From Burkholderia cepacia (GTDB lineage Bacteria > Pseudomonadota > Gammaproteobacteria > Burkholderiales > Burkholderiaceae): DNA of 64,000 nt. Location of the stretch: the NCBI RefSeq assembly GCF_001039005.1, contig NZ_LDWR01000005.1, positions 1-64,000 of the forward strand, in the 5' to 3' direction. Below, one piece after another: positions 1 through 64,000 of this stretch; within the stretch, counting starts at the first letter, position 1, and each line of letters starts with the position of its first letter. Under the pieces are notes generated by a model that saw nothing but the letters and a program-made list of their open reading frames with translations, made no database searches and was not told the origin of the DNA. A program made the translations under genes and the position numbers.

Positions 1-560
1 CCGGTCGACGTCGACGTCGACAGCGAAAACAGTTGGCCGCCGTTGACCGCGTCCCCGCTGCCGGAGGCAACGGTACCGTTCGCAAGGTTGGTGATTTTAT
101 TACCGGACACGTTAACGTTGCTGCCACTCAGGATGATGCTGCCCGGGGCATTCAGCTGAATCGACTGCGCCGCCACCGAGCCCATCAAGCTCGGAGTTGC
201 TGTCGTGGCGTTGTTGACAGTGATGTACGCGACCGTCGGGCCGGCTCCCGTACTGGTTGAGGGCCCACCTGACGCGCCGCCCATATAAAGCGCGTCAGTG
301 GTCGAGGTGCAGCCCATGTTGTAGCCGCTGGTGCCCCCTCCAGCGAGGCCGTAGCCGGTTGCGCCTGTGCCGGAACAAGCGACAAATGCAGTGGCAAACG
401 CTACGGTCGGCGCGAAAATTCCGCCCCCCAGCACCACGGCAGCCAGCACCCGAACGGCGGCACTCGACCCTCCAGACTTCTTCCGCCCTGTCGCAATTTC
501 CGACGCGGCCACATAGGTGCCCGTCTTCTCGCACCAGACGCTCTTGTAAACCTTGTTCAT
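1..560 (-). CDS. Trimeric autotransporter adhesin, N-terminal part (runs off the left edge)
   Basis: The frame is open from an ATG at 560 to the window edge, giving 186 visible residues. Residues 1-28 form an extended signal peptide region (MNKVYKSVWCEKTGTYVAAS and following), the hallmark of large type V secreted proteins; a hydrophobic signal core follows at about residues 37-60 ending in AFA. Near the edge the sequence ITNLANGTVASGSGDAVNGG followed by QLF is the YadA/Hia-type stalk-head connector of trimeric adhesins. The protein would trimerise in the outer membrane and mediate adhesion. It is Ser/Thr/Gly rich, and near the edge it enters a run of alternating Ser-Thr encoded by GTCGAC repeats. 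Total length and C-terminal anchor cannot be seen. Confidence 0.9.
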   Translation of the reverse strand, partial: MNKVYKSVWCEKTGTYVAASEIATGRKKSGGSSAAVRVLAAVVLGGGIFAPTVAFATAFVACSGTGATGYGLAGGGTSGYNMGCTSTTDALYMGGASGGPSTSTGAGPTVAYITVNNATTATPSLMGSVAAQSIQLNAPGSIILSGSNVNVSGNKITNLANGTVASGSGDAVNGGQLFSLSTSTST

Positions 561-1248
561 TTCGACCCTCTTCTTCTTCTGCTAACCCGTTCAGCACTGC
601 CACCCAAAAACAGCAGCGGCTCTTGTGAAAGAAAAAACCCGGCAGACTGGCGCGCGGGGAAACCCGTCCCCGACGACTTGCGCTCTTCCGCACTCAGCAC
701 CCAGACCGCCTTCGTTTTGAACGGCGGCTCGACATTCGTATTGCGTTGCCCTCGCTTGCTGCGGCCGTCATCTGCTCGCGTTTCCTGGATGACTTGTATT
801 AGCGACGCTTGGTCTCTTCCCGCGGACACACCACTTCACCTACTCGAAAATCACGAAATTTGTTTCGATAGCATTCAGCATTGAGCAATCGACTTGACGA
901 GCAATCTCGCAATCGATCGACATTCCAATAGCTCCAGCACATTCGATTTATAAGTTTTTATTGAGCGCGCACGTTTCCCGGCGCTCATATCGACGCACCA
1001 CCGTTCTTATCAGGTGAGCCACGACAGAAGCACCTCGGATAATCGAAGCCTTTTTAATTACATCAATGCAAATAAAACGAAGCGCCCCAGCTCACGATAT
1101 CGGCCATGATCACTGCGGCACCAGGATTGCCATGTCGATTGGCATGACAACCCATTTATATTTCGATCCCGCCTCAAGCACCCCAAGCGACGCAACCGCC
1201 TGGAGGCGCAGGACATCCGACCGTCACTTCACCGCGAGATCGAACGCC
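561..1248. other. AT-richer intergenic region between adhesin and H-NS gene
   Basis: No convincing gene on either strand. It holds the upstream region of the adhesin and the 3' flank of the H-NS gene. Composition is clearly lower in GC than the metabolic part of the window, which would suit binding by H-NS. I could not fix a promoter. Confidence 0.5.
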
Positions 1249-1557
1249 TCAATCTTCACGATCAAAACTGGATATCTCGAACTGCTTGCGATCCTTGTCG
1301 CGAATCCACTCGGGCGCACGCCCTACCCCCGACCATGTCGCTCCGCTGACAGGATCGAAGTAGCGCGGCCGTCGTTTGGTCGCCTGCCGCAAGACATCGA
1401 CAGTAAAAATATCCTCTGGAACAAAACCAAACTCTCGAACGCAATACTTGATTTCGAGCAAAATCGCCTCCATGGCAATTCGTCGCTCCTCAGCAATCCG
1501 AGACTCCAGTTTCGATTTTGTATCCAGATATTGTCGATACGAATCCAGCTTGCTCAT
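1249..1557 (-). CDS. H-NS family nucleoid-associated protein
   Basis: A 102-residue protein with an N-terminal helical, charged oligomerisation segment (about residues 1-45, rich in Lys, Arg and Glu) and a C-terminal DNA-binding motif, YFDPVSGATWSGVGRAPEWI at about residues 65-84, which matches the Burkholderia/Ralstonia H-NS consensus (GATWSGRGRAPxW). Family members bind AT-rich DNA and silence acquired genes. It sits beside an adhesin gene in an AT-rich block, so local silencing of that block is a reasonable inference. The middle Arg of the usual SGRGR motif is Val here, so DNA binding may be altered. Start is the ATG at 1557. Confidence 0.88.
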   Translation of the reverse strand: MSKLDSYRQYLDTKSKLESRIAEERRIAMEAILLEIKYCVREFGFVPEDIFTVDVLRQATKRRPRYFDPVSGATWSGVGRAPEWIRDKDRKQFEISSFDRED

Positions 1558-2035
1558 TGAGATAATTACAAACCGCCATTCGTCGTAAAGAAAAATGTCG
1601 ATCGAGTCGACAACCCGAAAACATCACGCGACTCGCTCCATTTTTCGTTACTTGTCTCAGCTGAATCGCAACGTCAGCGGCAGCCAATCATTATTCGCTG
1701 CCCTGCCCTATGCACAATCCCAGCCACAAAAACATCCGGAGCGGACCCTACACCTGCTTCAACAATCCGTATGTCGCATCGTATATCCGCGACGAGCATC
1801 GATTGACAACATTTGTCACACATTAATCGCTCCCCAATTGCTCCAATTCGTTCATAAAAGTTGACAAAAAGACTGTCGAGAAATGCCACTCTATTACGCA
1901 AATCAGACCTGCTACTGGCCACGAGGAATCAAATCATATTATTGCAATTTCCTTTCAAAACATTCGAAAAAGTCAATCAGCTCCAATGCAAGCAGGCATG
2001 CGCGGATTCGAGCAACACGATGAGAGATGGTGCCA
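1558..2035. other. Intergenic region between H-NS and response regulator genes
   Basis: Divergent promoter region of the H-NS gene (minus) and the response regulator (plus). A reading frame of about 80 codons exists at 1674-1922 on the minus strand, but it has no recognisable family and no clear ribosome binding site, so I leave it out. Confidence 0.5.
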
Positions 2036-2746
2036 ATGAAAATTCTTGCCGTTGACGACGAACCCGCGCAGGCGGCGCTTCTCCGCGACACACTGATCGC
2101 CGAGGGGTTCGATGTACGGAGCGCCACCGCGGGCGCGGAGGCCATCCGTTTCCTCGAAACCGACACCGTCGATCTGGTCGTACTTGACTGGAACTTGCCG
2201 GATATCTCCGGACTGGAAGTCCTCGCCTGGATTCGCACACGAATCGGCAGAGATCTCCCCGTGCTGTTCCTGACGAATCGCGTGCGCGAGGACCAGCTCG
2301 TCGTCGCACTCGAGGCCGGTGCCGACGACTACATGGTCAAGCCCATCCGTCGCCACGAATTGATCGCCCGAGTACGTGCTCTGCTGCGACGGGCCTATCC
2401 GGTGAATTCAAAGCCGGCATCGATCAATATTGGTCGTTACCGTCTGGATCTCGTGTCCGAGACCGCGTTCTTGAGCGACGAGCCGATCAAACTGACATCT
2501 CGAGAGTTCACGGTTGCCGTTGCGCTATTTCAGAATTGTGGCCGCGCAATGCCGCGAGACGCGCTGATCAAGTCGATCTGGGGACGCCATAGCGACCACA
2601 TTTCCCGCACGCTCGACACGCACATCTATCGTGTGCGATCCAAGATGCGTATCGGCCCCGAAAACGGTGTTCGGCTTCGCGCTGTCTACAATCACGGTTA
2701 TCGGCTGGAGTTGCTCGATCCCAACCACACGCACGATGCAGAATAG
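2036..2746 (+). CDS. OmpR/PhoB-family response regulator (orphan)
   Basis: 236 residues from the ATG at 2036, preceded by GAGAG about 9 bases upstream; an in-frame ATG at 2027 is less well placed. The receiver domain spans residues 1-120 with the acidic pair D7/D8, phospho-acceptor D51 (VVLDWNLPD), T80 and K102 (YMVKPI). The C-terminal winged helix (about residues 130-230) contains LTSREFTVAVAL and ends in the wing segment VRAVYNHGYRL-like YNHGYRLE. It would bind promoter DNA after phosphorylation by a sensor kinase. No kinase gene is adjacent, so the partner is unknown. The position between an H-NS gene and adhesin-type genes suggests control of surface functions, as inference only. Confidence 0.9.
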   Translation: MKILAVDDEPAQAALLRDTLIAEGFDVRSATAGAEAIRFLETDTVDLVVLDWNLPDISGLEVLAWIRTRIGRDLPVLFLTNRVREDQLVVALEAGADDYMVKPIRRHELIARVRALLRRAYPVNSKPASINIGRYRLDLVSETAFLSDEPIKLTSREFTVAVALFQNCGRAMPRDALIKSIWGRHSDHISRTLDTHIYRVRSKMRIGPENGVRLRAVYNHGYRLELLDPNHTHDAE

Positions 2747-2836
2747 CGGCTGCCGTCACCCGCGCCAAAGACAACCCTACGTGACCGAGGAACTGTCACG
2801 CGTCGTTCCTGCCGGGTGAACACTGAGGGCTTGCAG

Positions 2837-3007
2837 TCAGGAAATGGCGTCACCCTGACCGCCGCGCAAACCATGTGCTGGTTGCACGATACGGCAGCCG
2901 GCATCAGTGATCGACGCGCCGTTGACCATGGTTTCCCTCTCTGCTGGTACCGCCAATTTCCAGGCGAGCGCCGTGACGCTCAGAATCCGATACAGGGAAT
3001 GTTGCAT
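2837..3007 (-). CDS. Possible small protein, 56 residues, unknown
   Basis: A short frame starting with ATG at 3007, preceded by GAGG six bases upstream, lying 77 bases downstream of the two small membrane-protein genes on the same strand. It begins MQHSLYRILSVTALAWKLAV, a weakly hydrophobic N-terminus, then turns polar. I recognise no family. The good ribosome binding site and position are the only support; it may be chance. Confidence 0.3.
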   Translation of the reverse strand: MQHSLYRILSVTALAWKLAVPAERETMVNGASITDAGCRIVQPAHGLRGGQGDAIS

Positions 3008-3084
3008 TTTTCAACCTCACATCGGAACGTCGTTTCCGGCATCGGTACGATCGTGACCGGCACGGGAGACTGCACGAGCCGCCG

Positions 3085-3249
3085 TTACCGAGCCTGCTCG
3101 CGCGGCGGCCTGATGATCGGCTTCGTCGAGCCTTGAATCAGTCGAGACGCAAGTGGCATGGGCTCACCATGTTTGGGGCGATCGGCTAGCCAGGCCACGC
3201 AGACGGCCAGCGCAATCGCGCTCCCCCACAATGTCAACAGAACACGCAT
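3085..3249 (-). CDS. Small single-pass membrane protein, 54 residues
   Basis: Begins MRVLLTLWGSAIALAVCVAW, a single hydrophobic helix at residues 3-22, followed by a basic and proline-containing tail of about 30 residues ending IIRPPREQAR. The start at 3249 is preceded by AGGTGAGG, a good ribosome binding site that lies in the end of the upstream small gene, and its ATG is only two bases from that gene's stop, so the two are probably translated together. No family recognised. It would sit in the inner membrane or be a secreted peptide. Confidence 0.55.
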   Translation of the reverse strand: MRVLLTLWGSAIALAVCVAWLADRPKHGEPMPLASRLIQGSTKPIIRPPREQAR

Positions 3250-3251
3250 CC

Positions 3252-3389
3252 TCACCTCACCTTCACCGGCCTGGCCGCGGCCTGCGTGATTTTCGCCCGC
3301 GGTTTCGGTACCGTTTCGAGGACAACCACCAGCGTCACGACAAGCCCGCAGATCAGAAGACCGCAGATCCCGAGCATTGCCTTATTCAT
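3252..3389 (-). CDS. Small single-pass membrane protein, 45 residues
   Basis: Begins MNKAMLGICGLLICGLVVTL; residues 4-24 form one very hydrophobic helix with two Cys, followed by a positively charged tail (PKPRAKITQAAARPVKVR). The ATG at 3389 has GAGGGG six bases upstream. The stop codon lies two bases before the start of the next small membrane protein (3085-3249), which indicates a coupled pair. Both are convergent to the response regulator. No family recognised; the tail is positive, so it probably faces the cytoplasm if the N-terminus is outside. Confidence 0.55.
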   Translation of the reverse strand: MNKAMLGICGLLICGLVVTLVVVLETVPKPRAKITQAAARPVKVR

Positions 3390-3945
3390 TTCTGCCCCTC
3401 TGCATCGTTTGACCGAACGCACCAATCGAGCCGCACGGGCGACCATGCATGGACGCTCGAATCACACCCGGAAGACTCGACGCGATTCGATCGCCCGATG
3501 ACCGGCCACGGAATGCGTCCTGGTGACGGCCGCGTCGCCCTTGATCCCATCGATCGCGATGAAGTTGCCGTTGGCATGACGAGGCGCATCGGTCGTTGAC
3601 TATCTCGAGTCCCAATGGCGAACCGAGCCTTTCGGTGATCCCTGAACGCATCCGCGGCGATATCACTTGTTGCCCACAAAGAGGTTCGTCGTTGATCTTC
3701 GGGGAAGAGGTCAGCTTCAATTTCTCACCATTCAATTAATCAGCAATGCAGAATAATCAGTGAAGAATCCGACTTCACCCAAGATACCGAAGCGTCATCA
3801 GATTGGAGCGGACTCTCGACGGTTCACGCGTTTGTGTCGCCCGGCCACAACTGGCCGGCAGTCGCCCGACACGGTAGCCTGAAATGCCCGAAAGCCGCCG
3901 GCCGGAATGACCCAGGAGACGGTTCCGCTTGCTCCATTTGGTCGA
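3390..3945. other. Intergenic region, no gene recognised
   Basis: Overlapping frames exist on the minus strand (for example 3382-3735), but none resembles a known family or shows consistent coding character. This stretch would contain the promoter of the small membrane proteins. It may be decayed coding sequence. Confidence 0.4.
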
Positions 3946-5508
3946 CTAGTCGCGCCGATACGCCCTCTCCGCCGACAAAGCCGCAGCGTTGAGCTCCAGT
4001 TCAGACAAAACGCGCTCGATTACCTCGGTCCAGTTTCCGCGCGTGGTCTGGGTAAAGATTCGCATGCCTGGATACCACGGACTATCATCGCGATTGCGCA
4101 ACCAGCGCCAGCAGCCCGCATACCGGTTCAGTAACCACACGCGCTTCCCCATGGCTGCGGCCAGATGAGCAACCGCGGTGTCAACGGAAATGACGAGATC
4201 CAGCGTGTCGATGAGGGCTGCGGTATCGGCAAAATCCGTCACTTCGTGCATCCAGTCGACTACATGTGGATACTTCTCGTGGGATAGCGCTTTCGAAATG
4301 TCATCTGCCTTCTGCAGACTGATCCAGTGCGCACCAGGCCACGCGAGCAATGGCGCCATCGTCTCCAGGTTAATACTGCGCCGGCGATCTTCGGCCATGC
4401 TCGAATGCCCTCCCGCCCAGACCACCCCGATACGAGGCAAAGTCCCTGGCAGCAACGTTGCCACTTTCGATGACCATTTTCGCGACCGTCGCCGATCAGC
4501 GTGCAAATATGGCAAGTCGGCGGGAATGTTGTCTACTCGCGTTCCGAAGGCCATGGGCATCGACAGGAGCGGGCAATACCAGTCCCATCGAAGCGCGTTG
4601 AATGGCTTGTCGTCGAGCAGCGTCAGATTGGGCCACCGGGAACAGAGCGAATCGGTCAGCAACCGGCGCAGCGGTTTCGGGCATAAAAATCCAACTGCCG
4701 TGAAATGCCCGAGCGCCATTTCGAGATATCGGCAAAATTGCAGCGTATCGCCAAAGCCCTGCTCGGCCAAAACGAGCAGGCGGTTTTCGCCTGACGGCAG
4801 CGCTTGTCCCAGCCACCGGCGGATCGGCAAAGCAGGAGGCTTGATCCCGGCAGGCGAATCGCCCGCCCGAATGGTTTCCCATCGATGTTCAAAATATGGC
4901 CAGCCTTCCCTATAGTCGCCGGCGCGAAGCAATGCATGTCCGAGATTGGCGTGAGCCACGAGATCGTTTGGATTCAACGCGATTGCTTGACGATACGAAT
5001 TTATCGCCAGGTCAACTTCCCCCAATTGACCGAGACACACTCCCATATTGCTATAAGCACCCGAATGCGTTGGATATCGCTCGATCGTGCGCCGACAAAC
5101 ATCGACGGCGTCTTCCGGCTTGTTATCCAGTGCCAAGGCCGAAAAAAGGTTATACATCAGCTTCGAAGTGTCCAGACCCGGCTGGCGATCTTCGGCAAAC
5201 GCCAGACCGCTTCGCGCGCTTGCTGCCGCTTGCGGAAATGCCTTCAGTCGGATTTGCGCCGCGCACAGGCTATTGTAGAAAGTAGCGTCAGGAGCCACAT
5301 CGATAGCCCGTACGAACCAGTTCTCGGCCTCCTCAACCCTATTCAACGACAAAGCGGTCAGCCCTCTCAGATGCAGGACATCACCGCTTGACGGGTACGC
5401 CTTCAGAACCTCTTCGACGAGCTGAAGCGCGAGTTCAAACTGGCCGGTGTTGTAAGCGTCGATGGCCTTTTCATAGCACAACTGGATATCGTCGATATTC
5501 GTTTCCAT
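3946..5508 (-). CDS. TPR-repeat protein with glycosyltransferase-like C-terminal domain
   Basis: 520 residues from the ATG at 5508, which has GGGG about 8 bases upstream; a TTG at 5526 is the only longer start. Residues 1-210 hold about five tetratricopeptide repeats (for example AYSNMGVCLGQLGEVDLAIN). The C-terminal half resembles glycosyltransferase family 9/heptosyltransferase-like domains, with RIGVVWAGG and DLVISVDTAVAHLAAAMGK, the conserved nucleotide-sugar site of that fold. Such TPR-glycosyltransferases are often found next to large autotransporters or flagellin genes, where they can modify surface proteins in the cytoplasm. Here a trimeric adhesin lies 3.4 kb away, so adhesin glycosylation is possible but not shown by the sequence. 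Confidence 0.8.
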   Translation of the reverse strand: METNIDDIQLCYEKAIDAYNTGQFELALQLVEEVLKAYPSSGDVLHLRGLTALSLNRVEEAENWFVRAIDVAPDATFYNSLCAAQIRLKAFPQAAASARSGLAFAEDRQPGLDTSKLMYNLFSALALDNKPEDAVDVCRRTIERYPTHSGAYSNMGVCLGQLGEVDLAINSYRQAIALNPNDLVAHANLGHALLRAGDYREGWPYFEHRWETIRAGDSPAGIKPPALPIRRWLGQALPSGENRLLVLAEQGFGDTLQFCRYLEMALGHFTAVGFLCPKPLRRLLTDSLCSRWPNLTLLDDKPFNALRWDWYCPLLSMPMAFGTRVDNIPADLPYLHADRRRSRKWSSKVATLLPGTLPRIGVVWAGGHSSMAEDRRRSINLETMAPLLAWPGAHWISLQKADDISKALSHEKYPHVVDWMHEVTDFADTAALIDTLDLVISVDTAVAHLAAAMGKRVWLLNRYAGCWRWLRNRDDSPWYPGMRIFTQTTRGNWTEVIERVLSELELNAAALSAERAYRRD

Positions 5509-5787
5509 AGGAACCCCGATCAGCAACCCACGGTAGTGAACGTTCCGCAGCGCAGTCCGGAATCGCGATATGGATGATGAATATCCACTATCGCCTCAAT
5601 ACCGATTTTCCAGCGGTGCATGGGTGCGCGTCAGAAACCGCCTATTTCCGGGGGACCCTTCCAACGTCGACGTGTCAGGTTGAAGATGCAAACAGACCTC
5701 TATTCATTACCGAATAAACAATATCCAGAGATCGGTCGTGGCCGAACACCGTCCAAGGGAATCCCGCCCCCTGCCCCCCACGATGAG

Positions 5788-5812
5788 AAAAAAAGCCAAG
5801 CGCGAGCTTGGC
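5788..5812 (-). terminator. Rho-independent terminator, minus strand
   Basis: Perfect 7-bp stem GCCAAGC/GCTTGGC with a 4-base loop (5795-5812), followed on the minus strand by seven T (5794-5788). No annotated gene ends here on that strand. Confidence 0.75.
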
Positions 5813-5960
5813 GAAAATCCGAGGGTTTGCGCTCTAGTGGACAGCGCAATTGCAATGCTACTCGTCGGTATGCGGCGAGATCTGAACGATTGTCACATTT
5901 AGGAATATTGATCACATCAGATCTCCTGACCCCACGAAATGACGAGTAGCGCCATGGCCT
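5795..5960 (-). ncRNA. Candidate small RNA ending at a strong terminator
   Basis: The terminator at 5788-5812 has no protein gene upstream on the minus strand, so it may end a small RNA of roughly 100-170 bases. The 5' end given here is a guess. A short frame starting at a GTG near 5910 with AGGAG upstream runs through the terminator, which argues against it being a real protein. No known small RNA family recognised. Confidence 0.25.
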
Positions 5961-6380
5961 CAACATCGCTGCCCTGGACACCGCCGCCCCAAAAACGGGT
6001 TCAACGAGCGATGCGCCCCCCACCGGAAGGCGTCATATCGGCAACATGACCGGTTCGAAGTTGCATGAGTCACGACAGCGACAACGGTAAAAACGCGCGA
6101 AAACAACAAACGCCCCCTTTCAAAGCAAAACTGTGAAGCTCGCTACCCGGCCGGACCGGCCGCCCAACGGCACCCCATCAAAGAACCCGCGCCGGCGTCG
6201 ATCCGACGCGCGGCAACACCGTCTTCGCGCTTGTCGGGCGCCCCCTTGCGCCCTTTCTCTCGTATCCATCGATTCACACCACACCATTCAATTTCATTAC
6301 GACGATATTTACGTTTTACATACGTATTAAACGATGCCCGCACACCCCCGTAAGCCATCGGATTACATTCAGTAATTTAG

Positions 6381-6399
6381 ATGCGAATCATTCTCGTTT
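6381..6399. promoter_or_regulatory. Fur-box-like site upstream of the iron operon
   Basis: ATGCGAATCATTCTC at 6381-6395 matches 12 of 15 positions of the 3' part of the 19-bp Fur consensus; a further CATTCTCATT half-site follows at 6407-6416. It lies about 135 bases before the porin start, and the downstream genes include a complete ferric-iron ABC transporter. Confidence 0.55.
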
Positions 6400-6533
6400 A
6401 CATTGACATTCTCATTCGACACTCCTACGATGCGCCGCGTTGCGTTCATCTTTGTGCCCTGGCCAATCGGCGCCGAGCGTTCGGATAGCGCCTTAAAAGC
6501 AGGACTCCAGACTAAGAAAACCAGGGGTTTGAT

Positions 6534-8000
6534 ATGAAGTTTGTGTCGTTCCACGGAGACCGCATCCGCGTCCGGATGCGCCCCGCCGCCTGTGCGGCCG
6601 TCCTCGCTTGCGCGTCGTTCGCGAGCGGCGCCGCGTTCGCCGACACGCCGGTCGACGCGCAACCCGAAGCGCCCGAAGCCGACCTCGCGATCCAGGCAAA
6701 GCCGACCAACATGTGGACCGGCATCTGGAGCCGCCAGAGCCTGCTCGGCGACATGGGCGGCATCCGCCCGTGGCTCGGCAGGTACGGCGCGACGCTGCAG
6801 ATCACCGAAACCAGCGAATATCTCGCGAACCTGCGCGGCGGCCTGAATCGCGGCGGCGCGTACGACGGGCTGACGACGGCGACTTTGACGGTCGATACGC
6901 AGAAGGCGATCGGCCTGCCCGGCGGCACGTTCAACGTCAGCGCGCTGCAGATCCACGGCACCAACCTGAGCGCGCGGAATCTCGGCACGCTCAACACCGC
7001 GAGCGGCATCGAGGCGCAGGGCACGACGCGCCTGTGGGAGCTGTGGTACCAGCAGTCGTTCCTCGACAAGCGCGTCGACGTGAAGATCGGCCAGCAGAGC
7101 CTGGACCAGGAATTCATGGTCAGCACGTATGCGAACACGTTCGTCAACACGATGTTCGGCTGGCCCGCGCTGCCGTCGTACGACCTGCCCAATGGCGGCC
7201 CCGCCTATCCGCTCGCCGGCCTCGGCGTGCGTGTGCGCGCGCAGATCACGCCGAAGCTCACCGCGCTCGCGGGCGTATTCGACGGCGATCCGCTCGGCAA
7301 CAACCCGAACAACCTGAGCGGCACGAACTTCAACCTGCACAACGGCGCGCTCTACATCGGCGAGTTGCAGTACGCGCTGAACCAGCCGTCCGACGGCGAA
7401 ATGGATACCGGCCGCTCGAACGGGCTGCCGGGCACCTACAAGGTCGGCGTCTGGTATCACAACGGCCGCTTCGCTGACCAGAACGTCGGTACCGACGGAC
7501 TATCGCTCTCGGATCCCGCGTCGAACGGCAGCGCGCAGCAGCACCACGGCGACTACAGCTTCTACGCAGTGGCCGACCAGATGATCTGGCGCCCGGACCC
7601 GACCGGCCCGCGCAGCCTCGGCGTGTTCGCACGCGTGATGGGCGCACCGGGCGACCGCAACCTGGTGAGCTTCTCGGCCAATGCGGGCGTCGTGCTGAAG
7701 GCCCCGTTCGAAGGCCGTGACAACGACAGCGTCGGCCTCGGCGTCACGTACATCCAGGTCGGCAACCACGTGACCGACCTCGACCAGACCGCGCGGACGT
7801 TCGCGACGGGCCCGTACGGCGTGCGCACCCGCGAGACGACCGTCGAGGCGACCTACCAGTACCAGGTCAACCCGTGGTGGGTGATCCAGGCCGACGCGCA
7901 GTACACGTTCAATGCCGGTGCCGGCCAGAACCCGAGCGACGCGACCCAGCCGCTGCGCGGCACGTTCGTGCTCGGCGCGCGCACGACCATCACGTTCTGA
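6534..8000 (+). CDS. OprB-family carbohydrate-selective-type porin
   Basis: 488 residues. A signal peptide ends at about residue 36 (SGAAFA before DTPVD). The motif WTGIWSRQSLLGDMGGIRPW after it and the long beta-strand-rich remainder ending in a terminal Phe (ARTTITF) are typical of OprB porins of the outer membrane. Start is the ATG at 6534; residue 15 is another Met but would leave an unusually short lead. It is the first gene of a six-gene operon (67 bases to the next gene) behind a Fur-box-like site. Family members pass sugars, but in this setting it may admit a ferric chelate; that is inference. Confidence 0.88.
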   Translation: MKFVSFHGDRIRVRMRPAACAAVLACASFASGAAFADTPVDAQPEAPEADLAIQAKPTNMWTGIWSRQSLLGDMGGIRPWLGRYGATLQITETSEYLANLRGGLNRGGAYDGLTTATLTVDTQKAIGLPGGTFNVSALQIHGTNLSARNLGTLNTASGIEAQGTTRLWELWYQQSFLDKRVDVKIGQQSLDQEFMVSTYANTFVNTMFGWPALPSYDLPNGGPAYPLAGLGVRVRAQITPKLTALAGVFDGDPLGNNPNNLSGTNFNLHNGALYIGELQYALNQPSDGEMDTGRSNGLPGTYKVGVWYHNGRFADQNVGTDGLSLSDPASNGSAQQHHGDYSFYAVADQMIWRPDPTGPRSLGVFARVMGAPGDRNLVSFSANAGVVLKAPFEGRDNDSVGLGVTYIQVGNHVTDLDQTARTFATGPYGVRTRETTVEATYQYQVNPWWVIQADAQYTFNAGAGQNPSDATQPLRGTFVLGARTTITF

Positions 8001-8067
8001 GCACCTTGCCCACGCTACCCGTTTTTCGCGCGCCGCCACGGCGGCGCGTCCCCCAGGAGAGACCCAG

Positions 8068-9201
8068 ATGAATCAATCCGCCCCGCTTCGCCGCCTCGCG
8101 ACGGGCGCACTGGCCGCCGTCGCGCTGACGGCCGCCGCCGGCGCGTTCGCCGAGCCGCAAGGCTTCCTCGAGACACTCCATCGCCACTCGCTGCTCGTCA
8201 ACACGGTGCCCGACAACGGCGATCAGAACCCGTACGCGATCGCGGTCGCGCCGGTGTCGGCCGGCACGATCCAGGAAGGCGACGTCCTCGTCGACAACTT
8301 CAACAACGCGGCGAACCTGCAAGGCACCGGCAGCACGATCGTCAACTACCGCCCGTCGACCAAGCAGATGAGCCTGTTCGCGACGATTCCGCGCGACCTG
8401 AAGGCATGCCCGGGCGGCGTCGGCCTGTCGACCGCGATGACGATGCTGAAGTCGGGCTGGGTGATCGTCGGCAGCACGCCGAGCAACGACGGCACGACGT
8501 CGACGAAGGGCGCCGGCTGCCTGATCGTGCTCGATCCGCAAGGCAAGGTCGCCTCGACGTGGTCGAGCCCGAACATCAACGACCCGTGGGGCAACATGGC
8601 CGTGGTCGACCGCGGCGACAGCGCGACGCTGTTCGTCAGCATGGCCGGCTTCGGCGTCGGCGGCGCGGACGGCAACCCGCCCGTCTACAAGCAGGCAACC
8701 GTGCTGCGCCTCGACCTCGACGTGCCGGCCGGCAAGCCCCCCGCGATCAAGCAGGAAACGGTCGTCGCGAGCGGCCTCGGCGCGCAGGCCGACAAGGGCG
8801 TGTTCCTGGTCGGCCCGACGGGCCTCGCGCTGTCGGGCGACCAGAAGAAGCTGTATGTGTCGGACGCGATCGGCAACCGGATCGTCGAGATCGACGATCC
8901 GCTCACGCGCGACACGAGCGCGGGCGTCGGCCGCCAGGTCACGGCCGACGGCTTCCTGCGCCGCCCGCTCGCGCTCGCGACCGCGCCGAACGGCCATCTG
9001 CTCGCGACCAACGCGCTGAACGGCCAGGTCGTCGAGATCGACCCGGTCGCCGGCAAGCAGCTCTATGCACGCTGGATCGACACCGACAAGGCGCAATCGC
9101 CGCCCGGCAACGGCGACCTGTTCGGGATCGCGATGACGCCGGCCGGCGACGGTTTCTATTACGTCCAGGACGACGTCAACACGCTGATGCTCGCGAAGTA
9201 A
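8068..9201 (+). CDS. Secreted NHL-repeat/beta-propeller protein
   Basis: 377 residues from the ATG at 8068, with CAGGAGA upstream. A signal peptide ends at about residue 27 (GAFA before EPQG). The mature part has repeated segments of the NHL/six-bladed propeller type, such as GPTGLALSGDQKKLYVSDAI followed by GNRIVEID, and LATAPNGHLLATNALNGQVV. No catalytic residues are obvious. It sits between the porin and the DyP peroxidase (11 bases to the latter), so it is probably a periplasmic partner of the iron system. Its substrate is unknown. Confidence 0.75.
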   Translation: MNQSAPLRRLATGALAAVALTAAAGAFAEPQGFLETLHRHSLLVNTVPDNGDQNPYAIAVAPVSAGTIQEGDVLVDNFNNAANLQGTGSTIVNYRPSTKQMSLFATIPRDLKACPGGVGLSTAMTMLKSGWVIVGSTPSNDGTTSTKGAGCLIVLDPQGKVASTWSSPNINDPWGNMAVVDRGDSATLFVSMAGFGVGGADGNPPVYKQATVLRLDLDVPAGKPPAIKQETVVASGLGAQADKGVFLVGPTGLALSGDQKKLYVSDAIGNRIVEIDDPLTRDTSAGVGRQVTADGFLRRPLALATAPNGHLLATNALNGQVVEIDPVAGKQLYARWIDTDKAQSPPGNGDLFGIAMTPAGDGFYYVQDDVNTLMLAK

Positions 9202-9212
9202 CGGAGCCGACC

Positions 9213-10520
9213 ATGGCAGACGATCTGAACCCGCCGTCGCGCCCCGCGCGCCGCGGCTTCCTGAAGGCCGGCGGCGCGGCGGTGGCCGCGGGCCTCGCAG
9301 CGGGTGCGATGCCGGTCGCGCAAGCAGCCGATGCAGCCAGCCCGGCCGCGCCGGATGCGCACGCGCACGACAACGACCTCGAGCCGTTCTTCGGCAAGCA
9401 CCAGAGCGGCATCACGACGCCGCAGCAGCGCAACGCGTATTTCGCGGCGCTCGACCTCGCAACCGACAAGCGTGCGGACGTGATCGCACTGCTGAAGACG
9501 TGGACCGACGCAGCCGCGCGCCTGACGCGCGGCGACACCGCACAGCCGCTGCCGGCGACCGGCGGCGACGACGTCGCACCGGCCGACTCGGGCGACGCGC
9601 TCGGCATCGGCCCGTCGCGGCTGACGATCACGTTCGGCTTCGGGCCCGGCCTGTTCGCCGTTGCGGGCAAGGACCGCTACGGCCTCGCGAAGCAGCGCCC
9701 GGCCGCGCTCGTCGACCTGCCGCGCTTCAATGGCGACCAGCTGATTCCGGAGAAGACCGGCGGCGACCTGTTCATCCAGGCGTGCGCGAACGACGCGCAG
9801 GTCGCGTTCCACGCGGTGCGCCAGCTCGTGCGCCTCGGCGGCAAGGCCGTGCAGATGCGCTGGGGCCAGGCCGGCTTCACGTCCGGCAAGCCGGGCGAGA
9901 CGCCGCGCAACCTGATGGGTTTCAAGGACGGCACGATGAACCCGTCGCGCGACGACCCGGCCGCGATGAACGAGTTCGTGTGGGCCGGCAGCGAAGGCCC
10001 GGCGTGGATGAACGGCGGCACCTACACGGTCGTGCGCCGCATCCGCATCACGCTCGAACACTGGGACAACACCGAGCTCGGTTTCCAGGAGCAGGTGTTC
10101 GGCCGCAAGAAGTACAGCGGCGCGCCGCTCGGCGGCAAGCAGGAATTCGAAGCGCTCGACCTCGACGCGGTCGACAAGGACGGCAATTCGGTGATCCCCG
10201 ACAACGCGCACGCGCGTCTCGCATCGCCGCAACTGAACAACGGCGCGCAGATCCTGCGTCGCGCGTATTCGTACAACGACAGCGCGAACTTCTACATCGA
10301 GCGCTGGCCGCCGTGGCGCCAGCAGACCGAGTACGACGCGGGGCTGATGTTCGTCGCGCACCAGCGCGACCCGCGCAAGGGCTTCATTCCGATCAACGAG
10401 AAGCTCGCGAAGCTGGACATCATGAACCAGTTCACGACGCACGTCGGCAGCGCGATCTTCGCGTGTCCGCCGGGCGCGCAACCCGGTTCGTATATCGGCG
10501 CCGCACTGTTCGAAGCGTAA
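9213..10520 (+). CDS. Dyp-type heme peroxidase, Tat-exported (EfeB-like)
   Basis: 435 residues from the ATG at 9213. The N-terminus carries a twin-arginine signal (ARRGFLKAGGAAVAAGLAAG), so the folded heme protein goes to the periplasm. The opening FFGKHQSGITTPQQ and the distal heme motif GFKDG with D239 identify the DyP/EfeB family; a conserved His-containing segment VAFHAVRQLVR precedes it. EfeB proteins oxidise ferrous iron or act on heme-type substrates in iron uptake systems. Here it lies directly upstream of a ferric-iron ABC transporter, suggesting that it produces ferric iron for FbpA-type capture. Confidence 0.9.
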   Translation: MADDLNPPSRPARRGFLKAGGAAVAAGLAAGAMPVAQAADAASPAAPDAHAHDNDLEPFFGKHQSGITTPQQRNAYFAALDLATDKRADVIALLKTWTDAAARLTRGDTAQPLPATGGDDVAPADSGDALGIGPSRLTITFGFGPGLFAVAGKDRYGLAKQRPAALVDLPRFNGDQLIPEKTGGDLFIQACANDAQVAFHAVRQLVRLGGKAVQMRWGQAGFTSGKPGETPRNLMGFKDGTMNPSRDDPAAMNEFVWAGSEGPAWMNGGTYTVVRRIRITLEHWDNTELGFQEQVFGRKKYSGAPLGGKQEFEALDLDAVDKDGNSVIPDNAHARLASPQLNNGAQILRRAYSYNDSANFYIERWPPWRQQTEYDAGLMFVAHQRDPRKGFIPINEKLAKLDIMNQFTTHVGSAIFACPPGAQPGSYIGAALFEA

Positions 10521-10592
10521 CGACACGACGACGCAACGACACGCAACGCACTCATTTTTCCGGGCCGCCCGGATGCAACTCACGACGACGAC

Positions 10593-11627
10593 ATGAACAC
10601 TTCACCCGTTAGCCGCCCGCTGCGGCACCTGATCTCCGCGGCCGCCGCCGCGCTCATGCTGACCGGCGCGCTGCACGTCTCGCACGCGCATGCCGCGACG
10701 CTCACGCTGTACAACGCGCAGCACGAGCAAGTCGTCAACCAGCTCGTCAAGGACTTCGAAGCGCAGAGCGGCATCACCGTGAAGGTGCGCTCGGGCGAAG
10801 GCCCGGCGCTCGCCGCGCAGATCGTCGCGGAAGGCGATCGCACGCCGGCCGACGTGTACTTCACCGAGAATTCGCCCGAGCTCGTGCTGCTCGACCGCAA
10901 GGGCCTGCTCGGGAAGACCGACGGCGCCGCGCTGCAAGCGGTGCCCGCGCGCTTCAACCCGGCCGACGGCAACTGGGTCGGCGTGCTCGCGCGCGAGAAC
11001 GTGCTCGTCTACAACACCGCGAAACTCCAGCCGCAGCAACTGCCCGCGTCGCTGCTCGATCTCGCGAAGCCGGAATGGAAAGGCAAGGTCGGCGTCGCGC
11101 CGAGCGATGCGGACTTCCTGCCGCTCGTGAGCGCGGTGCTCGCGCTGCACGGCGAAGCCGCGACGCTGCAATGGCTGAAGGGCCTGAAGACCAACGCGCA
11201 GATCTTCGACGACGACGAAGGCGTGACGGCGGCCGTGAACCGCGGCGGCGTGCTGACCGGCATCATCAACAACTACTACTGGGACCGCCTGCACGCCGAA
11301 CTCGGCGACAAGTCGACGAAGAGCGCGATCCACCACTTCGGCAATCACGACGTCGGCGCGGCCGTAAACGTGTCGGGTGCCGCGGTGCTGAAGGCGTCGA
11401 AGCACCAGGCCGACGCGCAGAAGTTCGTCGAGTATCTCGTCAGCGAGCGCGCGCAGAAACTGATGGCGGGCGGTCACATCAGCTTCGAGTATCCGCTGCA
11501 CCCGGGCGTCGCGCCCGACCCGATCCTGAAGCCGTTCAACGAACTGAGCCCGCCGGCGCTGACGTTCGAACAGCTCGGCGACGATAGCCAGGCCGGCAAG
11601 CTGCTGCGCCAGGCCGGCCTGCTCTGA
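10593..11627 (+). CDS. Ferric-iron ABC transporter, periplasmic binding protein (FbpA-like)
   Basis: 344 residues; signal peptide ends at about residue 34 (HAHA before ATLTLYNAQH). The mature start TLYNAQHEQVVNQLVKDFE and the adjacent tyrosines Y228/Y229 in INNYYWDRL, the iron ligands of the FbpA/FutA group, support ferric-iron binding. It begins 72 bases after the DyP gene and ends two bases before the permease GTG start, so it is cotranscribed. Capture of ferric iron in the periplasm and delivery to the permease is the expected role. Confidence 0.9.
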   Translation: MNTSPVSRPLRHLISAAAAALMLTGALHVSHAHAATLTLYNAQHEQVVNQLVKDFEAQSGITVKVRSGEGPALAAQIVAEGDRTPADVYFTENSPELVLLDRKGLLGKTDGAALQAVPARFNPADGNWVGVLARENVLVYNTAKLQPQQLPASLLDLAKPEWKGKVGVAPSDADFLPLVSAVLALHGEAATLQWLKGLKTNAQIFDDDEGVTAAVNRGGVLTGIINNYYWDRLHAELGDKSTKSAIHHFGNHDVGAAVNVSGAAVLKASKHQADAQKFVEYLVSERAQKLMAGGHISFEYPLHPGVAPDPILKPFNELSPPALTFEQLGDDSQAGKLLRQAGLL

Positions 11628-11629
11628 CC

Positions 11630-13228
11630 GTGAGCGACGCCGTGTCCCGCACGGCGCGCGCCGTGCACGACGGCGAACGCACCGCGACGCGGCGGCGCCC
11701 GTCGCGCGCGCTCGTCGCCGCGGCCGCGTGCGGGCCGCTGTTGATCCTGCTGCCGCTCGGCTTCACGCTGTACCGCGCGGCAACCTTCGGCCTCGACGAT
11801 GCGATCGAGCTGCTGTGGCGGCCGCTCGTCGGCGAACTGCTCGTCAACACGCTGTCGATCACGCTCGCCGCGACCCTCGCGTGCACGCTGCTCGGCACCG
11901 CGGTCGCGTGGTTCATCGAGCGCACGGACCTGCCGGCCCGGCCGCTGTGGACTGCCCTCGCTGCCGCGCCGCTCGCGGTGCCGCCGTTCATCACGAGCTA
12001 TGCGTGGGTGTCGCTGAGCCTCGACCTGCAGGATTTCCTCGGCGCGCTGATCGTGCTGACGTCCGCGTACTTCCCGCTCGTCTATCTGCCGGTCGCCGCC
12101 GCGCTGCGCGAGCTCGATCCCGCGCTGGAAGAAAGCGCGCGCACGCTCGGCTGCTCGCCGTGGCATACCTTCTTTCGCGTCGTGCTGCCGCAGTTGCGCC
12201 CCGCGCTGTGCGGCGGGATGCTGCTCGTCGCGCTCGGCGTGCTGTCCGAATTCGGCGCGTTCCAGCTGCTGCGCTTTCGTACCTTCACCACCGAGATCTA
12301 CGCGGAATACCGCACCGCATTCGACGGCGGCGGCGCCTCGTTGCTCGGCTGCGTGCTGATCGCGCTGTGCCTGCTGTGCCTCGCGATCGAGGCGCGTGCG
12401 CGCGGCCATGCGCGCTATGGCCATACGCACCGCGCCGCACGCCGCGTCGCGATGCGTTATTCGCTCGGATCGCTTCGCGGCCCGGTCGCCGTCGCGTTCG
12501 CCGCGCTCGCGGCCGCGACGCTCGGCGTGCCGCTCGCGATGATCGGCTACTGGCTCACGCAACAGGGCGCGGCCGCCGTCACGCCGGCCGACGTGTCGCC
12601 CGAACTGCTGTGGCAGACCACGCTCGCGTCGAGCGGCTACGGCCTCGCGGCGGCAGCCGTCACGACGCTGCTCGCGCTGCCGCTCGCGTTCCTGCTGGTC
12701 CGTTATCCGGGCCGCGTCGCAACGCTCCTCGAACGCACGGCGATGACCGTGCAGGGCGTGCCGGGCATCGTCGTCGCGCTCGCGATCGTGTCGATCACGG
12801 TGCGGCTGCTGCAGCCGCTCTACCAGAGCGCGCCGGCGCTCGTCGGCGCGTACGCGATCCTGTTCCTGCCGCTCGCGGTCGTCAGCGTGCGCGCGGCGCT
12901 GTCGCACGTGCAGGTCCGGCTCGAGGAAACCGCACGCTCGCTCGGCCTCGGCTGGCGCGCGACGCTCACGCGCGTGGTGCTGCCGCTCGCGGCGCCCGGC
13001 CTCGGCGCGGCCGCGACGATGGTGTTCATTTCGGTCGTGACGGAACTCAATGCGACGCTGCTGCTGTCGCCGATCGGCACCCGCACGCTCGCGACGCAGG
13101 TGTGGAGCGATACGGCGACGCTCGCGTTCGCGGCCGCGGCGCCTTATGCGGCGCTGCTTGTCGCGCTGTCGCTGGGCGCTTCGGGACTGCTGTTCCTGCT
13201 GCTCGGCCGCGCGTCGGTGCGCGACTGA
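11630..13228 (+). CDS. Ferric-iron ABC transporter, fused two-domain permease (FbpB-like)
   Basis: 532 residues from a GTG at 11630. Two BPD-transport permease domains are present in tandem, each with the EAA-type loop: ELDPALEESARTLGCSPWHT in the first half and VQVRLEETARSLGLGWRATL in the second. About 12 membrane helices. This two-in-one layout is normal for FbpB/SfuB iron permeases. It follows the binding protein gene with a two-base gap and precedes the ATPase gene by 28 bases. Confidence 0.92.
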   Translation: MSDAVSRTARAVHDGERTATRRRPSRALVAAAACGPLLILLPLGFTLYRAATFGLDDAIELLWRPLVGELLVNTLSITLAATLACTLLGTAVAWFIERTDLPARPLWTALAAAPLAVPPFITSYAWVSLSLDLQDFLGALIVLTSAYFPLVYLPVAAALRELDPALEESARTLGCSPWHTFFRVVLPQLRPALCGGMLLVALGVLSEFGAFQLLRFRTFTTEIYAEYRTAFDGGGASLLGCVLIALCLLCLAIEARARGHARYGHTHRAARRVAMRYSLGSLRGPVAVAFAALAAATLGVPLAMIGYWLTQQGAAAVTPADVSPELLWQTTLASSGYGLAAAAVTTLLALPLAFLLVRYPGRVATLLERTAMTVQGVPGIVVALAIVSITVRLLQPLYQSAPALVGAYAILFLPLAVVSVRAALSHVQVRLEETARSLGLGWRATLTRVVLPLAAPGLGAAATMVFISVVTELNATLLLSPIGTRTLATQVWSDTATLAFAAAAPYAALLVALSLGASGLLFLLLGRASVRD

Positions 13229-13256
13229 ACGCCGCCCTTTTTCTCCGGAACCGCTC

Positions 13257-14306
13257 ATGAGCGAATTACGCATTCACGGCCTGTCCAAATCGTTCGGATC
13301 GCATACCGTCCTGCACGACATCGATCTCACGGTGCGGCGCGGCTCGCGGCTCGCGCTGCTCGGCCCGTCCGGCAGCGGCAAGACGACGCTGCTGCGCGTG
13401 CTGTGCGGCTTCGAGCGCGCCGAGCGCGGCACCGTCGAGATCGACGGGCGTCGTGTGGCCGCGCCCGACGTGCACCTGCCGCCTGAACAACGTCGGATCG
13501 GTTACGTGCCGCAGGAAGGCGCGCTGTTTCCGCATCTGTCGGTGGCCGACAACATCGCGTTCGGGCTGCCGCGCGCGGCGCGGCGGCGCCATCATCGCGT
13601 CGACGAACTGCTCGAGATGGTCGGCCTGCCCGCGTCGTATGCGGGCCGTGCGCCGCAGCAACTGTCCGGCGGGCAGCAGCAGCGCGTTGCACTCGCGCGC
13701 GCGCTGGCGCCCGAGCCGTCGCTCGTGATCCTCGACGAACCGTTTTCCGCGCTCGATACGTCGCTGCGCCACGAAACGCGCAGCGCGGTCGCGGACGCGC
13801 TCGCCGCGGCGGGCGCGACGTCGGTGCTCGTCACGCACGACCAGCCCGAGGCAATGACGCTCGGCGACGAAGTGGCAGTGATGTGGCAAGGCAGGCTCGT
13901 GCAGACGGCCGCGCCCCAGATGCTGTACCGGCAGCCGGTGACGCGCGACGTCGCGTCGTTCGTCGGCCAGGCCGTGCTGCTCGCGGGCCGAGTGCATAAC
14001 GCGCGCATCGCATGCGCGCTCGGCGAGTTGCCGCTCGTCGCGCCGCTACCCGACGGGCCGGCCGACGCGATGCTGCGCCCGGAGCAGATCGGCATCGTGC
14101 CGGTCGCGCAGGTCGACGCGGCGTGCGGCCATACGGCGCGCGTCGAAGCCGCGCAGTTCGCAGGCCAGGACGCGGACGTGCTCGCGCGCCTCGATGCCGA
14201 TAGCGACGTGCTCGTGCGGGTACGCGTGCCGGGACACCGGTGTCCGGCCGTCGGCGAACGCGTCGCACTGGTGGTGGACGGCGCGGTGATGGCGTACGCG
14301 CGCTGA
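13257..14306 (+). CDS. Ferric-iron ABC transporter, ATP-binding protein (FbpC-like)
   Basis: 349 residues from the ATG at 13257. Walker A GPSGSGKTT (residues 36-44), Q-loop in IGYVPQEG, signature LSGGQQQR (136-143), Walker B VILDEP (157-162) and the switch His in VTHDQ are all intact. A C-terminal regulatory TOBE-like domain of about 120 residues follows (MLRPEQIGIVP), as in Fbp/Pot ATPases. Energises uptake through the permease encoded upstream. Last gene of the iron operon. Confidence 0.92.
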   Translation: MSELRIHGLSKSFGSHTVLHDIDLTVRRGSRLALLGPSGSGKTTLLRVLCGFERAERGTVEIDGRRVAAPDVHLPPEQRRIGYVPQEGALFPHLSVADNIAFGLPRAARRRHHRVDELLEMVGLPASYAGRAPQQLSGGQQQRVALARALAPEPSLVILDEPFSALDTSLRHETRSAVADALAAAGATSVLVTHDQPEAMTLGDEVAVMWQGRLVQTAAPQMLYRQPVTRDVASFVGQAVLLAGRVHNARIACALGELPLVAPLPDGPADAMLRPEQIGIVPVAQVDAACGHTARVEAAQFAGQDADVLARLDADSDVLVRVRVPGHRCPAVGERVALVVDGAVMAYAR

Positions 14307-14342
14307 GCGGCGCGGATCGTCGTCACACGCGGTCACGCGTCA

Positions 14343-14858
14343 TCACGCATCGGCGCAGCCCGCGCCCGACAGCGGCCGGAACGTCCGGCCCTCCGTCTCG
14401 ACCGCCGCGCCCAGCAGCCGCGCGAGACCCTTCGCGCCTTCGCGCATCACGACATCGTGATTCCATCGGAACAGCGGTCGCGCGAGCGGCTCCAGCCAGT
14501 TCATCCAGCGCACGTGCGTGCGGATGTGCCAGTCGTAGCGCACAACGGTGCACACGCCGTCGCCGGCAAACGACCAGCATCCGTCGCCTTCGATCGCGCC
14601 GCTCGCGCGGCCTTCGAGCGCATGCGGCGGCTCGACGCGCCGCACGCGCATGTCGAAGGTCAGCCGGTACGGCAGCGCGCCCTTCCACGTATATCGGTGC
14701 AATGCGCCGACGCCGCGCGCGTCGCCCTCCTCGATCTCGACGGTGCGCACGGCGCCCTTCCACCAGTCGGGCCAGCGGTCGACCTGGTAGATCGCGTCCC
14801 AGACCGCCGCGAGCGGCGCGTCCACGCGCCAGGTCGTCGAGAACCGGTATTCCGCCAT
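14343..14858 (-). CDS. SRPBCC-family (START-like) protein
   Basis: 171 residues. The opening TWRVDAPLAAVWDAIYQVDR followed by WPDWWKG is the classical polyketide cyclase/SRPBCC start (a beta strand, then the W-x-W loop), and the rest fits one helix-grip domain. These proteins bind hydrophobic ligands in a deep cavity. There is no signal peptide, so it is cytoplasmic. It lies 44 bases downstream of the ECF operon on the same strand and might be its last member. Ligand unknown. Confidence 0.8.
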   Translation of the reverse strand: MAEYRFSTTWRVDAPLAAVWDAIYQVDRWPDWWKGAVRTVEIEEGDARGVGALHRYTWKGALPYRLTFDMRVRRVEPPHALEGRASGAIEGDGCWSFAGDGVCTVVRYDWHIRTHVRWMNWLEPLARPLFRWNHDVVMREGAKGLARLLGAAVETEGRTFRPLSGAGCADA

Positions 14859-14902
14859 GCAGCCTCCGGCGTGCCCGTCAGGGGCTTGGATCAGGGCGCC
14901 GG

Positions 14903-15535
14903 TCAGGGCGCGAAGAAGCGCTCGGGAAACGCGACGTCGATCTCGACATCGTCAAGCGTCACGGTTTCGAGCGGCACGTCGTCATCGTCCGCGAAGCTGA
15001 CGACCTTCAGCGGAAAGCCGTCCTCGGTGTCCAGCCACAACCGGTAGCGATGCACGCCGTCGACCACGTGCGCGGGCGCGCCCGTGACCGACACGCGCAG
15101 CGCGGTCCGGCCGCCGACGGCCTCCTCGCCTTCGGTCACGGTCGCGCCGCCTTGCTGCAGCGCATGAACGTTGCGCAGCAGTTCGCCGACGTCCGACCGG
15201 TCGACCCGGTGGCCGCTGCGGTCGCGCACGAGCGGATTGGACGGCGACAGCGTCAGCGCGGGCGGCGCATGCGCGCCGAACGGGCGCAGCCGCACCTTGC
15301 CGTCGCCGGGATCGTACGCAAGCACCGCGCCGTGATGAGGCGATACGAAATCCATCCGGACGAAACCCGGTTTCAGGTACGCGTAGCGGATTTCGGTGTG
15401 CTCGCCGCCCCGCGCCGACGAGCGGATCGTCGCGCGGTACGAGCGGACGTGGTCGAAATGCGTCTGCGCGACGGTCACGGGATCGGCTGTCATGCTCGCT
15501 CCTATCAGGCTCGCGGCCAGCAACGCGGCGATCAC
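14903..15535 (-). CDS. LolA/RseB-fold periplasmic protein
   Basis: 210 residues if translated from the GTG at 15535, whose GTGA overlaps the stop of the cupredoxin gene by four bases; this overlap decides the start. A short hydrophobic leader (IAALLAASLIGASMTA) suggests export. The remainder, with YAYLKPGFVRMDFVSPHHGA, YRLWLDTEDGFPLKVV and a C-terminal strand, resembles LolA/RseB-type half-barrels that bind lipid chains or anti-sigma factors. As part of an ECF operon it could be a sensor or a lipoprotein carrier. Function not shown. Confidence 0.6.
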   Translation of the reverse strand: MIAALLAASLIGASMTADPVTVAQTHFDHVRSYRATIRSSARGGEHTEIRYAYLKPGFVRMDFVSPHHGAVLAYDPGDGKVRLRPFGAHAPPALTLSPSNPLVRDRSGHRVDRSDVGELLRNVHALQQGGATVTEGEEAVGGRTALRVSVTGAPAHVVDGVHRYRLWLDTEDGFPLKVVSFADDDDVPLETVTLDDVEIDVAFPERFFAP

Positions 15536-15951
15536 GGCGCCGCCTCGACGTCGAGCACGCCTTCCATCCCGCGCTCGCGATGGCTCCTGAACAACAGCAG
15601 CCGATGCGTGCAATAGTAGGCGAACCGGCCCGCTTGCGTCGGCGTGAAGCGAAAGGTCTTCGGTGTCGTGGTCAGTTCGGTGTGCACCGCAATGCCGGCT
15701 TGCGGCGCATCGATTTCGAAGCTGTGCGGCACCAGGCCGCGCTCCGCCGACACGGTCAGCTCGACCGGCACGTGCGCTCGCACGATCACGTGGTTCGGAT
15801 GGAAGAAATAGCTGCCGCCGACGATCGCCACCCGCTGCACGCCGTCAGCGTCGACCGGCACGCGCACGGACGCGTCGCCGTCGGCCCGTGCAAGCGCGGT
15901 GCCCGTCACGAGCGCCGCCAGCACCAGCCCCTTTGCGATCGTCGTCTTCAT
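15532..15951 (-). CDS. Periplasmic cupredoxin-domain protein
   Basis: 139 residues from the ATG at 15951. Signal peptide of about 23 residues (MKTTIAKGLVLAALVTGTAL followed by ARADG). A single cupredoxin domain carries a full type 1-like copper ligand set: His in VPHSFEI, Cys in YYCTH, His in FRSHRERG and Met in GMEG near the C-terminus. The Cys-to-His spacing is longer than in plastocyanin, as seen in this bacterial subgroup. Probably binds copper in the periplasm; encoded in an ECF sigma operon, 28 bases after the anti-sigma gene. Confidence 0.8.
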   Translation of the reverse strand: MKTTIAKGLVLAALVTGTALARADGDASVRVPVDADGVQRVAIVGGSYFFHPNHVIVRAHVPVELTVSAERGLVPHSFEIDAPQAGIAVHTELTTTPKTFRFTPTQAGRFAYYCTHRLLLFRSHRERGMEGVLDVEAAP

Positions 15952-15979
15952 CGGCTGCTCCCTGCCGGCGCCGCGCGGG

Positions 15980-16762
15980 TCATCCCTTCCACGCGTCGGT
16001 GGAGCCGCCGAGCGCGCCGCACGCTTCGATCGCGAGCTCGCGCAGGCGTCGTTCGTCGCCTCGGCCGGACAATGCGTAGCCCGTGCCGCGATCCGACCAG
16101 AAATACGTATAGCGGCCGTCGGCCGACATCGCCCGCGGTGCAAGGTGCCGCGTGTCGTACGCGGTCACGTACAGCGTCACGCGCTCGCCGTCCGCGCGCT
16201 GGTACATCAGTTGCGCGGCCGGCCCCGCTTCACCGGGGAGCAACCGGCCGCCCAGCAGCGCGTAGCCGTATTCGTCGAGCGACGGCGCGCGCACGGGCCG
16301 GCCGACTCGTGCCGACAGCCAAGCGGCGAGACGTTCGGGATTGCCCGCGCCGACCTCGACCGGATGCTCGCGATCGGATGCGTACACCGCATACGCGACA
16401 TCCGCGCGCGCGGCGAACGCCGGTTCGCTGCCGAACACCGTCCAGCCCGCGTGCAGCGCGACGCCGATCAGCAGCCCGGCCGCCAGCCCCGCGAATGCGT
16501 ACGCGAACCCGCGCCGGCGCGACGCGCGGCGCTGCACGAACAGCGCGGACGCGGCGCCCGGCAGCGGAAACAGCGCCTGCAGCGCGTCGCGCTGCGCCCG
16601 GTAATGCGCAAATCGTTCGGCCTCCTCGGGATCGGATTGCAGGCGCTCGAGCACCTCGCGGTGCTCGTGCCCGGACAGCTCGCCGTCCAGCAACGCGGAC
16701 AGCAGTTGTGCCGACGCATCGTCGTCCCGCTCGCTCGAAGGCTTGTGCGAATCGTCCATCAT
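15980..16762 (-). CDS. Anti-sigma factor, single-pass membrane protein
   Basis: 260 residues starting at the double ATG at 16762, which overlaps the stop of the sigma gene (ATGATGA). The N-terminus SAQLLSALLDGELSGHEHRE is the cytoplasmic sigma-binding segment common to RseA/ChrR-like and FecR-like anti-sigmas; there is no zinc-binding HxxxCxxC motif. One membrane helix at about residues 85-107, then a periplasmic domain of about 150 residues. It holds its partner sigma inactive until an envelope signal arrives. Confidence 0.85.
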   Translation of the reverse strand: MMDDSHKPSSERDDDASAQLLSALLDGELSGHEHREVLERLQSDPEEAERFAHYRAQRDALQALFPLPGAASALFVQRRASRRRGFAYAFAGLAAGLLIGVALHAGWTVFGSEPAFAARADVAYAVYASDREHPVEVGAGNPERLAAWLSARVGRPVRAPSLDEYGYALLGGRLLPGEAGPAAQLMYQRADGERVTLYVTAYDTRHLAPRAMSADGRYTYFWSDRGTGYALSGRGDERRLRELAIEACGALGGSTDAWKG

Positions 16763-17274
16763 GTTTTCCCGATCACCCGTAACGCGGCCGTGCCGTGCGC
16801 CGACGGCTCGTCCGACAGCAGTGCGCGCATCTGCCCGCGCGCCCGCGCGAGCCGCGACATCACGGTTCCCACCGGCACGCCGAGCACCTGCGCGGCGTCG
16901 CGATAGCTCAACTCCTCGAGCGCGACCAGCAGCAGCACCTCGCGCTGCTCGACCGGCAGCCGGTACAGCGCGCGCTGCACGTCGCGCAGCACCAGCCCGC
17001 CGATCTCGCCGGCCGGCGCGGCCATCGTCTGCCACGGCGCCGTCGCGTCGTCGACCGCGATCTCGTGCCGCGCACGCAACTGGTCGATGAAACGGTGCCG
17101 CAGCAGCGTCAGCAGCCACGCGCGCAGGTTGCCGCCATCGCGCGGCGGCCGGTTCAGCGCACGCTCGAGCGTGTCCTGCACGAGATCGTCCGCCCAGGCC
17201 CGGTCGCCCGTCAGCGCACGCGCATAGCGCGTGAGATGCGGCAGCCACACCAGCAGATCCGATTCATAGCTCAT
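16759..17274 (-). CDS. ECF (group IV) RNA polymerase sigma factor
   Basis: 171 residues. Sigma region 2 contains RAWADDLVQDTLERAL with the usual YARALTGD before it; region 4 contains LPVEQREVLLLVALEELSYR and the recognition helix around VPVGTVMSRLARAR. No region 3, as expected for ECF sigmas. It directs transcription of an envelope-stress regulon, probably including its own operon. It overlaps the anti-sigma gene by four bases and lies 43 bases after the COG4315 gene. Confidence 0.92.
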   Translation of the reverse strand: MSYESDLLVWLPHLTRYARALTGDRAWADDLVQDTLERALNRPPRDGGNLRAWLLTLLRHRFIDQLRARHEIAVDDATAPWQTMAAPAGEIGGLVLRDVQRALYRLPVEQREVLLLVALEELSYRDAAQVLGVPVGTVMSRLARARGQMRALLSDEPSAHGTAALRVIGKT

Positions 17275-17317
17275 CAGGATGCCTCGCGCGTCGCCGCGCC
17301 ATCACACCGTCGCGCCA

Positions 17318-17677
17318 TCATGGACGCGCGACGTGCCACATGCCGCCGATCCCGTCGCCGCCGGTGTCGCCGGCCTTGTGATCCATCTTCCAGCGATACA
17401 GCGGGCGCCCGCGATACGCCCATTGCTTCTTGCCATCGTCGCGCGCGACGAGACTCAGCGCGCCCGATGCCTTGTCGTACGGGTCCGCGAGCGCGGGCGG
17501 CCAGTTGGCCGCGCACGCGCTGTCGCACGCGCTCTTGCCGGGCGCGTCGCGATCGAACACGTACAACGTCATGTGCGCTTCGTCGACCAGTTTCCCGTCG
17601 CCGACCTGTGGCGGTTCCGCGGCCGCCGGCCGCACGATCGCCGCGGTCAGCGCGGCGGCGAGGAGCATCCGTTTCAT
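17318..17677 (-). CDS. COG4315-type secreted repeat protein
   Basis: 119 residues from the ATG at 17677, with AAGGAG seven bases upstream. Signal peptide of 20 residues (AAIVRPAAA before EPPQVG). The mature protein has the typical pair of repeats MTLYVFDRDAPGKSACDSAC, with AANWPPALA after it, and WAYRGRPLYRWKMD of the secreted-repeat family (Pfam lipoprotein_15 type). Function of the family is unknown; it is often encoded with ECF sigma factors, as here. First gene of the five-gene operon. Confidence 0.82.
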   Translation of the reverse strand: MKRMLLAAALTAAIVRPAAAEPPQVGDGKLVDEAHMTLYVFDRDAPGKSACDSACAANWPPALADPYDKASGALSLVARDDGKKQWAYRGRPLYRWKMDHKAGDTGGDGIGGMWHVARP

Positions 17678-17869
17678 TGCCGTTCTCCTTGACGTGGCAT
17701 TGCGGCACGGCGGCACCGGACGAGACGATCGGCTTCCGCGATCATTATCCCGCCGGGCGGCCGTGCCGGGATTCGGTATGTAAACGGACGGAGGCGGCCG
17801 GTTATTCCATGCCATCGGCTCGGATCGCGCAGCGGCCATTCGTGCGACGAAAGAAAGCGGGCCATCAAA

Positions 17870-17906
17870 AGACAACGCGGCATGACATTCCTGTCATGCC
17901 GCGTTG
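17870..17906 (-). terminator. Strong terminator hairpin of the repeat-protein gene
   Basis: Perfect 15-bp stem starting CAACGCGGCATGACA with a TTCC loop (17873-17906), followed on the minus strand by TCTTTTG. Lies about 55 bases past the stop of the collagen-like repeat gene. Confidence 0.75.
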
Positions 17907-17959
17907 CGCGACCCGTGTTACCCGGCGGCCGAGACGGCGCCGCCGGGCAATCGGGCGCG

Positions 17960-20125
17960 TTACTTCGGCAATGCGCCCGTCAGCGACTGAAGCAGCGACG
18001 TCACCGGTGCGAGCGGGTTGCTCGGCGAGCTGCTGCCCGAATGCGGCGTGACCGACAGGCCCGGCGCGGAGCCGAGCGCCGTGCCCACCGTCGTGCCGAC
18101 CGCGTTGACGACCGTCGCCGTCGCGTTCGCGCCCGTCGTCAGCAGCGAGCCGACCGCGCCCGCCGTACCGCCGGCCGCGTTCGCGCCCGAACCGAGCAGG
18201 CTGCCGCCGGCCGCCGCCGTCGAACCGGCCGCGCCCGTCAACGCGCCGGCCGCCTGCCCGAGGGCCGCCGGACCGTTCGCGAGTGCGCCCGTCACCGAAC
18301 CGAGCGCGCCGGTCAGCGCACCGGCCGGATTGCCGCCGCCCGTCAGGCCGTTCACGAGGTTCGTGATCGGTGCGATCGGGTTGTTGCCCGCCGCGCCCGA
18401 CAGCGTACCGACGACCTGGTTCACGACACCTTGTACCGGCGCCAGCGGGTTCGACCCGCCGAGGTTGCCGAGCGCGCCCGTCACCGAGTTCAGCGCGCCC
18501 GTCAGTGCACCGGCCGGATTGCCGCTGCCGAGCGTGCCCACGACCTGGTTCACGACGCCTTGCACCGGTGCCAGCGGGTTCGTGCCGCCCAGGCCGCCGA
18601 GCGCGCCCACCACGGAACCGACCGCGTTGCCCAGTGCGTTCGTGGCCGTGCCGACCGCATTGCTGCTGCCGAGCGTGCCGACGATCTGGTTCACGACGCC
18701 CTGCACCGGCGCCAGCGGATTCGACCCGCCGAGGTTGCCGAGTGCGCCTGTCGGCAGCGCGTTCTGCAGGCCGTTGACGAGGTTCGTGATCGGCGTGATC
18801 GGGCTGCCGCCGCCGGCGCCGGACAGCGTGCCGACGACCTGGTTCACGACGCCTTGCACCGGCGCCAGCGGGTTCGCGCCGCTGAGCGCGCCCGTCACCG
18901 AGTTCAGCGCGTTCGTCAGCGCACCGGCCGGATTGCCGTCGCCGAGCGTGCCCGCGAGCTGCGTGACGACGCCTTGCACCGGCGCGAGCGGGCTTCCTGC
19001 GCCGCCGACGTTGCCGAGCGTGCCCGTGATCGTGTTGACCGCGCTGCTCAGCGCGCCGGCCGGGTTGCCACTGCCGAGCGTGCCCGTGACCTGGTCGACG
19101 ACGCTCTGGATCGGCGCGATCGGGTTCGAGCCGCCGCCGATACCGCCCAGTGCGCCCGTTACCGTGCCGAGTGCGCCGGTCAGCGCGCCGGCGGGGTTGC
19201 CGCTGCCGAGGGCGCCCGTGACTTGATTCACCACGCCTTGAACCGGCGCCAGCGGGTTCGAACCGCCACCGATACCGCCCAGTGCGCCCGTTACCGTGCC
19301 CAGTGCGCCGGTCAGTGCGCCTGCGGGGTTGCCGCTGCCGAGGGCGCCCGTGACCTGATTCACCACACCTTGCACCGGCGCGAGCGGGTTCGAGCCGCCG
19401 CCGATACCGCCCAGTGCGCCCGTTACCGTGCCGAGTGCGCCGGTCAGCGCGCCTGCGGGGTTGCCGCTGCCGAGGGCGCCCGTCACCTGATTCACCACAC
19501 CTTGAACCGGCGCCAGCGGGTTCGAACCGCCACCGATACCGCCCAGCGCGCCAGTCACCGTGCCGAGTGCGCCAGTCAACGCACCGGCCGGGTTGCCGCC
19601 ACCGAGCGCGCCCGTCACCTGATTCACCACACCTTGAACCGGCGCCAGCGGGTTCGCGCCGCCACCGACATTGCCCAGTGCGCCCGTTGCGGTACCGAGT
19701 GCGTTGCTCAGCGCGCCGGTCGCCGTGTTCAATGCACCAGTCAACGCGCCTGCCGGGTTACCGCTACCGAGCGCACCCGTCACCTGGTTCAGCACACCCT
19801 GTACCGGCGCGAGCGGTGTCACCGTGCCGCCGCCACCGCCGAGTGCACCCGTCACCGCCCCCACGGCGCCGGACAGCACCTGGCCGGGATCGCCGAGCGA
19901 CGTCTGGATCGCGCCTGCCCCGCCCGCCGCCACGGTAACCGAGCCCAGCGGCGACGTGCCCGTCGCGACCAGCCCGACCGACACGCTGTTCGTCGGCGAA
20001 TTGACGATCACTTGCGGGATCGGCAGCGAATCGAGGGCCCCCGCCATCGCGGAACCCGAAGCCAGTACCCCGAACACCGTCGCGACCGACAGCGCCACAC
20101 CCGTCAATTTAAGATTTTGTCCCAT
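17960..20125 (-). CDS. Collagen-like/low-complexity repeat protein, exported
   Basis: 721 residues. Signal peptide of about 28 residues (MGQNLKLTGVALSVATVFGV then LASGSAMA). Almost the whole mature protein is built of about 13 copies of a unit starting PLAPVQGVVNQVTGALGSGN and continuing PAGALTGALGTVTGALGGIG; four central copies are 44 residues each and nearly identical. Composition is Gly, Ala, Val, Thr, Asn, with no Cys. Burkholderia proteins of this kind are usually named collagen-like triple helix repeat proteins, although the unit is not a strict Gly-X-Y repeat. Probably a surface or matrix protein. It stands alone with its own strong terminator. No C-terminal anchor visible. Confidence 0.8.
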   Translation of the reverse strand: MGQNLKLTGVALSVATVFGVLASGSAMAGALDSLPIPQVIVNSPTNSVSVGLVATGTSPLGSVTVAAGGAGAIQTSLGDPGQVLSGAVGAVTGALGGGGGTVTPLAPVQGVLNQVTGALGSGNPAGALTGALNTATGALSNALGTATGALGNVGGGANPLAPVQGVVNQVTGALGGGNPAGALTGALGTVTGALGGIGGGSNPLAPVQGVVNQVTGALGSGNPAGALTGALGTVTGALGGIGGGSNPLAPVQGVVNQVTGALGSGNPAGALTGALGTVTGALGGIGGGSNPLAPVQGVVNQVTGALGSGNPAGALTGALGTVTGALGGIGGGSNPIAPIQSVVDQVTGTLGSGNPAGALSSAVNTITGTLGNVGGAGSPLAPVQGVVTQLAGTLGDGNPAGALTNALNSVTGALSGANPLAPVQGVVNQVVGTLSGAGGGSPITPITNLVNGLQNALPTGALGNLGGSNPLAPVQGVVNQIVGTLGSSNAVGTATNALGNAVGSVVGALGGLGGTNPLAPVQGVVNQVVGTLGSGNPAGALTGALNSVTGALGNLGGSNPLAPVQGVVNQVVGTLSGAAGNNPIAPITNLVNGLTGGGNPAGALTGALGSVTGALANGPAALGQAAGALTGAAGSTAAAGGSLLGSGANAAGGTAGAVGSLLTTGANATATVVNAVGTTVGTALGSAPGLSVTPHSGSSSPSNPLAPVTSLLQSLTGALPK
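19124..19651 (-). repeat. Four tandem 132-bp coding repeats
   Basis: Four in-frame units of exactly 132 bases (44 codons), beginning on the minus strand at 19651, 19519, 19387 and 19255. They are nearly identical by eye, differing mostly at silent positions, and lie within a longer array of more diverged copies. Copy number may vary between strains by slippage or recombination. Confidence 0.85.
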
Positions 20126-20661
20126 CCTTATTCACCCCATCTCGGTTGGCACTACGTTGATAAAGCATGGGGACGGATTGCACGAAGCGTGCCAATTCAA
20201 AAAATCGGATCCATTCGTCTGTCTATTTCCGCTCAATAACGCTTTTTTATTGATTTCAGGCGAAATCAGCGAGTGGAAGACGGTTGCGGAGTCCGAATCG
20301 TCTGACGAAAAAGGCTGATGGAACACGGGTGTAACGTAACGTTTGCGAGCCCCGTGGTAACGTGTTCCGGTACATTCCGCGTAACGCCGGAACGTCCGGT
20401 CGCGACGGTGCGGCACCTCGTCAGGGCCGGCTACGCATTGCGCATTTCAGCGATATGAAAATGCATTGAGAAATCGCGAATTTGCTTATTTTCTTTATCT
20501 CGCGATTTCTTTCTTGCCGATTACACAGATCATTTCCGATCGCGTGGCATTCGGCAATACGGACAGCCGAACGAAAAACTGTGACAGCCGCATCGCAAGT
20601 GGAACGCGCGATGCGGCGAGCGCGGCGGCGGCAACCGGGGCCGCATCGCCGCGCGGCAGAT
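20126..20661. other. Intergenic region, repeat-protein promoter side
   Basis: No gene seen. It holds the promoter region of the repeat protein, with several GTAAC motifs around 20331-20387, and a terminator hairpin for the oxidase gene at 20587-20617. A short frame on the minus strand at 20132-20416 shows no family resemblance. Confidence 0.5.
20574..20617 (-). terminator. Terminator-like hairpin downstream of the D-amino-acid dehydrogenase gene
   Basis: Perfect 10-bp stem GCCGCATCGC/GCGATGCGGC (20587-20617) with an 11-base loop, followed on the minus strand after eight bases by a run of five T. Located about 45 bases after the gene's stop. Confidence 0.5.
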
Positions 20662-21906
20662 TCAGCCGAAGCGCGCGGGCCGGTACGGATGGGGATCGAT
20701 ATAGGTCGGCGCGCCCGTCATCATTTCGGCAAGCAGGCGCCCGGTCGCGGGGCCGAGCGTCAGCCCGTGATGGCAATGGCCGAACGCGAACCACAGATGC
20801 CGATGGCGCGGCGCGGGCCCGATCACCGGACGCATGTCGGGCGTGCACGGCCGCATCCCGAGCCACGGCTCGGGATCGAGCCGCTCGCCGATGCCGAACG
20901 CGTCGCGCGCCAGCGGTTCGGCGCGCGCGAGTTGCACGCCGGTCGGCGGCGCACCGCGCAGCGCGATCTCGACGCCGGTCGTGAGCCGCAGGCGGCCGCC
21001 CTCCATCGGCGCGACGACGAAACCTTCCTCGGTGTCGCAGACGGGCACGTTCAGCGGCGTGCGCGTCGGCCGGTAATGCATGTGATAGCCGCGCTTCGCG
21101 CGCAGCGGAATCCGGTAGCCGAGCGGCGCGAACACATGATCGGACCAGGGCCCGAGCGCGACCACGGCCGAGCGTGCCGAAATCGGCCCGTGCTCGGTAT
21201 CGACCCGCCAGCCGTCATCCACCTGCACCAGCGTCGTCGCGTCGCCCCGCACGAACGTGCCGCCGTCGCGCTCGAACAGCCGCGCATAGGCCTTCGTCAG
21301 CCCGCCCGGGCTCGACACGGTCTTCGGGTCCTGCCAGTGGAATGCGCCGCAGAACGCGTCGCTGACGCCGGGCTCGCGCTCGCGCAGCGCACGCGCGTCG
21401 AGCACGGTCATCCGCAGCCCGTGCGCGGCGGCCACACGCTGCTGCGCGCGCGTTTCCGCATCGAACAGCGCGGGCGACCGGAATGCCTCGATCCATCCGC
21501 CGTCATGCACGAGCGGCTGCGCGTCGGTGCGCGCGAGCAGCGCGTCGTGCTCGACGACGCTCGCCGCGACGAGCGGCAGCAGGTCGCGTGCGGCGGCCGC
21601 GAGCCGCTGCGGTGACGATTCGCGCCAGAAGCGCGCGAGCCATCCCGCATAGGCAGGCAGCGCGCGGTAGTCCCAATAGAGATCGACCGAGCGGTTGCGC
21701 GCATAGCGCAGCAACGTACCGAGCCGGCGCGGAAACGCATACGGCACGACCGACGAGCGCTCGATCAGCCCGGCGTTGCCGTGGCTCGTTTCCTCGCCGG
21801 GCGCGCGCCGGTCGACGAGCGCGACGCGCAGCCCGCGATCCTGCAGATGCAGCGCCGACGATACGCCGACGATGCCGGCCCCCAGAACGATGACGTCGAA
21901 ATCCAT
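20662..21906 (-). CDS. FAD-dependent D-amino-acid dehydrogenase (DauA/DadA-like)
   Basis: 414 residues from the ATG at 21906. The N-terminal FAD-binding motif is VIVLGAGIVGVSSALHL, and the C-terminus has the GHCHHGLTLGPATGRLLAEM segment typical of DadA/glycine oxidase-type flavoproteins. It would oxidise a D-amino acid to the 2-oxo acid. The neighbourhood (an OCD/mu-crystallin enzyme, a YheO-type regulator and a cationic-type binding protein) matches the D-arginine dehydrogenase DauA system of Pseudomonas, so D-arginine or D-lysine is a likely substrate. Follows the binding-protein gene by 67 bases on the same strand. Confidence 0.8.
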   Translation of the reverse strand: MDFDVIVLGAGIVGVSSALHLQDRGLRVALVDRRAPGEETSHGNAGLIERSSVVPYAFPRRLGTLLRYARNRSVDLYWDYRALPAYAGWLARFWRESSPQRLAAAARDLLPLVAASVVEHDALLARTDAQPLVHDGGWIEAFRSPALFDAETRAQQRVAAAHGLRMTVLDARALREREPGVSDAFCGAFHWQDPKTVSSPGGLTKAYARLFERDGGTFVRGDATTLVQVDDGWRVDTEHGPISARSAVVALGPWSDHVFAPLGYRIPLRAKRGYHMHYRPTRTPLNVPVCDTEEGFVVAPMEGGRLRLTTGVEIALRGAPPTGVQLARAEPLARDAFGIGERLDPEPWLGMRPCTPDMRPVIGPAPRHRHLWFAFGHCHHGLTLGPATGRLLAEMMTGAPTYIDPHPYRPARFG

Positions 21907-21973
21907 GGTTCCCCGTACTGCGTCGAGATTGGATGCGACACGCGCCGGCACCGCGGCCGGCGCGCGGCGGTGC

Positions 21974-22753
21974 TTACTTCGCGACGATGTCGCGCTTGAA
22001 GTACTTCTGCGACAGCGCGCCAAGCGTGCCGTCCTTCTTCAGCGCATCGAGCGCGCCGACGATCTTCGCCTGCAGCGCCTTGTCGCCCTTGCGCATCCCG
22101 AAGCCCGTGCCTTCGCCGAGCGTCGCCGGATCCTTCAGCGGCTCGCCGACGATCTGGTAGTCGCGGCCGGCCGGCTTGTCGAGGAAACCGTCCTGCGCGG
22201 TCTGCGCTTCCTGCACGGCCGCGTCGAGACGCCCCGCGACGAGATCGGCGTAGATCTGGTCCTGGTCCTGATACGACACGACGGACACGCCCGCACTGGC
22301 CCAGTGCGCCTTCAGGAAATCCTCCTGCGACGAGCCCTGCAGCACGCCGACGTGCTTGCCGCGCAGGCTCGCGACGTCGGGCCGCAGCGGCGAGCCGCGT
22401 TTGGCGACCATCACGATCGGCACCACGTAGATGGCCGGCGTGAAGTCGATGCTTTGCTTGCGCTTCGCGGTGATGTTCATCGCCGAGTTGATCGCATCGA
22501 ACTTGCGCGCCTGCAGCGCCGGAATCAGGCCATCGAACGAATTCTCGACCCACACGCATTTCATGTTCAGCTTCGCGCACACCGCGTTACCGATGTCGAC
22601 GTCGAAACCCTGCAGCTGGCCGGCCGGCGTCTTGCTCTCGAACGGCGGATAGGCGGCTTCGATCCCGAAGCGCAACGTGGTCTGTTCCGCATGGGCCGCG
22701 ACGGCCGAGCATGCAAGCGCCGCGGCGGCGCAGAGGGAAAGCTTCCAGTTCAT
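21974..22753 (-). CDS. Amino-acid ABC transporter substrate-binding protein (Lys/Arg/Orn type)
   Basis: 259 residues from the ATG at 22753; signal peptide of 22 residues ending AAHA. The mature start TTLRFGIEAAYPPFESKTPA followed by GQLQGFDVDIGNAVC and the segment KFDAINSAMNITAKRKQSID are characteristic of the ArgT/HisJ/AotJ family for basic amino acids. No permease or ATPase gene is nearby, so it must use a transporter encoded elsewhere. Transcribed with the D-amino-acid dehydrogenase, divergent from the cyclodeaminase-like gene. Confidence 0.87.
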   Translation of the reverse strand: MNWKLSLCAAAALACSAVAAHAEQTTLRFGIEAAYPPFESKTPAGQLQGFDVDIGNAVCAKLNMKCVWVENSFDGLIPALQARKFDAINSAMNITAKRKQSIDFTPAIYVVPIVMVAKRGSPLRPDVASLRGKHVGVLQGSSQEDFLKAHWASAGVSVVSYQDQDQIYADLVAGRLDAAVQEAQTAQDGFLDKPAGRDYQIVGEPLKDPATLGEGTGFGMRKGDKALQAKIVGALDALKKDGTLGALSQKYFKRDIVAK

Positions 22754-23134
22754 GACGGTCCTTCTGTTCTGGATTGAGGCGATGAAGATCGGTCGCACGA
22801 CGCCCTCGACCGGGCGCCGGATCGGCACTCGAGGCAGGCGGCCGCCGCACGGCGACGCGTCGTGTCCTGCACGCGAAATATAGACTCAAAGTCTATATTA
22901 GACTATAGGGGATACGAGGATCGCGCGCCGTCGCGTCGCGTCGGAATTTTGTCGACCATCCAAAAACACCGTTGATTTTTCAGTGTTTTCCAGAAATCCC
23001 TCGGCAGCACACAGTCTCGAAAAGAAAAATTCTCCCGATTTCATTTGTCTATATTAGACTTTTCGTCCATCACGAACACCGCCGGACGCCGTCTTTCGAG
23101 ACTGTGCCGTCCAGCCCCGACCGGAGATGTCCCC
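22754..23134. promoter_or_regulatory. Divergent promoter region with matching palindromes
   Basis: This AT-richer stretch separates the two divergent gene pairs. It holds TATAGACT-CAA-AGTCTATA at 22879-22897 overlapping AGTCTA-TAT-TAGACT at 22890-22904, and a second copy GTCTA-TAT-TAGAC at 23047-23059. The copies share the core GTCTATATTAGACT and lie 157 bases apart, one near each start. They are likely operators of one regulator, most simply the YheO-type protein encoded at 24241-24888. Confidence 0.65.
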
Positions 23135-24097
23135 ATGACGCAAACCGTCCCGACCCTGCCGCTGACCGTCGACGAAGCCGCGGTGCGCGCGGCCCTGCCG
23201 TCGCTCGACGTGCTCGGCACGCTGCGCCGCATGTTCGCGTCGCTCGCCACGGCGCGCGCGGTTCAGCCGCCGCAGACCCTCACGCTGTTTCCCGAAAATG
23301 CCGGCGACTTCATCACGTATCTCGGCGCGCTCGCCGACGAACAGGTGTTCGGCGCGAAGCTGTCGCCATACGTCGTGACCGACGGGAAACCGATCGTCAC
23401 CGCGTGGACCGCGCTGATGTCGATGCGCACGGGCCAGCCGCTGATGTGGTGCGACGCGGGGCTGCTGACCGTCGAGCGCACGGCCGGCACGACGGCGCTC
23501 GCGGTCGACTGTCTCGCGCCGCGCGATGCGCGCCATCTCGCGATCGTCGGCGCGGGCGCGGCCGGCCTCGCGCACCTGCGGCACACGGCGGCGCTGCGCG
23601 ACTGGGAGACGATCCGCGTGTATTCGCCCGCGCTCGCCGGCGACGCGGCGCTGCAGGCAACGCTCGCACAGCTCGACTCGCGTGTGCGGCCGGCTGCGAG
23701 CGTCGAGGCCTGCGTGCGCGACGCGGACGTCGTGATGCTGTGCACGTCGTCGGGCACGCCCGTGCTCGGCGACGGGATGCTCACGCGCCCCGCGCTCGTC
23801 ACGTCGATCAGCACGAACGTTGCGCGCGCGCACGAAATTCCGCCCGCGTGGCTGCCCGACATGGACGTGTACTGCGACTACCGGCACACGACGCCCGCGA
23901 GCGCCGGCGAGATGCAGATCGCGGCGGCCGACCACGGCTGGGACACCGCGCGGATCGTCGGCGACCTGCCCGCGCTCGTCGCCGGCACCTGCGCGGCGCC
24001 GTCGCGCACGCGTCACGCATTCTTCCGCTCGATCGGCCTCGGGCTCGAGGACATCGCCATCGCGCACGCGCTGTACACGCACCTGACACGCGCATGA
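23135..24097 (+). CDS. Ornithine cyclodeaminase/mu-crystallin family dehydrogenase (DauB-like)
   Basis: 320 residues from the ATG at 23135, with CCGGAG upstream. The Rossmann motif is LAIVGAGAAGLAHLRH at about residues 132-147, and VDCLAPRDARHLAIVG is typical of the family. Members include ornithine cyclodeaminase, ketimine reductases and DauB, the NAD(P)H-dependent arginine dehydrogenase that re-aminates 2-ketoarginine to L-arginine. Given the DauA- and DauR-like neighbours, DauB-like activity is the best guess. It is the first gene of the forward pair. Confidence 0.78.
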   Translation: MTQTVPTLPLTVDEAAVRAALPSLDVLGTLRRMFASLATARAVQPPQTLTLFPENAGDFITYLGALADEQVFGAKLSPYVVTDGKPIVTAWTALMSMRTGQPLMWCDAGLLTVERTAGTTALAVDCLAPRDARHLAIVGAGAAGLAHLRHTAALRDWETIRVYSPALAGDAALQATLAQLDSRVRPAASVEACVRDADVVMLCTSSGTPVLGDGMLTRPALVTSISTNVARAHEIPPAWLPDMDVYCDYRHTTPASAGEMQIAAADHGWDTARIVGDLPALVAGTCAAPSRTRHAFFRSIGLGLEDIAIAHALYTHLTRA

Positions 24098-24240
24098 GCG
24101 GCACGCGAGCGCGGGGCCGATACAATGGCGCAACCGCCGCGGCGGCCGCGCGCGGGCGCACGGGCATGCCGGCCACCGGCTCGGCGGCACGCCGGCCCGA
24201 TGCGCCGCCCGGCTCCCGTCCACCCGAGATGGCGACACCG

Positions 24241-24888
24241 ATGCGCAAGAAGAAATCCCCCGTCAAAGACCTGCTGCTCACCCGCTATGCGCCGATCGCC
24301 GACGGTATCGCCGCGCTGTTCTTCCCGTACGCGGAAGTCGTGATCCACGACCTGCACGACCAGACCGTGCTGTATCTCGCGAACAACCTGTCGAAGCGCG
24401 AGATTGGCGACGATTCCGCGCTCGAGGAAATCGATCATTCCGCGCGCGAGCGTGTGATCGGCCCGTACGAGAAGCTGAACTGGGACGGTCGGCGGATGCG
24501 CTGCGTCAGCAACGTGCTGTTCGACGACGAAGGCCGCCCGGCCGGGATGATGTGCATCAACTTCAACATCGCGGTGTTCGACGAGGTGCGCGCGACGCTC
24601 GACCTGTTCATCAAGGGCGCGGGCATCGTCGCGCAGCCCGACGAGCTGTTCCGCGACGACTGGCAGGAGCGCATCAACACGTTCCTGCACGGCTGGCTGC
24701 ACGAGCGACAGGTCGGGCTGAACGGGCTCACGCGCGAACACCGGCGCGAGCTCGTCGAGGCGCTTTACGCGGAAGGTGCGTTCCGCGGCAAGAGCGCGGC
24801 GAACTACGTCGCGAACGTGCTCGGGATGGGCCGCGCGACGGTCTACAAGCACCTCAAGCACCTGAAGGAAACGCAAGGCGACGCGTAA
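24241..24888 (+). CDS. YheO/DauR-type transcriptional regulator
   Basis: 215 residues from the ATG at 24241; an ATG at 24229 would add four residues, and neither has a clear ribosome binding site. The N-terminal YheO-like PAS domain spans about residues 8-125 (YAPIADGIAALFFPYAEVVI, then GMMCINFNIAVFDEV); the C-terminal HTH is SAANYVANVLGMGRATVYKH near residues 187-206. DauR of Pseudomonas is a member and represses dauBAR until D-arginine derivatives appear. It is cotranscribed with the DauB-like gene and may bind the palindromes at 22879-22904 and 23047-23059. Confidence 0.82.
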   Translation: MRKKKSPVKDLLLTRYAPIADGIAALFFPYAEVVIHDLHDQTVLYLANNLSKREIGDDSALEEIDHSARERVIGPYEKLNWDGRRMRCVSNVLFDDEGRPAGMMCINFNIAVFDEVRATLDLFIKGAGIVAQPDELFRDDWQERINTFLHGWLHERQVGLNGLTREHRRELVEALYAEGAFRGKSAANYVANVLGMGRATVYKHLKHLKETQGDA

Positions 24889-25098
24889 GCCGCGTGCCCG
24901 GCCGGCCGCTTCGCCTCATCTCTTCGCAGCGCGCGGCAACGGCCGGCATCGCCCATCGCTACCGGGACGCGGCTTCCGTGTCTATGCTTCGTGATACGTC
25001 CGGCACCGGCCCGTTCCACGCGGGCCTGGCGACGACGAAGCGTCGAAGCATAAAGTGATATAGTCTCGGTTACATTTTTTTGCCGCCCGGAACCGCCC

Positions 25099-25830
25099 AT
25101 GACGACCGCTCCCGCCCCGACTACCCGTCCGACCCTGACCGTCGAAATCTGGTCCGACCTGATCTGCCCGTGGTGCTGGATCGGCAAGCGCCGCTTCGAC
25201 GAGGCGCTTGCCGCGTTCGCGCACGCCGAGCGCGTCGACGTCGCGCTGCGCGCGTACCGGCTGATGCCCGGCCAGCCCGTCGAGCCGGTCGAGGCGATGC
25301 TCGCGGGCAAGTACCGGATGTCGCCCCCGCAGGTCGACCAGATGCTGCGCCAGGTGACCGACGCGGCCGCGAGCGTCGGGCTGCGCTACGACCTGCCCGG
25401 CACGCTCGTCGGCGACACGCTCGACGGCCACCGGCTCGTGAAGCTCGCGGAAGCGACCGGCCGCGCGCATGCGCTGACCGAGCGGCTGTACCGCGCGTAT
25501 TTCTGCGAGCACGGCTCGCTGTTCGATCATGCGGCGCTGACCGAATTCGCGGTCGAAGCCGGGCTCGAGCGCTCGGCCGTCGAAGCCGTGCTGCGCAGCG
25601 ACGCGTACCGTGACGAAGTCGAAGCCGACATCGCACGCGCCGAGCAGATCGGCGGGCGCGGCGTGCCGCTGTTCGTGTTCGGCGGCCGCTACGCGGTGTC
25701 GGGCGCGCAACCGGCCGACGCATTCGCGCAGGCGCTCGACCAGGCATGGCGCGACGGCATCGTCGAACTCGACGGCAGCGACGCAGCCGCGTGCGGCCCC
25801 GACGGCTGCGAACTGCCGGCGCGCTCGTAA
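25099..25830 (+). CDS. FrnE-type DsbA-family oxidoreductase
   Basis: 243 residues with no signal peptide, so cytoplasmic. The thioredoxin-fold active site is CPWC at residues 23-26 (WSDLICPWCWIGKRRF), followed by the long helical insertion and the cis-Pro segment GGRGVPLFVFGGRYAVSGAQ. The FrnE group are thiol oxidoreductases, some linked to oxidative stress. The C-terminus has an extra Cys pair (AACGPDGCEL), which could bind a metal or serve as a second redox pair. Stands alone between unrelated genes. Confidence 0.88.
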   Translation: MTTAPAPTTRPTLTVEIWSDLICPWCWIGKRRFDEALAAFAHAERVDVALRAYRLMPGQPVEPVEAMLAGKYRMSPPQVDQMLRQVTDAAASVGLRYDLPGTLVGDTLDGHRLVKLAEATGRAHALTERLYRAYFCEHGSLFDHAALTEFAVEAGLERSAVEAVLRSDAYRDEVEADIARAEQIGGRGVPLFVFGGRYAVSGAQPADAFAQALDQAWRDGIVELDGSDAAACGPDGCELPARS

Positions 25831-25948
25831 CATCCGTCATGTCCGGACCCGCGACTACGCGACGCTCCTGCCACAAACCGGCAGGAAGCCCGCGCCGTCG
25901 GCATCTACAATGCAGCCTTTCAGATAACTATCAGAAGGCGGCAAGCCC

Positions 25949-27388
25949 ATGACTCACGGGATCCACGGCGAGAAGCGCTGGTATGCGCTGATCGTGCTCT
26001 GTCTCGGCGTGCTGATGATCGTGCTCGACAGCACGATCGTGAACGTGGCGCTGCCGTCGATCAGCACCGACCTCCATTTCACCGAAACGGCCCTCGTGTG
26101 GGTCGTCAACGCGTACCTGCTGACGTTCGGCGGCTGCCTGCTGCTCGGTGGCCGGCTCGGCGACCTGTACGGCCAGCGGCGCATGTTCCTCGCGGGCCTC
26201 GTCGTGTTCACGGTCGCGTCGCTCGCGTGCGGCCTCGCGCAATCGCAGACGATGCTGATCGCCGCACGCGCGGTGCAGGGGCTCGGCGGTGCGGTCGTGT
26301 CGGCCGTCTCGCTGTCGCTGATCATGAACCTCTTCACCGAGCCGGGCGAACGCGCCCGCGCGATGGGCGTCTACGGCTTCGTCTGCGCGGGCGGCGGCAG
26401 CATCGGCGTACTGCTCGGCGGGCTGCTGACGAGTTCGCTGTCGTGGCACTGGATCTTTCTCGTCAACCTGCCGATCGGCATCGCGGTCTATGCGATGTGT
26501 GTCGCGCTGCTGCCGCGCATGCGCGCGCCGGCCGCCGCCGCGCGGCTCGACGTCGCGGGCGCGATCACTGTGACCGCATCGCTGATGCTGGCGGTCTACG
26601 GGATCGTCGGCGGCAACGAAGCCGGCTGGTTGTCGACGCAAACCGTCGCGCTGCTCGGCGCGGCCATCGCGCTGCTCGTGCTGTTCGTCGCGATCGAGTC
26701 GCGCACCGCACATCCGCTGATGCCGCTCACGCTGTTCGCCGCGCGCAACGTCGCGCTCGCGAACGTGATCGCCGTGCTGTGGGCGGCCGCGATGTTCGCG
26801 TGGTTCTTCCTGTCCGCGCTCTACATGCAGCGCGTGCTCGGCTACGGGCCGCTGCAGGTCGGCCTCGCGTTCCTGCCGGCGAACCTGATCATGGCCGCGT
26901 TCTCGCTCGGGCTGTCCGCGCGGATCGTGATGCGCTTCGGGATCCGCGGCCCGATCGCGGCCGGCCTGCTGGTCGCGGCCTGCGGCCTCGCGCTGTTCTC
27001 GCGCGCGCCGGTCGACGGCGGCTTCGTCTGGCACGTGCTGCCCGGCATGACGCTGCTTGGCATCGGCGCGGGCGTCGCGTTCAACCCGCTGCTGCTGGCC
27101 GCGATGAACGACGTCGATCCGGCCGATTCCGGGCTCGCGTCGGGGATCGTCAACACCGCGTTCATGATGGGCGGCGCGCTCGGCCTAGCCGTGCTCGCGA
27201 GCCTCGCGGCCGCCCGCACCGACGCGCTCGCGGCCGTGCAGGCCGCACCGCTCGCCGCACTGAACGGCGGCTACCACGCGGCGTTTGCATTCGGCGCGGC
27301 GTTCGCCGCCGTGGCCGCGCTGATCGGCCTCGCGCTGCGCATCCGGCGGCAAGACGCGGTCGAAGGCGTCGGCCCCGCGATGCATTGA
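25949..27388 (+). CDS. DHA2-family MFS multidrug efflux transporter (EmrB/QacA type)
   Basis: 479 residues, about 14 membrane helices. Motif A appears as GGRLGDLYGQRRMFLAGL, and the start IVLCLGVLMIVLDSTIVNVA with the acidic D in TM1 is diagnostic of the 14-TM DHA2 group. ALVWVVNAYLLTFGGCLLL is the usual TM2 region. Exports hydrophobic drugs in exchange for protons. The single start ATG at 25949 is preceded by AGAAGGCGGCAAG. No regulator is adjacent. Confidence 0.9.
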   Translation: MTHGIHGEKRWYALIVLCLGVLMIVLDSTIVNVALPSISTDLHFTETALVWVVNAYLLTFGGCLLLGGRLGDLYGQRRMFLAGLVVFTVASLACGLAQSQTMLIAARAVQGLGGAVVSAVSLSLIMNLFTEPGERARAMGVYGFVCAGGGSIGVLLGGLLTSSLSWHWIFLVNLPIGIAVYAMCVALLPRMRAPAAAARLDVAGAITVTASLMLAVYGIVGGNEAGWLSTQTVALLGAAIALLVLFVAIESRTAHPLMPLTLFAARNVALANVIAVLWAAAMFAWFFLSALYMQRVLGYGPLQVGLAFLPANLIMAAFSLGLSARIVMRFGIRGPIAAGLLVAACGLALFSRAPVDGGFVWHVLPGMTLLGIGAGVAFNPLLLAAMNDVDPADSGLASGIVNTAFMMGGALGLAVLASLAAARTDALAAVQAAPLAALNGGYHAAFAFGAAFAAVAALIGLALRIRRQDAVEGVGPAMH

Positions 27389-27389
27389 T

Positions 27390-27415
27390 CGGTGGCCGGC
27401 GGCGCCCGCCGCCGG
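27390..27415 (+). terminator. GC-rich hairpin after the DHA2 transporter gene
   Basis: A 10-bp stem GGCCGGCGGC/GCCGCCGGCC just past the stop codon, with no T run after it. It may be a weak or Rho-assisted terminator. Confidence 0.35.
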
Positions 27416-27682
27416 CCTCGAACCCGGGCGCGTATCATCGCGCCCTTTTTGGCATGAACCGGGCATCGCACGCACGCCCGGTTTGCGATGCCTTGCAGGC
27501 CGATCACCGTCAGCGCCCCCTCTTCCCGTCCGAACGCCCGTTTCACATTCGCCCGGACGCCCACCGCACGGGCCTTCCCGGCCGATTTTTAACGCAGTCG
27601 TACACCAACCCGCCACTTTTGCGACAATGGCGGACTTTGACCCACGCGCCGCCGCCGAACGCCGCATAACCGCCTGCTTCCG

Positions 27683-28471
27683 ATGTCGCTCCCCCATATC
27701 GATCTGCTGTACTCCCTGTCCGGTCTGTTCGTCGGCATCCTCGTCGGCCTGACGGGCGTCGGCGGCGGTTCGTTGATGACGCCGATCCTCGTGCTGCTGT
27801 TCGGCGTCCACCCCGCGACGGCGGTCGGCACCGACCTGCTGTACGCGGCCGCGACCAAGGCCACCGGCACGCTGGTCCACGGCCTGAAAGGGTCGATCGA
27901 CTGGCGCATCACGGGCCGGCTCGCGGCGGGCAGCGTGCCGGCCGCGGCGCTCACGCTGTGGTGGCTGCACACGCACGGGATGAACACGCCGGGCACCGCG
28001 CGGATGATCCAGCTCGTGCTCGGCGTCGCGCTGCTGCTCACGTCGCTCGCGCTGATCTTCCGGCCGCAGCTCACCGCGTTCGCCGCGCGCAACCCACTCG
28101 CGCCGAGCCCCGCGCGCACGCTGTGGTCGACCGTGCTGACGGGCGCCGTGCTCGGCGTGCTCGTGTCGATGACGTCGGTCGGCGCCGGCGCGATCGGCGT
28201 GACTGTGCTGTTGCTGCTGTATCCGGCGCTCGCGACGACCCGCATCGTCGGTTCCGACATCGCGCATGCGGTGCCGCTCACACTCGTCGCGGGCATGGGC
28301 CACTGGCTGCTCGGCTCGGTCGACTGGTCGATGCTGCTGTCGTTGCTGATCGGCTCGCTGCCCGGCATCGTGCTCGGCAGCCTGCTGTCGGCGCGCGCGC
28401 CCGAGCGGCTGCTGCGCAACCTGCTCGCCGCGACGCTCGTCGCGGTCGGTGTGCGGCTCGTGCTCGCGTAG
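27683..28471 (+). CDS. TSUP (TauE/SafE) family permease
   Basis: 262 residues, about eight membrane helices. The two halves carry the family motifs VGLTGVGGGSLMTPILVLLF and VSMTSVGAGAIGVTVLLLLY, together with HPATAVGTDLLYAAATK. Members move sulfite, taurine breakdown products or other organosulfur anions across the inner membrane. Substrate cannot be set from context, since neighbours are unrelated. Start ATG at 27683. Confidence 0.9.
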   Translation: MSLPHIDLLYSLSGLFVGILVGLTGVGGGSLMTPILVLLFGVHPATAVGTDLLYAAATKATGTLVHGLKGSIDWRITGRLAAGSVPAAALTLWWLHTHGMNTPGTARMIQLVLGVALLLTSLALIFRPQLTAFAARNPLAPSPARTLWSTVLTGAVLGVLVSMTSVGAGAIGVTVLLLLYPALATTRIVGSDIAHAVPLTLVAGMGHWLLGSVDWSMLLSLLIGSLPGIVLGSLLSARAPERLLRNLLAATLVAVGVRLVLA

Positions 28472-28592
28472 GCGGTCCGGCACGACGGCCTGCGCCCGTC
28501 GTGCATCGACACACTCCCGTCGCCAACGAAAAGCACCGTCCCTGTTGGCGAACAGCCTTCACCTCATGTCTTGATGGACTCCCGGGCGGGTC

Positions 28593-29030
28593 TCACGGCG
28601 TACCTGTCAGCGCATGCGCAACGGGCAGGTATTTGGCGAGGATGCCCAGCATGGTAGCGGCCTCTGCCTTCGACACCGGGGGAAATGGGGAAACGTACGA
28701 CGTGCCGTTGCGGCGCTCGTGTGCCTTCGTGATGAACGCAAATTCCTGAGGATTCACACCCAGCGAAGTAGACACGCGCTGGATGGCCAGGTTACGGCCG
28801 GCATCCTTGGTTCGCACCTCATGGAACTCCAGGATCGCCTGTACAACCTGAAAATAGCCTTCGTAGGCCAACGTAAACACCTGCAGATGCCGGGCGGGAT
28901 CCAGTTCATCGGCGGTGGCCTTGTAGTCCGCGGCATTACGCAGGAAGCCCGCGATTGCTCCGGGCGTCGGTGCAACCGGATCGAAGGCTTTCGTCCTGAT
29001 GAGGTTTTCGTATTCAGCTGGGCGCGGCAT
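28593..29030 (-). CDS. HEPN-domain protein, putative toxin of an MNT/HEPN pair
   Basis: 145 residues, all-helical in character, from the ATG at 29030, which overlaps the stop of the nucleotidyltransferase gene by one base (ATGA-type coupling). The segment FITKAHERRNGTSYV fits the HEPN active-site region, but the usual R-x(4-6)-H is replaced by R-N-x(3)-Y, as in one HEPN subgroup. HEPN toxins are RNases that are held inactive, or AMPylated, by the partner MNT protein. Position directly downstream of the MNT gene supports the pairing. Confidence 0.68.
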   Translation of the reverse strand: MPRPAEYENLIRTKAFDPVAPTPGAIAGFLRNAADYKATADELDPARHLQVFTLAYEGYFQVVQAILEFHEVRTKDAGRNLAIQRVSTSLGVNPQEFAFITKAHERRNGTSYVSPFPPVSKAEAATMLGILAKYLPVAHALTGTP

Positions 29031-29620
29031 CACAGTATCCTCAGCATTGGGCCTTGGGCGATCTGGGCCATGACGGGGTCGGCGTCGACCAGCGCAGCCC
29101 ATTCCGCAGGCTCGTACAAAGAGAAGTTGACGGGTCGCAGCAGGCTTTGCTCGACCACGTGCAGGGCTTCAGATAGCTCGAGGAGCTGGACGTTCCCGAT
29201 GACGATCAGGTCGATGTCGCTACGGCCGCTGTCGGAACCCTTGGCCACCGAGCCGAACACGAACGCCGTGGTGATCTGCGCGGCAAACGGCGACAAGGCC
29301 TCCTTCAACGGCTCCGCGACGGCAAACGACTTGCGCGCGATGCTGACCAGTTCCGGATAAAGGATGAATTCCGTATTCGCGCGAATGCTCCTTTGTCTGC
29401 CTCGTCGGGCGTCTTCCATCAGTACGCCGACCTCGACCAGCCGATCCACCTGTTTTTGGGCGCTACCGCGCCCACTGTCTGCCAGGCGCAGCAGTTCCTG
29501 TAACGTAAAGCTGCGGTCAGGTTGCAGCAGCGTCGCACCCAGCACCCGCTGCATGCCCGGTGTGAAGAGAAAGTCCGCGAGACTCACATCAATCCTCAAT
29601 GCAGGGACAATTGTCCTCAT
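29030..29620 (-). CDS. MNT nucleotidyltransferase with N-terminal winged helix, putative antitoxin
   Basis: 196 residues. Residues about 12-80 form a winged helix-turn-helix (FTLQELLRLADSGRGSAQKQ, then VDRLVEVGVLMED), and residues 115-150 hold the minimal nucleotidyltransferase core FVFGSVAKGSDSGRSDIDL, with G123-S124 and catalytic D135/D137. MNT antitoxins can AMPylate the HEPN toxin, and the DNA-binding half should repress the operon. The ATG at 29620 lies inside a palindrome of the operator array, which fits autorepression. Confidence 0.82.
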   Translation of the reverse strand: MRTIVPALRIDVSLADFLFTPGMQRVLGATLLQPDRSFTLQELLRLADSGRGSAQKQVDRLVEVGVLMEDARRGRQRSIRANTEFILYPELVSIARKSFAVAEPLKEALSPFAAQITTAFVFGSVAKGSDSGRSDIDLIVIGNVQLLELSEALHVVEQSLLRPVNFSLYEPAEWAALVDADPVMAQIAQGPMLRIL

Positions 29621-29677
29621 TATGAGGATTTTTCATCAAATCCTCAATAGAGGGCTATTCATCCCTCTTTTGAGGAT
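29592..29677. promoter_or_regulatory. Operator array upstream of the MNT/HEPN operon
   Basis: The motif TCCTCA/TGAGGA occurs five times. TCCTCAT-T-ATGAGGA (29614-29628) covers the start codon. ATCCTCAA (29640-29647) pairs with TTGAGGAT (29670-29677), and inside it AGAGGG pairs with CCCTCT. A further TCCTCA lies at 29593-29598. Best read as binding sites for the winged helix of the MNT protein. Confidence 0.6.
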
Positions 29678-29711
29678 CACACATCGACGCGTCTACCTCC
29701 AGACACGACGA

Positions 29712-29740
29712 TGCCCCGAGAGTCCGTGACTCACGGGGCA
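29712..29740. terminator. Hairpin between the toxin-antitoxin operon and the S10 peptidase gene
   Basis: Stem TGCCCCG/CGGGGCA plus inner AGTC/GACT around a CGT loop. There is no T run, so its role in termination is uncertain. Confidence 0.3.
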
Positions 29741-29820
29741 CCCTGGAGAATGACGGCACCGCCATCGACACACGCCACGTGAAGAACCGAGGCGCGTGAC
29801 GAGGCGGTGTCCCACATGTC

Positions 29821-29848
29821 GCTTCGGGCGGCGCGAGCCGCCCGAAGC
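29821..29848 (-). terminator. Perfect 12-bp hairpin after the S10 peptidase gene
   Basis: GCTTCGGGCGGC-GCGA-GCCGCCCGAAGC immediately past the stop at 29851. Very stable but without a T run; it may protect the 3' end or terminate weakly. Confidence 0.4.
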
Positions 29849-29850
29849 GC

Positions 29851-31689
29851 TTACTGCCCCTGCTGCTGCAGTTTCTGCTGCTTGAGCTGCTGCGTGCGCG
29901 CCTGCAGCTTCAGCACGCGCTGCAGTGCGGTGCGGTTCGCGAGGATGCCATCGTAGAAGTTGGCGAGATCGCTCTTCAGCGCGGTCCGCGACGCGTCGTT
30001 CAGGTAGATCATGTGGCCCGACGGGTAGTTCTTGATCGTCAGGTTCTGCGCCTTGATCGTCGGATCGAGCGGCATCTGCGCGAGCGTCAGCTCCGTCTGG
30101 TGGAACGGCGTGACCGCATCGAAATAGCCGTTCGCCGACAGCACCTTCAGGTCCGGGTTCACGCTCATCGTCGACGCCAGGTCGCCGGCCGTGTACAGCG
30201 TATTGCCGCCACCCTTGTTCGCGCCGGTCGGGTCCGTGTGGCTGAAGTTCCAGTTGTTGAAGACCTGGTCGTTCAGGTCCACGAACGACGACGTCGACGT
30301 GTACTTGAGGTCGGTGTTGATGTAGCTGTTCCACAGCACCGTGTACGCGCCGCCGACGTTCGTGATCGACGGATCGTTGCTGCCCGAGTTCGGCAGGATG
30401 TACGGCGCGATGCCCTTGCCCGTGAAGTTCGCGCGACCGTCGTACTGGCCGATCTGCGTGCCCGGCACGAGCGTCAGGAAGAACGTGTACGGCGGGTTGT
30501 CGTCCGACGACGGCACGTTGCCGAGCGCGGCCGGGTTGCCGAACGTCTGGATCAGCGACGTCGGGTCCGTGCCGATGTACGAGCCCATCTGCTGCGCGGT
30601 CTGCAGGTTCAGGTTCAGACGCACGTTCACGAAGCCGCCGTCCTGCGGGTTCGGCTTCTGCACCAGCGGCGAGAGCGTGTTGTCCGCGTAGTTGCGGGCC
30701 TGGACCATGTACGCGTCGAGATCGGTCGGCGTCGGGTTGAGCGTCGTCTTCTTCCAGTAGAACGCGTCGGCCGCGAGCGTCGGGAAGATGCCCGGCGCGG
30801 ACAGCGCGTTCGCGTAGTCGAGAATCGACGACTGCAGCGTGATCCCGTTCAGGTCGATGCCGTCCTCATGCAGCACCCACGACACGACCGCGCTGCGGGC
30901 GGTGCCGTACGACTCCCCGTACAGGAACTTCGGCGAATTCCAGCGCGAGTACTTGGTCAGGTAGCGCTGAATGAAGCGGTCGATCGAACGCGCGTCCTGG
31001 TCGGTGCCCCAGAAGTCCTTGTTCTTCGCCGGGGCGATCGCCGCCGAATAACCGGTGCCGACCGGGTTGATGAACACCACGTCGGTGCGGTCGAGCAGGC
31101 TGTCCGGGTTGTCGAGCAGCTTGTACGGCGCGGGCGGCGTGAAGTTCGGGAACGACGACTGCAGGCGCTTCGGCCCGTACGAGCCGAGCAGCAGGTAGAC
31201 CGACGACGAGCCGGGGCCGCCGTTGTAGAAGAACGTGACCGGGCGCGGCTTCGACGGGTCCGGATTGTCCTGCGTGTACGCGACGTAGAACATCTTCGCA
31301 TTCGGCGCCGACGTGGTCGGGTCGATCGTCGTCAGGTGGCCCGTGGTGGCCGTGTACTTGATCGTCTTGCCGCCGATCGTGACCTGGCGGTGCACGACCG
31401 CGGCGCCTTCCGTCGAATCCGTGACCGCGTCGTTCGGCCCGGTGCCGTACACGTCGGTGTCGACGAACGGCTGGTCGGCCGGGGTGGCGGCCGTGGCGTC
31501 GGTGCTGGCCGACGTGCTGCCGCCGGACGTCGTCGCGGCCGCGGCGGCGGCCGAAGCGGTCGGGCTCGGCCCGTCGTCGCCGCCGCACCCCGTGACGAGC
31601 AGCGCCGCGGCCGCGGCTGCGGCGAGCGGCAGGCTCAGTGTCGTTCCGAATAGCGCGAAACCGTCTTTCAAGGACTTCCGTGTCGTCAT
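29851..31689 (-). CDS. Serine carboxypeptidase-like lipoprotein (peptidase family S10)
   Basis: 612 residues. A long hydrophobic leader ends in the lipobox LLVTGC with Cys35, so the mature protein is lipidated; an Ala/Ser/Thr-rich linker of about 40 residues follows. The hydrolase domain has PVTFFYNGGPGSSSVYLLLG (oxyanion loop) and the nucleophile motif GESYG with S260; the C-terminal part contains the acid and histidine region around VTPFHQTEL and YPSGHMIY. These are the motifs of S10 carboxypeptidases, which trim C-terminal residues. It would act in the periplasm or on the outer membrane. The C-terminal 25 residues are Gln-rich. Confidence 0.87.
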   Translation of the reverse strand: MTTRKSLKDGFALFGTTLSLPLAAAAAAALLVTGCGGDDGPSPTASAAAAAATTSGGSTSASTDATAATPADQPFVDTDVYGTGPNDAVTDSTEGAAVVHRQVTIGGKTIKYTATTGHLTTIDPTTSAPNAKMFYVAYTQDNPDPSKPRPVTFFYNGGPGSSSVYLLLGSYGPKRLQSSFPNFTPPAPYKLLDNPDSLLDRTDVVFINPVGTGYSAAIAPAKNKDFWGTDQDARSIDRFIQRYLTKYSRWNSPKFLYGESYGTARSAVVSWVLHEDGIDLNGITLQSSILDYANALSAPGIFPTLAADAFYWKKTTLNPTPTDLDAYMVQARNYADNTLSPLVQKPNPQDGGFVNVRLNLNLQTAQQMGSYIGTDPTSLIQTFGNPAALGNVPSSDDNPPYTFFLTLVPGTQIGQYDGRANFTGKGIAPYILPNSGSNDPSITNVGGAYTVLWNSYINTDLKYTSTSSFVDLNDQVFNNWNFSHTDPTGANKGGGNTLYTAGDLASTMSVNPDLKVLSANGYFDAVTPFHQTELTLAQMPLDPTIKAQNLTIKNYPSGHMIYLNDASRTALKSDLANFYDGILANRTALQRVLKLQARTQQLKQQKLQQQGQ

Positions 31690-32302
31690 TATTGCCTCTC
31701 GAACAGAACGATAAATACCGCCGGCCGCAAAGGATCATTTGCGCCGGCGCTCCGCACCGGGAATGCATTCGTTATGCGACGCACTCCGAGTTTTTTACCG
31801 GATCAGCGAATACCGACCGGCATGATTTACCCCACCCATATTTTTTGCGACTGCACAATGAAATCAATTCCATTGCAAACGACAATTCAATAATCCGCAG
31901 CAATGCGAATTCATTCCACGTATTCGCATGCGCACAAAATCGACGGCAAAACCATACCCGGCAAAGCCCGCCCGACAAGGGCGCTTCGCTTCTGACAGAC
32001 GAACAATCCCCCTCGGCGAGATACCGATTAATCGCGCAGCAGCGACCAATCGCAACTCGAGCCGATTTAATAAAATCGAAAGGATCGATTAACCAAACGG
32101 AAAGGAATATTCTCGTATATGGAATTTATTAAATTAAGTGAAAATACCGGCGCATAATAGGTTCCTGATTAACCGCCGTAAAGTAATAATTTGTTACAGC
32201 GCTCGCCATTCGGATAAAAGGCGGCACGGGACCGATTCCACCCGGCCAAAAGAAAAAGCCGGACGACTGTCCGGCTTCGTGATGGCGGCGCGGCGGGTGC
32301 CG
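31690..32302. other. AT-rich intergenic region
   Basis: About 610 bases between two same-strand genes. It holds the promoter side of the S10 peptidase and, at 32246-32277, the terminator of the hydrolase gene. No coding sequence or other structure recognised. Confidence 0.5.
32246..32277 (-). terminator. Rho-independent terminator of the 3HB-oligomer hydrolase gene
   Basis: Stem AAGCCGGAC/GTCCGGCTT with a GACT loop (32256-32277), followed on the minus strand by TTTCTTTT. It lies 26 bases past the stop codon. Confidence 0.8.
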
Positions 32303-34393
32303 TCAGAGCGGCACGTCGATCGCGCCGGCGCCGGTCGTGATCGCGTTCGCGCCGGGCGCGGCCGAGATCGGCGGCAGGTTCGCGCCCGTCAGTGCGGGCG
32401 CGGCGCCCGGCGTGCCGCCGCGCGGCACCGTGCGGATCACCTGCGACGGCGGCAGCGGCGCGCCGTTCTTCAAGTGCCGCCACATCAGGTTGAGCGCCTG
32501 CAGGTTGTAGTAGTGGACGGGCACGAAGCGCGTGTCGAAGCCCGGGACCGGCAGGAACGCGTCGAAGTGCTGGCCGTTCGTCACCTCGTAGAACACGAGC
32601 TGGCTGCGCGCACCTTCGCTGATGCCGTTCTGCGCGACGTACGCGCGCGACGCGTGGTTCACGGGCACGAGCGCGTCGCTGCGGCCCTGCACGATGATCG
32701 CCGGCTTGCCCTGCAGGTTCGCGTTCACGCGCACCGCGTCGACGTTCGCCGGCATCCCGAGCATCCCGTTCGTCCACAGCTGGCGCAGGCACAGCGCGCC
32801 CGCGAAGCTCGCGTCGGGCGTCGCGAGCCGGTGGTCGACGCCCGCCCCCGTGTTGAACACGAGGTCGATGCCGGACGTCGGCGGCACACCGTTGCCGAGG
32901 CCGAATACGGCCGGCATCGGCGACGTGGCGGGCGGCGCGACCGCGCCCGTCGCCGGGTTCGTCGTGGCGAAGCTGAAATTGCACAGGTTGTCGGTGACGC
33001 GCGAGCGCGTGTACGCGTTCGCATAGGTGACCGCGATCGCCGGAATCGCCTGCGAATCCCACATCGGCGCCTGCAGCAGGTCGGAGTCGGCGAGATAGCC
33101 GGCCGCGTGCAGCTGCGCGAGTGCGTCGGCGGCCTGGCTCTGCGTATCGGCGCCCGACACGAGCCCGGCCGCGGCGAGCGTCGCGCAGCGCTGCGTGCGG
33201 ATCGACTGCGTGGTCGCGGCCGGCAGCGCGCTCAGGTACGGCGCGCCGGCGAGCGACGCCGACGCGGCCGCGCAGGGCTGCAACAGGTTCGCGAGCGTCG
33301 CGTAATCGGCCAGCGGCCGGCCGAACGACGGCACCGGCTGGCCGCCCGTGCGCACGATCGCGTTCGGCGCCATCCGCACGTTGATCTGCGGCTCGCCGAC
33401 CACGACCGCGGTGATCCACCCGCGGCTGTCCTGCTCGGCCGCCGCGAGCGACGCGCCGCCGCCGTTGCTGACGGACGCGGCAATCGTCGTGATGTCGCCC
33501 GCGCGATAGCGCACGCCGTGATGCGAGCCGTCGATCAGCGGTCCGAACTGCTCGTTGAGCGCCCAGTACGCGAACTCGACCGACTGCAGCGTCACGCGCC
33601 CCCAGTCCTGTTCGGGATTCTGCTGCGAATGCGCGTGCTTGAACGCATAGCGGTTCGGGAAACGGTTGTTGAACGCCGCGAGATCGCCGCTCGTCACGTT
33701 CGCGGTAAACAGGCTCGCGGTGCCGGCCAGCACCGCGTTGGCGAGCGTCCCGTCGATCAGCGTGACCGTGTCGGAACCGAGTTCGTGCGCGCCGTTGCCG
33801 CCGCCCTTGTCGTTGTAGGCCACCGCGCAGCCGCGCTTGAGCGCCCATTCGCCGGCCGCGGAGATCGCGCCGTACACGCCGCGCGAGCCCGACGACGTCG
33901 CGGTGACGATGCACGGTTGCGCGGGATCGAAGCTGGCGGGCACCTGCACGAGCAGCGTCACGTTCTTGCTGCCGCTGCCGTCGTCGGAGTACGCGAGATA
34001 TTCGGTGCCGGGGATCTTGCCTTCGCCGAGGGTGTCGTTGCCGTTCAGGTCGACGTTCGGCCCCCAGAAACGGCCGTAGCCGCCGTTCGCGCTCATGTCG
34101 ACGAGCGCGCGGTAGTTCGACCAGATCGCGAGACGGCGCAGCTCGGCGCTCGTCGGCCGGGATGCGTTCGCGAAGCCGGGCGCGGTCGCCGCGCCGAGGC
34201 CCGTCTTGCCGAGGCCGGCCGTCAGCAGATCGTCGCTCGCGCCGTCGTAGGCGGTCGTGCGCACGCTGCCGGACACGAAGCCGGGCAACCGGTTGCGCTC
34301 GCCCGAGTCGTCGCCGTTGCAGGCGCCGAGCATCGCGACAGCGGCCAGCGCCGCACCGAAAACCATCCGCCTGCCCCACCCGAGCCTCGTCAT
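32303..34393 (-). CDS. D-(-)-3-hydroxybutyrate oligomer hydrolase
   Basis: 696 residues from the ATG at 34393. The leader MTRLGWGRRMVFGAALAAVA ends in the lipobox MLGAC (Cys25), suggesting a lipoprotein. The segments TATSSGSRGVYGAISAAGEW and ALKRGCAVAYNDKGGGNGAH, followed by the long conserved core with IDGSHHGVRYRAGDITTIAA, match the 3-hydroxybutyrate oligomer hydrolase family, with SRGVYG as the probable nucleophile elbow. It releases 3-hydroxybutyrate monomers from oligomers made during polyhydroxybutyrate breakdown. Full family length. Stands alone with its own terminator. Confidence 0.92.
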   Translation of the reverse strand: MTRLGWGRRMVFGAALAAVAMLGACNGDDSGERNRLPGFVSGSVRTTAYDGASDDLLTAGLGKTGLGAATAPGFANASRPTSAELRRLAIWSNYRALVDMSANGGYGRFWGPNVDLNGNDTLGEGKIPGTEYLAYSDDGSGSKNVTLLVQVPASFDPAQPCIVTATSSGSRGVYGAISAAGEWALKRGCAVAYNDKGGGNGAHELGSDTVTLIDGTLANAVLAGTASLFTANVTSGDLAAFNNRFPNRYAFKHAHSQQNPEQDWGRVTLQSVEFAYWALNEQFGPLIDGSHHGVRYRAGDITTIAASVSNGGGASLAAAEQDSRGWITAVVVGEPQINVRMAPNAIVRTGGQPVPSFGRPLADYATLANLLQPCAAASASLAGAPYLSALPAATTQSIRTQRCATLAAAGLVSGADTQSQAADALAQLHAAGYLADSDLLQAPMWDSQAIPAIAVTYANAYTRSRVTDNLCNFSFATTNPATGAVAPPATSPMPAVFGLGNGVPPTSGIDLVFNTGAGVDHRLATPDASFAGALCLRQLWTNGMLGMPANVDAVRVNANLQGKPAIIVQGRSDALVPVNHASRAYVAQNGISEGARSQLVFYEVTNGQHFDAFLPVPGFDTRFVPVHYYNLQALNLMWRHLKNGAPLPPSQVIRTVPRGGTPGAAPALTGANLPPISAAPGANAITTGAGAIDVPL

Positions 34394-34463
34394 CGCCGCC
34401 CTCTCGATATCGTTATCGGTCCGCCGCCGCGTCGCGCGCGGTTCGCGGCCTCTGAAGCGCAAA

Positions 34464-34487
34464 CGGGCCCCGGCATGCCGGGGCCCG
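34464..34487 (-). terminator. Terminator hairpin of the BON-domain gene
   Basis: Perfect palindrome CGGGCCCCGG-CATG-CCGGGGCCCG followed on the minus strand by TTTG. It lies between the BON gene and the hydrolase gene. Confidence 0.6.
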
Positions 34488-34531
34488 CCTGAAAGCGGGC
34501 GCATGCAGCGCTCGCGCGCCGCCGCCCGGCG

Positions 34532-34897
34532 TTACTGCTGCTGGACCGTCAGCTTGTTCGAGACCGACGTCACGCCCGTTACGCCCTTGGCCGCGGCTTC
34601 GGCCTTGTCGATCTGGTCCTGGGCCGGCATCGTGCCTTCCAGCGTGATCGCGCCGCCCTTCGAGCGCACGACGAGGTTCGACACGTTCACGCCGCTTTCC
34701 TTCGAAATCGCCTTGCGCACCGTGTAGCCCAACTTGCGGTTCGCCTTCTTCGCGGTTTTCGCGGCGGCCTTCGGCGTGCTCGTCGCGGCCGCCGGTGCTT
34801 GCGTTGCCGCCGCATCGCTCGACTGCGCATACACGCTGCCCGACAGACAGGCCGCCACGGCGGCGACGCCCAACGCTCTCAACACGATCGACTTCAT
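34532..34897 (-). CDS. BON-domain periplasmic protein (OsmY-like)
   Basis: 121 residues from the ATG at 34897, with AAGGAGATAGC upstream. Signal peptide of 24 residues (LSGSVYA before QSSDA), an Ala/Lys-rich linker, then one BON domain at about residues 55-120: VRKAISKESGVNVSNLVVRS, KGGAITLEGTMPAQDQIDKA, and GVTGVTSVSNKLTVQ. BON proteins bind phospholipid or envelope components and are often induced by osmotic stress. Transcribed separately from the hydrolase downstream. Confidence 0.88.
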   Translation of the reverse strand: MKSIVLRALGVAAVAACLSGSVYAQSSDAAATQAPAAATSTPKAAAKTAKKANRKLGYTVRKAISKESGVNVSNLVVRSKGGAITLEGTMPAQDQIDKAEAAAKGVTGVTSVSNKLTVQQQ

Positions 34898-35327
34898 GCT
34901 ATCTCCTTGTAACTCCGGAACGGCCGTGCACAGTACGGCCGGATACCCCCAAAGACAGCCGGCCCGCGCGCGAACGGGCGGGACAGCCGGTGATTTCCAC
35001 GGCGATGCGAGAGAGGCGAGACGGGCCGGCAGCCGGCGCACGCGAGAGCGGGCCGGCCGGGCCGGGCAGCCGCCGGCCGGACGCGCCCGGTCTCATTGCG
35101 TGCCGGGTCGCGCGCGAATCGGGCGCGGCTGCGTCGCACAATGTAATCCAGCGCCCGCGGAAGCGCAAAGCTTTTGACGCGGCGGCCCCCGGCGCTGTCG
35201 CCGCGTAGCCGCGCCACGGCGCCCGACTCGCGCACGCGCGGCGAAACCGGGTACCATCGCCGCGAGAATGCGCATCGTCCACGACGACCGTCATCGATGC
35301 GTCACGCCAGCGTCATTCGCCGATCCC
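34898..35327. other. GC-rich divergent intergenic region
   Basis: Promoter side of both the BON gene (minus) and the TAXI-type protein gene (plus). Contains GCCGG-rich runs but no structure or coding frame I can defend. Confidence 0.4.
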
Positions 35328-36770
35328 ATGAAGCCAGCCCGCCCTCGCCCGCCTCGCCGCATCCTCGCCCGCTTCGTCGCGGTGTCATGGCGCGACCTCG
35401 CGCTGTCGATCGGCCCCACCGTGCTGCTCGCGGGCGCGGCCGTCTGGCTCGCGGTCAGGCTGATCCAGCCGGCGCCGCCGTCCACGCTCGTGATCTCGGC
35501 CGGGCCGCCCGGCAGCACGTACTGGAACGCCGCGCAGAAATACAAGACCATCCTCGCGAAGAACGGCGTCACGCTCGACGTCGAATCGTCCGAAGGGTCC
35601 GCGCAGAACCTCGCGCGGCTGTCGAACCCGAATGCGGCGGTCGACGTCGGCTTCGTGCAGAGCGGCATCGGCCCGAAGGAGCGAGACGAGCAGCTCGTCT
35701 CGCTCGGCAGCATCGGCTACGTGCCGCTCGCGATCATGTACCGCGGCCCGGTCGTCGCGCGCCTGTCCGACTTCAAGGGCAAGCGGCTCGCGCTCGGCGC
35801 GGAAGGCAGCGGCGCGCGCGAGCTGAGCCTCGCGCTGCTGAAGATGAACGGCATCGTGCCGGGCGGCTCCACCGAGCTGCTGCCGACCGCCGGCGAGGAC
35901 GCCGCGACCGCGCTGCTCGACGGCAAGATCGACGCGGCGTTCCTGTCCGGCGACTCGACGCAGATCCCGGTCATGGCGAAACTGTTCCGCGCGCCCGGCG
36001 TGCACGTGTATTCGTTCACGCAGGCCGAAGCGTACGCGCGGCGCTTTCCGTACCTGACCGCGATCACGCTGCCGATGGGCGTCTACGATCTCGGCCAGAA
36101 CCTGCCGCCCAGCGACATCCATACCGTCGCGCCGACGATCGAGCTGGTCGCGCGCGACTCGCTGCACCCCGCGCTGTCCGACCTGCTGATCGAGGCCGCA
36201 CGCGAAGTGCACGGCCATGCGACGATCCTGCAGCATGCGGGCGAATTCCCGTCGTCGGTGACGCGCGGCTTCCCGCTGTCCGACGATGCCGCGCGCTACT
36301 ACAAGTCGGGCAAGACCTTCCTGTACCGGCGCCTGCCGTTCTGGGTCGCGAGCCTCGTCGACCGGCTGCTCGTCGTAATCGTGCCGCTGATCGTCGTGCT
36401 GATCCCCGGGCTGCGGCTCGTGCCGTCGCTGTACGGCTGGCGCGTGCGCTCGCGCATCTACCGCTGGTACGGCGCGCTGATCGCGCTCGAACGCAGCGCG
36501 CTCGGCGAGCACACGGCCGAGGAGCGCGTCCAGTTGCTCGACGAACTCGACGACATCGAGGAAGCCGTGAACCGGATGAAGATGCCGCTGGCGTACGCCG
36601 GGCAGTTCTACGTGCTGCGCGAGCACATCGGCTTCGTGCGCGAGCGGCTCACCTCGCACGATCAGGACGCGCCGGCGGGGCCGCCGGGCGCGGGCGGCCC
36701 GCCGCACGCAAGCACCGATGCCGCGCTGCCGGCCGGCGATCCCCCCCGGGCGACTCCCGGTTCCGCGTGA
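35328..36770 (+). CDS. TAXI-family solute-binding protein, membrane-anchored
   Basis: 480 residues from the ATG at 35328. An N-terminal membrane helix (residues about 27-45) leads to a TAXI/TRAP-type solute-binding domain: LVISAGPPGSTYWNAAQKYK, VESSEGSAQNLARLSNPNAA and VDVGFVQSGIGP. A second membrane helix at about residues 340-362 (LLVVIVPLIVVLIPGLRLV) is followed by a helical cytoplasmic region, LDELDDIEEAVNRMKMP. No TRAP permease is encoded nearby. This two-helix form differs from soluble TAXI proteins and may be a sensor or scaffold, as inference. Confidence 0.82.
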   Translation: MKPARPRPPRRILARFVAVSWRDLALSIGPTVLLAGAAVWLAVRLIQPAPPSTLVISAGPPGSTYWNAAQKYKTILAKNGVTLDVESSEGSAQNLARLSNPNAAVDVGFVQSGIGPKERDEQLVSLGSIGYVPLAIMYRGPVVARLSDFKGKRLALGAEGSGARELSLALLKMNGIVPGGSTELLPTAGEDAATALLDGKIDAAFLSGDSTQIPVMAKLFRAPGVHVYSFTQAEAYARRFPYLTAITLPMGVYDLGQNLPPSDIHTVAPTIELVARDSLHPALSDLLIEAAREVHGHATILQHAGEFPSSVTRGFPLSDDAARYYKSGKTFLYRRLPFWVASLVDRLLVVIVPLIVVLIPGLRLVPSLYGWRVRSRIYRWYGALIALERSALGEHTAEERVQLLDELDDIEEAVNRMKMPLAYAGQFYVLREHIGFVRERLTSHDQDAPAGPPGAGGPPHASTDAALPAGDPPRATPGSA

Positions 36771-36854
36771 GCGGACGATCCGCGATCATTGCTGCAAGCG
36801 CGCACCGCCGCGTACCATGGAGGCCGCCGTACGCCCCACCCTCTGGAGATCGTC

Positions 36855-37493
36855 ATGACAACCGGCCTCGACACCGCCCAGCCCGCCTGGTTCTTCGACT
36901 TCGTGTCGCCGTTCTCCTATCTGCTGCTCGAACAGCATGACAAGTGGCCGGACGTGCCGTTCGAACCCGTCGCGGTATCGCTCATCGACCTGCAGCGCCA
37001 CTGGGGGCAACGCCCGAGCGCCGACGTGCCGTCCAAGCGCACGTTCACGTACCGTCACGCGTTGTTTCGCGCGGAACAGCTCGGCATCCGCTTCAAGATG
37101 CCGCCCGCGCACCCGTTCGATTCCGACAAGCTGCTGCGCCTCGCGATCGCGCTGCGCGCCGACATCGCGACCGTGCTGGAAATCTTCCGCTTCATCTGGC
37201 GCGACGGTAACGATCCGTCGACGCCGGAAGGTTTCGCGGCGCTGTGCGAACGCGTCGGCGTCGGCCACGGCGACGAACTGATCGAGTTCGAGGAGACGCA
37301 GGCGCAGCTGGCCCGCAACAACGCGGATGCGATCGCGCTCGGCGTGTTCGGCGTGCCGACCTTCTGGATGAACCAGCAGCTGTTCTGGGGCGAGGATGCG
37401 CTGCCGATGGTGCTGTACTGCGCGCGCACGCCGAACTGGCTCGAATCGCGCGAGGTCAAGCGGATCAGCACGCTGCCCAAGGGTCGTGCGTGA
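36855..37493 (+). CDS. 2-hydroxychromene-2-carboxylate isomerase-like protein (DsbA fold, GST kappa type)
   Basis: 212 residues from the ATG at 36855. The start WFFDFVSPFSYLLLEQHDKW has the active-site Ser of the HCCA isomerase/kappa GST group instead of Cys, and the cis-Pro motif is LGVFGVPTFWMNQQLFWGED. Members isomerise 2-hydroxychromene-2-carboxylate in naphthalene breakdown with glutathione, but many homologues act in unknown pathways. No naphthalene genes are nearby. Followed after 69 bases by a LysR regulator on the same strand. Confidence 0.87.
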   Translation: MTTGLDTAQPAWFFDFVSPFSYLLLEQHDKWPDVPFEPVAVSLIDLQRHWGQRPSADVPSKRTFTYRHALFRAEQLGIRFKMPPAHPFDSDKLLRLAIALRADIATVLEIFRFIWRDGNDPSTPEGFAALCERVGVGHGDELIEFEETQAQLARNNADAIALGVFGVPTFWMNQQLFWGEDALPMVLYCARTPNWLESREVKRISTLPKGRA

Positions 37494-37562
37494 TGGCCGG
37501 TATCACGCACGGCAACGCGCGGCTGCGGTAAGGTTACGCTTCCCCCGAATCGCCTCGCACCG

Positions 37563-38510
37563 ATGGAAGACGACGACCGTACCGCCTCGCTCGACATCTG
37601 GCTCGTGCGCGTATTGCGCACGCTGCTGCTCGAGCGCAGCGTCACGCAGGCCGCGCTGCGGCTGAACCAGACCCAGCCCGCGATCAGCACCGCGCTGCGC
37701 AAGCTGCGCGAGACGCTGAACGACCCAATCCTCGTGCGCGGCAAATCCGGGATGGTGCCGACCGAATACGGCGCGTCGCTGCTCGAAGCCGCGCAGCGCG
37801 CGCTGCGCGAAGTCGACTTCATCGCGACGCCGCACGGCGACTTCGACCCGTCGTCGGCACGGCGCACGTTTCGCGTCGCCGCGCCCGACTACCTGAACGA
37901 TTTCTTCATGCCGACGCTGATCGAGCGCTTTCGCGACGCGGCGCCGCATGCGCACCTGGAAATCGATTCGCTGAATCCCGCGCTCGACCACGCAGGCGCG
38001 CTCGAATCGGGCGCGCTCGATCTCGTGATCGGCAACTGGCCGAAGCCCGACCCGCAGTTCGCGCGCCAGGATTTGTTCTCCGACACGATCGTGTGCCTGA
38101 TGCGCGAAGCGCACCCGCTCGCACGGGTGCCGCTCACGCGTGAAGCATATGCGTCGGCCGCGCACGTCGCGCCCACGCCGTACACCGGCGACAAGCGCAA
38201 CGCGATCGAGATCGGCCTGGCACGTGCGCGCCTCACGCGGCGCATCGTGACGACGCTGCCTTACTTCGGGATCGTGCCGCAGGTGCTGCTGCAGTCGGAC
38301 CTGATCTTCACGACGACGCGCCGCTTCGCGACGCACTATGCGCAGCTGCTGCCGCTTGTCGTCGTCACGCCGCCCGTGCCGTTCCCGCGCATCAAGAGCT
38401 ATCTGCTCACGCACCCGCAGCCCGACCGCCCGACCGACATCGCGTGGCTGTGCTCGCTGATGCAGAGCGTGTCCGACGAGCTGACGGTCGCCCGCAGCCG
38501 CAAGCGCTGA
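37563..38510 (+). CDS. LysR-family transcriptional regulator
   Basis: 315 residues. The N-terminal winged helix-turn-helix spans residues 8-70 (RSVTQAALRLNQTQPAISTA, LRKLRETLNDPILVR), and a LysR substrate-binding domain occupies residues 95-300. The recognition pattern with LDIWLVRVLRTLLLE places it near the NodD/LinR-type branch with PBP2 domains for aromatic ligands. Target genes unknown; the isomerase gene just upstream is the nearest candidate. Confidence 0.92.
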   Translation: MEDDDRTASLDIWLVRVLRTLLLERSVTQAALRLNQTQPAISTALRKLRETLNDPILVRGKSGMVPTEYGASLLEAAQRALREVDFIATPHGDFDPSSARRTFRVAAPDYLNDFFMPTLIERFRDAAPHAHLEIDSLNPALDHAGALESGALDLVIGNWPKPDPQFARQDLFSDTIVCLMREAHPLARVPLTREAYASAAHVAPTPYTGDKRNAIEIGLARARLTRRIVTTLPYFGIVPQVLLQSDLIFTTTRRFATHYAQLLPLVVVTPPVPFPRIKSYLLTHPQPDRPTDIAWLCSLMQSVSDELTVARSRKR

Positions 38511-38526
38511 CACGCGGCGCGGCCGC

Positions 38527-38928
38527 TCAGGCCGTGCAGAAGGTTTCCTGCAGATGGGTCCAGCGCACGACGCCCGCCGCGTCGCGTTCAAACACGGCGG
38601 TCGCACGACGTGCGGGCAGCTCGCCCGATGCCGCGTGCTGCGCTTCGAGATAGGTGATCACCGCATGCAATGCGTCGGCCGCGAGCACGCGGGTTTCCGA
38701 CAGCGTGATGCGCAGCCCCGGCTTCGCGCCGGCAAGCTTCGCGAACAGCGCGCGCGTGCCGTCGCGGTCGACTACGCGGCCGTCGGTCAGGATCATCGTG
38801 AAATCGGCAGAGAATGGCGCGAGCAGCGCGTCGAGCGCCGCCGGCGCGGTATCGACGCCGGACAGCCAGCGCTCGATGGCGACGAGGCTCGTTTCGAGCG
38901 CGTCGAGATAGATCGGGTAATCGGACAT
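38527..38928 (-). CDS. SnoaL/NTF2-like domain protein
   Basis: 133 residues from the ATG at 38928. One small alpha+beta cone domain: a helical start (MSDYPIYLDALETSLVAIER), then strands FTMILTDGRVVDRDGTRALF and ITLSETRVLAADALHAVITY, ending in VVRWTHLQETFC. This matches the DUF4440/SnoaL-like group, whose members range from cyclases to ligand-binding proteins. Cytoplasmic. Convergent with the LysR gene and 121 bases downstream of xdhC; no clear link to either. Confidence 0.7.
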   Translation of the reverse strand: MSDYPIYLDALETSLVAIERWLSGVDTAPAALDALLAPFSADFTMILTDGRVVDRDGTRALFAKLAGAKPGLRITLSETRVLAADALHAVITYLEAQHAASGELPARRATAVFERDAAGVVRWTHLQETFCTA

Positions 38929-39049
38929 GGCACCTGCACGGAAAAGCGCGGCCCGGTGCCGCGCGTTGCCGTGCAGTGTATGCAAAAACGCGCGGCCGTG
39001 TGCTGGGGCCGGCTCCCGCTGGTAACGGCCTTGCGCTGGCCGCGCGGCG

Positions 39050-39667
39050 TTACCGCGCGCAGGACACGTCGTCGCGCGCGCGCCCCGACGCGGCCGCCTT
39101 CGCGTCGGCCACCGGCATGCCAGAGCGTGCCTGCAGCAGCTCCGCGCACACGGCCACCGCGATCGCGCCCGGCGCCTTGTCGACGATGCCCGCAACGCCG
39201 ATCGGGCACACCATCTCCACGAGCCGCGCCGGATCGACACCGCGCGCGGCAAGCCGGCGCTCGAACTTCACGCGCTTGGTGCGCGAGCCGATCATCCCGA
39301 AGTACGCGTAGTCGCGCCGCCGCATGATCTGCGCGGCGAGCGAGAAATCGAGCGCGTGGTTGTGCGTCATCACGAGGAAGTACGCGCCGGCCGGCGCCGC
39401 GTCGACGACGGCCTCCGGCGTGTCGGTCGGCTCCGGCTGCACGTTCGGCGGACATTCGTCCGGGAACAGCTCGTCGCGCGTGTCGACCCACTGCACGACG
39501 CACGGCAGCGCGCCGAGCAGCGTGACGAGCGCGTGACCGACGTGCCCGGCGCCGAACAACACGATGTGCATCGGTGCCGGCGCGCCGGTCGCGCGGTTGC
39601 GCTGGCCGGTGCCCTGCGCGAACGTCGGGTTCGGCGCGGCGCGAAGCGAGCGTGCGGGCCCGTTCAT
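39050..39667 (-). CDS. xdhC: Xanthine dehydrogenase accessory protein XdhC, lacking the N-terminal domain
   Basis: 205 residues. The Rossmann-like XdhC C-terminal domain is present (HIVLFGAGHVGHALVTLLGA, FLVMTHNHALDFSLAAQIMR, YFGMIGSRTKRVKFERRLAA). XdhC inserts or sulfurates the molybdenum cofactor in xanthine dehydrogenase. The usual N-terminal XdhC/CoxI domain of about 120 residues is missing; instead the protein starts with about 30 residues of Pro/Arg-rich sequence. The ATG at 39667 has GGAGG five bases upstream, supplied by an intergenic repeat. The loss may follow a deletion at the repeat. Confidence 0.85.
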   Translation of the reverse strand: MNGPARSLRAAPNPTFAQGTGQRNRATGAPAPMHIVLFGAGHVGHALVTLLGALPCVVQWVDTRDELFPDECPPNVQPEPTDTPEAVVDAAPAGAYFLVMTHNHALDFSLAAQIMRRRDYAYFGMIGSRTKRVKFERRLAARGVDPARLVEMVCPIGVAGIVDKAPGAIAVAVCAELLQARSGMPVADAKAAASGRARDDVSCAR

Positions 39668-39751
39668 GTCAGCCTCCGCCGGGCCGCCCCAAGGAGGCTG
39701 ACCGCCCCCGCGGGGGGCAGCGAGCGAAGCGAGCGTGGGGGTCGTTTCATC
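39668..39751 (-). repeat. Burkholderia-type intergenic repeat between xdhB and xdhC
   Basis: A short GC-rich element with inverted pieces: CCCCCGCGGGGG, the CGCTCGCTTCGCTCGCT run, and GGAGGCTGA/TCAGCCTCC. Similar elements are common between genes in Burkholderia genomes, from memory. The same CGCTCGCTTCGC string recurs at the very start of the xdhC frame. Confidence 0.5.
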
Positions 39752-42115
39752 TCAGCCTGCCTGAACCGAACGGGACGCGCGCACCGCACTCACCGCGCGC
39801 AGGATCGACTCGCCGGTGGCCGGCGCGTCGAGCGGCGGGTTCACCTGGTAATCGCCGACCGCCGCGACCGCGTCGCGCACCGCGAAGAACACCGAGAACG
39901 GCAGCAGCAGCGGCGGTTCGCCGACGGCCTTCGAACGGTGGATGCTGTCCTCGACGTTGCGGTTCTGGAACAGCTTCACGTTGAATTCGGGCGGCGTGTC
40001 GTTCACGGTCGGGATCTTGTACGTGGACGGCGCATGCGTCATCAGCTTGCCGCCCTTGTTCCACCAGAGTTCCTCGGTCGTGAGCCAGCCCATCCCCTGG
40101 ATGAACGCGCCTTCGACCTGGCCAACGTCGAGCGCCGGGTTCAGCGACGCGCCCACGTCGTGCAGCGCATCGACGCGCAGCGTGCGCATCTCGCCCGTCA
40201 GCGTGTCGATCACGACTTCCGACACGGCCGCGCCGTACGAGTAGTAGTAGAACGGCCGGCCCTGCAGCTTCGACTGATCCCAGTACAGCTTCGGTGTCGC
40301 GTAGAAACCGTCGGACCACAACTGCACGCGCGCGAGGTACGCCTTCGCGATCACTTCGCCGAACGGCACGCCGTTGCCGCCGACCCACACGAAGTCGTTG
40401 CCGAACTTCACGTCGGCCGCATCGACCTTGCCGTCGCCGAACTGCTTCGCCGCGAACACCGCGAGCCGCTCGCGCAACTGGCGCGCCGCATCCTGCGCGG
40501 CCTTGCCGTTCAGGTCCGAGCCCGTCGACGCGGCCGTCGCGGACGTGTTGGCGACCTTGCTCGTGTCGGTCGCCGTCACGCGGATCCGGCCGAAGCGGAT
40601 GCCGAGCTCGTGCGCGACGACCTGCGCGACCTTGGTGTTGAGCCCCTGCCCCATCTCCGTGCCGCCGTGGTTCACGAGCACCGAGCCGTCGGTGTAGATG
40701 TGCACCAGCGCGCCGGCCTGGTTGAAGTGCGTGACGTTGAACGCGATCCCGAACTTCACCGGCGTGATCGCGATGCCCTTCTTCAGCACCGTGTTGCGCG
40801 CGTTGAATTCGCGCACGCCCGCGCGCCGTGCGCGGTAATCGCTCGTCGTCTCGAGTTCGCCGAGCAGCTCCTGCAGCACGTTGTCCTCGACCGTTTGCCC
40901 GTACGGCGTCACGTTGCGTTCGGTCTTGCCGTACAGGTTCGCATAGCGGACGTCGAGCGGATCGAGGTCGAGCGAGCGCGCGACGTCGTCGAGGATGTAC
41001 TCGATCGCGAACGCGCCCTGCGGGCCGCCGAAGCCGCGGAACGCGGTATTCGACTGCGTGTTGGTCTTGCCGCAGTAGCCGGCGATATCGACATCGCCCA
41101 GCCAGTACGCGTTGTCGAAGTGGCACACCGCGCGCGTCATCACCGGGCCCGACAGGTCGGCCGAAAAGCCGCAGCGCGACGTCATGTCGAGCGCCACGCC
41201 GTCGAGGCGGCCGTCGTCGTCGTAACCGACGTCGAAGCGGTAATGGAAGTCGTGCCGCTTGCCGGTGATCATCATGTCGTCGTCGCGGTCCGGGCGCAGC
41301 TTCACCGGGCACAGCAGCTTCCACGCGGCGAGCGCCGCGCAGCACGCGAACAGGCCCGACTGCGATTCCTTGCCGCCGAACCCGCCGCCCATCCGGCGGC
41401 ATTCGACCAGCACGTTGTGCGACGCGACACCGAGCACGTGCGCGACGAGGTGCTGCATTTCGCTCGGGTGCTGCGTCGAGCAATACACGTGCATCCCGTC
41501 GTCGTCCTTCGGCACCGCGTAGGCGATCTGCCCTTCCAGGTAGAACTGCTCCTGGCCGCCGAGCAGCATCTCGCCCGACTCGCGGTGCGGCGCGTCGGCG
41601 AGCCGCGCGGCCGCGTCGCCGCGCGCGAGCTTCAGCGGCGGAATCACGTAGGTCTCGGCCTTGCGCGCCTCCTGCGCGGTCAGGATCGCGGGCAACTCCT
41701 CGTAGTCGACCTGCGCGCGGCGCGCGGCGAGCCGCGCGGTTTCATGCGACGTCGCGACCACGATGAACATCGGCTGGCCGACGAACTGCACGATGCCCTT
41801 CGCGAGCACCGGGTCGTCGTGGATGATCGGGCCGCAATCGTTGACACCCGGGATGTCGTCGGCCGTGAACACGGCGACCACGCCCGGCGTCGCGCGCACC
41901 GCGTCGAAGTTCATCGACACGATCCTCGCGTGCGGCTTCGCCGACAATCCGAGCGCCGCGTGCAGCGTGCCCGCAACGACCGGAATGTCGTCGGTATAGG
42001 TGGCGCGCCCGCTCACGTGCAGGTGCGCGGATTCGTGAGCGCGCGATACATGCACCTGCGCGGCGTCGGCTTGCGGGTCGAGGGTACTCAGGAACGGTTC
42101 TGCTTGCTGGTTCAT
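39752..42115 (-). CDS. xdhB: Xanthine dehydrogenase, molybdenum-binding subunit
   Basis: 787 residues. The N-terminal a/b hammerhead (HLHVSGRATYTDDIPVVAGT) leads to the molybdopterin-binding domain, with GGFGGKESQ, FRGFGGPQGAFAIEYILDDV and GTEMGQGLNTKVAQV, all conserved in bacterial XdhB. The C-terminal segment DVGQVEGAFIQGMGWLTTEE contains the E-G-A-F motif near the active-site Glu. With XdhA it oxidises hypoxanthine to xanthine and urate in the cytoplasm. 18 bases downstream of xdhA and 84 bases upstream of xdhC. Confidence 0.96.
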   Translation of the reverse strand: MNQQAEPFLSTLDPQADAAQVHVSRAHESAHLHVSGRATYTDDIPVVAGTLHAALGLSAKPHARIVSMNFDAVRATPGVVAVFTADDIPGVNDCGPIIHDDPVLAKGIVQFVGQPMFIVVATSHETARLAARRAQVDYEELPAILTAQEARKAETYVIPPLKLARGDAAARLADAPHRESGEMLLGGQEQFYLEGQIAYAVPKDDDGMHVYCSTQHPSEMQHLVAHVLGVASHNVLVECRRMGGGFGGKESQSGLFACCAALAAWKLLCPVKLRPDRDDDMMITGKRHDFHYRFDVGYDDDGRLDGVALDMTSRCGFSADLSGPVMTRAVCHFDNAYWLGDVDIAGYCGKTNTQSNTAFRGFGGPQGAFAIEYILDDVARSLDLDPLDVRYANLYGKTERNVTPYGQTVEDNVLQELLGELETTSDYRARRAGVREFNARNTVLKKGIAITPVKFGIAFNVTHFNQAGALVHIYTDGSVLVNHGGTEMGQGLNTKVAQVVAHELGIRFGRIRVTATDTSKVANTSATAASTGSDLNGKAAQDAARQLRERLAVFAAKQFGDGKVDAADVKFGNDFVWVGGNGVPFGEVIAKAYLARVQLWSDGFYATPKLYWDQSKLQGRPFYYYSYGAAVSEVVIDTLTGEMRTLRVDALHDVGASLNPALDVGQVEGAFIQGMGWLTTEELWWNKGGKLMTHAPSTYKIPTVNDTPPEFNVKLFQNRNVEDSIHRSKAVGEPPLLLPFSVFFAVRDAVAAVGDYQVNPPLDAPATGESILRAVSAVRASRSVQAG

Positions 42116-42133
42116 TTTCGGTGTTCTCCGTCT

Positions 42134-43684
42134 TCAGACGCGCGCCGCGTCGGCGCCGGCTTCGGCGGCCACTTCACGCACATTCAGGGCTTGCGGCGGC
42201 AGCGGGTCGTGCGGGCGCGTCTCCAGCCAGAATCGGTACATCAGGTTCTTCGCGGTATCGAGGCGGTACGTGCTCGTCGCGCGCATGTCGGACAGCGGCT
42301 GGTAATCGCGCTCGAGCGCCTGCATCGCGGCCTGCGCGGTGGCTTCGTGCCACACCGCGCCGTCGAGCACGGCTTCGGTATGCGTCGCGCGCTTCGGCGT
42401 CGCGGCCATCCCGCCGAACGCGATGCGCGGCTCGCGCACCGTATCGCCGTCCGCGATGAACGCGAACGCCGCGCACACGGCCGAGATGTCGGAGTCGAAG
42501 CGCTTCGACAGCTTGTACGTGCGGAACTGCAGCTTCTCGCGCGCGCCGGTGCGGGTCGGCACCTTCACGCCGACGACGAATTCGTGCGGCGCCATGTCCT
42601 TCTGCTGGTAGCCCGTGTAGAGCGCCTCGAGCGGCAGCTCGCGCACCGTATCGCCGCCGCGCAGCACGACCCGCGCGCCGAGCGCGATCAGGCCGGGCAT
42701 CGAATCGCCGATCGGCGAGCCGTTCGCAACGTTGCCGCCGATCGTGCCCGCGTTGCGGATCGGCAGCGACGCGAAGCGCTTCCACATCTCGGTCAGTTCC
42801 GGGTACGTGCCGGCCAGCGCCGCATACGCCTTCTCGACCGTCACGCCCGCGCCGATCTCGATCCAGTCGCCGCGCTCCACGAGGCGCTGCAGTTCGGCGA
42901 TCTGGCCGACGTAGATCAGGTCGTCGAGCCGGCGCATCTGCTTCGTGACCCACAGGCCGATGTCGGTGCTGCCCGCGAGGATCCGCGCGTCGGGCCGCTC
43001 GGCCTTCAGTGCGGCCAGCGCGTCGAGCGTGCGCGGCGCCGCGAAGCGAGCGCCGTTGATCGTCGTGTAGTCGAAGGTGTCGTCGCGCTTGAGCGATGCG
43101 AGCGTGCGAGCGAGCGCGGCCGTGTCGACCGGTGCCGACGGTGCCGGCGCGTCGAACATCTGCACCGCCGCGTCGACGATCGGGCGATAGCCGGTGCAGC
43201 GGCACAGGTTGCCCGTCAGCGCATCGGCGATCTCGGTGCGCGTCGGCACGTCCTTCGCCTTCGCGCACGTGCTGGCGCTCGCGCAGCCTTCGTGGCCGTG
43301 CTTCTCGTACAGCGCCCACATCGACATCACGAAGCCGGGCGTGCAGAACCCGCATTGCGAACCGTGGCAGTCGACCATCGCCTGCTGTACCGGATGCAGC
43401 GCGCCGTCCGGCTGGCGCAGGTCCTCGACCGTCAGCAGCGCCTTGCCGTCGAGCGTCGGCAGGAACTGGATGCACGCGTTGACGGCCTTGAACTCGACCG
43501 CGCCGGCGTCGGTCAGCTCGCCGACGACGACCGTGCACGCGCCGCAGTCGCCTTCCGCGCAGCCTTCCTTGGTGCCGGTGCAATGCGCGTCCTCGCGCAG
43601 GTATTGCAGCACGGTGCGGGTGACGTCCGCGCCGCTGACTTCGCGGATCGCGTGACGATGGTAGAAGCGAATCGGCTCACTCAT
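42134..43684 (-). CDS. xdhA: Xanthine dehydrogenase, iron-sulfur and FAD subunit
   Basis: 516 residues from the ATG at 43684 (a TTG 18 bases upstream is not preferred). Two [2Fe-2S] clusters are bound by C42, C47, C50, C71 and by C111, C114, C161, C163; the FAD domain spans about residues 205-375 with AGSTDIGLWVTKQ and GTIGGNVANGSPIGDSMP. A CO-dehydrogenase flavoprotein C-terminal domain follows. Passes electrons from the molybdenum centre to NAD. First gene of the xdhABC operon, with a 258-base region to the divergent MFS gene. Confidence 0.96.
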   Translation of the reverse strand: MSEPIRFYHRHAIREVSGADVTRTVLQYLREDAHCTGTKEGCAEGDCGACTVVVGELTDAGAVEFKAVNACIQFLPTLDGKALLTVEDLRQPDGALHPVQQAMVDCHGSQCGFCTPGFVMSMWALYEKHGHEGCASASTCAKAKDVPTRTEIADALTGNLCRCTGYRPIVDAAVQMFDAPAPSAPVDTAALARTLASLKRDDTFDYTTINGARFAAPRTLDALAALKAERPDARILAGSTDIGLWVTKQMRRLDDLIYVGQIAELQRLVERGDWIEIGAGVTVEKAYAALAGTYPELTEMWKRFASLPIRNAGTIGGNVANGSPIGDSMPGLIALGARVVLRGGDTVRELPLEALYTGYQQKDMAPHEFVVGVKVPTRTGAREKLQFRTYKLSKRFDSDISAVCAAFAFIADGDTVREPRIAFGGMAATPKRATHTEAVLDGAVWHEATAQAAMQALERDYQPLSDMRATSTYRLDTAKNLMYRFWLETRPHDPLPPQALNVREVAAEAGADAARV

Positions 43685-44032
43685 GTCTCTATGATTCTTC
43701 AAATGGGGGGCAAAGCGGCCTGCGCGGGGCGCTCGACCGACGTTTTTCTGACAGTTTGAACGCTATCACCATCAAATTCCGCAACCCATAGCCCATCACG
43801 CATGGGGCCCATATAACTGCCGCGATATGAGCGCCGGGGCCGCCCGGCGCCCCTTCGCACGGGGCTCTGCGCGCCGTCCCGACATGCTCTCGCCGGTCCG
43901 TGAGCGATGAAATCGGGTCGTGATTAACTAAATGGTACCTGCGTGAAAACCGGTTCCATGGGAAAATCCCGATTCCGCTTTTCGCCGTCTTCCGTTCCGT
44001 CACGCTCCGTTTCGCTCAATCGTTCCGACCCC

Positions 44033-45247
44033 ATGTCAACCGACTCCGCCACACCACCGCGCAGCGGGTTCGCGGTCACGCTGCAAATCGTGTCCGTCGT
44101 CTGCTTCACGTTCATCTGCTACCTGACCATCGGCCTGCCGCTCGCGGTGCTGCCGGGTTTCGTCCATGACGACCTCGGTTTTTCCGCGATCGTCGCGGGC
44201 GGCGCGATCAGCGTCCAGTATTTCGCGACGCTCGCATCGCGGCCGCTCGCCGGGCGTTTCGCCGATACGCTCGGCCCGAAGCAGACGGTGTTGCGCGGGC
44301 TGATCGGCTGCGGCGTGTCGGGTGTGCTGCTGCTCATCGCGCTGCTGCTCGCGCACTGGCCGGTCGCGAGCCTCGTGCTGCTGGTCGCGAGCCGGCTCGT
44401 GCTCGGCGTCGGCGAGAGCCTGTGCGGCACCGGCGCGATCCTGTGGGGCATCGGCCGGGTCGGCGTCACGCACAACGCGAAGGTGATCTCGTGGAACGGC
44501 ATCGCGACCTACGGCGCGCTCGCGCTCGGCGCGCCGGTCGGCGTCGCGATCGCGCATACGCTGAATCCGGCGCTGATCGGCGTGATCGTGATCGCGCTGG
44601 CCGCGACCGGCTTCTACCTTGCGCGCCTGATCGCCGCCGTGCCGCTCGTGCATGGCGAACGGATGTCGTATGCAAGCGTGTTCACGCGCGTGCTGCCGCA
44701 CGGCCTCGGCCTCGCGCTCGGCTCGGCCGGCTTCGGCTCGATCGCAACCTTCGTCACGCTGTACTACGCGGCACGCCACTGGCCGAATGCCGCGCTGTCG
44801 CTGACCGTGTTCGGCACGCTGTTCATCGGCGCGCGCCTGCTGTTCGCGAACACGATCAAAACTTACGGCGGCTTCCGCGTCGCGATCGTGTCGTTCGCGT
44901 TCGAATGCGCGGGCCTCGTGCTGCTGTGGCTCGCGCCCGTGCCGCACGTCGCGCTGGTCGGCGCCGCGCTGACGGGTTTCGGTTTCGCGCTGATCTTCCC
45001 CGCGCTCGGCGTCGAGGCCGTCGCGCTCGTGCCGCCCGCGAGCCGCGGCGCGGCGCTGTCCGCGTACTCGGTGTTCCTCGACCTGTCGCTCGGCATCACG
45101 GGCCCGCTCGCCGGCTATATCGCGGGCGCGTTCGGTTATCCGCAGGTGTTCCTGTTCGCGGCGGCGGCCGCCGCGGCGGGCGTCGCGCTGTCGATGGTCC
45201 TGTACCAGCGGCAGGCGCGCGTTGAGGGGAGCGGCGCTGCGGCGTGA
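44033..45247 (+). CDS. MFS transporter (YhhS/YfcJ-like group)
   Basis: 404 residues from the ATG at 44033; a GTG 90 bases upstream would add a polar, Ser/Arg-rich lead and is less likely. About 12 membrane helices. The motif [20 protein letters not shown] is motif A, and [20 protein letters not shown] with [12 protein letters not shown] fits the YhhS/arabinose-efflux-like subgroup. Substrate unknown. It is divergent from xdhA, so a purine-related role is possible but not supported by sequence. Ends at a bidirectional terminator. Confidence 0.87.
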
Positions 45248-45312
45248 CCACGCGGCTCGCCGCACGGCGGCCGATTGAGGCGGTCGCGGCATCGGCGCTA
45301 GCGCCCCAAAAG

Positions 45313-45341
45313 AAAACGCCCGCATCGCGCGGGCGTTTTTT
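45313..45341. terminator. Bidirectional terminator between convergent transporter genes
   Basis: AAAACGCCCGC pairs with GCGGGCGTTTT around an ATCGC loop, continuing into six T on the plus strand, with A-rich sequence upstream that gives T on the minus strand. It serves both the MFS gene and the EamA gene. Confidence 0.85.
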
Positions 45342-45359
45342 CATTCAGGGGCCGAGCGG

Positions 45360-46250
45360 TCAGGCCGTCCGGAGAAACAACCGGCGCGTCAGGTCGAACG
45401 CGACGAGATTGCCGGCCACGACGAGCAGCAGCCCGATCACCGCGAGCGGCGACCACTGGTAGCCCTCGAACACCGTCGACACGGCCAGCGCGACGATCGG
45501 GAACAGTACCGTGCAATACGCGGCGCGCTCCGGCCCGATTCGGCCGACGAGCGTCAGGTACGCGGTAAAGCCGATCACCGAGCCCGGCACGGCCAGGTAG
45601 ACGAGCGCGCCGAGATAACGCGGGCTCAGGTCGAGCGTAAACGGCATTCCGGCCACCGCGCTGCCGACGGTCAGGATCGCCGCGCCGATCAGCATCGCCC
45701 AGCCGTTGGTCGCAAGCGGATGCAGCCCCATCGACTGCATCCGGCTCGACAGCAGGTTGCCGGCCGAGAAGCACATCGTGCCGGCGAACGCGATCGCGAG
45801 CCCCATCCAGGTCGCGTGATCGTCGAGATGGCCGGCCATCTGCTGCCAGAACAGGCACGCGATGCCAACCAGGCCGAGCAACGCGCCGGCGATCGCCGAC
45901 GGCCGCAGCGGCCGGCCCATGAACAGCCGGCCGTTGATCGAATTCAACAGCGGCGCGGTCGAGAAAATCACCGCGACGAGGCCGCTCGGCACGACCTGCT
46001 CCGCGTAGTAGAAGCACAGGAAGTTCAGGCAGAACAGCGCGAAGCCCTGCGCGACGAGGAAGCGCCACGCCTCGCGCGGCGGCCGGACCGGCCGGCGCAT
46101 CACGCGCAGCAGCGCGAACAGCACGGCGGCCGCGAGCCAGAAGCGCCACGCGATCGACACGGGCGGCGGCACGGCGCCGAGCTGCCACTTGATCGCGATC
46201 CAGGTGGTGCCCCAGATCAGCACGGTGACGAAATAAAGCGACAGGTTCAT
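45360..46250 (-). CDS. EamA/DMT-family transporter
   Basis: 296 residues from the ATG at 46250, with ten predicted helices in two EamA halves. The first half starts LSLYFVTVLIWGTTWIAIKW with P-x-x-x-x-x-WRFW (PPPVSIAWRFWLAAAVLF); the second ends GQ-free but with FEGYQWSPLAVIGLLLVVAG, the usual last-helix motif. RhaT/YdcZ-like exporters of metabolites or amino acids fall here. Substrate unknown. Divergent from the AraC-type gene by 136 bases, so that regulator may control it. Confidence 0.88.
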   Translation of the reverse strand: MNLSLYFVTVLIWGTTWIAIKWQLGAVPPPVSIAWRFWLAAAVLFALLRVMRRPVRPPREAWRFLVAQGFALFCLNFLCFYYAEQVVPSGLVAVIFSTAPLLNSINGRLFMGRPLRPSAIAGALLGLVGIACLFWQQMAGHLDDHATWMGLAIAFAGTMCFSAGNLLSSRMQSMGLHPLATNGWAMLIGAAILTVGSAVAGMPFTLDLSPRYLGALVYLAVPGSVIGFTAYLTLVGRIGPERAAYCTVLFPIVALAVSTVFEGYQWSPLAVIGLLLVVAGNLVAFDLTRRLFLRTA

Positions 46251-46386
46251 GGCGGTGGCGGTCCGAAAAGCGGGTGAAACGGGATCCCGACTATGCCGCC
46301 GCAGGGCGCGCGCCGATTGTCCGGAATTGCGGTCTTTTGCGGGCCGCCGCACCCGCTGCCGCGCGCCCGCTTATACTCGTCGCATC

Positions 46387-47322
46387 ATGAGCGTCTCCCT
46401 CTCCGCCCCGCCCGTCGACCGCGCCGCCGCCCTGGCTGGCGGCGATCTGCCGTTCGGCCTGCAGTCGGTCTGCCGCACGCTCGCCGACGCGAACGCGACG
46501 CTCGAGCGCTTCGCGTGGCTCGGCGACCATCTCGCGATCGCCGAATGGACGCGCGTCACCGACGAAAGCGAGACGGTCTACGAGCAGCCCGGCCACCACA
46601 CGCTGTCGTGCTACCTCGACGGCGGCTACCGGACCGAGCGCCAGCGCGTGCCGCGCTACGGCGCGCCGAGCCTGCTGTGCGCGCTGCCAGGCGACCATGA
46701 ATCGCGCTGGTGGGTGCGCGGCGAGATGCACTTCATCCACCTGTATTTCCTGCCCGAGCACTTCACGCAGCGCGCGATCCGCGAACTCGACCGCGAGCCG
46801 CGCGAGCTGAAGCTCGCCGACCGCACCTATTTCGAGGATGCGCGCGTCGCCGCGCTGCTGCGCTCGCTCGCGCTGGACGGCTGGGACGATGCCGACGAGC
46901 GGCTGCGCGTGAACGAAACCGCGCACGAGGTGCTGAGCCTGCTGCTGCGCGGGCAGAGCACGACGCGCACCGACGGATCGTTTCGCGGCGGGCTCGCGCC
47001 GGCCGTGCGCCGCCGCGTGCGCGACTACATCGACACGTATCTGACGCAACCACTGACGCTCGGCGAGCTCGCCGACGTCGCCGCGCTGTCCGAATACCAC
47101 TTCTCGCGGATGTTCCGGCTGTCGTTCGGCCGCGCGCCGCATGCGTGGGTTGCCGAGCAGCGGCTCGCGCGGGCGCGCGAGCTGCTGCGCACGACGGCGC
47201 TGCCGCTCGCGCAGATCGCGGCCGACTGCGGCTACGCAAACGCCGGCCACTTCAGCCATCGCTTTCGCGACGCGCACGGCACGACGCCGAATACGTACCG
47301 GCGCGCGATGCAGGGCCGCTGA
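46387..47322 (+). CDS. AraC-family transcriptional regulator
   Basis: 311 residues from the ATG at 46387. Residues 1-190 form the ligand or dimerisation domain; the C-terminal double HTH starts at about residue 208 (RRRVRDYIDTYLTQPLTLGE), with LADVAALSEYHFSRMFRLSF and the second helix LAQIAADCGYANAGHFSHRF. The end GTTPNTYRRA is the family signature. Its place, divergent from the EamA exporter, suggests local control. Ligand unknown. Confidence 0.92.
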   Translation: MSVSLSAPPVDRAAALAGGDLPFGLQSVCRTLADANATLERFAWLGDHLAIAEWTRVTDESETVYEQPGHHTLSCYLDGGYRTERQRVPRYGAPSLLCALPGDHESRWWVRGEMHFIHLYFLPEHFTQRAIRELDREPRELKLADRTYFEDARVAALLRSLALDGWDDADERLRVNETAHEVLSLLLRGQSTTRTDGSFRGGLAPAVRRRVRDYIDTYLTQPLTLGELADVAALSEYHFSRMFRLSFGRAPHAWVAEQRLARARELLRTTALPLAQIAADCGYANAGHFSHRFRDAHGTTPNTYRRAMQGR

Positions 47323-47340
47323 ACGCGGCCCGCCGCGGCG

Positions 47341-48552
47341 TTACGCGCCGCGTTGCGACAGTTCCTGTTCGAGCGCCGCGACACCGGCCGGCAGATCAAC
47401 CGGCACCTTCAGGTCGACCATCGTGCGGCCGAACGCATGCAGCGTGCGGAACAGGTTGTGTTCGCGGCACTGCTCGCCCATCTGCCCGATCCGCACGATC
47501 GGCAACCCGAACGAGCCCGAGATCTCGACCTGGTACTGCTTCGAGATATGGCCGCACACCATGCCGGGCGTCAGCCCTTCCGGCGTCTCGATCCCGACCA
47601 CCGAATTGAGCCGGCAGTCTTTCGGCGCATAGAGCTTGAGCCCCATCGACTCGACGCCCGCCTGCAGCGCGAGCGAGCAGCGCAGATGGCGCGCGAAGCG
47701 GCTTTCGAGCGTCTCCGCGCAGACGAGCCGCAGCGCCTCGTGCAGCGCGAGCACGCCCGACACGGGCGCCGTGTAGTGATAACCCGCGTTGTGCCAGAAG
47801 TTCTCCGCGAGCGCCATGTCGAGGCACCAGTGCGTGTTCGGTTCGGCGCGATGCTTCATCCGCTCCCACGCGGCGTCGGAGAACGCGATCAGCGACACGC
47901 CCGGGATCGACGACAAGCCCTTCTGACCGCCGGTGATCACCGCGTCGATGCCCCACGCGTCCATCTCGAGCGGCATCGTCGACAGCGTGCACACCGCGTC
48001 GACGACGACCAGCGCGCCGGCCGCCTTCGCGAGCGCCGCGATGTCGCGCAGGTCGCGGTTCCACACCGTGTTCGACGTCTCGCCCTGCACGATCGTGACG
48101 ATCTCGGGCCGCTCGCGCGCGATCGCGTCCGCGATCTCGTCGAGGCTCGCGACCGCGCGGTCGGCCACTTCGAGCGTCACGACGTCGGCACCGACGCGCG
48201 TGGCCATCTCGGCCATCCGCGCGCTGAAGAAGCCGTTGCGGATCGACAGCACGCGCGTGCCGCGCCATGCGAGGTTCGAGATTGCCATTTCCATCGCGGC
48301 CGAGCCGGGGCCCGCGACGCCGAGCACCCACTTCGTGCGGGTCTGGAACACGTAACGCGCCATCTCCTTCACCTGCTCGATGATCTTCGCCATCGTCGCG
48401 CCGAGGTGGTTGATCACGATCGTATTCGCCTTCGCGACGGCGGCCGGGATCGGAACCGGACCGGCCCCCATCATCAGCAGCGGTTCTTCGGGCAGGATCG
48501 CGTCGAGCGGCACGACGACGGGACAGGGAATCGGCGAGTAATCGATGGACAT
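47341..48552 (-). CDS. Class V aminotransferase (alanine/serine-glyoxylate type)
   Basis: 403 residues from the ATG at 48552. The PLP-binding Lys is K211 in ITGGQKGLSSIPG, with D185 in VVVDAVCTL for the pyridine nitrogen, and the phosphate-site loop is GVAGPGSAAMEMA. The start LLMMGAGPVPIPAAV is typical of alanine-glyoxylate, serine-glyoxylate and ureidoglycine-glyoxylate aminotransferases. A purine-breakdown role (with xdh 4 kb away) is possible, but genes between them are unrelated, so I keep the call general. Confidence 0.85.
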   Translation of the reverse strand: MSIDYSPIPCPVVVPLDAILPEEPLLMMGAGPVPIPAAVAKANTIVINHLGATMAKIIEQVKEMARYVFQTRTKWVLGVAGPGSAAMEMAISNLAWRGTRVLSIRNGFFSARMAEMATRVGADVVTLEVADRAVASLDEIADAIARERPEIVTIVQGETSNTVWNRDLRDIAALAKAAGALVVVDAVCTLSTMPLEMDAWGIDAVITGGQKGLSSIPGVSLIAFSDAAWERMKHRAEPNTHWCLDMALAENFWHNAGYHYTAPVSGVLALHEALRLVCAETLESRFARHLRCSLALQAGVESMGLKLYAPKDCRLNSVVGIETPEGLTPGMVCGHISKQYQVEISGSFGLPIVRIGQMGEQCREHNLFRTLHAFGRTMVDLKVPVDLPAGVAALEQELSQRGA

Positions 48553-49293
48553 GGCTGGTAAAGGATGAGGAAAGGAAATGCACGGATGCTCGCCGCGCTG
48601 CATGGCGAACTGATCGATCATTCCGCGTTCCGCGGCCTCGCGCAAGAGGCACGCGCCGCCGGACAGCGCGCCGGTGGCCCGGTCGCCGGACCGGGCCAGC
48701 CGGCAGGACACTTATCTCGCGACGAGATTCCGGATTGGAAAAGGATTGCCGGCCGGTTGTGAAACGGTTCCATGCACGCGATTTTCTCGGGCAGTATCGC
48801 TGCGATTGGCCGAGGCCGACGGTTCAGCACGACTTGTGCATCGAACAAAATAGACCGGATGCCGGATAAAAATCCGCCGCGCGGAATACGATACGCAAAA
48901 TTCGCGTGTGGAAAAAACATCTATTACGGTTGCATGTATTGGGGAACGATTCCCCTATTTATCCGATCCCGGCTGTCCGAATCACACACAACCGATTGAT
49001 TAACATAAGAAATATTCGCACCTTCGGCACATACTCAAATACCGATCCGGTTTTCCAGGCAGGCGCTTGCGCGCTCTACCACGTTTAACCGGTACTCGCG
49101 ATTTAGATTTTCCGCAACCCGCCCATTTTCTCAGGTTGACGGATATCGCTTCTGTATTTAACAATCGTCTACAGAATCGAAAAACGATTTTTTCGATGCG
49201 ATGGAGAACTGGGGGCCGCGCGATGCGCTTTCGAGGTTGCGCGGCGAAAATCCACAACCATAATCAATCAACCGGGCCAGAAATACGCCAGCC
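48553..49293. other. Long intergenic region upstream of a LysR gene
   Basis: About 740 bases, divergent between the aminotransferase and the LysR regulator. GC content falls clearly between about 48,850 and 49,200. No coding frame with family resemblance and no clear hairpin found. The low-GC part probably carries promoters. Confidence 0.5.
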
Positions 49294-50277
49294 ATGAACC
49301 AGATTCAGACCATGCGTGTCTTCGTCTGCGTCGCCGAGCAGCAAAGCTTCCGGCGCGCGGCGCACCATCTCGGCGTGTCCAATGCGCTCGTCACGCGTTC
49401 GATCGCGATGCTCGAGGGCCACCTGAACACACGGCTGATCCACCGCACCACGCGCAACCTGTCGCTCACCGAGGCCGGCGTACGCTACCTCGACGGTTGC
49501 CGTGCGCTGCTCGAGGAGTTCGATCACCTCGAATCGTCCGTCGCGCATGCCGTGCGCGAACCGGCCGGCACGCTGCGCGTCGTCGCGTCGGGCCTGCTGT
49601 CGCCGCTTGCGCTGACGCCGCTCGTCAGCAGCTTCCGGCACCGCTACCCCGAGCTGCGCGTGCAGCTGACCGTCTCCGAGGGGCCGCTCGACGTGCTCGA
49701 TTCGGGCTACGACGTCGGCATCATCACGGGCAACCGGCTCGACGGCAATCCGACGCTGATCGGCCATGCGCTCGCGCCGAACCCGTTCGTCGCGTGCGCG
49801 GCGCCGGCCTATCTCGAGCGACGCGGCGAGCCGCGCGTGCCCGACGACCTGCCGGGCCACGACTGGGTCACGCTCGCGCCGCACCAGCACGCGCCCGCGT
49901 GGCAACTGATCGGTCACGACGGCGTCGCGCATTCCGTCACGGTGCGCCCGGCCTGCACGGTCAACCAGCTCGCGCTCGTCCAGGCGGCCGCCGTTGCCGG
50001 GGCCGGCATCGCGGTGCTGCCCGAGCCGTGCGTCGCCGACGCGCTCGCCACCGGCACGCTCGTGCGGCTGCTGGCCGGCTACCGGATCGACGATCCCGAC
50101 ACGCAGTTGTCGCTCGTCTATCCGAACCGCCAGTACGTGCCGGCCCGCACGCGCAGCTTCGTCGAGCACGCGCTCGATCATTTCAGCGCGCAGACGGCCC
50201 GCGAGCGGGTGGACTACAGCTTCCTGCGTCCGCCGCGCGGGCCCGAACGCTCCGACATCGTCACGGGCCTGCAGTAA
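49294..50277 (+). CDS. LysR-family transcriptional regulator
   Basis: 327 residues. HTH at residues 15-60 (QQSFRRAAHHLGVSNALVTR, SIAMLEGHLNTRLIHRTTRN) and substrate-binding domain from about residue 88. The RTTRNLSLTEAGVRYLDGCR segment and the C-terminal DGNPTLIGHALAPNPFVACA are of the CrgA/DmlR-like branch that often controls a neighbouring dehydrogenase. The next gene, a D-2-hydroxyacid dehydrogenase, starts 30 bases later on the same strand and is the probable target. Confidence 0.92.
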   Translation: MNQIQTMRVFVCVAEQQSFRRAAHHLGVSNALVTRSIAMLEGHLNTRLIHRTTRNLSLTEAGVRYLDGCRALLEEFDHLESSVAHAVREPAGTLRVVASGLLSPLALTPLVSSFRHRYPELRVQLTVSEGPLDVLDSGYDVGIITGNRLDGNPTLIGHALAPNPFVACAAPAYLERRGEPRVPDDLPGHDWVTLAPHQHAPAWQLIGHDGVAHSVTVRPACTVNQLALVQAAAVAGAGIAVLPEPCVADALATGTLVRLLAGYRIDDPDTQLSLVYPNRQYVPARTRSFVEHALDHFSAQTARERVDYSFLRPPRGPERSDIVTGLQ

Positions 50278-50307
50278 ACTGCGCGCGATAGCCATCGGAG
50301 GTGCAGC

Positions 50308-51306
50308 GTGCGCGTGATCCTGTTCAGCAGCCGGCAGTACGACAACGATTCGTTTACTGCCGTCAACCGGCAGTTCGGCTATCGGCTGCACTTCCAGCCG
50401 TCGCACCTCGACGCGGAAACCGCGATCCTCGCGCATGGTTATGAAGTCGTCTGCCCGTTCGTCAACGACACCGTCGACGCGGCCGTGCTCGCACGGCTCG
50501 CCGACGGCGGCACGCGCCTGATCGCGCTGCGCTCGGCGGGCTTCAACCACGTCGACCTCGCGGCGGCCGAGCGGCTCGGCATCACGGTCGTGCGCGTGCC
50601 CGCCTATTCGCCGCATGCGGTCGCCGAGCACGCGGTCGCGCTGATCCTCGCGCTCAACCGCCGCCTGCCGCGCGCCGTCGCGCGCACCCGCGAAGGCGAC
50701 TTCTCGCTGAACGGGCTGCTCGGCTTCGACCTGCACGGCAAGACCGTCGGCGTGATCGGCACCGGCATCATCGGCAGCGTGTTCGCGAAGATCATGATGG
50801 GCTTCGGGATGCATGTGCTCGCGCATTCGGTGCCGCCGTACAACGACGAGCTGATCGCGTTCGGCGCGCGCTATGTCGAGCTCGACGAGCTGCTGCACCA
50901 CGCCGACGTCGTCAGCCTGCACTGCCCGCTGCTGCCGTCGACACACCATCTGATCAACGAACGCACGCTCACGCGGATGAAGCACGGCGCGATGCTGATC
51001 AACACCGGCCGCGGCGGCCTCGTGGACGCGCAGGCGCTGATCGACGCGCTCAAGAGCGGCCAGCTCGGCCATCTCGGGCTCGACGTGTACGAGGAGGAAA
51101 GCGGGCTCTTCTTCGAGGATCACTCTGACCAGCCGCTGCAGGACGACGTGCTCGCGCGCCTGCTGACGTTCCCGAACGTGATCGTCACGTCGCACCAGGC
51201 GTTCTTCACGCGCGAGGCGCTGGCGGAGATCGCGCAGACGACGCTGCGCAACATCGAGGCCTGGCATGCGGGCACGCCGCAGAACGTCGTGACGGCGATT
51301 CGCTGA
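50308..51306 (+). CDS. D-2-hydroxyacid dehydrogenase (D-lactate dehydrogenase, LdhA-like)
   Basis: 332 residues from a GTG at 50308 with GGAGG nine bases upstream. NAD site GVIGTGIIGSVFAKIMMGFG; catalytic Arg in INTGRGGLVD, Glu in LDVYEEESGLFF and His in VTSHQAFFTREAL. The FFEDHSDQPLQDDVLARLLT stretch is diagnostic of the LdhA-type fermentative D-lactate dehydrogenases, which reduce pyruvate to D-lactate. Cotranscription with the LysR gene upstream is likely. Confidence 0.93.
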   Translation: MRVILFSSRQYDNDSFTAVNRQFGYRLHFQPSHLDAETAILAHGYEVVCPFVNDTVDAAVLARLADGGTRLIALRSAGFNHVDLAAAERLGITVVRVPAYSPHAVAEHAVALILALNRRLPRAVARTREGDFSLNGLLGFDLHGKTVGVIGTGIIGSVFAKIMMGFGMHVLAHSVPPYNDELIAFGARYVELDELLHHADVVSLHCPLLPSTHHLINERTLTRMKHGAMLINTGRGGLVDAQALIDALKSGQLGHLGLDVYEEESGLFFEDHSDQPLQDDVLARLLTFPNVIVTSHQAFFTREALAEIAQTTLRNIEAWHAGTPQNVVTAIR

Positions 51307-51485
51307 CAAATCGACGAATTGGCTCATTTGATGGTTGCCGGCGCCACCGCAATCGTTTGCTTGTGCCCGCTGCTGCGCAACCGGCCTTTTTCATGAACAA
51401 TTTCGCGCTTTGTTTCGACTGATGTAACGATTCCCGTGCGCCGTCTGCTATCGTTGCGCCGACGTTACCCCGCCTCCTCCCGCTC

Positions 51486-52235
51486 ATGCGTTTCGACGAC
51501 TCCGCCATTGCCGCGGTCTACCGCGCCATCTTCGAACGGCGCGACATGCGCCATTTCACGCCGGCGCCCGTCGATCCGGCCGTACTCGCGCGGCTGCTGC
51601 GCGCGGCGCACCATGCGCCGAGCGTCGGTTTCATGCAGCCGTGGCGCTTCATCCGCATCACCGATCCCGCGCTGCGCACCGCGATCCACGCGCTGGTCGA
51701 CGCCGAGCGCCGCGCGACCGCCGATGCGCTCGGCGAGCGCCAGGACGAATTCATGCGGCTGAAGGTCGAAGGCGTGCGCGAATGCGGCGAGCTGCTGGTC
51801 GTCGCGCTCGCCGACGGCCGCGAGCGCCATGTGTTCGGCCGCCGCACGCTGCCGGAGATGGATCTCGCGTCCGCCGCGTGCGCGATCCAGAACATGTGGC
51901 TCGCGGCCCGCGCGGAAGGGCTCGGGATGGGCTGGGTGTCGCTGTTCGACGTCGATGCGCTGCGCACGCTGCTCCGGATGCCCGACGGCGCGAAGCCGAT
52001 TGCCGTGCTGTGTGTCGGGCATGTCGACGCGTTTTATGCGAAGCCGATGCTCGAAGAGGAACGCTGGGCCGCGCGGATGCCGATCGAAGCGTGCCTGTTC
52101 GAGAACGGCTGGGACGATCCGGCCACGCTCGACGCGGCCGGCTCGCCTGCGTCGCCCGCGAACCCGGCGCCGGATGCCGACGCGGCCGACGCATCGAACC
52201 CCAGCACCGATGGATCACCCGAACGAATCGCCTGA
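51486..52235 (+). CDS. bluB: 5,6-dimethylbenzimidazole synthase BluB
   Basis: 249 residues. Flavin destructase fold of the nitroreductase superfamily: FERRDMRHFTPAPVDPAVLA, AAHHAPSVGFMQPWRFIRIT and GLGMGWVSLFDVDAL are the BluB-specific blocks. It splits reduced FMN with oxygen to form the lower ligand of vitamin B12. The conserved domain ends near residue 215 (FENGWDD); the last 35 residues are an Ala/Pro/Asp tail of no known role. No other cobalamin genes and no cobalamin riboswitch are visible nearby. Confidence 0.93.
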   Translation: MRFDDSAIAAVYRAIFERRDMRHFTPAPVDPAVLARLLRAAHHAPSVGFMQPWRFIRITDPALRTAIHALVDAERRATADALGERQDEFMRLKVEGVRECGELLVVALADGRERHVFGRRTLPEMDLASAACAIQNMWLAARAEGLGMGWVSLFDVDALRTLLRMPDGAKPIAVLCVGHVDAFYAKPMLEEERWAARMPIEACLFENGWDDPATLDAAGSPASPANPAPDADAADASNPSTDGSPERIA

Positions 52236-52476
52236 AACGCGGCCCAGCCGCCACCCTCGTTCCGACCCCGACGCCTTCACCCGCCGCAAACCGTTGCCGA
52301 ATCCCACACTGTGAGCGTCGCGCGCGCTGCCCCGTCGCACGCCGGCAACATCCGTTTTGGCCCCGAGCATAGGGGTTTTCACTGAAGTAGAATCGCGCTG
52401 TCGTTCGCCTTACCGTCCGCCCGTCCCGCGCATCCTGCGCCTGGCTCGAGCGGCGGCTTTTCCCGAGCCTACCGCG

Positions 52477-53646
52477 ATGCCCTTACCTCTTTTCGCCCTT
52501 GCCGTCGCCGCTTTTGGAATCGGTACCACTGAATTCGTGATCATGGGGCTGCTGCCCAATGTCGCACGCGATCTCGGCGTGTCGATTCCGGCCGCCGGGA
52601 TGCTCGTGTCGGGTTACGCGCTCGGCGTGACGATCGGCGCGCCGATCCTCGCGATCGTCACCGCGAAGATGCCGCGCAAGCGCGCGCTGATGGGGCTGAT
52701 CGGGCTGTTCATCGCGGGCAACCTGTTCTGCGCGATCGCCCCCGGCTATGCGGTGCTGATGGCCGCGCGCGTCGTCACCGCGTTCTGCCACGGCGCGTTC
52801 TTCGGGATCGGCTCGGTGGTCGCGAGCAACCTCGTCGCGCCGAACCGCCGCGCGCAGGCCATCGCGCTGATGTTCACCGGCCTCACGCTCGCGAACGTGC
52901 TCGGCGTGCCGCTCGGCACCGCGCTCGGCCAGGCGTTCGGCTGGCGCGCGACGTTCTGGGCCGTCACCGGCATCGGCATCGTCGCGGCCGCCGCGCTCGC
53001 GGTCTGCCTGCCGAAAAATCTCGCGATGCCCGACACCAGCATCACGCGCGAATTCAGCGTGCTGAAGCACCCGCAGGTGCTGATGGTGCTTGGCATCAGC
53101 GTGCTCGCATCCGCGAGCCTGTTCAGCGTGTTCACGTACATCACGCCGATCCTCGAGGATGTGACCGGCTTCTCGCCGCGCCAGGTCACCTACGTGCTGC
53201 TGCTGTTCGGCCTCGGCCTGACGGTCGGCGGCACGCTCGGCGGCAAACTCGCCGACTGGCGCCGGATGCCGTCGCTGATCGCGACGCTCGCGCTGATCGG
53301 CATCGTCCTCGCGCTGTTCGCGGGCACGATGCACCTGCCGTTCGCCGCGCTCGCGACGATCTTCGTGTGGGGCATCCTCGCGTTCGCGATCGTGCCGCCG
53401 CTGCAGATCATGATCGTCGATCGCGCGAGCGACGCGCCGAACCTCGCGTCGACGCTGAACCAGGGCGCGTTCAACCTCGGCAATGCGACCGGCGCGTGGC
53501 TCGGCGGGATGGCGATCGGTTCCGGCGTGTCGCTCGTGAACCTGCCGTGGGTCGGGGTCGCAATGGCCGTCGCGGCGCTCGCGCTCACGCTGTGGTCGGC
53601 GTCGCTCGAACGCCGTCCGGTGGCCGTACCGACCGAATACGTGTAA
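52477..53646 (+). CDS. MFS transporter, AraJ/sugar-efflux type
   Basis: 389 residues from the ATG at 52477, with 12 membrane helices. The start LPLFALAVAAFGIGTTEFVI and MGLLPNVARDLGVSIPAAGM are diagnostic of the AraJ/YdhP/SotB efflux group; motif A is KMPRKRALMGLIGLF in the first loop. Members export sugars or drugs. A second MFS gene follows 92 bases later on the same strand, but the two belong to different groups. Confidence 0.92.
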   Translation: MPLPLFALAVAAFGIGTTEFVIMGLLPNVARDLGVSIPAAGMLVSGYALGVTIGAPILAIVTAKMPRKRALMGLIGLFIAGNLFCAIAPGYAVLMAARVVTAFCHGAFFGIGSVVASNLVAPNRRAQAIALMFTGLTLANVLGVPLGTALGQAFGWRATFWAVTGIGIVAAAALAVCLPKNLAMPDTSITREFSVLKHPQVLMVLGISVLASASLFSVFTYITPILEDVTGFSPRQVTYVLLLFGLGLTVGGTLGGKLADWRRMPSLIATLALIGIVLALFAGTMHLPFAALATIFVWGILAFAIVPPLQIMIVDRASDAPNLASTLNQGAFNLGNATGAWLGGMAIGSGVSLVNLPWVGVAMAVAALALTLWSASLERRPVAVPTEYV

Positions 53647-53702
53647 CGCAACGGCGCGCATTCGTTGCGCGCGCAACCCCATTCGATGCTGACGGCCTTC
53701 AT

Positions 53703-53718
53703 GGACCTTTCAAGGTCC
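53703..53718. promoter_or_regulatory. Perfect short dyad just before an MFS gene
   Basis: GGACCTT-TC-AAGGTCC, 21 bases before the ATG at 53739. Could be an operator or a leader hairpin; there is no T run that would make it a terminator. Confidence 0.35.
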
Positions 53719-53738
53719 GCGGTGTAGCATCCCCGCCG

Positions 53739-54899
53739 ATGAAAGCCATTCTCAATCGTGATTTCCTCGCGTTGATCCTGAGCGTCGCGGTCGTCGGCCT
53801 CGGAACCGGCGCCACGCTGCCGCTCACCGCGCTCGCGCTGACCGAAGCCGGACACGGCACCAACGTCGTCGGCATGCTGACGGCCGCGCAGGCGCTCGGC
53901 GGCCTCGCGATCGTCCCGTTCGTCACCGCGCTCGCACGGCGCATCGGCTCGCGCCGCGCGATCGTCGTGTCGGTCGTGCTGCTCGCCGCGGCCACCGCGC
54001 TGATGCAGTTCACGTCGAACCTGATCCTGTGGGGCGTGCTGCGCGTGCTGTGCGGCGCCGCGCTGATGCTGCTGTTCACGATCGGCGAGGCGTGGGTCAA
54101 CCAGCTTGCCGACGATTCGACGCGCGGCCGCGTCGTCGCGATCTACGCAACCAATTTCACGCTGTTCCAGATGGCGGGCCCGGTGCTCGTGAGCCAGATC
54201 GCGGGCGCGACAAGCATCCGCTTCGCGCTGTGCGGCGCGCTGTTCCTGCTCGCGCTGCCGACGCTCGCGACGATCCGGCGCGCGCCGCTCGCCGGCGACG
54301 ATGCGCGTCACGCGGAACACGACCACTGGCTCGCGGTGCTGCCGCGCATGCCCGCGCTGATCATCGGCACCGGGTTCTTCGCGCTGTTCGATACGCTCGC
54401 GCTGTCGCTGCTGCCGCTCTACGCGATGGATCACGGCGTCGCGAGCGCCACCGCCGTGCTGCTCGCGTCGATCATGCTGTTCGGCGATACCGCGATGCAG
54501 TTCCCGATCGGCTGGCTCGCGGACAAGCTCGGCCGCGAACGCGTGCACCTCGGCGCGGGCTGGATCGTGCTGGCCGGCCTGCCGCTGCTGCCGTTCGTCA
54601 TCGCGAATCCGTGGCTGTGCTGGCCACTGCTGTTCGTGCTCGGCGCGGCGGCCGGCAGCATCTACACGCTGTCGCTCGTCGCGTGCGGCGAACGCTTCCG
54701 CGGCGCGGCGCTCGTCACCGCGAGCTCGCTCGTGTCGGCATCGTGGAGCGCCGCGAGCTTCGGCGGCCCGCTGGTCGCGGGCGCGTTGATGGAGCAAGTA
54801 GGCAGCAACGCGCTGGTCGGCGTGCTGGTCGTCTGCGTCGCGGCGTTCGTCGCGGCCGCGCTGTGGGAGCGCCGCGTCGCGTTGCAACGCGCGGTCTGA
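53739..54899 (+). CDS. MFS transporter (YcaD-like group)
   Basis: 386 residues from the ATG at 53739; ribosome binding site is poor. 12 membrane helices. FTIGEAWVNQLADDSTRGRV, AIYATNFTLFQMAGPVL and QFPIGWLADKLGRERV (motif A-like, second half) resemble the YcaD group of MFS transporters. Substrate unknown. Convergent with the fahA gene; a perfect dyad lies 21 bases upstream of the start. Confidence 0.88.
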   Translation: MKAILNRDFLALILSVAVVGLGTGATLPLTALALTEAGHGTNVVGMLTAAQALGGLAIVPFVTALARRIGSRRAIVVSVVLLAAATALMQFTSNLILWGVLRVLCGAALMLLFTIGEAWVNQLADDSTRGRVVAIYATNFTLFQMAGPVLVSQIAGATSIRFALCGALFLLALPTLATIRRAPLAGDDARHAEHDHWLAVLPRMPALIIGTGFFALFDTLALSLLPLYAMDHGVASATAVLLASIMLFGDTAMQFPIGWLADKLGRERVHLGAGWIVLAGLPLLPFVIANPWLCWPLLFVLGAAAGSIYTLSLVACGERFRGAALVTASSLVSASWSAASFGGPLVAGALMEQVGSNALVGVLVVCVAAFVAAALWERRVALQRAV

Positions 54900-54911
54900 C
54901 ACCGGCCCGCA

Positions 54912-54943
54912 AAATAGCGACGGCCCGCGCAACGCGAGCCGTC
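54912..54943 (-). terminator. Terminator downstream of fahA
   Basis: Stem GACGGC/GCCGTC with inner CGCG/CGCG around a CAA loop (54919-54943), followed on the minus strand by GCTATTTT. It closes the homogentisate operon. Confidence 0.65.
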
Positions 54944-54977
54944 CGGACCTTCCGTATCGCGCGCGACGTCTGCCGCG

Positions 54978-56282
54978 TTATGCGCTCCGCGCCGGCAGGA
55001 TCTTGCCGGCGCACGTGCCGAAGCCGACGCGATAACCGTCGCCCTGGCACCATCCGGCGAGCGTCAGCTCATCGCCATCCTCGATGAACGCGCGGCTGCC
55101 GCCGCCGTTCAGCCCGATCGGTTCCTTGCCGTTCCACGTCAGTTCGAGCAGGCTGCCGAACGAATCCTTCGTCGGCCCGCTGATCGTGCCCGAACCCATC
55201 AGGTCGCCGACCCGCGTGTTGCAGCCCGCGACCGTGTGATGCGCAAGCTGCTGCGCCATCGTCCAGTACATGTGCTTGAAGTTGGTGCGGCAGATCGACG
55301 TGGCTTCGGCGTCGCCTTCGGCGCGCAGCGTCACTTCGAGCGCGATGTCGAACGCATGCTTGCCCGCGTGCTGCAGATACGCAAGCGGCTGCGGCGCCTG
55401 CTCGGGCTGCGCGGTGCGGAACGGTTCGAGCGCGTCGAGCGTGACGATCCACGGCGAGATCGTCGTCGCGAAGGTCTTCGCGTTGAACGGGCCGAGCGGC
55501 ACGTATTCCCACTGCTGAATGTCGCGCGCGCTCCAGTCGTTCAGCAGCACCATCCCGAAGATATGCGCTTCCGCGTCCTCACATGCGATCGGCTCGCCGA
55601 GCGCGTTACCCCGGCCGACGATGAAGCCCGTCTCCAGTTCGATGTCGAGCTTGCGGCACGCGCCGAACACCGGGCGCTCCTGGTCGGGCAGCTTCAGTTG
55701 CCCGTTCGGGCGCCGCACCGGCGTGCCGCTCACGACCACCGACGACGCGCGGCCGTTGTAGCCGATCGGCATCTCCGACCAGTTCGGCAGCAGCGCATTC
55801 TTCGGATCGCGGAACATCGAGCCGACGTTGGTCGCGTGCTCCTTCGACGAATAGAAATCGGTGTAGCCGGGAATCTCGACCGGCAGATGCAGCGTCGCGT
55901 CGCGCTGTGCGACCAGCACTTGCGCGCGCAGCGCCGCGACATCGCGCAGCCGTGAGTTATCGCGCGAGAACAGGTCTGACAGTTGCACGCGCACGCTGCG
56001 CCATGCATCGCGGCCGAGCGCGATGAACGCGTTGAGCGTCGGCGCGGCGAACGCATCGGTGCCGGCCGGCAACGTCACGAGGCCCGCGCGCGCGAGCGCC
56101 GCGAGATCGACGATCTGGTCGCCGAGCGCGACGCCCGCACGGCGCGCCGCCTGCTTCGTATCGCTGAAGATCCCGAACGGCAGGTTCTGGATCGGGAAAT
56201 CGCAGGCGGGATCGTTCGCCGTGTCGACCCAGCTCTTGCGGGCCGGGTCGAGCGTCGCGCGCCAGTCTTGGGTATCGCTCAT
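54978..56282 (-). CDS. fahA: Fumarylacetoacetase
   Basis: 434 residues from the ATG at 56282, which overlaps the hmgA stop by four bases (ATGA). Metal and substrate site motifs are [53 protein letters not shown] and [10 protein letters not shown], all conserved in the family. Splits fumarylacetoacetate to fumarate and acetoacetate, the last step of homogentisate and tyrosine breakdown. Note that maleylacetoacetate isomerase is not encoded in this operon. Last gene before a terminator. Confidence 0.97.
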
Positions 56283-57613
56283 CGTTGCTCCGGGTTGAAG
56301 TGTTTCTTGATGCCTTGCCAGCATTCGAAGTAATCCGCCTGCAGCTGCGCGGTGTCGAGCGCGTAACGCGTCGGCCGGATCAGCGTGCGGGTCTCGAACA
56401 TGAACGCCATCGTCGCGTCGACCTTGTGCGGCTTCGTCGTGTCACTCGCGGACGCCTTCTCGAACGTGTCCGCGTCGGGCCCGTGGCCCGACATGCAGTT
56501 GTGCAGGCTCGCGCCGCCCGGCACGAAGCCTTCGGCCTTCGCGTCGTATGCGCCGTGCACGAGCCCCATGAACTCGCTCGCGACGTTGCGGTGGAACCAG
56601 GGCGGGCGGAACGTATCCTCGGCCGCGAGCCAGCGCGGCGGGAAGATCACGAAGTCGATCGTGTCGACGCCCGGCGTGTCGCTCTGCGACTGCAGCACCA
56701 GGAAGATCGACGGATCGGGATGGTCGAAGCTGATCGAGCCGATCGTGTTGAACAGGCGCAGGTCGTATTTGTACGGCGCGTAGTTGCCGTGCCACGCGAC
56801 GACGTCGAGCGGCGAATGGCCGATGTCCGCGCGCCACAGGCGCCCGTTCAGCTTCGCGATCAGCTCGAACGCGCCTTCGCGGTCCTCGTATGCGGCCTGC
56901 GGCGTCAGGAAGTCGCGCGGGTTCGCGAGACCGTTCGAGCCGATCGGGCCGAGATCCGGCAGGCGCAGCTGCGCGCCGAAGTTTTCGCAGATGTAGCCGC
57001 GCGCGTCGCCGTCCGGCAGCGCGACGGAAAAGCGCACGCCGCGCGGGATCACCGCGATCTCGAACGGCTCGACGTCGAGCCGGCCGAATTCGGTCGCGAT
57101 GAACAGGCGCCCTTGCTGCGGAACGATCAGCAGTTCGCCGTCCGCGCTGTAGAAGAAGCGGTCCTGCATCGAGCGGTTCGCCGCGTACAGGTGAATCGCG
57201 CAGCCGTTCATCGCGGCCGCCGAGCCGTTGCCGGCCATCGTCACCAGCCCCTCGACGAAATCGGTCGGCTCGACCGGCATCGGCAGCGGATCCCAGCGCA
57301 ACTGGTTCGGCGGCGTCGGCGGCACGTCGGCCGAGTCGCCGAATTCCGACACGAGCCGCTGCGGGCCCGCGAACGGTTCGAACGGCCGGTGCACCGCCGC
57401 CGGGCGGATGCGGTACAGCCACGAGCGGCGGTTGTGGCCGCGCGGCGCGGTAAACGCAGAGCCCGACAGCTGCTCCGCATACAGCCCGTACGGCGCGCGC
57501 TGCGGCGAGTTGCGGCCGTGCGGCAGCGCGCCGGGCAGTGCCTCGGTCGCGAATTCGTTCGCGAAACCGCTCAGGTAGCCGGCGGTTGCCGGTTTCGACA
57601 GGTCAAGCGTCAT
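56279..57613 (-). CDS. hmgA: Homogentisate 1,2-dioxygenase
   Basis: 444 residues, the normal length. The N-terminus [20 protein letters not shown] and the iron-site region [35 protein letters not shown] with the ligand His and Glu, and the C-terminal [16 protein letters not shown] with a further His are all intact. It opens the ring of homogentisate to maleylacetoacetate with ferrous iron and oxygen. Lies 15 bases after the MFS gene and overlaps fahA. Confidence 0.98.
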
Positions 57614-57628
57614 CGTTTCCTTTCTCCA

Positions 57629-58990
57629 TCAATTCATGGCGGCGTTCGGCGCCTGCACGCCGTTGCGCCGCGTTACGCCCGCCAGGCCCAGGACGAACAG
57701 CGCCGAGCACAGCACGGGCACCGCGGCCGCATGGAACAGCGCGCCGTTGGTCCAGTTGAGCGCAATCAGTTGCCCGCCGACGAGCGGCCCGAGCACCGAG
57801 CCGATCCGCCCGATGCCGAGGCTCCAGCCGATGCCCGTCGAGCGCAGCGACGTCGGGTAATACTGGCCCGCGAGCGCGTTCACGGCCGGCTGCCCGCCGA
57901 CCACGCAGAACCCGCCCGCGAACACGACGACCAGCAGCCACGGCAGCGCATGCGCGACCGAGCCGATCAGCCCCACCGACACGGCCGCGCACGCGAAGCA
58001 CGCGAACAGCACGCGCACGAAGCCGTAGCGTTCGATGAACCAGCCGAGCGACAGCGTGCCGATCACGCCGCCCGTCTGCAGCACCGTGCCGACGATCACC
58101 GCGGTGCCCTGCGAATAGCCTGCGTCGCGCATCACGGTCGGCAGCCAGTTCGACAGGAAGTACAGATCGATCAGGTTCATGAAGCTGATCGCCCACAGCA
58201 GCAGCGTGACCGGCAGGCGGCCGTGGCGGAACAGCTCGGCGACCGGTGCGCCGGTCACGGCGCGCTCGCGCACGACGAGCCGCGTGTTCGCATCGATGCC
58301 GACCTGCGGCGCGAAGCGCGCGAGCCAGTCGCGCGCCTGCGCGTCGCGCCCTTTCAGCACCAGGAACTGCAGCGACTCGGGCAGCCGCGTGACCATCGCG
58401 ATCGTGAGCACGAGCGGCACCGCACCGCCGACGAAGAACACCGCACGCCAGCCGAGCGCCGGGATCAGCGCCGCGCTGATGAAACCGCCGATCGCAGCGC
58501 CGAGCGTAAAGCCGCACGACACGATCATCATCCGCTTCACGCGATGCGCGGCCGGGCTGAACTCGCCGACCAGCGCCATCGCGTTCGGCATGATGCAGCC
58601 GAGGCCGAGGCCCGTGACGAAGCGCAGCGCCATCAGCACCGGGATCGAGCCCGCGAACGGCGTCGCGAGCATCGTCACCGCGAAGAACAGCGTCGAGCCG
58701 ATCAGCACCGGGCGCCGCCCGATCCGGTCGGCCAGCACGGACAGCCCGAGCGCGCCGAGCAGCATCCCGAACAGGCTCGCGCTGAACACCGGGCCGAGCG
58801 CCTGCTTCGGCACGCCCCATTCGGCGATCACGCTCGGCGCGACATAGCCCATCGCCTGCGCATCGAAACCGTCGATCACGAGGCACAGCCCGCACAGCAC
58901 CAGCAGCATCCAGTGAAAACCCGGGCGATGGGTCTCGTCGATCACGCGCTCGACTTCGAGCACGCGCGCGTCGGCCGGCGCCGCGCTCAT
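57629..58990 (-). CDS. MFS aromatic acid:proton symporter (AAHS family)
   Basis: 453 residues, 12 membrane helices. LCLVIDGFDAQAMGYVAPSV in the first helix (the D-G-F-D motif) and LSVLADRIGRRPVLIGSTLF (motif A) are the AAHS signatures seen in PcaK, BenK and MhpT. In this operon it should import the hydroxyaromatic acid that the flavin hydroxylase converts to homogentisate, probably 3-hydroxyphenylacetate. It overlaps the DUF2783 gene by four bases. Confidence 0.92.
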   Translation of the reverse strand: MSAAPADARVLEVERVIDETHRPGFHWMLLVLCGLCLVIDGFDAQAMGYVAPSVIAEWGVPKQALGPVFSASLFGMLLGALGLSVLADRIGRRPVLIGSTLFFAVTMLATPFAGSIPVLMALRFVTGLGLGCIMPNAMALVGEFSPAAHRVKRMMIVSCGFTLGAAIGGFISAALIPALGWRAVFFVGGAVPLVLTIAMVTRLPESLQFLVLKGRDAQARDWLARFAPQVGIDANTRLVVRERAVTGAPVAELFRHGRLPVTLLLWAISFMNLIDLYFLSNWLPTVMRDAGYSQGTAVIVGTVLQTGGVIGTLSLGWFIERYGFVRVLFACFACAAVSVGLIGSVAHALPWLLVVVFAGGFCVVGGQPAVNALAGQYYPTSLRSTGIGWSLGIGRIGSVLGPLVGGQLIALNWTNGALFHAAAVPVLCSALFVLGLAGVTRRNGVQAPNAAMN

Positions 58991-59217
58991 TGCGCCACCT
59001 CGGCGGCCGGATGCGCGGGCGGCGTCACGCCCTGCCGCGCGAGCGCCATCGCTTCGCGCAGCACGTCGGCGTCGCCGATCTGGTTCGCAAGCAGCAGGAT
59101 CAGCTTCGCGTTGACGAGCTGGCTGTCGCTGTCGGACAGGTCGCGATGCATGTCGATCAGCGCTTCGTAGAACGCGTCCGGATCGGCCAGGCGCGGACGG
59201 GTATCGAGTGGGGGCAT
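58987..59217 (-). CDS. DUF2783 small protein, likely coupling partner of the hydroxylase (MhaB-like)
   Basis: 76 residues from the ATG at 59217. A mostly helical protein: LADPDAFYEALIDMHRDLSD, SDSQLVNAKLILLLANQIGD, then a Pro-rich tail. This fits the DUF2783 family. It lies 28 bases after the flavin hydroxylase and overlaps the MFS gene. The size and place match the small coupling protein MhaB of the two-part 3-hydroxyphenylacetate hydroxylase in Pseudomonas putida U, from memory of that system; the assignment is inference. Confidence 0.72.
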   Translation of the reverse strand: MPPLDTRPRLADPDAFYEALIDMHRDLSDSDSQLVNAKLILLLANQIGDADVLREAMALARQGVTPPAHPAAEVAQ

Positions 59218-59245
59218 GACGGGGTCTCCGGTGTCGTTATCGTAT

Positions 59246-60907
59246 TCAGCGTGCGCAGGTCGCGCGCGCCAGTGCGTCGGCGATCGCCTGACGGTCGAGC
59301 GTGCGCGTCCGCGCGCAGACATGCTGGTCGGGACGCAGCAGGTAGAACGTGCCGGGCTTCGCGTCATAGCGTTGCGCGGCGAAACCGTCGACGTCCTCCA
59401 CGACGTCGACGCCGGCCACCGGCTGCGCGTGCCCGGCCGGCACGACGAGCACGGGCCGTACCGGCAGCGCGAGGCCGTCGACGGCCTGCGCGAACGCGGC
59501 CGCATCGCCCGGCAACCCGAACAGCACGCCCGTGAAACCGCCGCCCAAGTGTTGCAGCAACCAGCCCGACGCCCCCTGCGCGCGCACCGGCGCATCGGCC
59601 GCCGCCGCGCCCGGCCGCATCGTGCCCGCGAACGCGTCGCCGTCACGGTCCGGCGTGTTCAGCGGCGAATCCGCGAGCACCGCCGGCACCGACAGGCGGC
59701 CGCTGTTCACGAGCTTGCGCGCGAACTCGCAGTCGCGCGCGAGCTTCAGCGTCGCGTCGCGGAACACGCGCGACACCGAGCTCTTCGGCGTGATGAAGTC
59801 GGTCGAGCGCGTCGAGTTGCGGATGTTCTCGTCGGCCGCGAACTCGCGCTCGCTGGCGTACGTATCGAGCAGGCGGTCGGCCGAACGGCCGTCGAGCACG
59901 AGCTTCAGCTTCCATCCGAGGTTGTCCGCGTCCTGCACGCCGCTGTTCGCGCCGCGCGCGCCGAACGGCGACACGCCATGCGCGGAATCGCCCGCGAACA
60001 GCACGCGGCCGTGACGGAACGTGTCCATCCGCTGGCAGCGGAACGTATAGACGCTCACCCATTCGAGCTCGAACTCGACGTCCGGCCCGAGCAGCGCGCG
60101 CACGCGCGGGATCACGCGCTCCGGCTGCTTCTCCGCGACCGGATCCGCGTCCCAGCCGAGCTGGAAGTCGATGCGCCACACGTTGTCGGGCTGGCGGTGC
60201 AGCAGCACCGACTGGTTGCGGTGGAACGGCGGATCGAACCAGAACCAGCGTTCGGTCGGAAACTCCGCCTTCATCTTCACGTCGGCGATCAGGAAGCGGT
60301 CCTTGAACGTGCGGCCGTGGCTTTCGAGGCCCATCATCGCGCGCATCGGGCTGCGCGAGCCGTCGGCCGCGATCACGTACTGCGCGCGCAGCGTCGCGAC
60401 GCCTTCCGGCGTCTCGATCGTCAGCACCGCGTGCTCGGCCGCTTGCTCGACGCCCGTCACCTTGTGCTTCCAGCGGATGTCGATGTTCGGCAGCTCGAAC
60501 GCGCGATCGGCCAGATAGCCTTCGACGTAGTACTGCTGCAGGTTGATGAACGCGGGACGCGCGTGCCCTTCCTCGGGCAGCAGGTCGAATGCGTACAACT
60601 GCTCGTCCTGCAGGAACACCTTGCCGACGTGCCAGCTCACGCCCTTGTCGACGAAGCGCTCGCCGCAGCCGAGCCGGTCGAAGATCTCGAGCGTGCGCTT
60701 CGCGAAGCAGATCGCGCGCGAGCCGGTCGACAACGTGTCGTCGTCGTCGAGCAGCACAACGGGCACGCCCTGCTGCGCGAGGTCGATCGCGGCCGACAGG
60801 CCCACCGGGCCCGCGCCGACGACGATCACCGGGTGCACGGCCGCGTCATGCCCGCGCGCGCGGTACTCGAACTTCAGCGTCTGGTAATCGATGCTCATGG
60901 TCGCCAT
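59246..60907 (-). CDS. FAD-dependent aromatic hydroxylase (MhaA-like, 3-hydroxyphenylacetate 6-hydroxylase?)
   Basis: 553 residues from the ATG at 60907, with GAGGAG just upstream; an ATG nine bases further in (60898) is the alternative. FAD motif VIVVGAGPVGLSAAIDLAQQ at about residues 27-46, then the RAICFAKRTLEIFDRLG segment and VLFAGDSAHGVSPFGARGAN, the conserved GD motif of class A flavoprotein hydroxylases. The C-terminal thioredoxin-like domain is of the phenol hydroxylase type. As first gene of an operon with hmgA and fahA it should make homogentisate by para-hydroxylation of 3-hydroxyphenylacetate, though a related substrate cannot be excluded. Confidence 0.85.
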   Translation of the reverse strand: MATMSIDYQTLKFEYRARGHDAAVHPVIVVGAGPVGLSAAIDLAQQGVPVVLLDDDDTLSTGSRAICFAKRTLEIFDRLGCGERFVDKGVSWHVGKVFLQDEQLYAFDLLPEEGHARPAFINLQQYYVEGYLADRAFELPNIDIRWKHKVTGVEQAAEHAVLTIETPEGVATLRAQYVIAADGSRSPMRAMMGLESHGRTFKDRFLIADVKMKAEFPTERWFWFDPPFHRNQSVLLHRQPDNVWRIDFQLGWDADPVAEKQPERVIPRVRALLGPDVEFELEWVSVYTFRCQRMDTFRHGRVLFAGDSAHGVSPFGARGANSGVQDADNLGWKLKLVLDGRSADRLLDTYASEREFAADENIRNSTRSTDFITPKSSVSRVFRDATLKLARDCEFARKLVNSGRLSVPAVLADSPLNTPDRDGDAFAGTMRPGAAAADAPVRAQGASGWLLQHLGGGFTGVLFGLPGDAAAFAQAVDGLALPVRPVLVVPAGHAQPVAGVDVVEDVDGFAAQRYDAKPGTFYLLRPDQHVCARTRTLDRQAIADALARATCAR

Positions 60908-61102
60908 TCGCTCCTCAACACTGCCGCGCGCACACCGGCGCACCCGTCGTCCCGCCCATCATCTGCCGGTGCGCCGGCCCGCCGTCCGGTGCGCATTTCC
61001 TGTCAACCGCCACGTCTCGCTCCTTGCTTCCTGTTGATTCGCGAACGGCGCCGTTCCGCAGCGCCCGAATGCCGCATTTCTTGATCGGCGACAAATCCTG
61101 GA

Positions 61103-61133
61103 TTTACGAATAGTAAAACCAATTACGAATAGT
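61103..61133. promoter_or_regulatory. Tandem operator-like repeats upstream of the homogentisate operon
   Basis: TTACGAATAGTAAAA (61104-61118) and TTACGAATAGTGAAA (61123-61137) form a direct repeat with a 19-base period, and each contains a dyad of the form TTTAC-N5-GTAAA (one half slightly changed in the second copy). They lie about 200 bases upstream of the hydroxylase start and likely bind the operon's regulator, which is not obvious in the window unless it is the IclR protein at 62292-63083. Confidence 0.5.
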
Positions 61134-61233
61134 GAAATCAACGTAAACCCGAGGTCTCGGCCCCAAAACGGGATAACCTTATGAGCGAAACGCCAAGCCG
61201 AGCGTGGCGCGCGCTGCTAATATCGAGATACGA

Positions 61234-61257
61234 GGCGGCCCGTTCGGCCGCCGTTTT
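61234..61257 (+). terminator. Terminator or attenuator just upstream of the EAL gene
   Basis: Stem GGCGGCC/GGCCGCC with a CGTTC loop (61234-61252), followed by GTTTTCC. It ends 13 bases before the EAL start codon, so it may be an attenuator in the leader. Confidence 0.45.
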
Positions 61258-61270
61258 CCTTCTTACGCCG

Positions 61271-62074
61271 ATGATTCCGCCCACCATTCCCGAGCTGGTC
61301 GCCCGTGCCGGGCAACTGCCGTATCTGCGGGATCACCTCACGCTCGCCGAAGGCGGCACCGCGGGCGCGAATCTGCCCGAGCGCACGCTCGGCAGCGCCT
61401 ACGAACCGATCTACGACGTGACGATGCCCGGCGCGCCGCAATCGACGTCGTTCGCCGATACGATCGAGCGCTACGGCGACGAACTCGGCTTCCAGGCCGT
61501 CACGCTCGTCACGGGTGCGCCGCACGATCCGGTGGACTCGGCCGTCGACGACCAGACGCTCGTCGCGATCGACCGCCTGTCGCGCACACTGCACGCGATC
61601 AACTTCTTCGGCGCGCAGCGCCACGGGCTGCTGTTCCTGCGCGTGCACGAGCGGCTGCTCAAGAGCGTGAAATACGACCACGGCAAGCATTTCTCGTCGG
61701 TGCTGCAGCGCTTCGGGCTGCCGACCGAGCGGGTCGTGATCGAGCTGCCGGCGGTCGCGGTCGCGCACAAGACCTTCCTCGGCTACCTGACGCGCAGCTA
61801 CCAGCATCACGGCTTCAAGGTCGCGGACAAGCTGCCCGATCCGGGCCGCATCCTCGCGGTCGAATCGGACATGGCACGGCCCGACTACATCAAGATGGAT
61901 GCGGGCATCGCGTTACGCGACGGGATGGTCAAGGCGCTGGTCGCGTATGCGCAGCGCGTGCGGATTCCGCTGATCTTCGACGGCGTCGTCGACGAGATGC
62001 AGTGCGAGCTGCTGCGCCAGCACGACGTGCGGTTCATGCAGGGGCCCGTGTTCGCGAAGGTCGTGACGGCCTGA
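61271..62074 (+). CDS. Degenerate EAL-domain protein
   Basis: 267 residues from the ATG at 61271. The fold is that of EAL phosphodiesterases: AYEPIYDVTM corresponds to the first strand, RVVIELPAVAV to the E-x-P/T-E strand, and YIKMDAGIALRDGMVKALVA to the conserved DxG region. The EAL motif itself is absent, and other metal ligands are replaced, so cyclic-di-GMP hydrolysis is unlikely; it may bind the nucleotide or a protein. No PAS or GGDEF domain is attached. No ribosome binding site is evident, and a terminator-like hairpin precedes the gene. Confidence 0.72.
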   Translation: MIPPTIPELVARAGQLPYLRDHLTLAEGGTAGANLPERTLGSAYEPIYDVTMPGAPQSTSFADTIERYGDELGFQAVTLVTGAPHDPVDSAVDDQTLVAIDRLSRTLHAINFFGAQRHGLLFLRVHERLLKSVKYDHGKHFSSVLQRFGLPTERVVIELPAVAVAHKTFLGYLTRSYQHHGFKVADKLPDPGRILAVESDMARPDYIKMDAGIALRDGMVKALVAYAQRVRIPLIFDGVVDEMQCELLRQHDVRFMQGPVFAKVVTA

Positions 62075-62291
62075 ACGGAGGGAAGTGGCCGGCGCGCGCG
62101 GGAAGCGGTGCGCCGGATGCCTGAATCGGCGAATACTGCTTGTGGAATCCGGCCGGCGCGACGAGATAGTCGACGCCGGCCGGTTCGTTATTGGAGGCGG
62201 GGAACAGCCGGTCCGGCCTGAATGCGGCGCTGCCGCCCTCGCTCGTTCCCGCCGACACCGGCGACCGACCGGTTGCCGTGCCCCGCCGGGC

Positions 62292-63083
62292 TCAGGCCGT
62301 CTGCCCGAGCCGCTGCGCGAGCGCCTTCAGCTTCGGCCCGACCTGCGAGCGGAACGCGACTTCGTCCATCGACGACGCGGGGCCGCTGCAGCTCAGGATC
62401 AGCCAGCGCCCCTCGCGCGGCTCGCGAAACGGCACGGCCGCCGCGTTCACGTCCATGTGCCACGCGCGGAACGAATAGCAGCAACCACCCGCCGAGAACT
62501 CGGCCACCGCCTGCTGCGCGGCGGCGACGAGCGCATCGGCATCGGCCGCGCCGCCCGCCGCGCGGTGCAGTTCCGCATAGAGCGCGCGGCGCACGTCCTC
62601 CGGCTGCACGGCCAGGTACGCGCGCCCCATCGAGCTCGTCAGCATCGACAGCCGCGAGCCGGGCGCGAGCCCGAGCGTCAGCGCGGTCTCGCTGCGGATC
62701 GTCTCCAGATAGATCATGTCGAGCCCGTCGCGGCAGCCGAGCGACACCGCCGCACCGATCTCGCGCGCGAGCGCCTGCATGTGCGGCCGCGCGAGGTCGA
62801 TCGTCCCCGAGCCCGACAGCAGCGCGTAGCCGAGCGACAGCACGCCGGCGTCGAGCGCATACTTTCCGAGCGTCTCGTCGTAGCGCAGGTAGCCGAGCAC
62901 GGTCAGCGTATAGGCGAGCCGGTTCACCGTCGCTTTCGGCAGCCCCGTGCGCTCCGCGAAATCGCGATTGCCGAGCATCGCCTCGCCGGGCCGGAATGCG
63001 CGCAGCAGGTCGAGCCCGCGCGCGAGCGCGACGACGAACTTGCGTTCGTCGATCATGGTTTCGTCGATGGTTGAAAGTGTCAT
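62292..63083 (-). CDS. IclR-family transcriptional regulator
   Basis: 263 residues. N-terminal winged HTH at residues 15-75 (ARGLDLLRAFRPGEAMLGNR, DFAERTGLPKATVNRLAYTL, TVLGYLRYD) and an IclR effector domain from about residue 90 (DGLDMIYLETIRSETALTLG, LSMLTSSMGRAYLAV). The gene is divergent from gcdH by 118 bases, and a perfect dyad in that gap is a fitting operator, so it probably controls gcdH and itself. It could also act on the nearby homogentisate operon. Confidence 0.92.
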   Translation of the reverse strand: MTLSTIDETMIDERKFVVALARGLDLLRAFRPGEAMLGNRDFAERTGLPKATVNRLAYTLTVLGYLRYDETLGKYALDAGVLSLGYALLSGSGTIDLARPHMQALAREIGAAVSLGCRDGLDMIYLETIRSETALTLGLAPGSRLSMLTSSMGRAYLAVQPEDVRRALYAELHRAAGGAADADALVAAAQQAVAEFSAGGCCYSFRAWHMDVNAAAVPFREPREGRWLILSCSGPASSMDEVAFRSQVGPKLKALAQRLGQTA

Positions 63084-63117
63084 CTGATGCTACACTGGGT
63101 TCGATTTGCAAAACATT

Positions 63118-63134
63118 GTTCCGCACAGCGGAAC
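63118..63134. promoter_or_regulatory. Perfect dyad between the IclR regulator and gcdH
   Basis: GTTCCGC-ACA-GCGGAAC, the type of GTTCC/GGAAC inverted repeat bound by IclR-family regulators. It lies 35 bases before the IclR start and 67 bases before the gcdH start. Confidence 0.7.
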
Positions 63135-63201
63135 TTCAGTCAAGCGAACTTTAGGTACGAGGCCCGCCCCCAAACCCGCAGGGCCCACAGGAGATGACAC
63201 G

Positions 63202-64000
63202 ATGAGCGCTGCAACTTTTCATTGGGACGATCCGCTGCTGCTCGACCAGCAGCTGACCGAGGAAGAGCGGATGGTGCGCGATGCCGCGCAGGCCTACGCG
63301 CAGGACAAGCTCGCGCCGCGCGTCACCGAAGCGTTCCGCCACGAACGCACCGACGCAGCGATCTTCCGCGAGATGGGCGAAATCGGCCTGCTCGGCCCGA
63401 CGATTCCGGAGCAATACGGCGGCCCCGGCCTCAATTACGTGAGCTACGGGCTGATCGCCCGCGAAGTCGAGCGCGTCGATTCGGGCTATCGGTCGATGAT
63501 GTCCGTGCAGTCGTCGCTCGTGATGGTGCCGATCTACGAATTCGGCTCGGACGCGCAGAAGCAGAAATACCTGCCGAAGCTCGCGACCGGCGAATGGATC
63601 GGCTGCTTCGGGCTGACCGAGCCGAACCACGGCTCCGATCCGGGCAGCATGGTCACGCGCGCGAAGAAGGTGCCCGGCGGCTACGCGTTGTCCGGCACGA
63701 AGATGTGGATCACGAACTCGCCGATCGCCGACGTGTTCGTCGTGTGGGCGAAGCTGGGAGAGAACGGCAAGGACGCGATTCGCGGCTTCATCCTCGAGAA
63801 GGGCTGGAAGGGCCTGTCGGCGCCCGCGATCCACGGCAAGGTCGGGCTGCGCGCGTCGATCACCGGCGAGATCGTCCTCGACGAGGTGTTCGTACCCGAA
63901 GAGAACCTGATGCCGAACGTGAGCGGCCTGCGCGGCCCGTTCACGTGCCTGAACTCGGCCCGCTACGGGATCGCGTGGGGCGCGCTCGGCGCCGCCGAGT
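63202..64000 (+). CDS. gcdH: Glutaryl-CoA dehydrogenase, N-terminal part (runs off the right edge)
   Basis: 266 visible residues from the ATG at 63202, which has CAGGAG 10 bases upstream; the full protein would be about 395. Acyl-CoA dehydrogenase N-terminal and middle domains: [59 protein letters not shown], and the flavin site [33 protein letters not shown] and the final [16 protein letters not shown] are typical of glutaryl-CoA dehydrogenase, which oxidises and decarboxylates glutaryl-CoA to crotonyl-CoA in lysine and tryptophan breakdown. The catalytic Glu lies beyond the edge. Confidence 0.94.

Follow-up and report, generated by a model that had tools for sequence, protein, structure and literature searches.

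The six-gene operon at positions 6534–14306 of the window (the whole 64-kb stretch of DNA analysed) is well supported, as judged from its sequence, as an iron-uptake locus, and it is apparently iron-regulated. We lean towards a reading in which it is a Fur-repressed, siderophore-independent system that would acquire iron via the oxidation of Fe(II) by a DyP peroxidase. The operon lies on the + strand of contig C135 of an 8.84-Mb genome, and its genes are separated by intergenic gaps of 67, 11, 72, 2, and 28 bp in gene order (Table 1). The porin, propeller, EfeB-like DyP, and complete ferric ABC transporter named in the original prediction were all found, with the six genes at the positions claimed, and the gene content of the operon also bears out the claim that it contains no TonB receptor. 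A simple scan of 7900–14500 gave neither a promoter-like site nor a + strand terminator-like site. Elsewhere in the window, the − strand carries a 721-aa frame of degenerate repeats (17960–20125), within which a 132-bp unit is present in about 6 copies at 18915–19719.

Table 1. Window coordinates of the operon genes and of the elements in the control region.
Feature	Position	Strand	Basis
GTAA (6350–6353 and 6372–6375) and TTAC (6363–6366)	6350–6375	+	Conserved upstream of the Fur box
Fur-type box TGCGAATCATTCTCG	6382–6396		12/14 vs TGAGAATNATTCTCA
Sigma-70-like promoter TTGACA-N17-TACGAT	6403–6431	+	−35 at 6403–6408, −10 at 6426–6431
OprB-type outer-membrane porin, 488 aa	6534–8000	+	PF04966 at 106–488, 331 bits
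Secreted beta-propeller-like protein, 377 aa	8068–9201	+	Weak propeller matches; Sec signal by inspection
Tat-exported DyP peroxidase, EfeB class, 435 aa	9213–10520	+	TIGR01412; RR signal in sequence
FbpA/HitA-type Fe(III)-binding protein, 344 aa	10593–11627	+	PDB matches; ligand residues
FbpB-type two-lobed ABC permease, 532 aa	11630–13228	+	PF00528, 2 stretches; conserved position
FbpC-type ABC ATPase, 349 aa	13257–14306	+	PF00005 and TOBE_2; conserved position

The porin belongs to the OprB family according to Pfam, which labels the family carbohydrate-selective, and its solved homologue is Porin B (4gey). The DyP passes the EfeB model TIGR01412 with 465 bits against a cut-off of 428, its best PDB scores being with the 'deferrochelatase' group (8pxp and 4grc, 341 bits) versus 225 bits for E. 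coli YcdB/EfeB (2y4f); Asp239, His333, and Arg349, which we take to be the DyP active-site residues, are kept in 90/90 DyP sequences. The top PDB matches of FbpA are ferric-binding proteins of the HitA type (E 4e-77), and of the residues His44, Glu92, Tyr228, and Tyr229, presumably its iron-ligand set, Glu92 is kept in 81/83 sequences and the other three in 83/83. Both the permease and the ATPase of the Fbp transporter are complete by Pfam, and no EfeO/M75 protein was found among the operon proteins in Pfam and NCBIfam scans. The operon was also considered as a phosphonate transporter and rejected as such, since the PhnS2/PhnU2/PhnT2 models matched far under their cut-offs and the best PDB matches of FbpA are ferric.

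The second gene product stays below the cut-offs of the propeller families, with 21.1 bits for SGL (cut-off 26.3) and 16.9 bits for NHL (cut-off 20), and searches of solved structures with the single sequence and with a profile gave a few weak propeller matches (among them SOQ1, NHLRC2, a surface-layer protein, and a glutamine cyclotransferase). The earlier description as an NHL propeller thus stands as to a secreted, propeller-like protein, with the assignment to NHL itself being approximate. Its sequence is strongly constrained, with 151 positions conserved at 97% or more across 92 copies of the porin–propeller–DyP triad. Outside Burkholderia proper (Paraburkholderia, Caballeronia, and Trinickia), the propeller is usually the most conserved of the six proteins (78–85% identity, versus about 56–79% for the other five), and it reaches 98% in the closest named loci among the best 80 of 206 relatives, those of Burkholderia sp. 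BCC1644 and B. arboris. An orthologue (at least 84%) occurs in 21/37 genomes of the genus and in none of the 24 genomes sampled from other families of the order. A propeller paralogue (37–41%) was rejected as a part of the system, because it adjoins a beta-lactamase-family gene on a contig without a DyP or FbpA match; for example, positions 8814–11605 of locus L093 hold a paralogue of 38% identity followed by such a gene. Similar paralogues are present in many Burkholderia, including three genomes (G010, G014, and G034) that have no copy of the operon's propeller.

For the survey of gene order, a search with the propeller that covered one genome per species confirmed 206 relatives, of which the 80 best loci were fetched, all of them from Burkholderiaceae. 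The search profile (A1) had 41 rows, made up of the window, 37 of the 80 loci, and 3 paralogues, and the genome search scored only a part of the first-pass candidates in each genome. Porin and propeller are adjacent in 80/80 of these best-matching loci, and the neighbourhood search called for at the outset found the six-gene order retained in 77, the three others (L017, L019, and L027) running off contig ends. A chance cluster is argued against by this order together with the constant adjacency of propeller and DyP described below. B. cenocepacia, B. multivorans, and B. pseudomallei do not appear in any title among the best 80 of 206 relatives, by which absence from these species is not proven. 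The operon is present in P. xenovorans LB400 (L036), for which a figure legend names a protein 'EfeN: Deferrochelatase/peroxidase' that is not tied there to the operon locus (PMC10983741). A plasmid search returned 7 records, 6 of them bearing no annotation under the match. In Candidatus Burkholderia crenata (L047), the six-gene locus is kept with an internal stop in FbpB, a short porin match, and no Fur box found upstream.

The Fur-type box is the single best match in the 64-kb window to TGAGAATNATTCTCA, which we take to be the Fur-type consensus. In 74/80 loci, the 330 bp ahead of the porin hold a box matching at 12/14 or better, against 0.0006 per kb elsewhere, in support of the proposed Fur-type control site; at the threshold of 11/14 the count is 76/80, and the six loci without a 12/14 box are L019, L026, L047, L052, L078, and L079. 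The 36-base element originally proposed (6381–6416) holds up in its single Fur-type box, which is followed by the −35 hexamer TTGACA. A double Fur box was rejected on the same grounds, as the relatives inspected keep the −35 and show no clear second box. With one mismatch allowed per hexamer, the promoter-like site lies at a constant offset from the box in 75/84 loci with a box of at least 11/14. A pattern related to the Fur box has 27 matches at 23 places in the genome, compared with 1 match for a reversed control. Ten of these 23 places, chosen because an open frame begins soon after them, were examined: five precede TonB-receptor genes, one precedes a gene for a PepSY_TM protein, and the remaining four lie ahead of one LysR gene, one AraC gene, one transglycosylase-like gene, and one unassigned frame. 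Just before the Fur box, at 6350–6375, most loci keep GTAA repeats set 22 bp apart, together with TTAC in inverted orientation. GTAA stands at −10 from the box in 68/83 loci, with 55 occurrences at −32 or −33, and TTAC..GTAA is present in 41/83 loci against 0.46 expected from base shuffling; this element is perhaps the site of a second regulator.

A sample of 200 genomes of the order contained the propeller in 9 genomes, in a total of 10 orthologue copies, and a DyP of TIGR01412 type adjoins it in 10/10, five of these propeller-linked DyPs scoring under the TIGR01412 cut-off. The same sample gave nine DyPs without a propeller, eight of which have an FTR1 gene no more than 1.6 kb away, in agreement with the earlier statement that EfeB is normally found in other surroundings; for the ninth (G204), FTR1 is on another contig. 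In contrast, no FTR1 gene was found within 200 kb of the triad in any of the 10 copies of the order sample, and the two FTR1 genes of the operon's own genome are on contigs C116 and C126 instead of C135. In a midpoint-rooted tree of 35 of 99 DyP sequences, the 26 triad rows and the 9 propeller-less rows form two separate clades with 100/100 support, and identity with the propeller-less DyPs is just 31–36%.

In eleven loci from the genome samples (L124–L132, L142, and L143), porin, propeller, and DyP are together in every case. Fbp follows the triad in four of them (L124, L125, L126, and L143) and is absent beside it in seven, on which ground Fbp was rejected as an obligate part of the unit. 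In the Fbp-less locus L128, bfd-like and ferritin-family genes stand directly upstream of the triad, and in L132 an NRAMP gene stands directly downstream; the other five Fbp-less neighbourhoods contain no recognised iron gene, as far as these were listed. One genome (G114) holds two copies of the triad, L128 and L129, both without Fbp. By gene content, then, the triad is a separable core that Fbp joins in a subset of loci. The predicted pairing of EfeB with FbpABC is a distinct combination, and yet the unit is not simply EfeB plus Fbp, its core being porin–propeller–DyP. The Fur box is weaker in several of these distant loci: among the nine further loci with an upstream region, L124, L130, L132, and L143 reach 12–13/14, L125, L126, and L131 reach 11/14, and L128 and L129 reach 10/14. 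The box of L142 is 11/14, and L127, whose contig ends within the porin, is outside the box counts. In L130 and L132 the box sits at the −10 end of the promoter-like site instead. For the nine propeller-less DyPs, the upstream sequence reaches 8–10 against the Fur consensus.

The FbpA of the operon belongs to a distinct subfamily, whose members are at least 61% identical to the window FbpA, while other matches at E 1e-60 are at most 43% identical. In the phylum sample, this subfamily occurs in 4/4 triad genomes and 0/394 others (Fisher p about 1e-9, ignoring kinship, three of the four positive genomes being of one family), and in the order sample in 4/9 triad genomes and 0/191 others (p about 2e-6, likewise ignoring kinship). 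In a genome of another class (G562), the triad and an fbpABC set of the operon's subfamily are on different contigs; as read from these contigs, the transporter accompanies the triad there even when unlinked. FbpA gave no match at E 1e-20 in five triad genomes, and in two of these five (G114 and G069) FTR1 and FeoB likewise gave none at the limits used, so the way inward does not always run through Fbp. In the operon's genome, FeoB gave no match at E 1e-40. This genome has a second FbpA-like gene (G000:C161:25886-26996), 35% identical, which adjoins another of the Fur-like places.

From the gene identities and order, the box and promoter, the residues of the ligand set and the active site, and the link between the triad and the FbpA subfamily, all seen in the sequences, we built a model that proposes the substrate, the direction of the redox step, the role of the propeller, and the selectivity of the porin. 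At low iron, Fur would come off its box next to the −35 and transcription of the operon would follow, as the positions of site and promoter suggest. The OprB-type porin would admit low-molecular-weight iron to the periplasm, most likely as Fe(II) or weakly chelated iron. The propeller, whose role we infer solely from its strict linkage and conservation, may be a dedicated periplasmic partner of the porin and the peroxidase that holds or presents iron or its ligand. With peroxide, the Tat-exported DyP would oxidise Fe(II) to Fe(III), the reaction reported for EfeB of B. subtilis, and FbpA would then bind Fe(III) through His44/Glu92/Tyr228/Tyr229 and deliver it to FbpBC for ATP-driven import. 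Fbp would serve the core as its inner-membrane partner at the Burkholderiaceae loci and at some of the others.

Iron uptake as the function is argued for by the six-gene order conserved with the Fur box and promoter across genera of Burkholderiaceae, the TonB-receptor genes behind half of the Fur-related places examined, the HitA-like FbpA with its ligands kept, the association of this FbpA with the triad, the constant propeller–DyP adjacency, the iron-type neighbours in L128 and L132, and a genome without an FeoB match. Oxidation of Fe(II) is placed first because B. subtilis EfeB is reported to oxidise Fe(II), the resulting Fe(III) being imported (PMC4481299), and because an OprB-type iron porin is reported from Synechocystis (PMC9705863). 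Counted against this reading are the seven triads without adjacent Fbp, the five triad genomes without an FbpA match, the five Fbp-less neighbourhoods without a recognised iron gene, the weaker Fur box in distant loci, the carbohydrate-selective label of the porin family, and the ferroxidase role being carried over from homologues of another DyP clade. A wider reading, to which we give rather less credence, is that the triad forms a so far undescribed module of the envelope by which periplasmic iron is freed or oxidised without a TonB receptor. The iron would be handed on to interchangeable importers of the inner membrane (in the Burkholderiaceae loci a dedicated FbpABC, elsewhere possibly NRAMP or others), and the propeller would be a new periplasmic carrier of iron or of an iron ligand.

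Among the rival explanations, the one that survives best, though we consider it unlikely, is that the porin admits a ferric chelate (with a plant phenolic, a catecholate, or a sugar acid as the ligand), and that the DyP and a lactonase-like propeller oxidise or open the ligand, leaving Fe(III) to FbpA. DyPs act on phenolics, many of the host species among the 80 loci are presumably soil or plant bacteria, and the OprB-type channel and the weak SMP-30/SGL-like match of the propeller would suit such a scheme; however, the SGL match is under its cut-off, and both the lactonase site and the ligand are hypothetical. It is improbable that the DyP acts as a deferrochelatase on haem with Fbp importing the iron set free: haem is large relative to a sugar-type porin, and a haem receptor is absent from the operon. 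TIGR01412 is named deferrochelatase/peroxidase subunit and EfeB/FepB proteins are reported to extract iron from haem (PMC9174327, PMC4481299), but the activities reported for EfeB-like proteins differ, Listeria FepB being a proposed ferric reductase (PMC4481299). We give just as little weight to a protective role, in which the DyP would remove periplasmic peroxide under iron limitation and Fbp would recover iron, with the porin and the propeller serving another nutrient; that DyP is a peroxidase and that most sampled triads have no adjacent Fbp would fit, but the tight link to one Fbp subfamily, the HitA-type FbpA, and the single control region for six genes do not. Least credible of all is maturation of the propeller by the DyP, which might, for instance, generate an oxidised or metal cofactor in it, much as a Tat-exported DyP of Streptomyces reportedly serves a propeller oxidase; the constant adjacency in the order sample and the best PDB scores of the DyP with the 'deferrochelatase' group are consistent with this, but no match to an oxidase family was found for the propeller among the family models.

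Compared with known systems, the operon shares with FbpABC/HitABC/SfuABC a ligand-bearing FbpA, a two-lobed FbpB, and an FbpC with TOBE, whereas those transporters are not known to have porin, propeller, and DyP partners, their iron arriving through TonB receptors or by other means, and the FbpA here is of a distinct subfamily. EfeUOB/YwbLMN/FepCAB likewise have a Tat-exported DyP peroxidase in an iron operon, but with an FTR1 permease and EfeO, both missing here; the DyP of the present operon is in a separate clade, an ABC transporter is proposed as the importer, and the porin and propeller come in addition. In cyanobacteria, the importer FutABC is Fbp-like, and we know of no DyP–propeller operon alongside Slr1908, the OprB/SLH-type porin of Synechocystis. 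Slr1908 is reported to carry inorganic iron, although Anabaena porins could not be linked to iron in the same paper (PMC9705863); it comes from a different phylum, and its likeness to the porin of the operon is stated at the level of the OprB family. FtrABCD of Bordetella, Brucella, and Burkholderia is likewise siderophore-independent, with periplasmic oxidation of Fe(II) described in Bordetella and Brucella (PMC5681537), but it uses an FTR1 permease and a cupredoxin in place of DyP and Fbp.

A literature search of open-licence papers found no description of the operon or of a second context for EfeB-class peroxidases. Every protein except the propeller falls in a named family, and by the searches made it is the gene combination that is new. 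A review of iron in Burkholderia, in whose main text term counts gave neither 'Fbp' nor 'peroxidase', states that most pathogenic Burkholderia lack Feo and treats the route of ferrous iron uptake in B. cenocepacia as an open question (PMC5681537). The operon offers a testable iron route for the species carrying it. If the proposal is true, proteobacterial iron systems can use a porin as their regulated outer-membrane component, EfeB-class peroxidases would gain a second context without FTR1 and EfeO, and a function would be indicated for a highly conserved, unnamed propeller.
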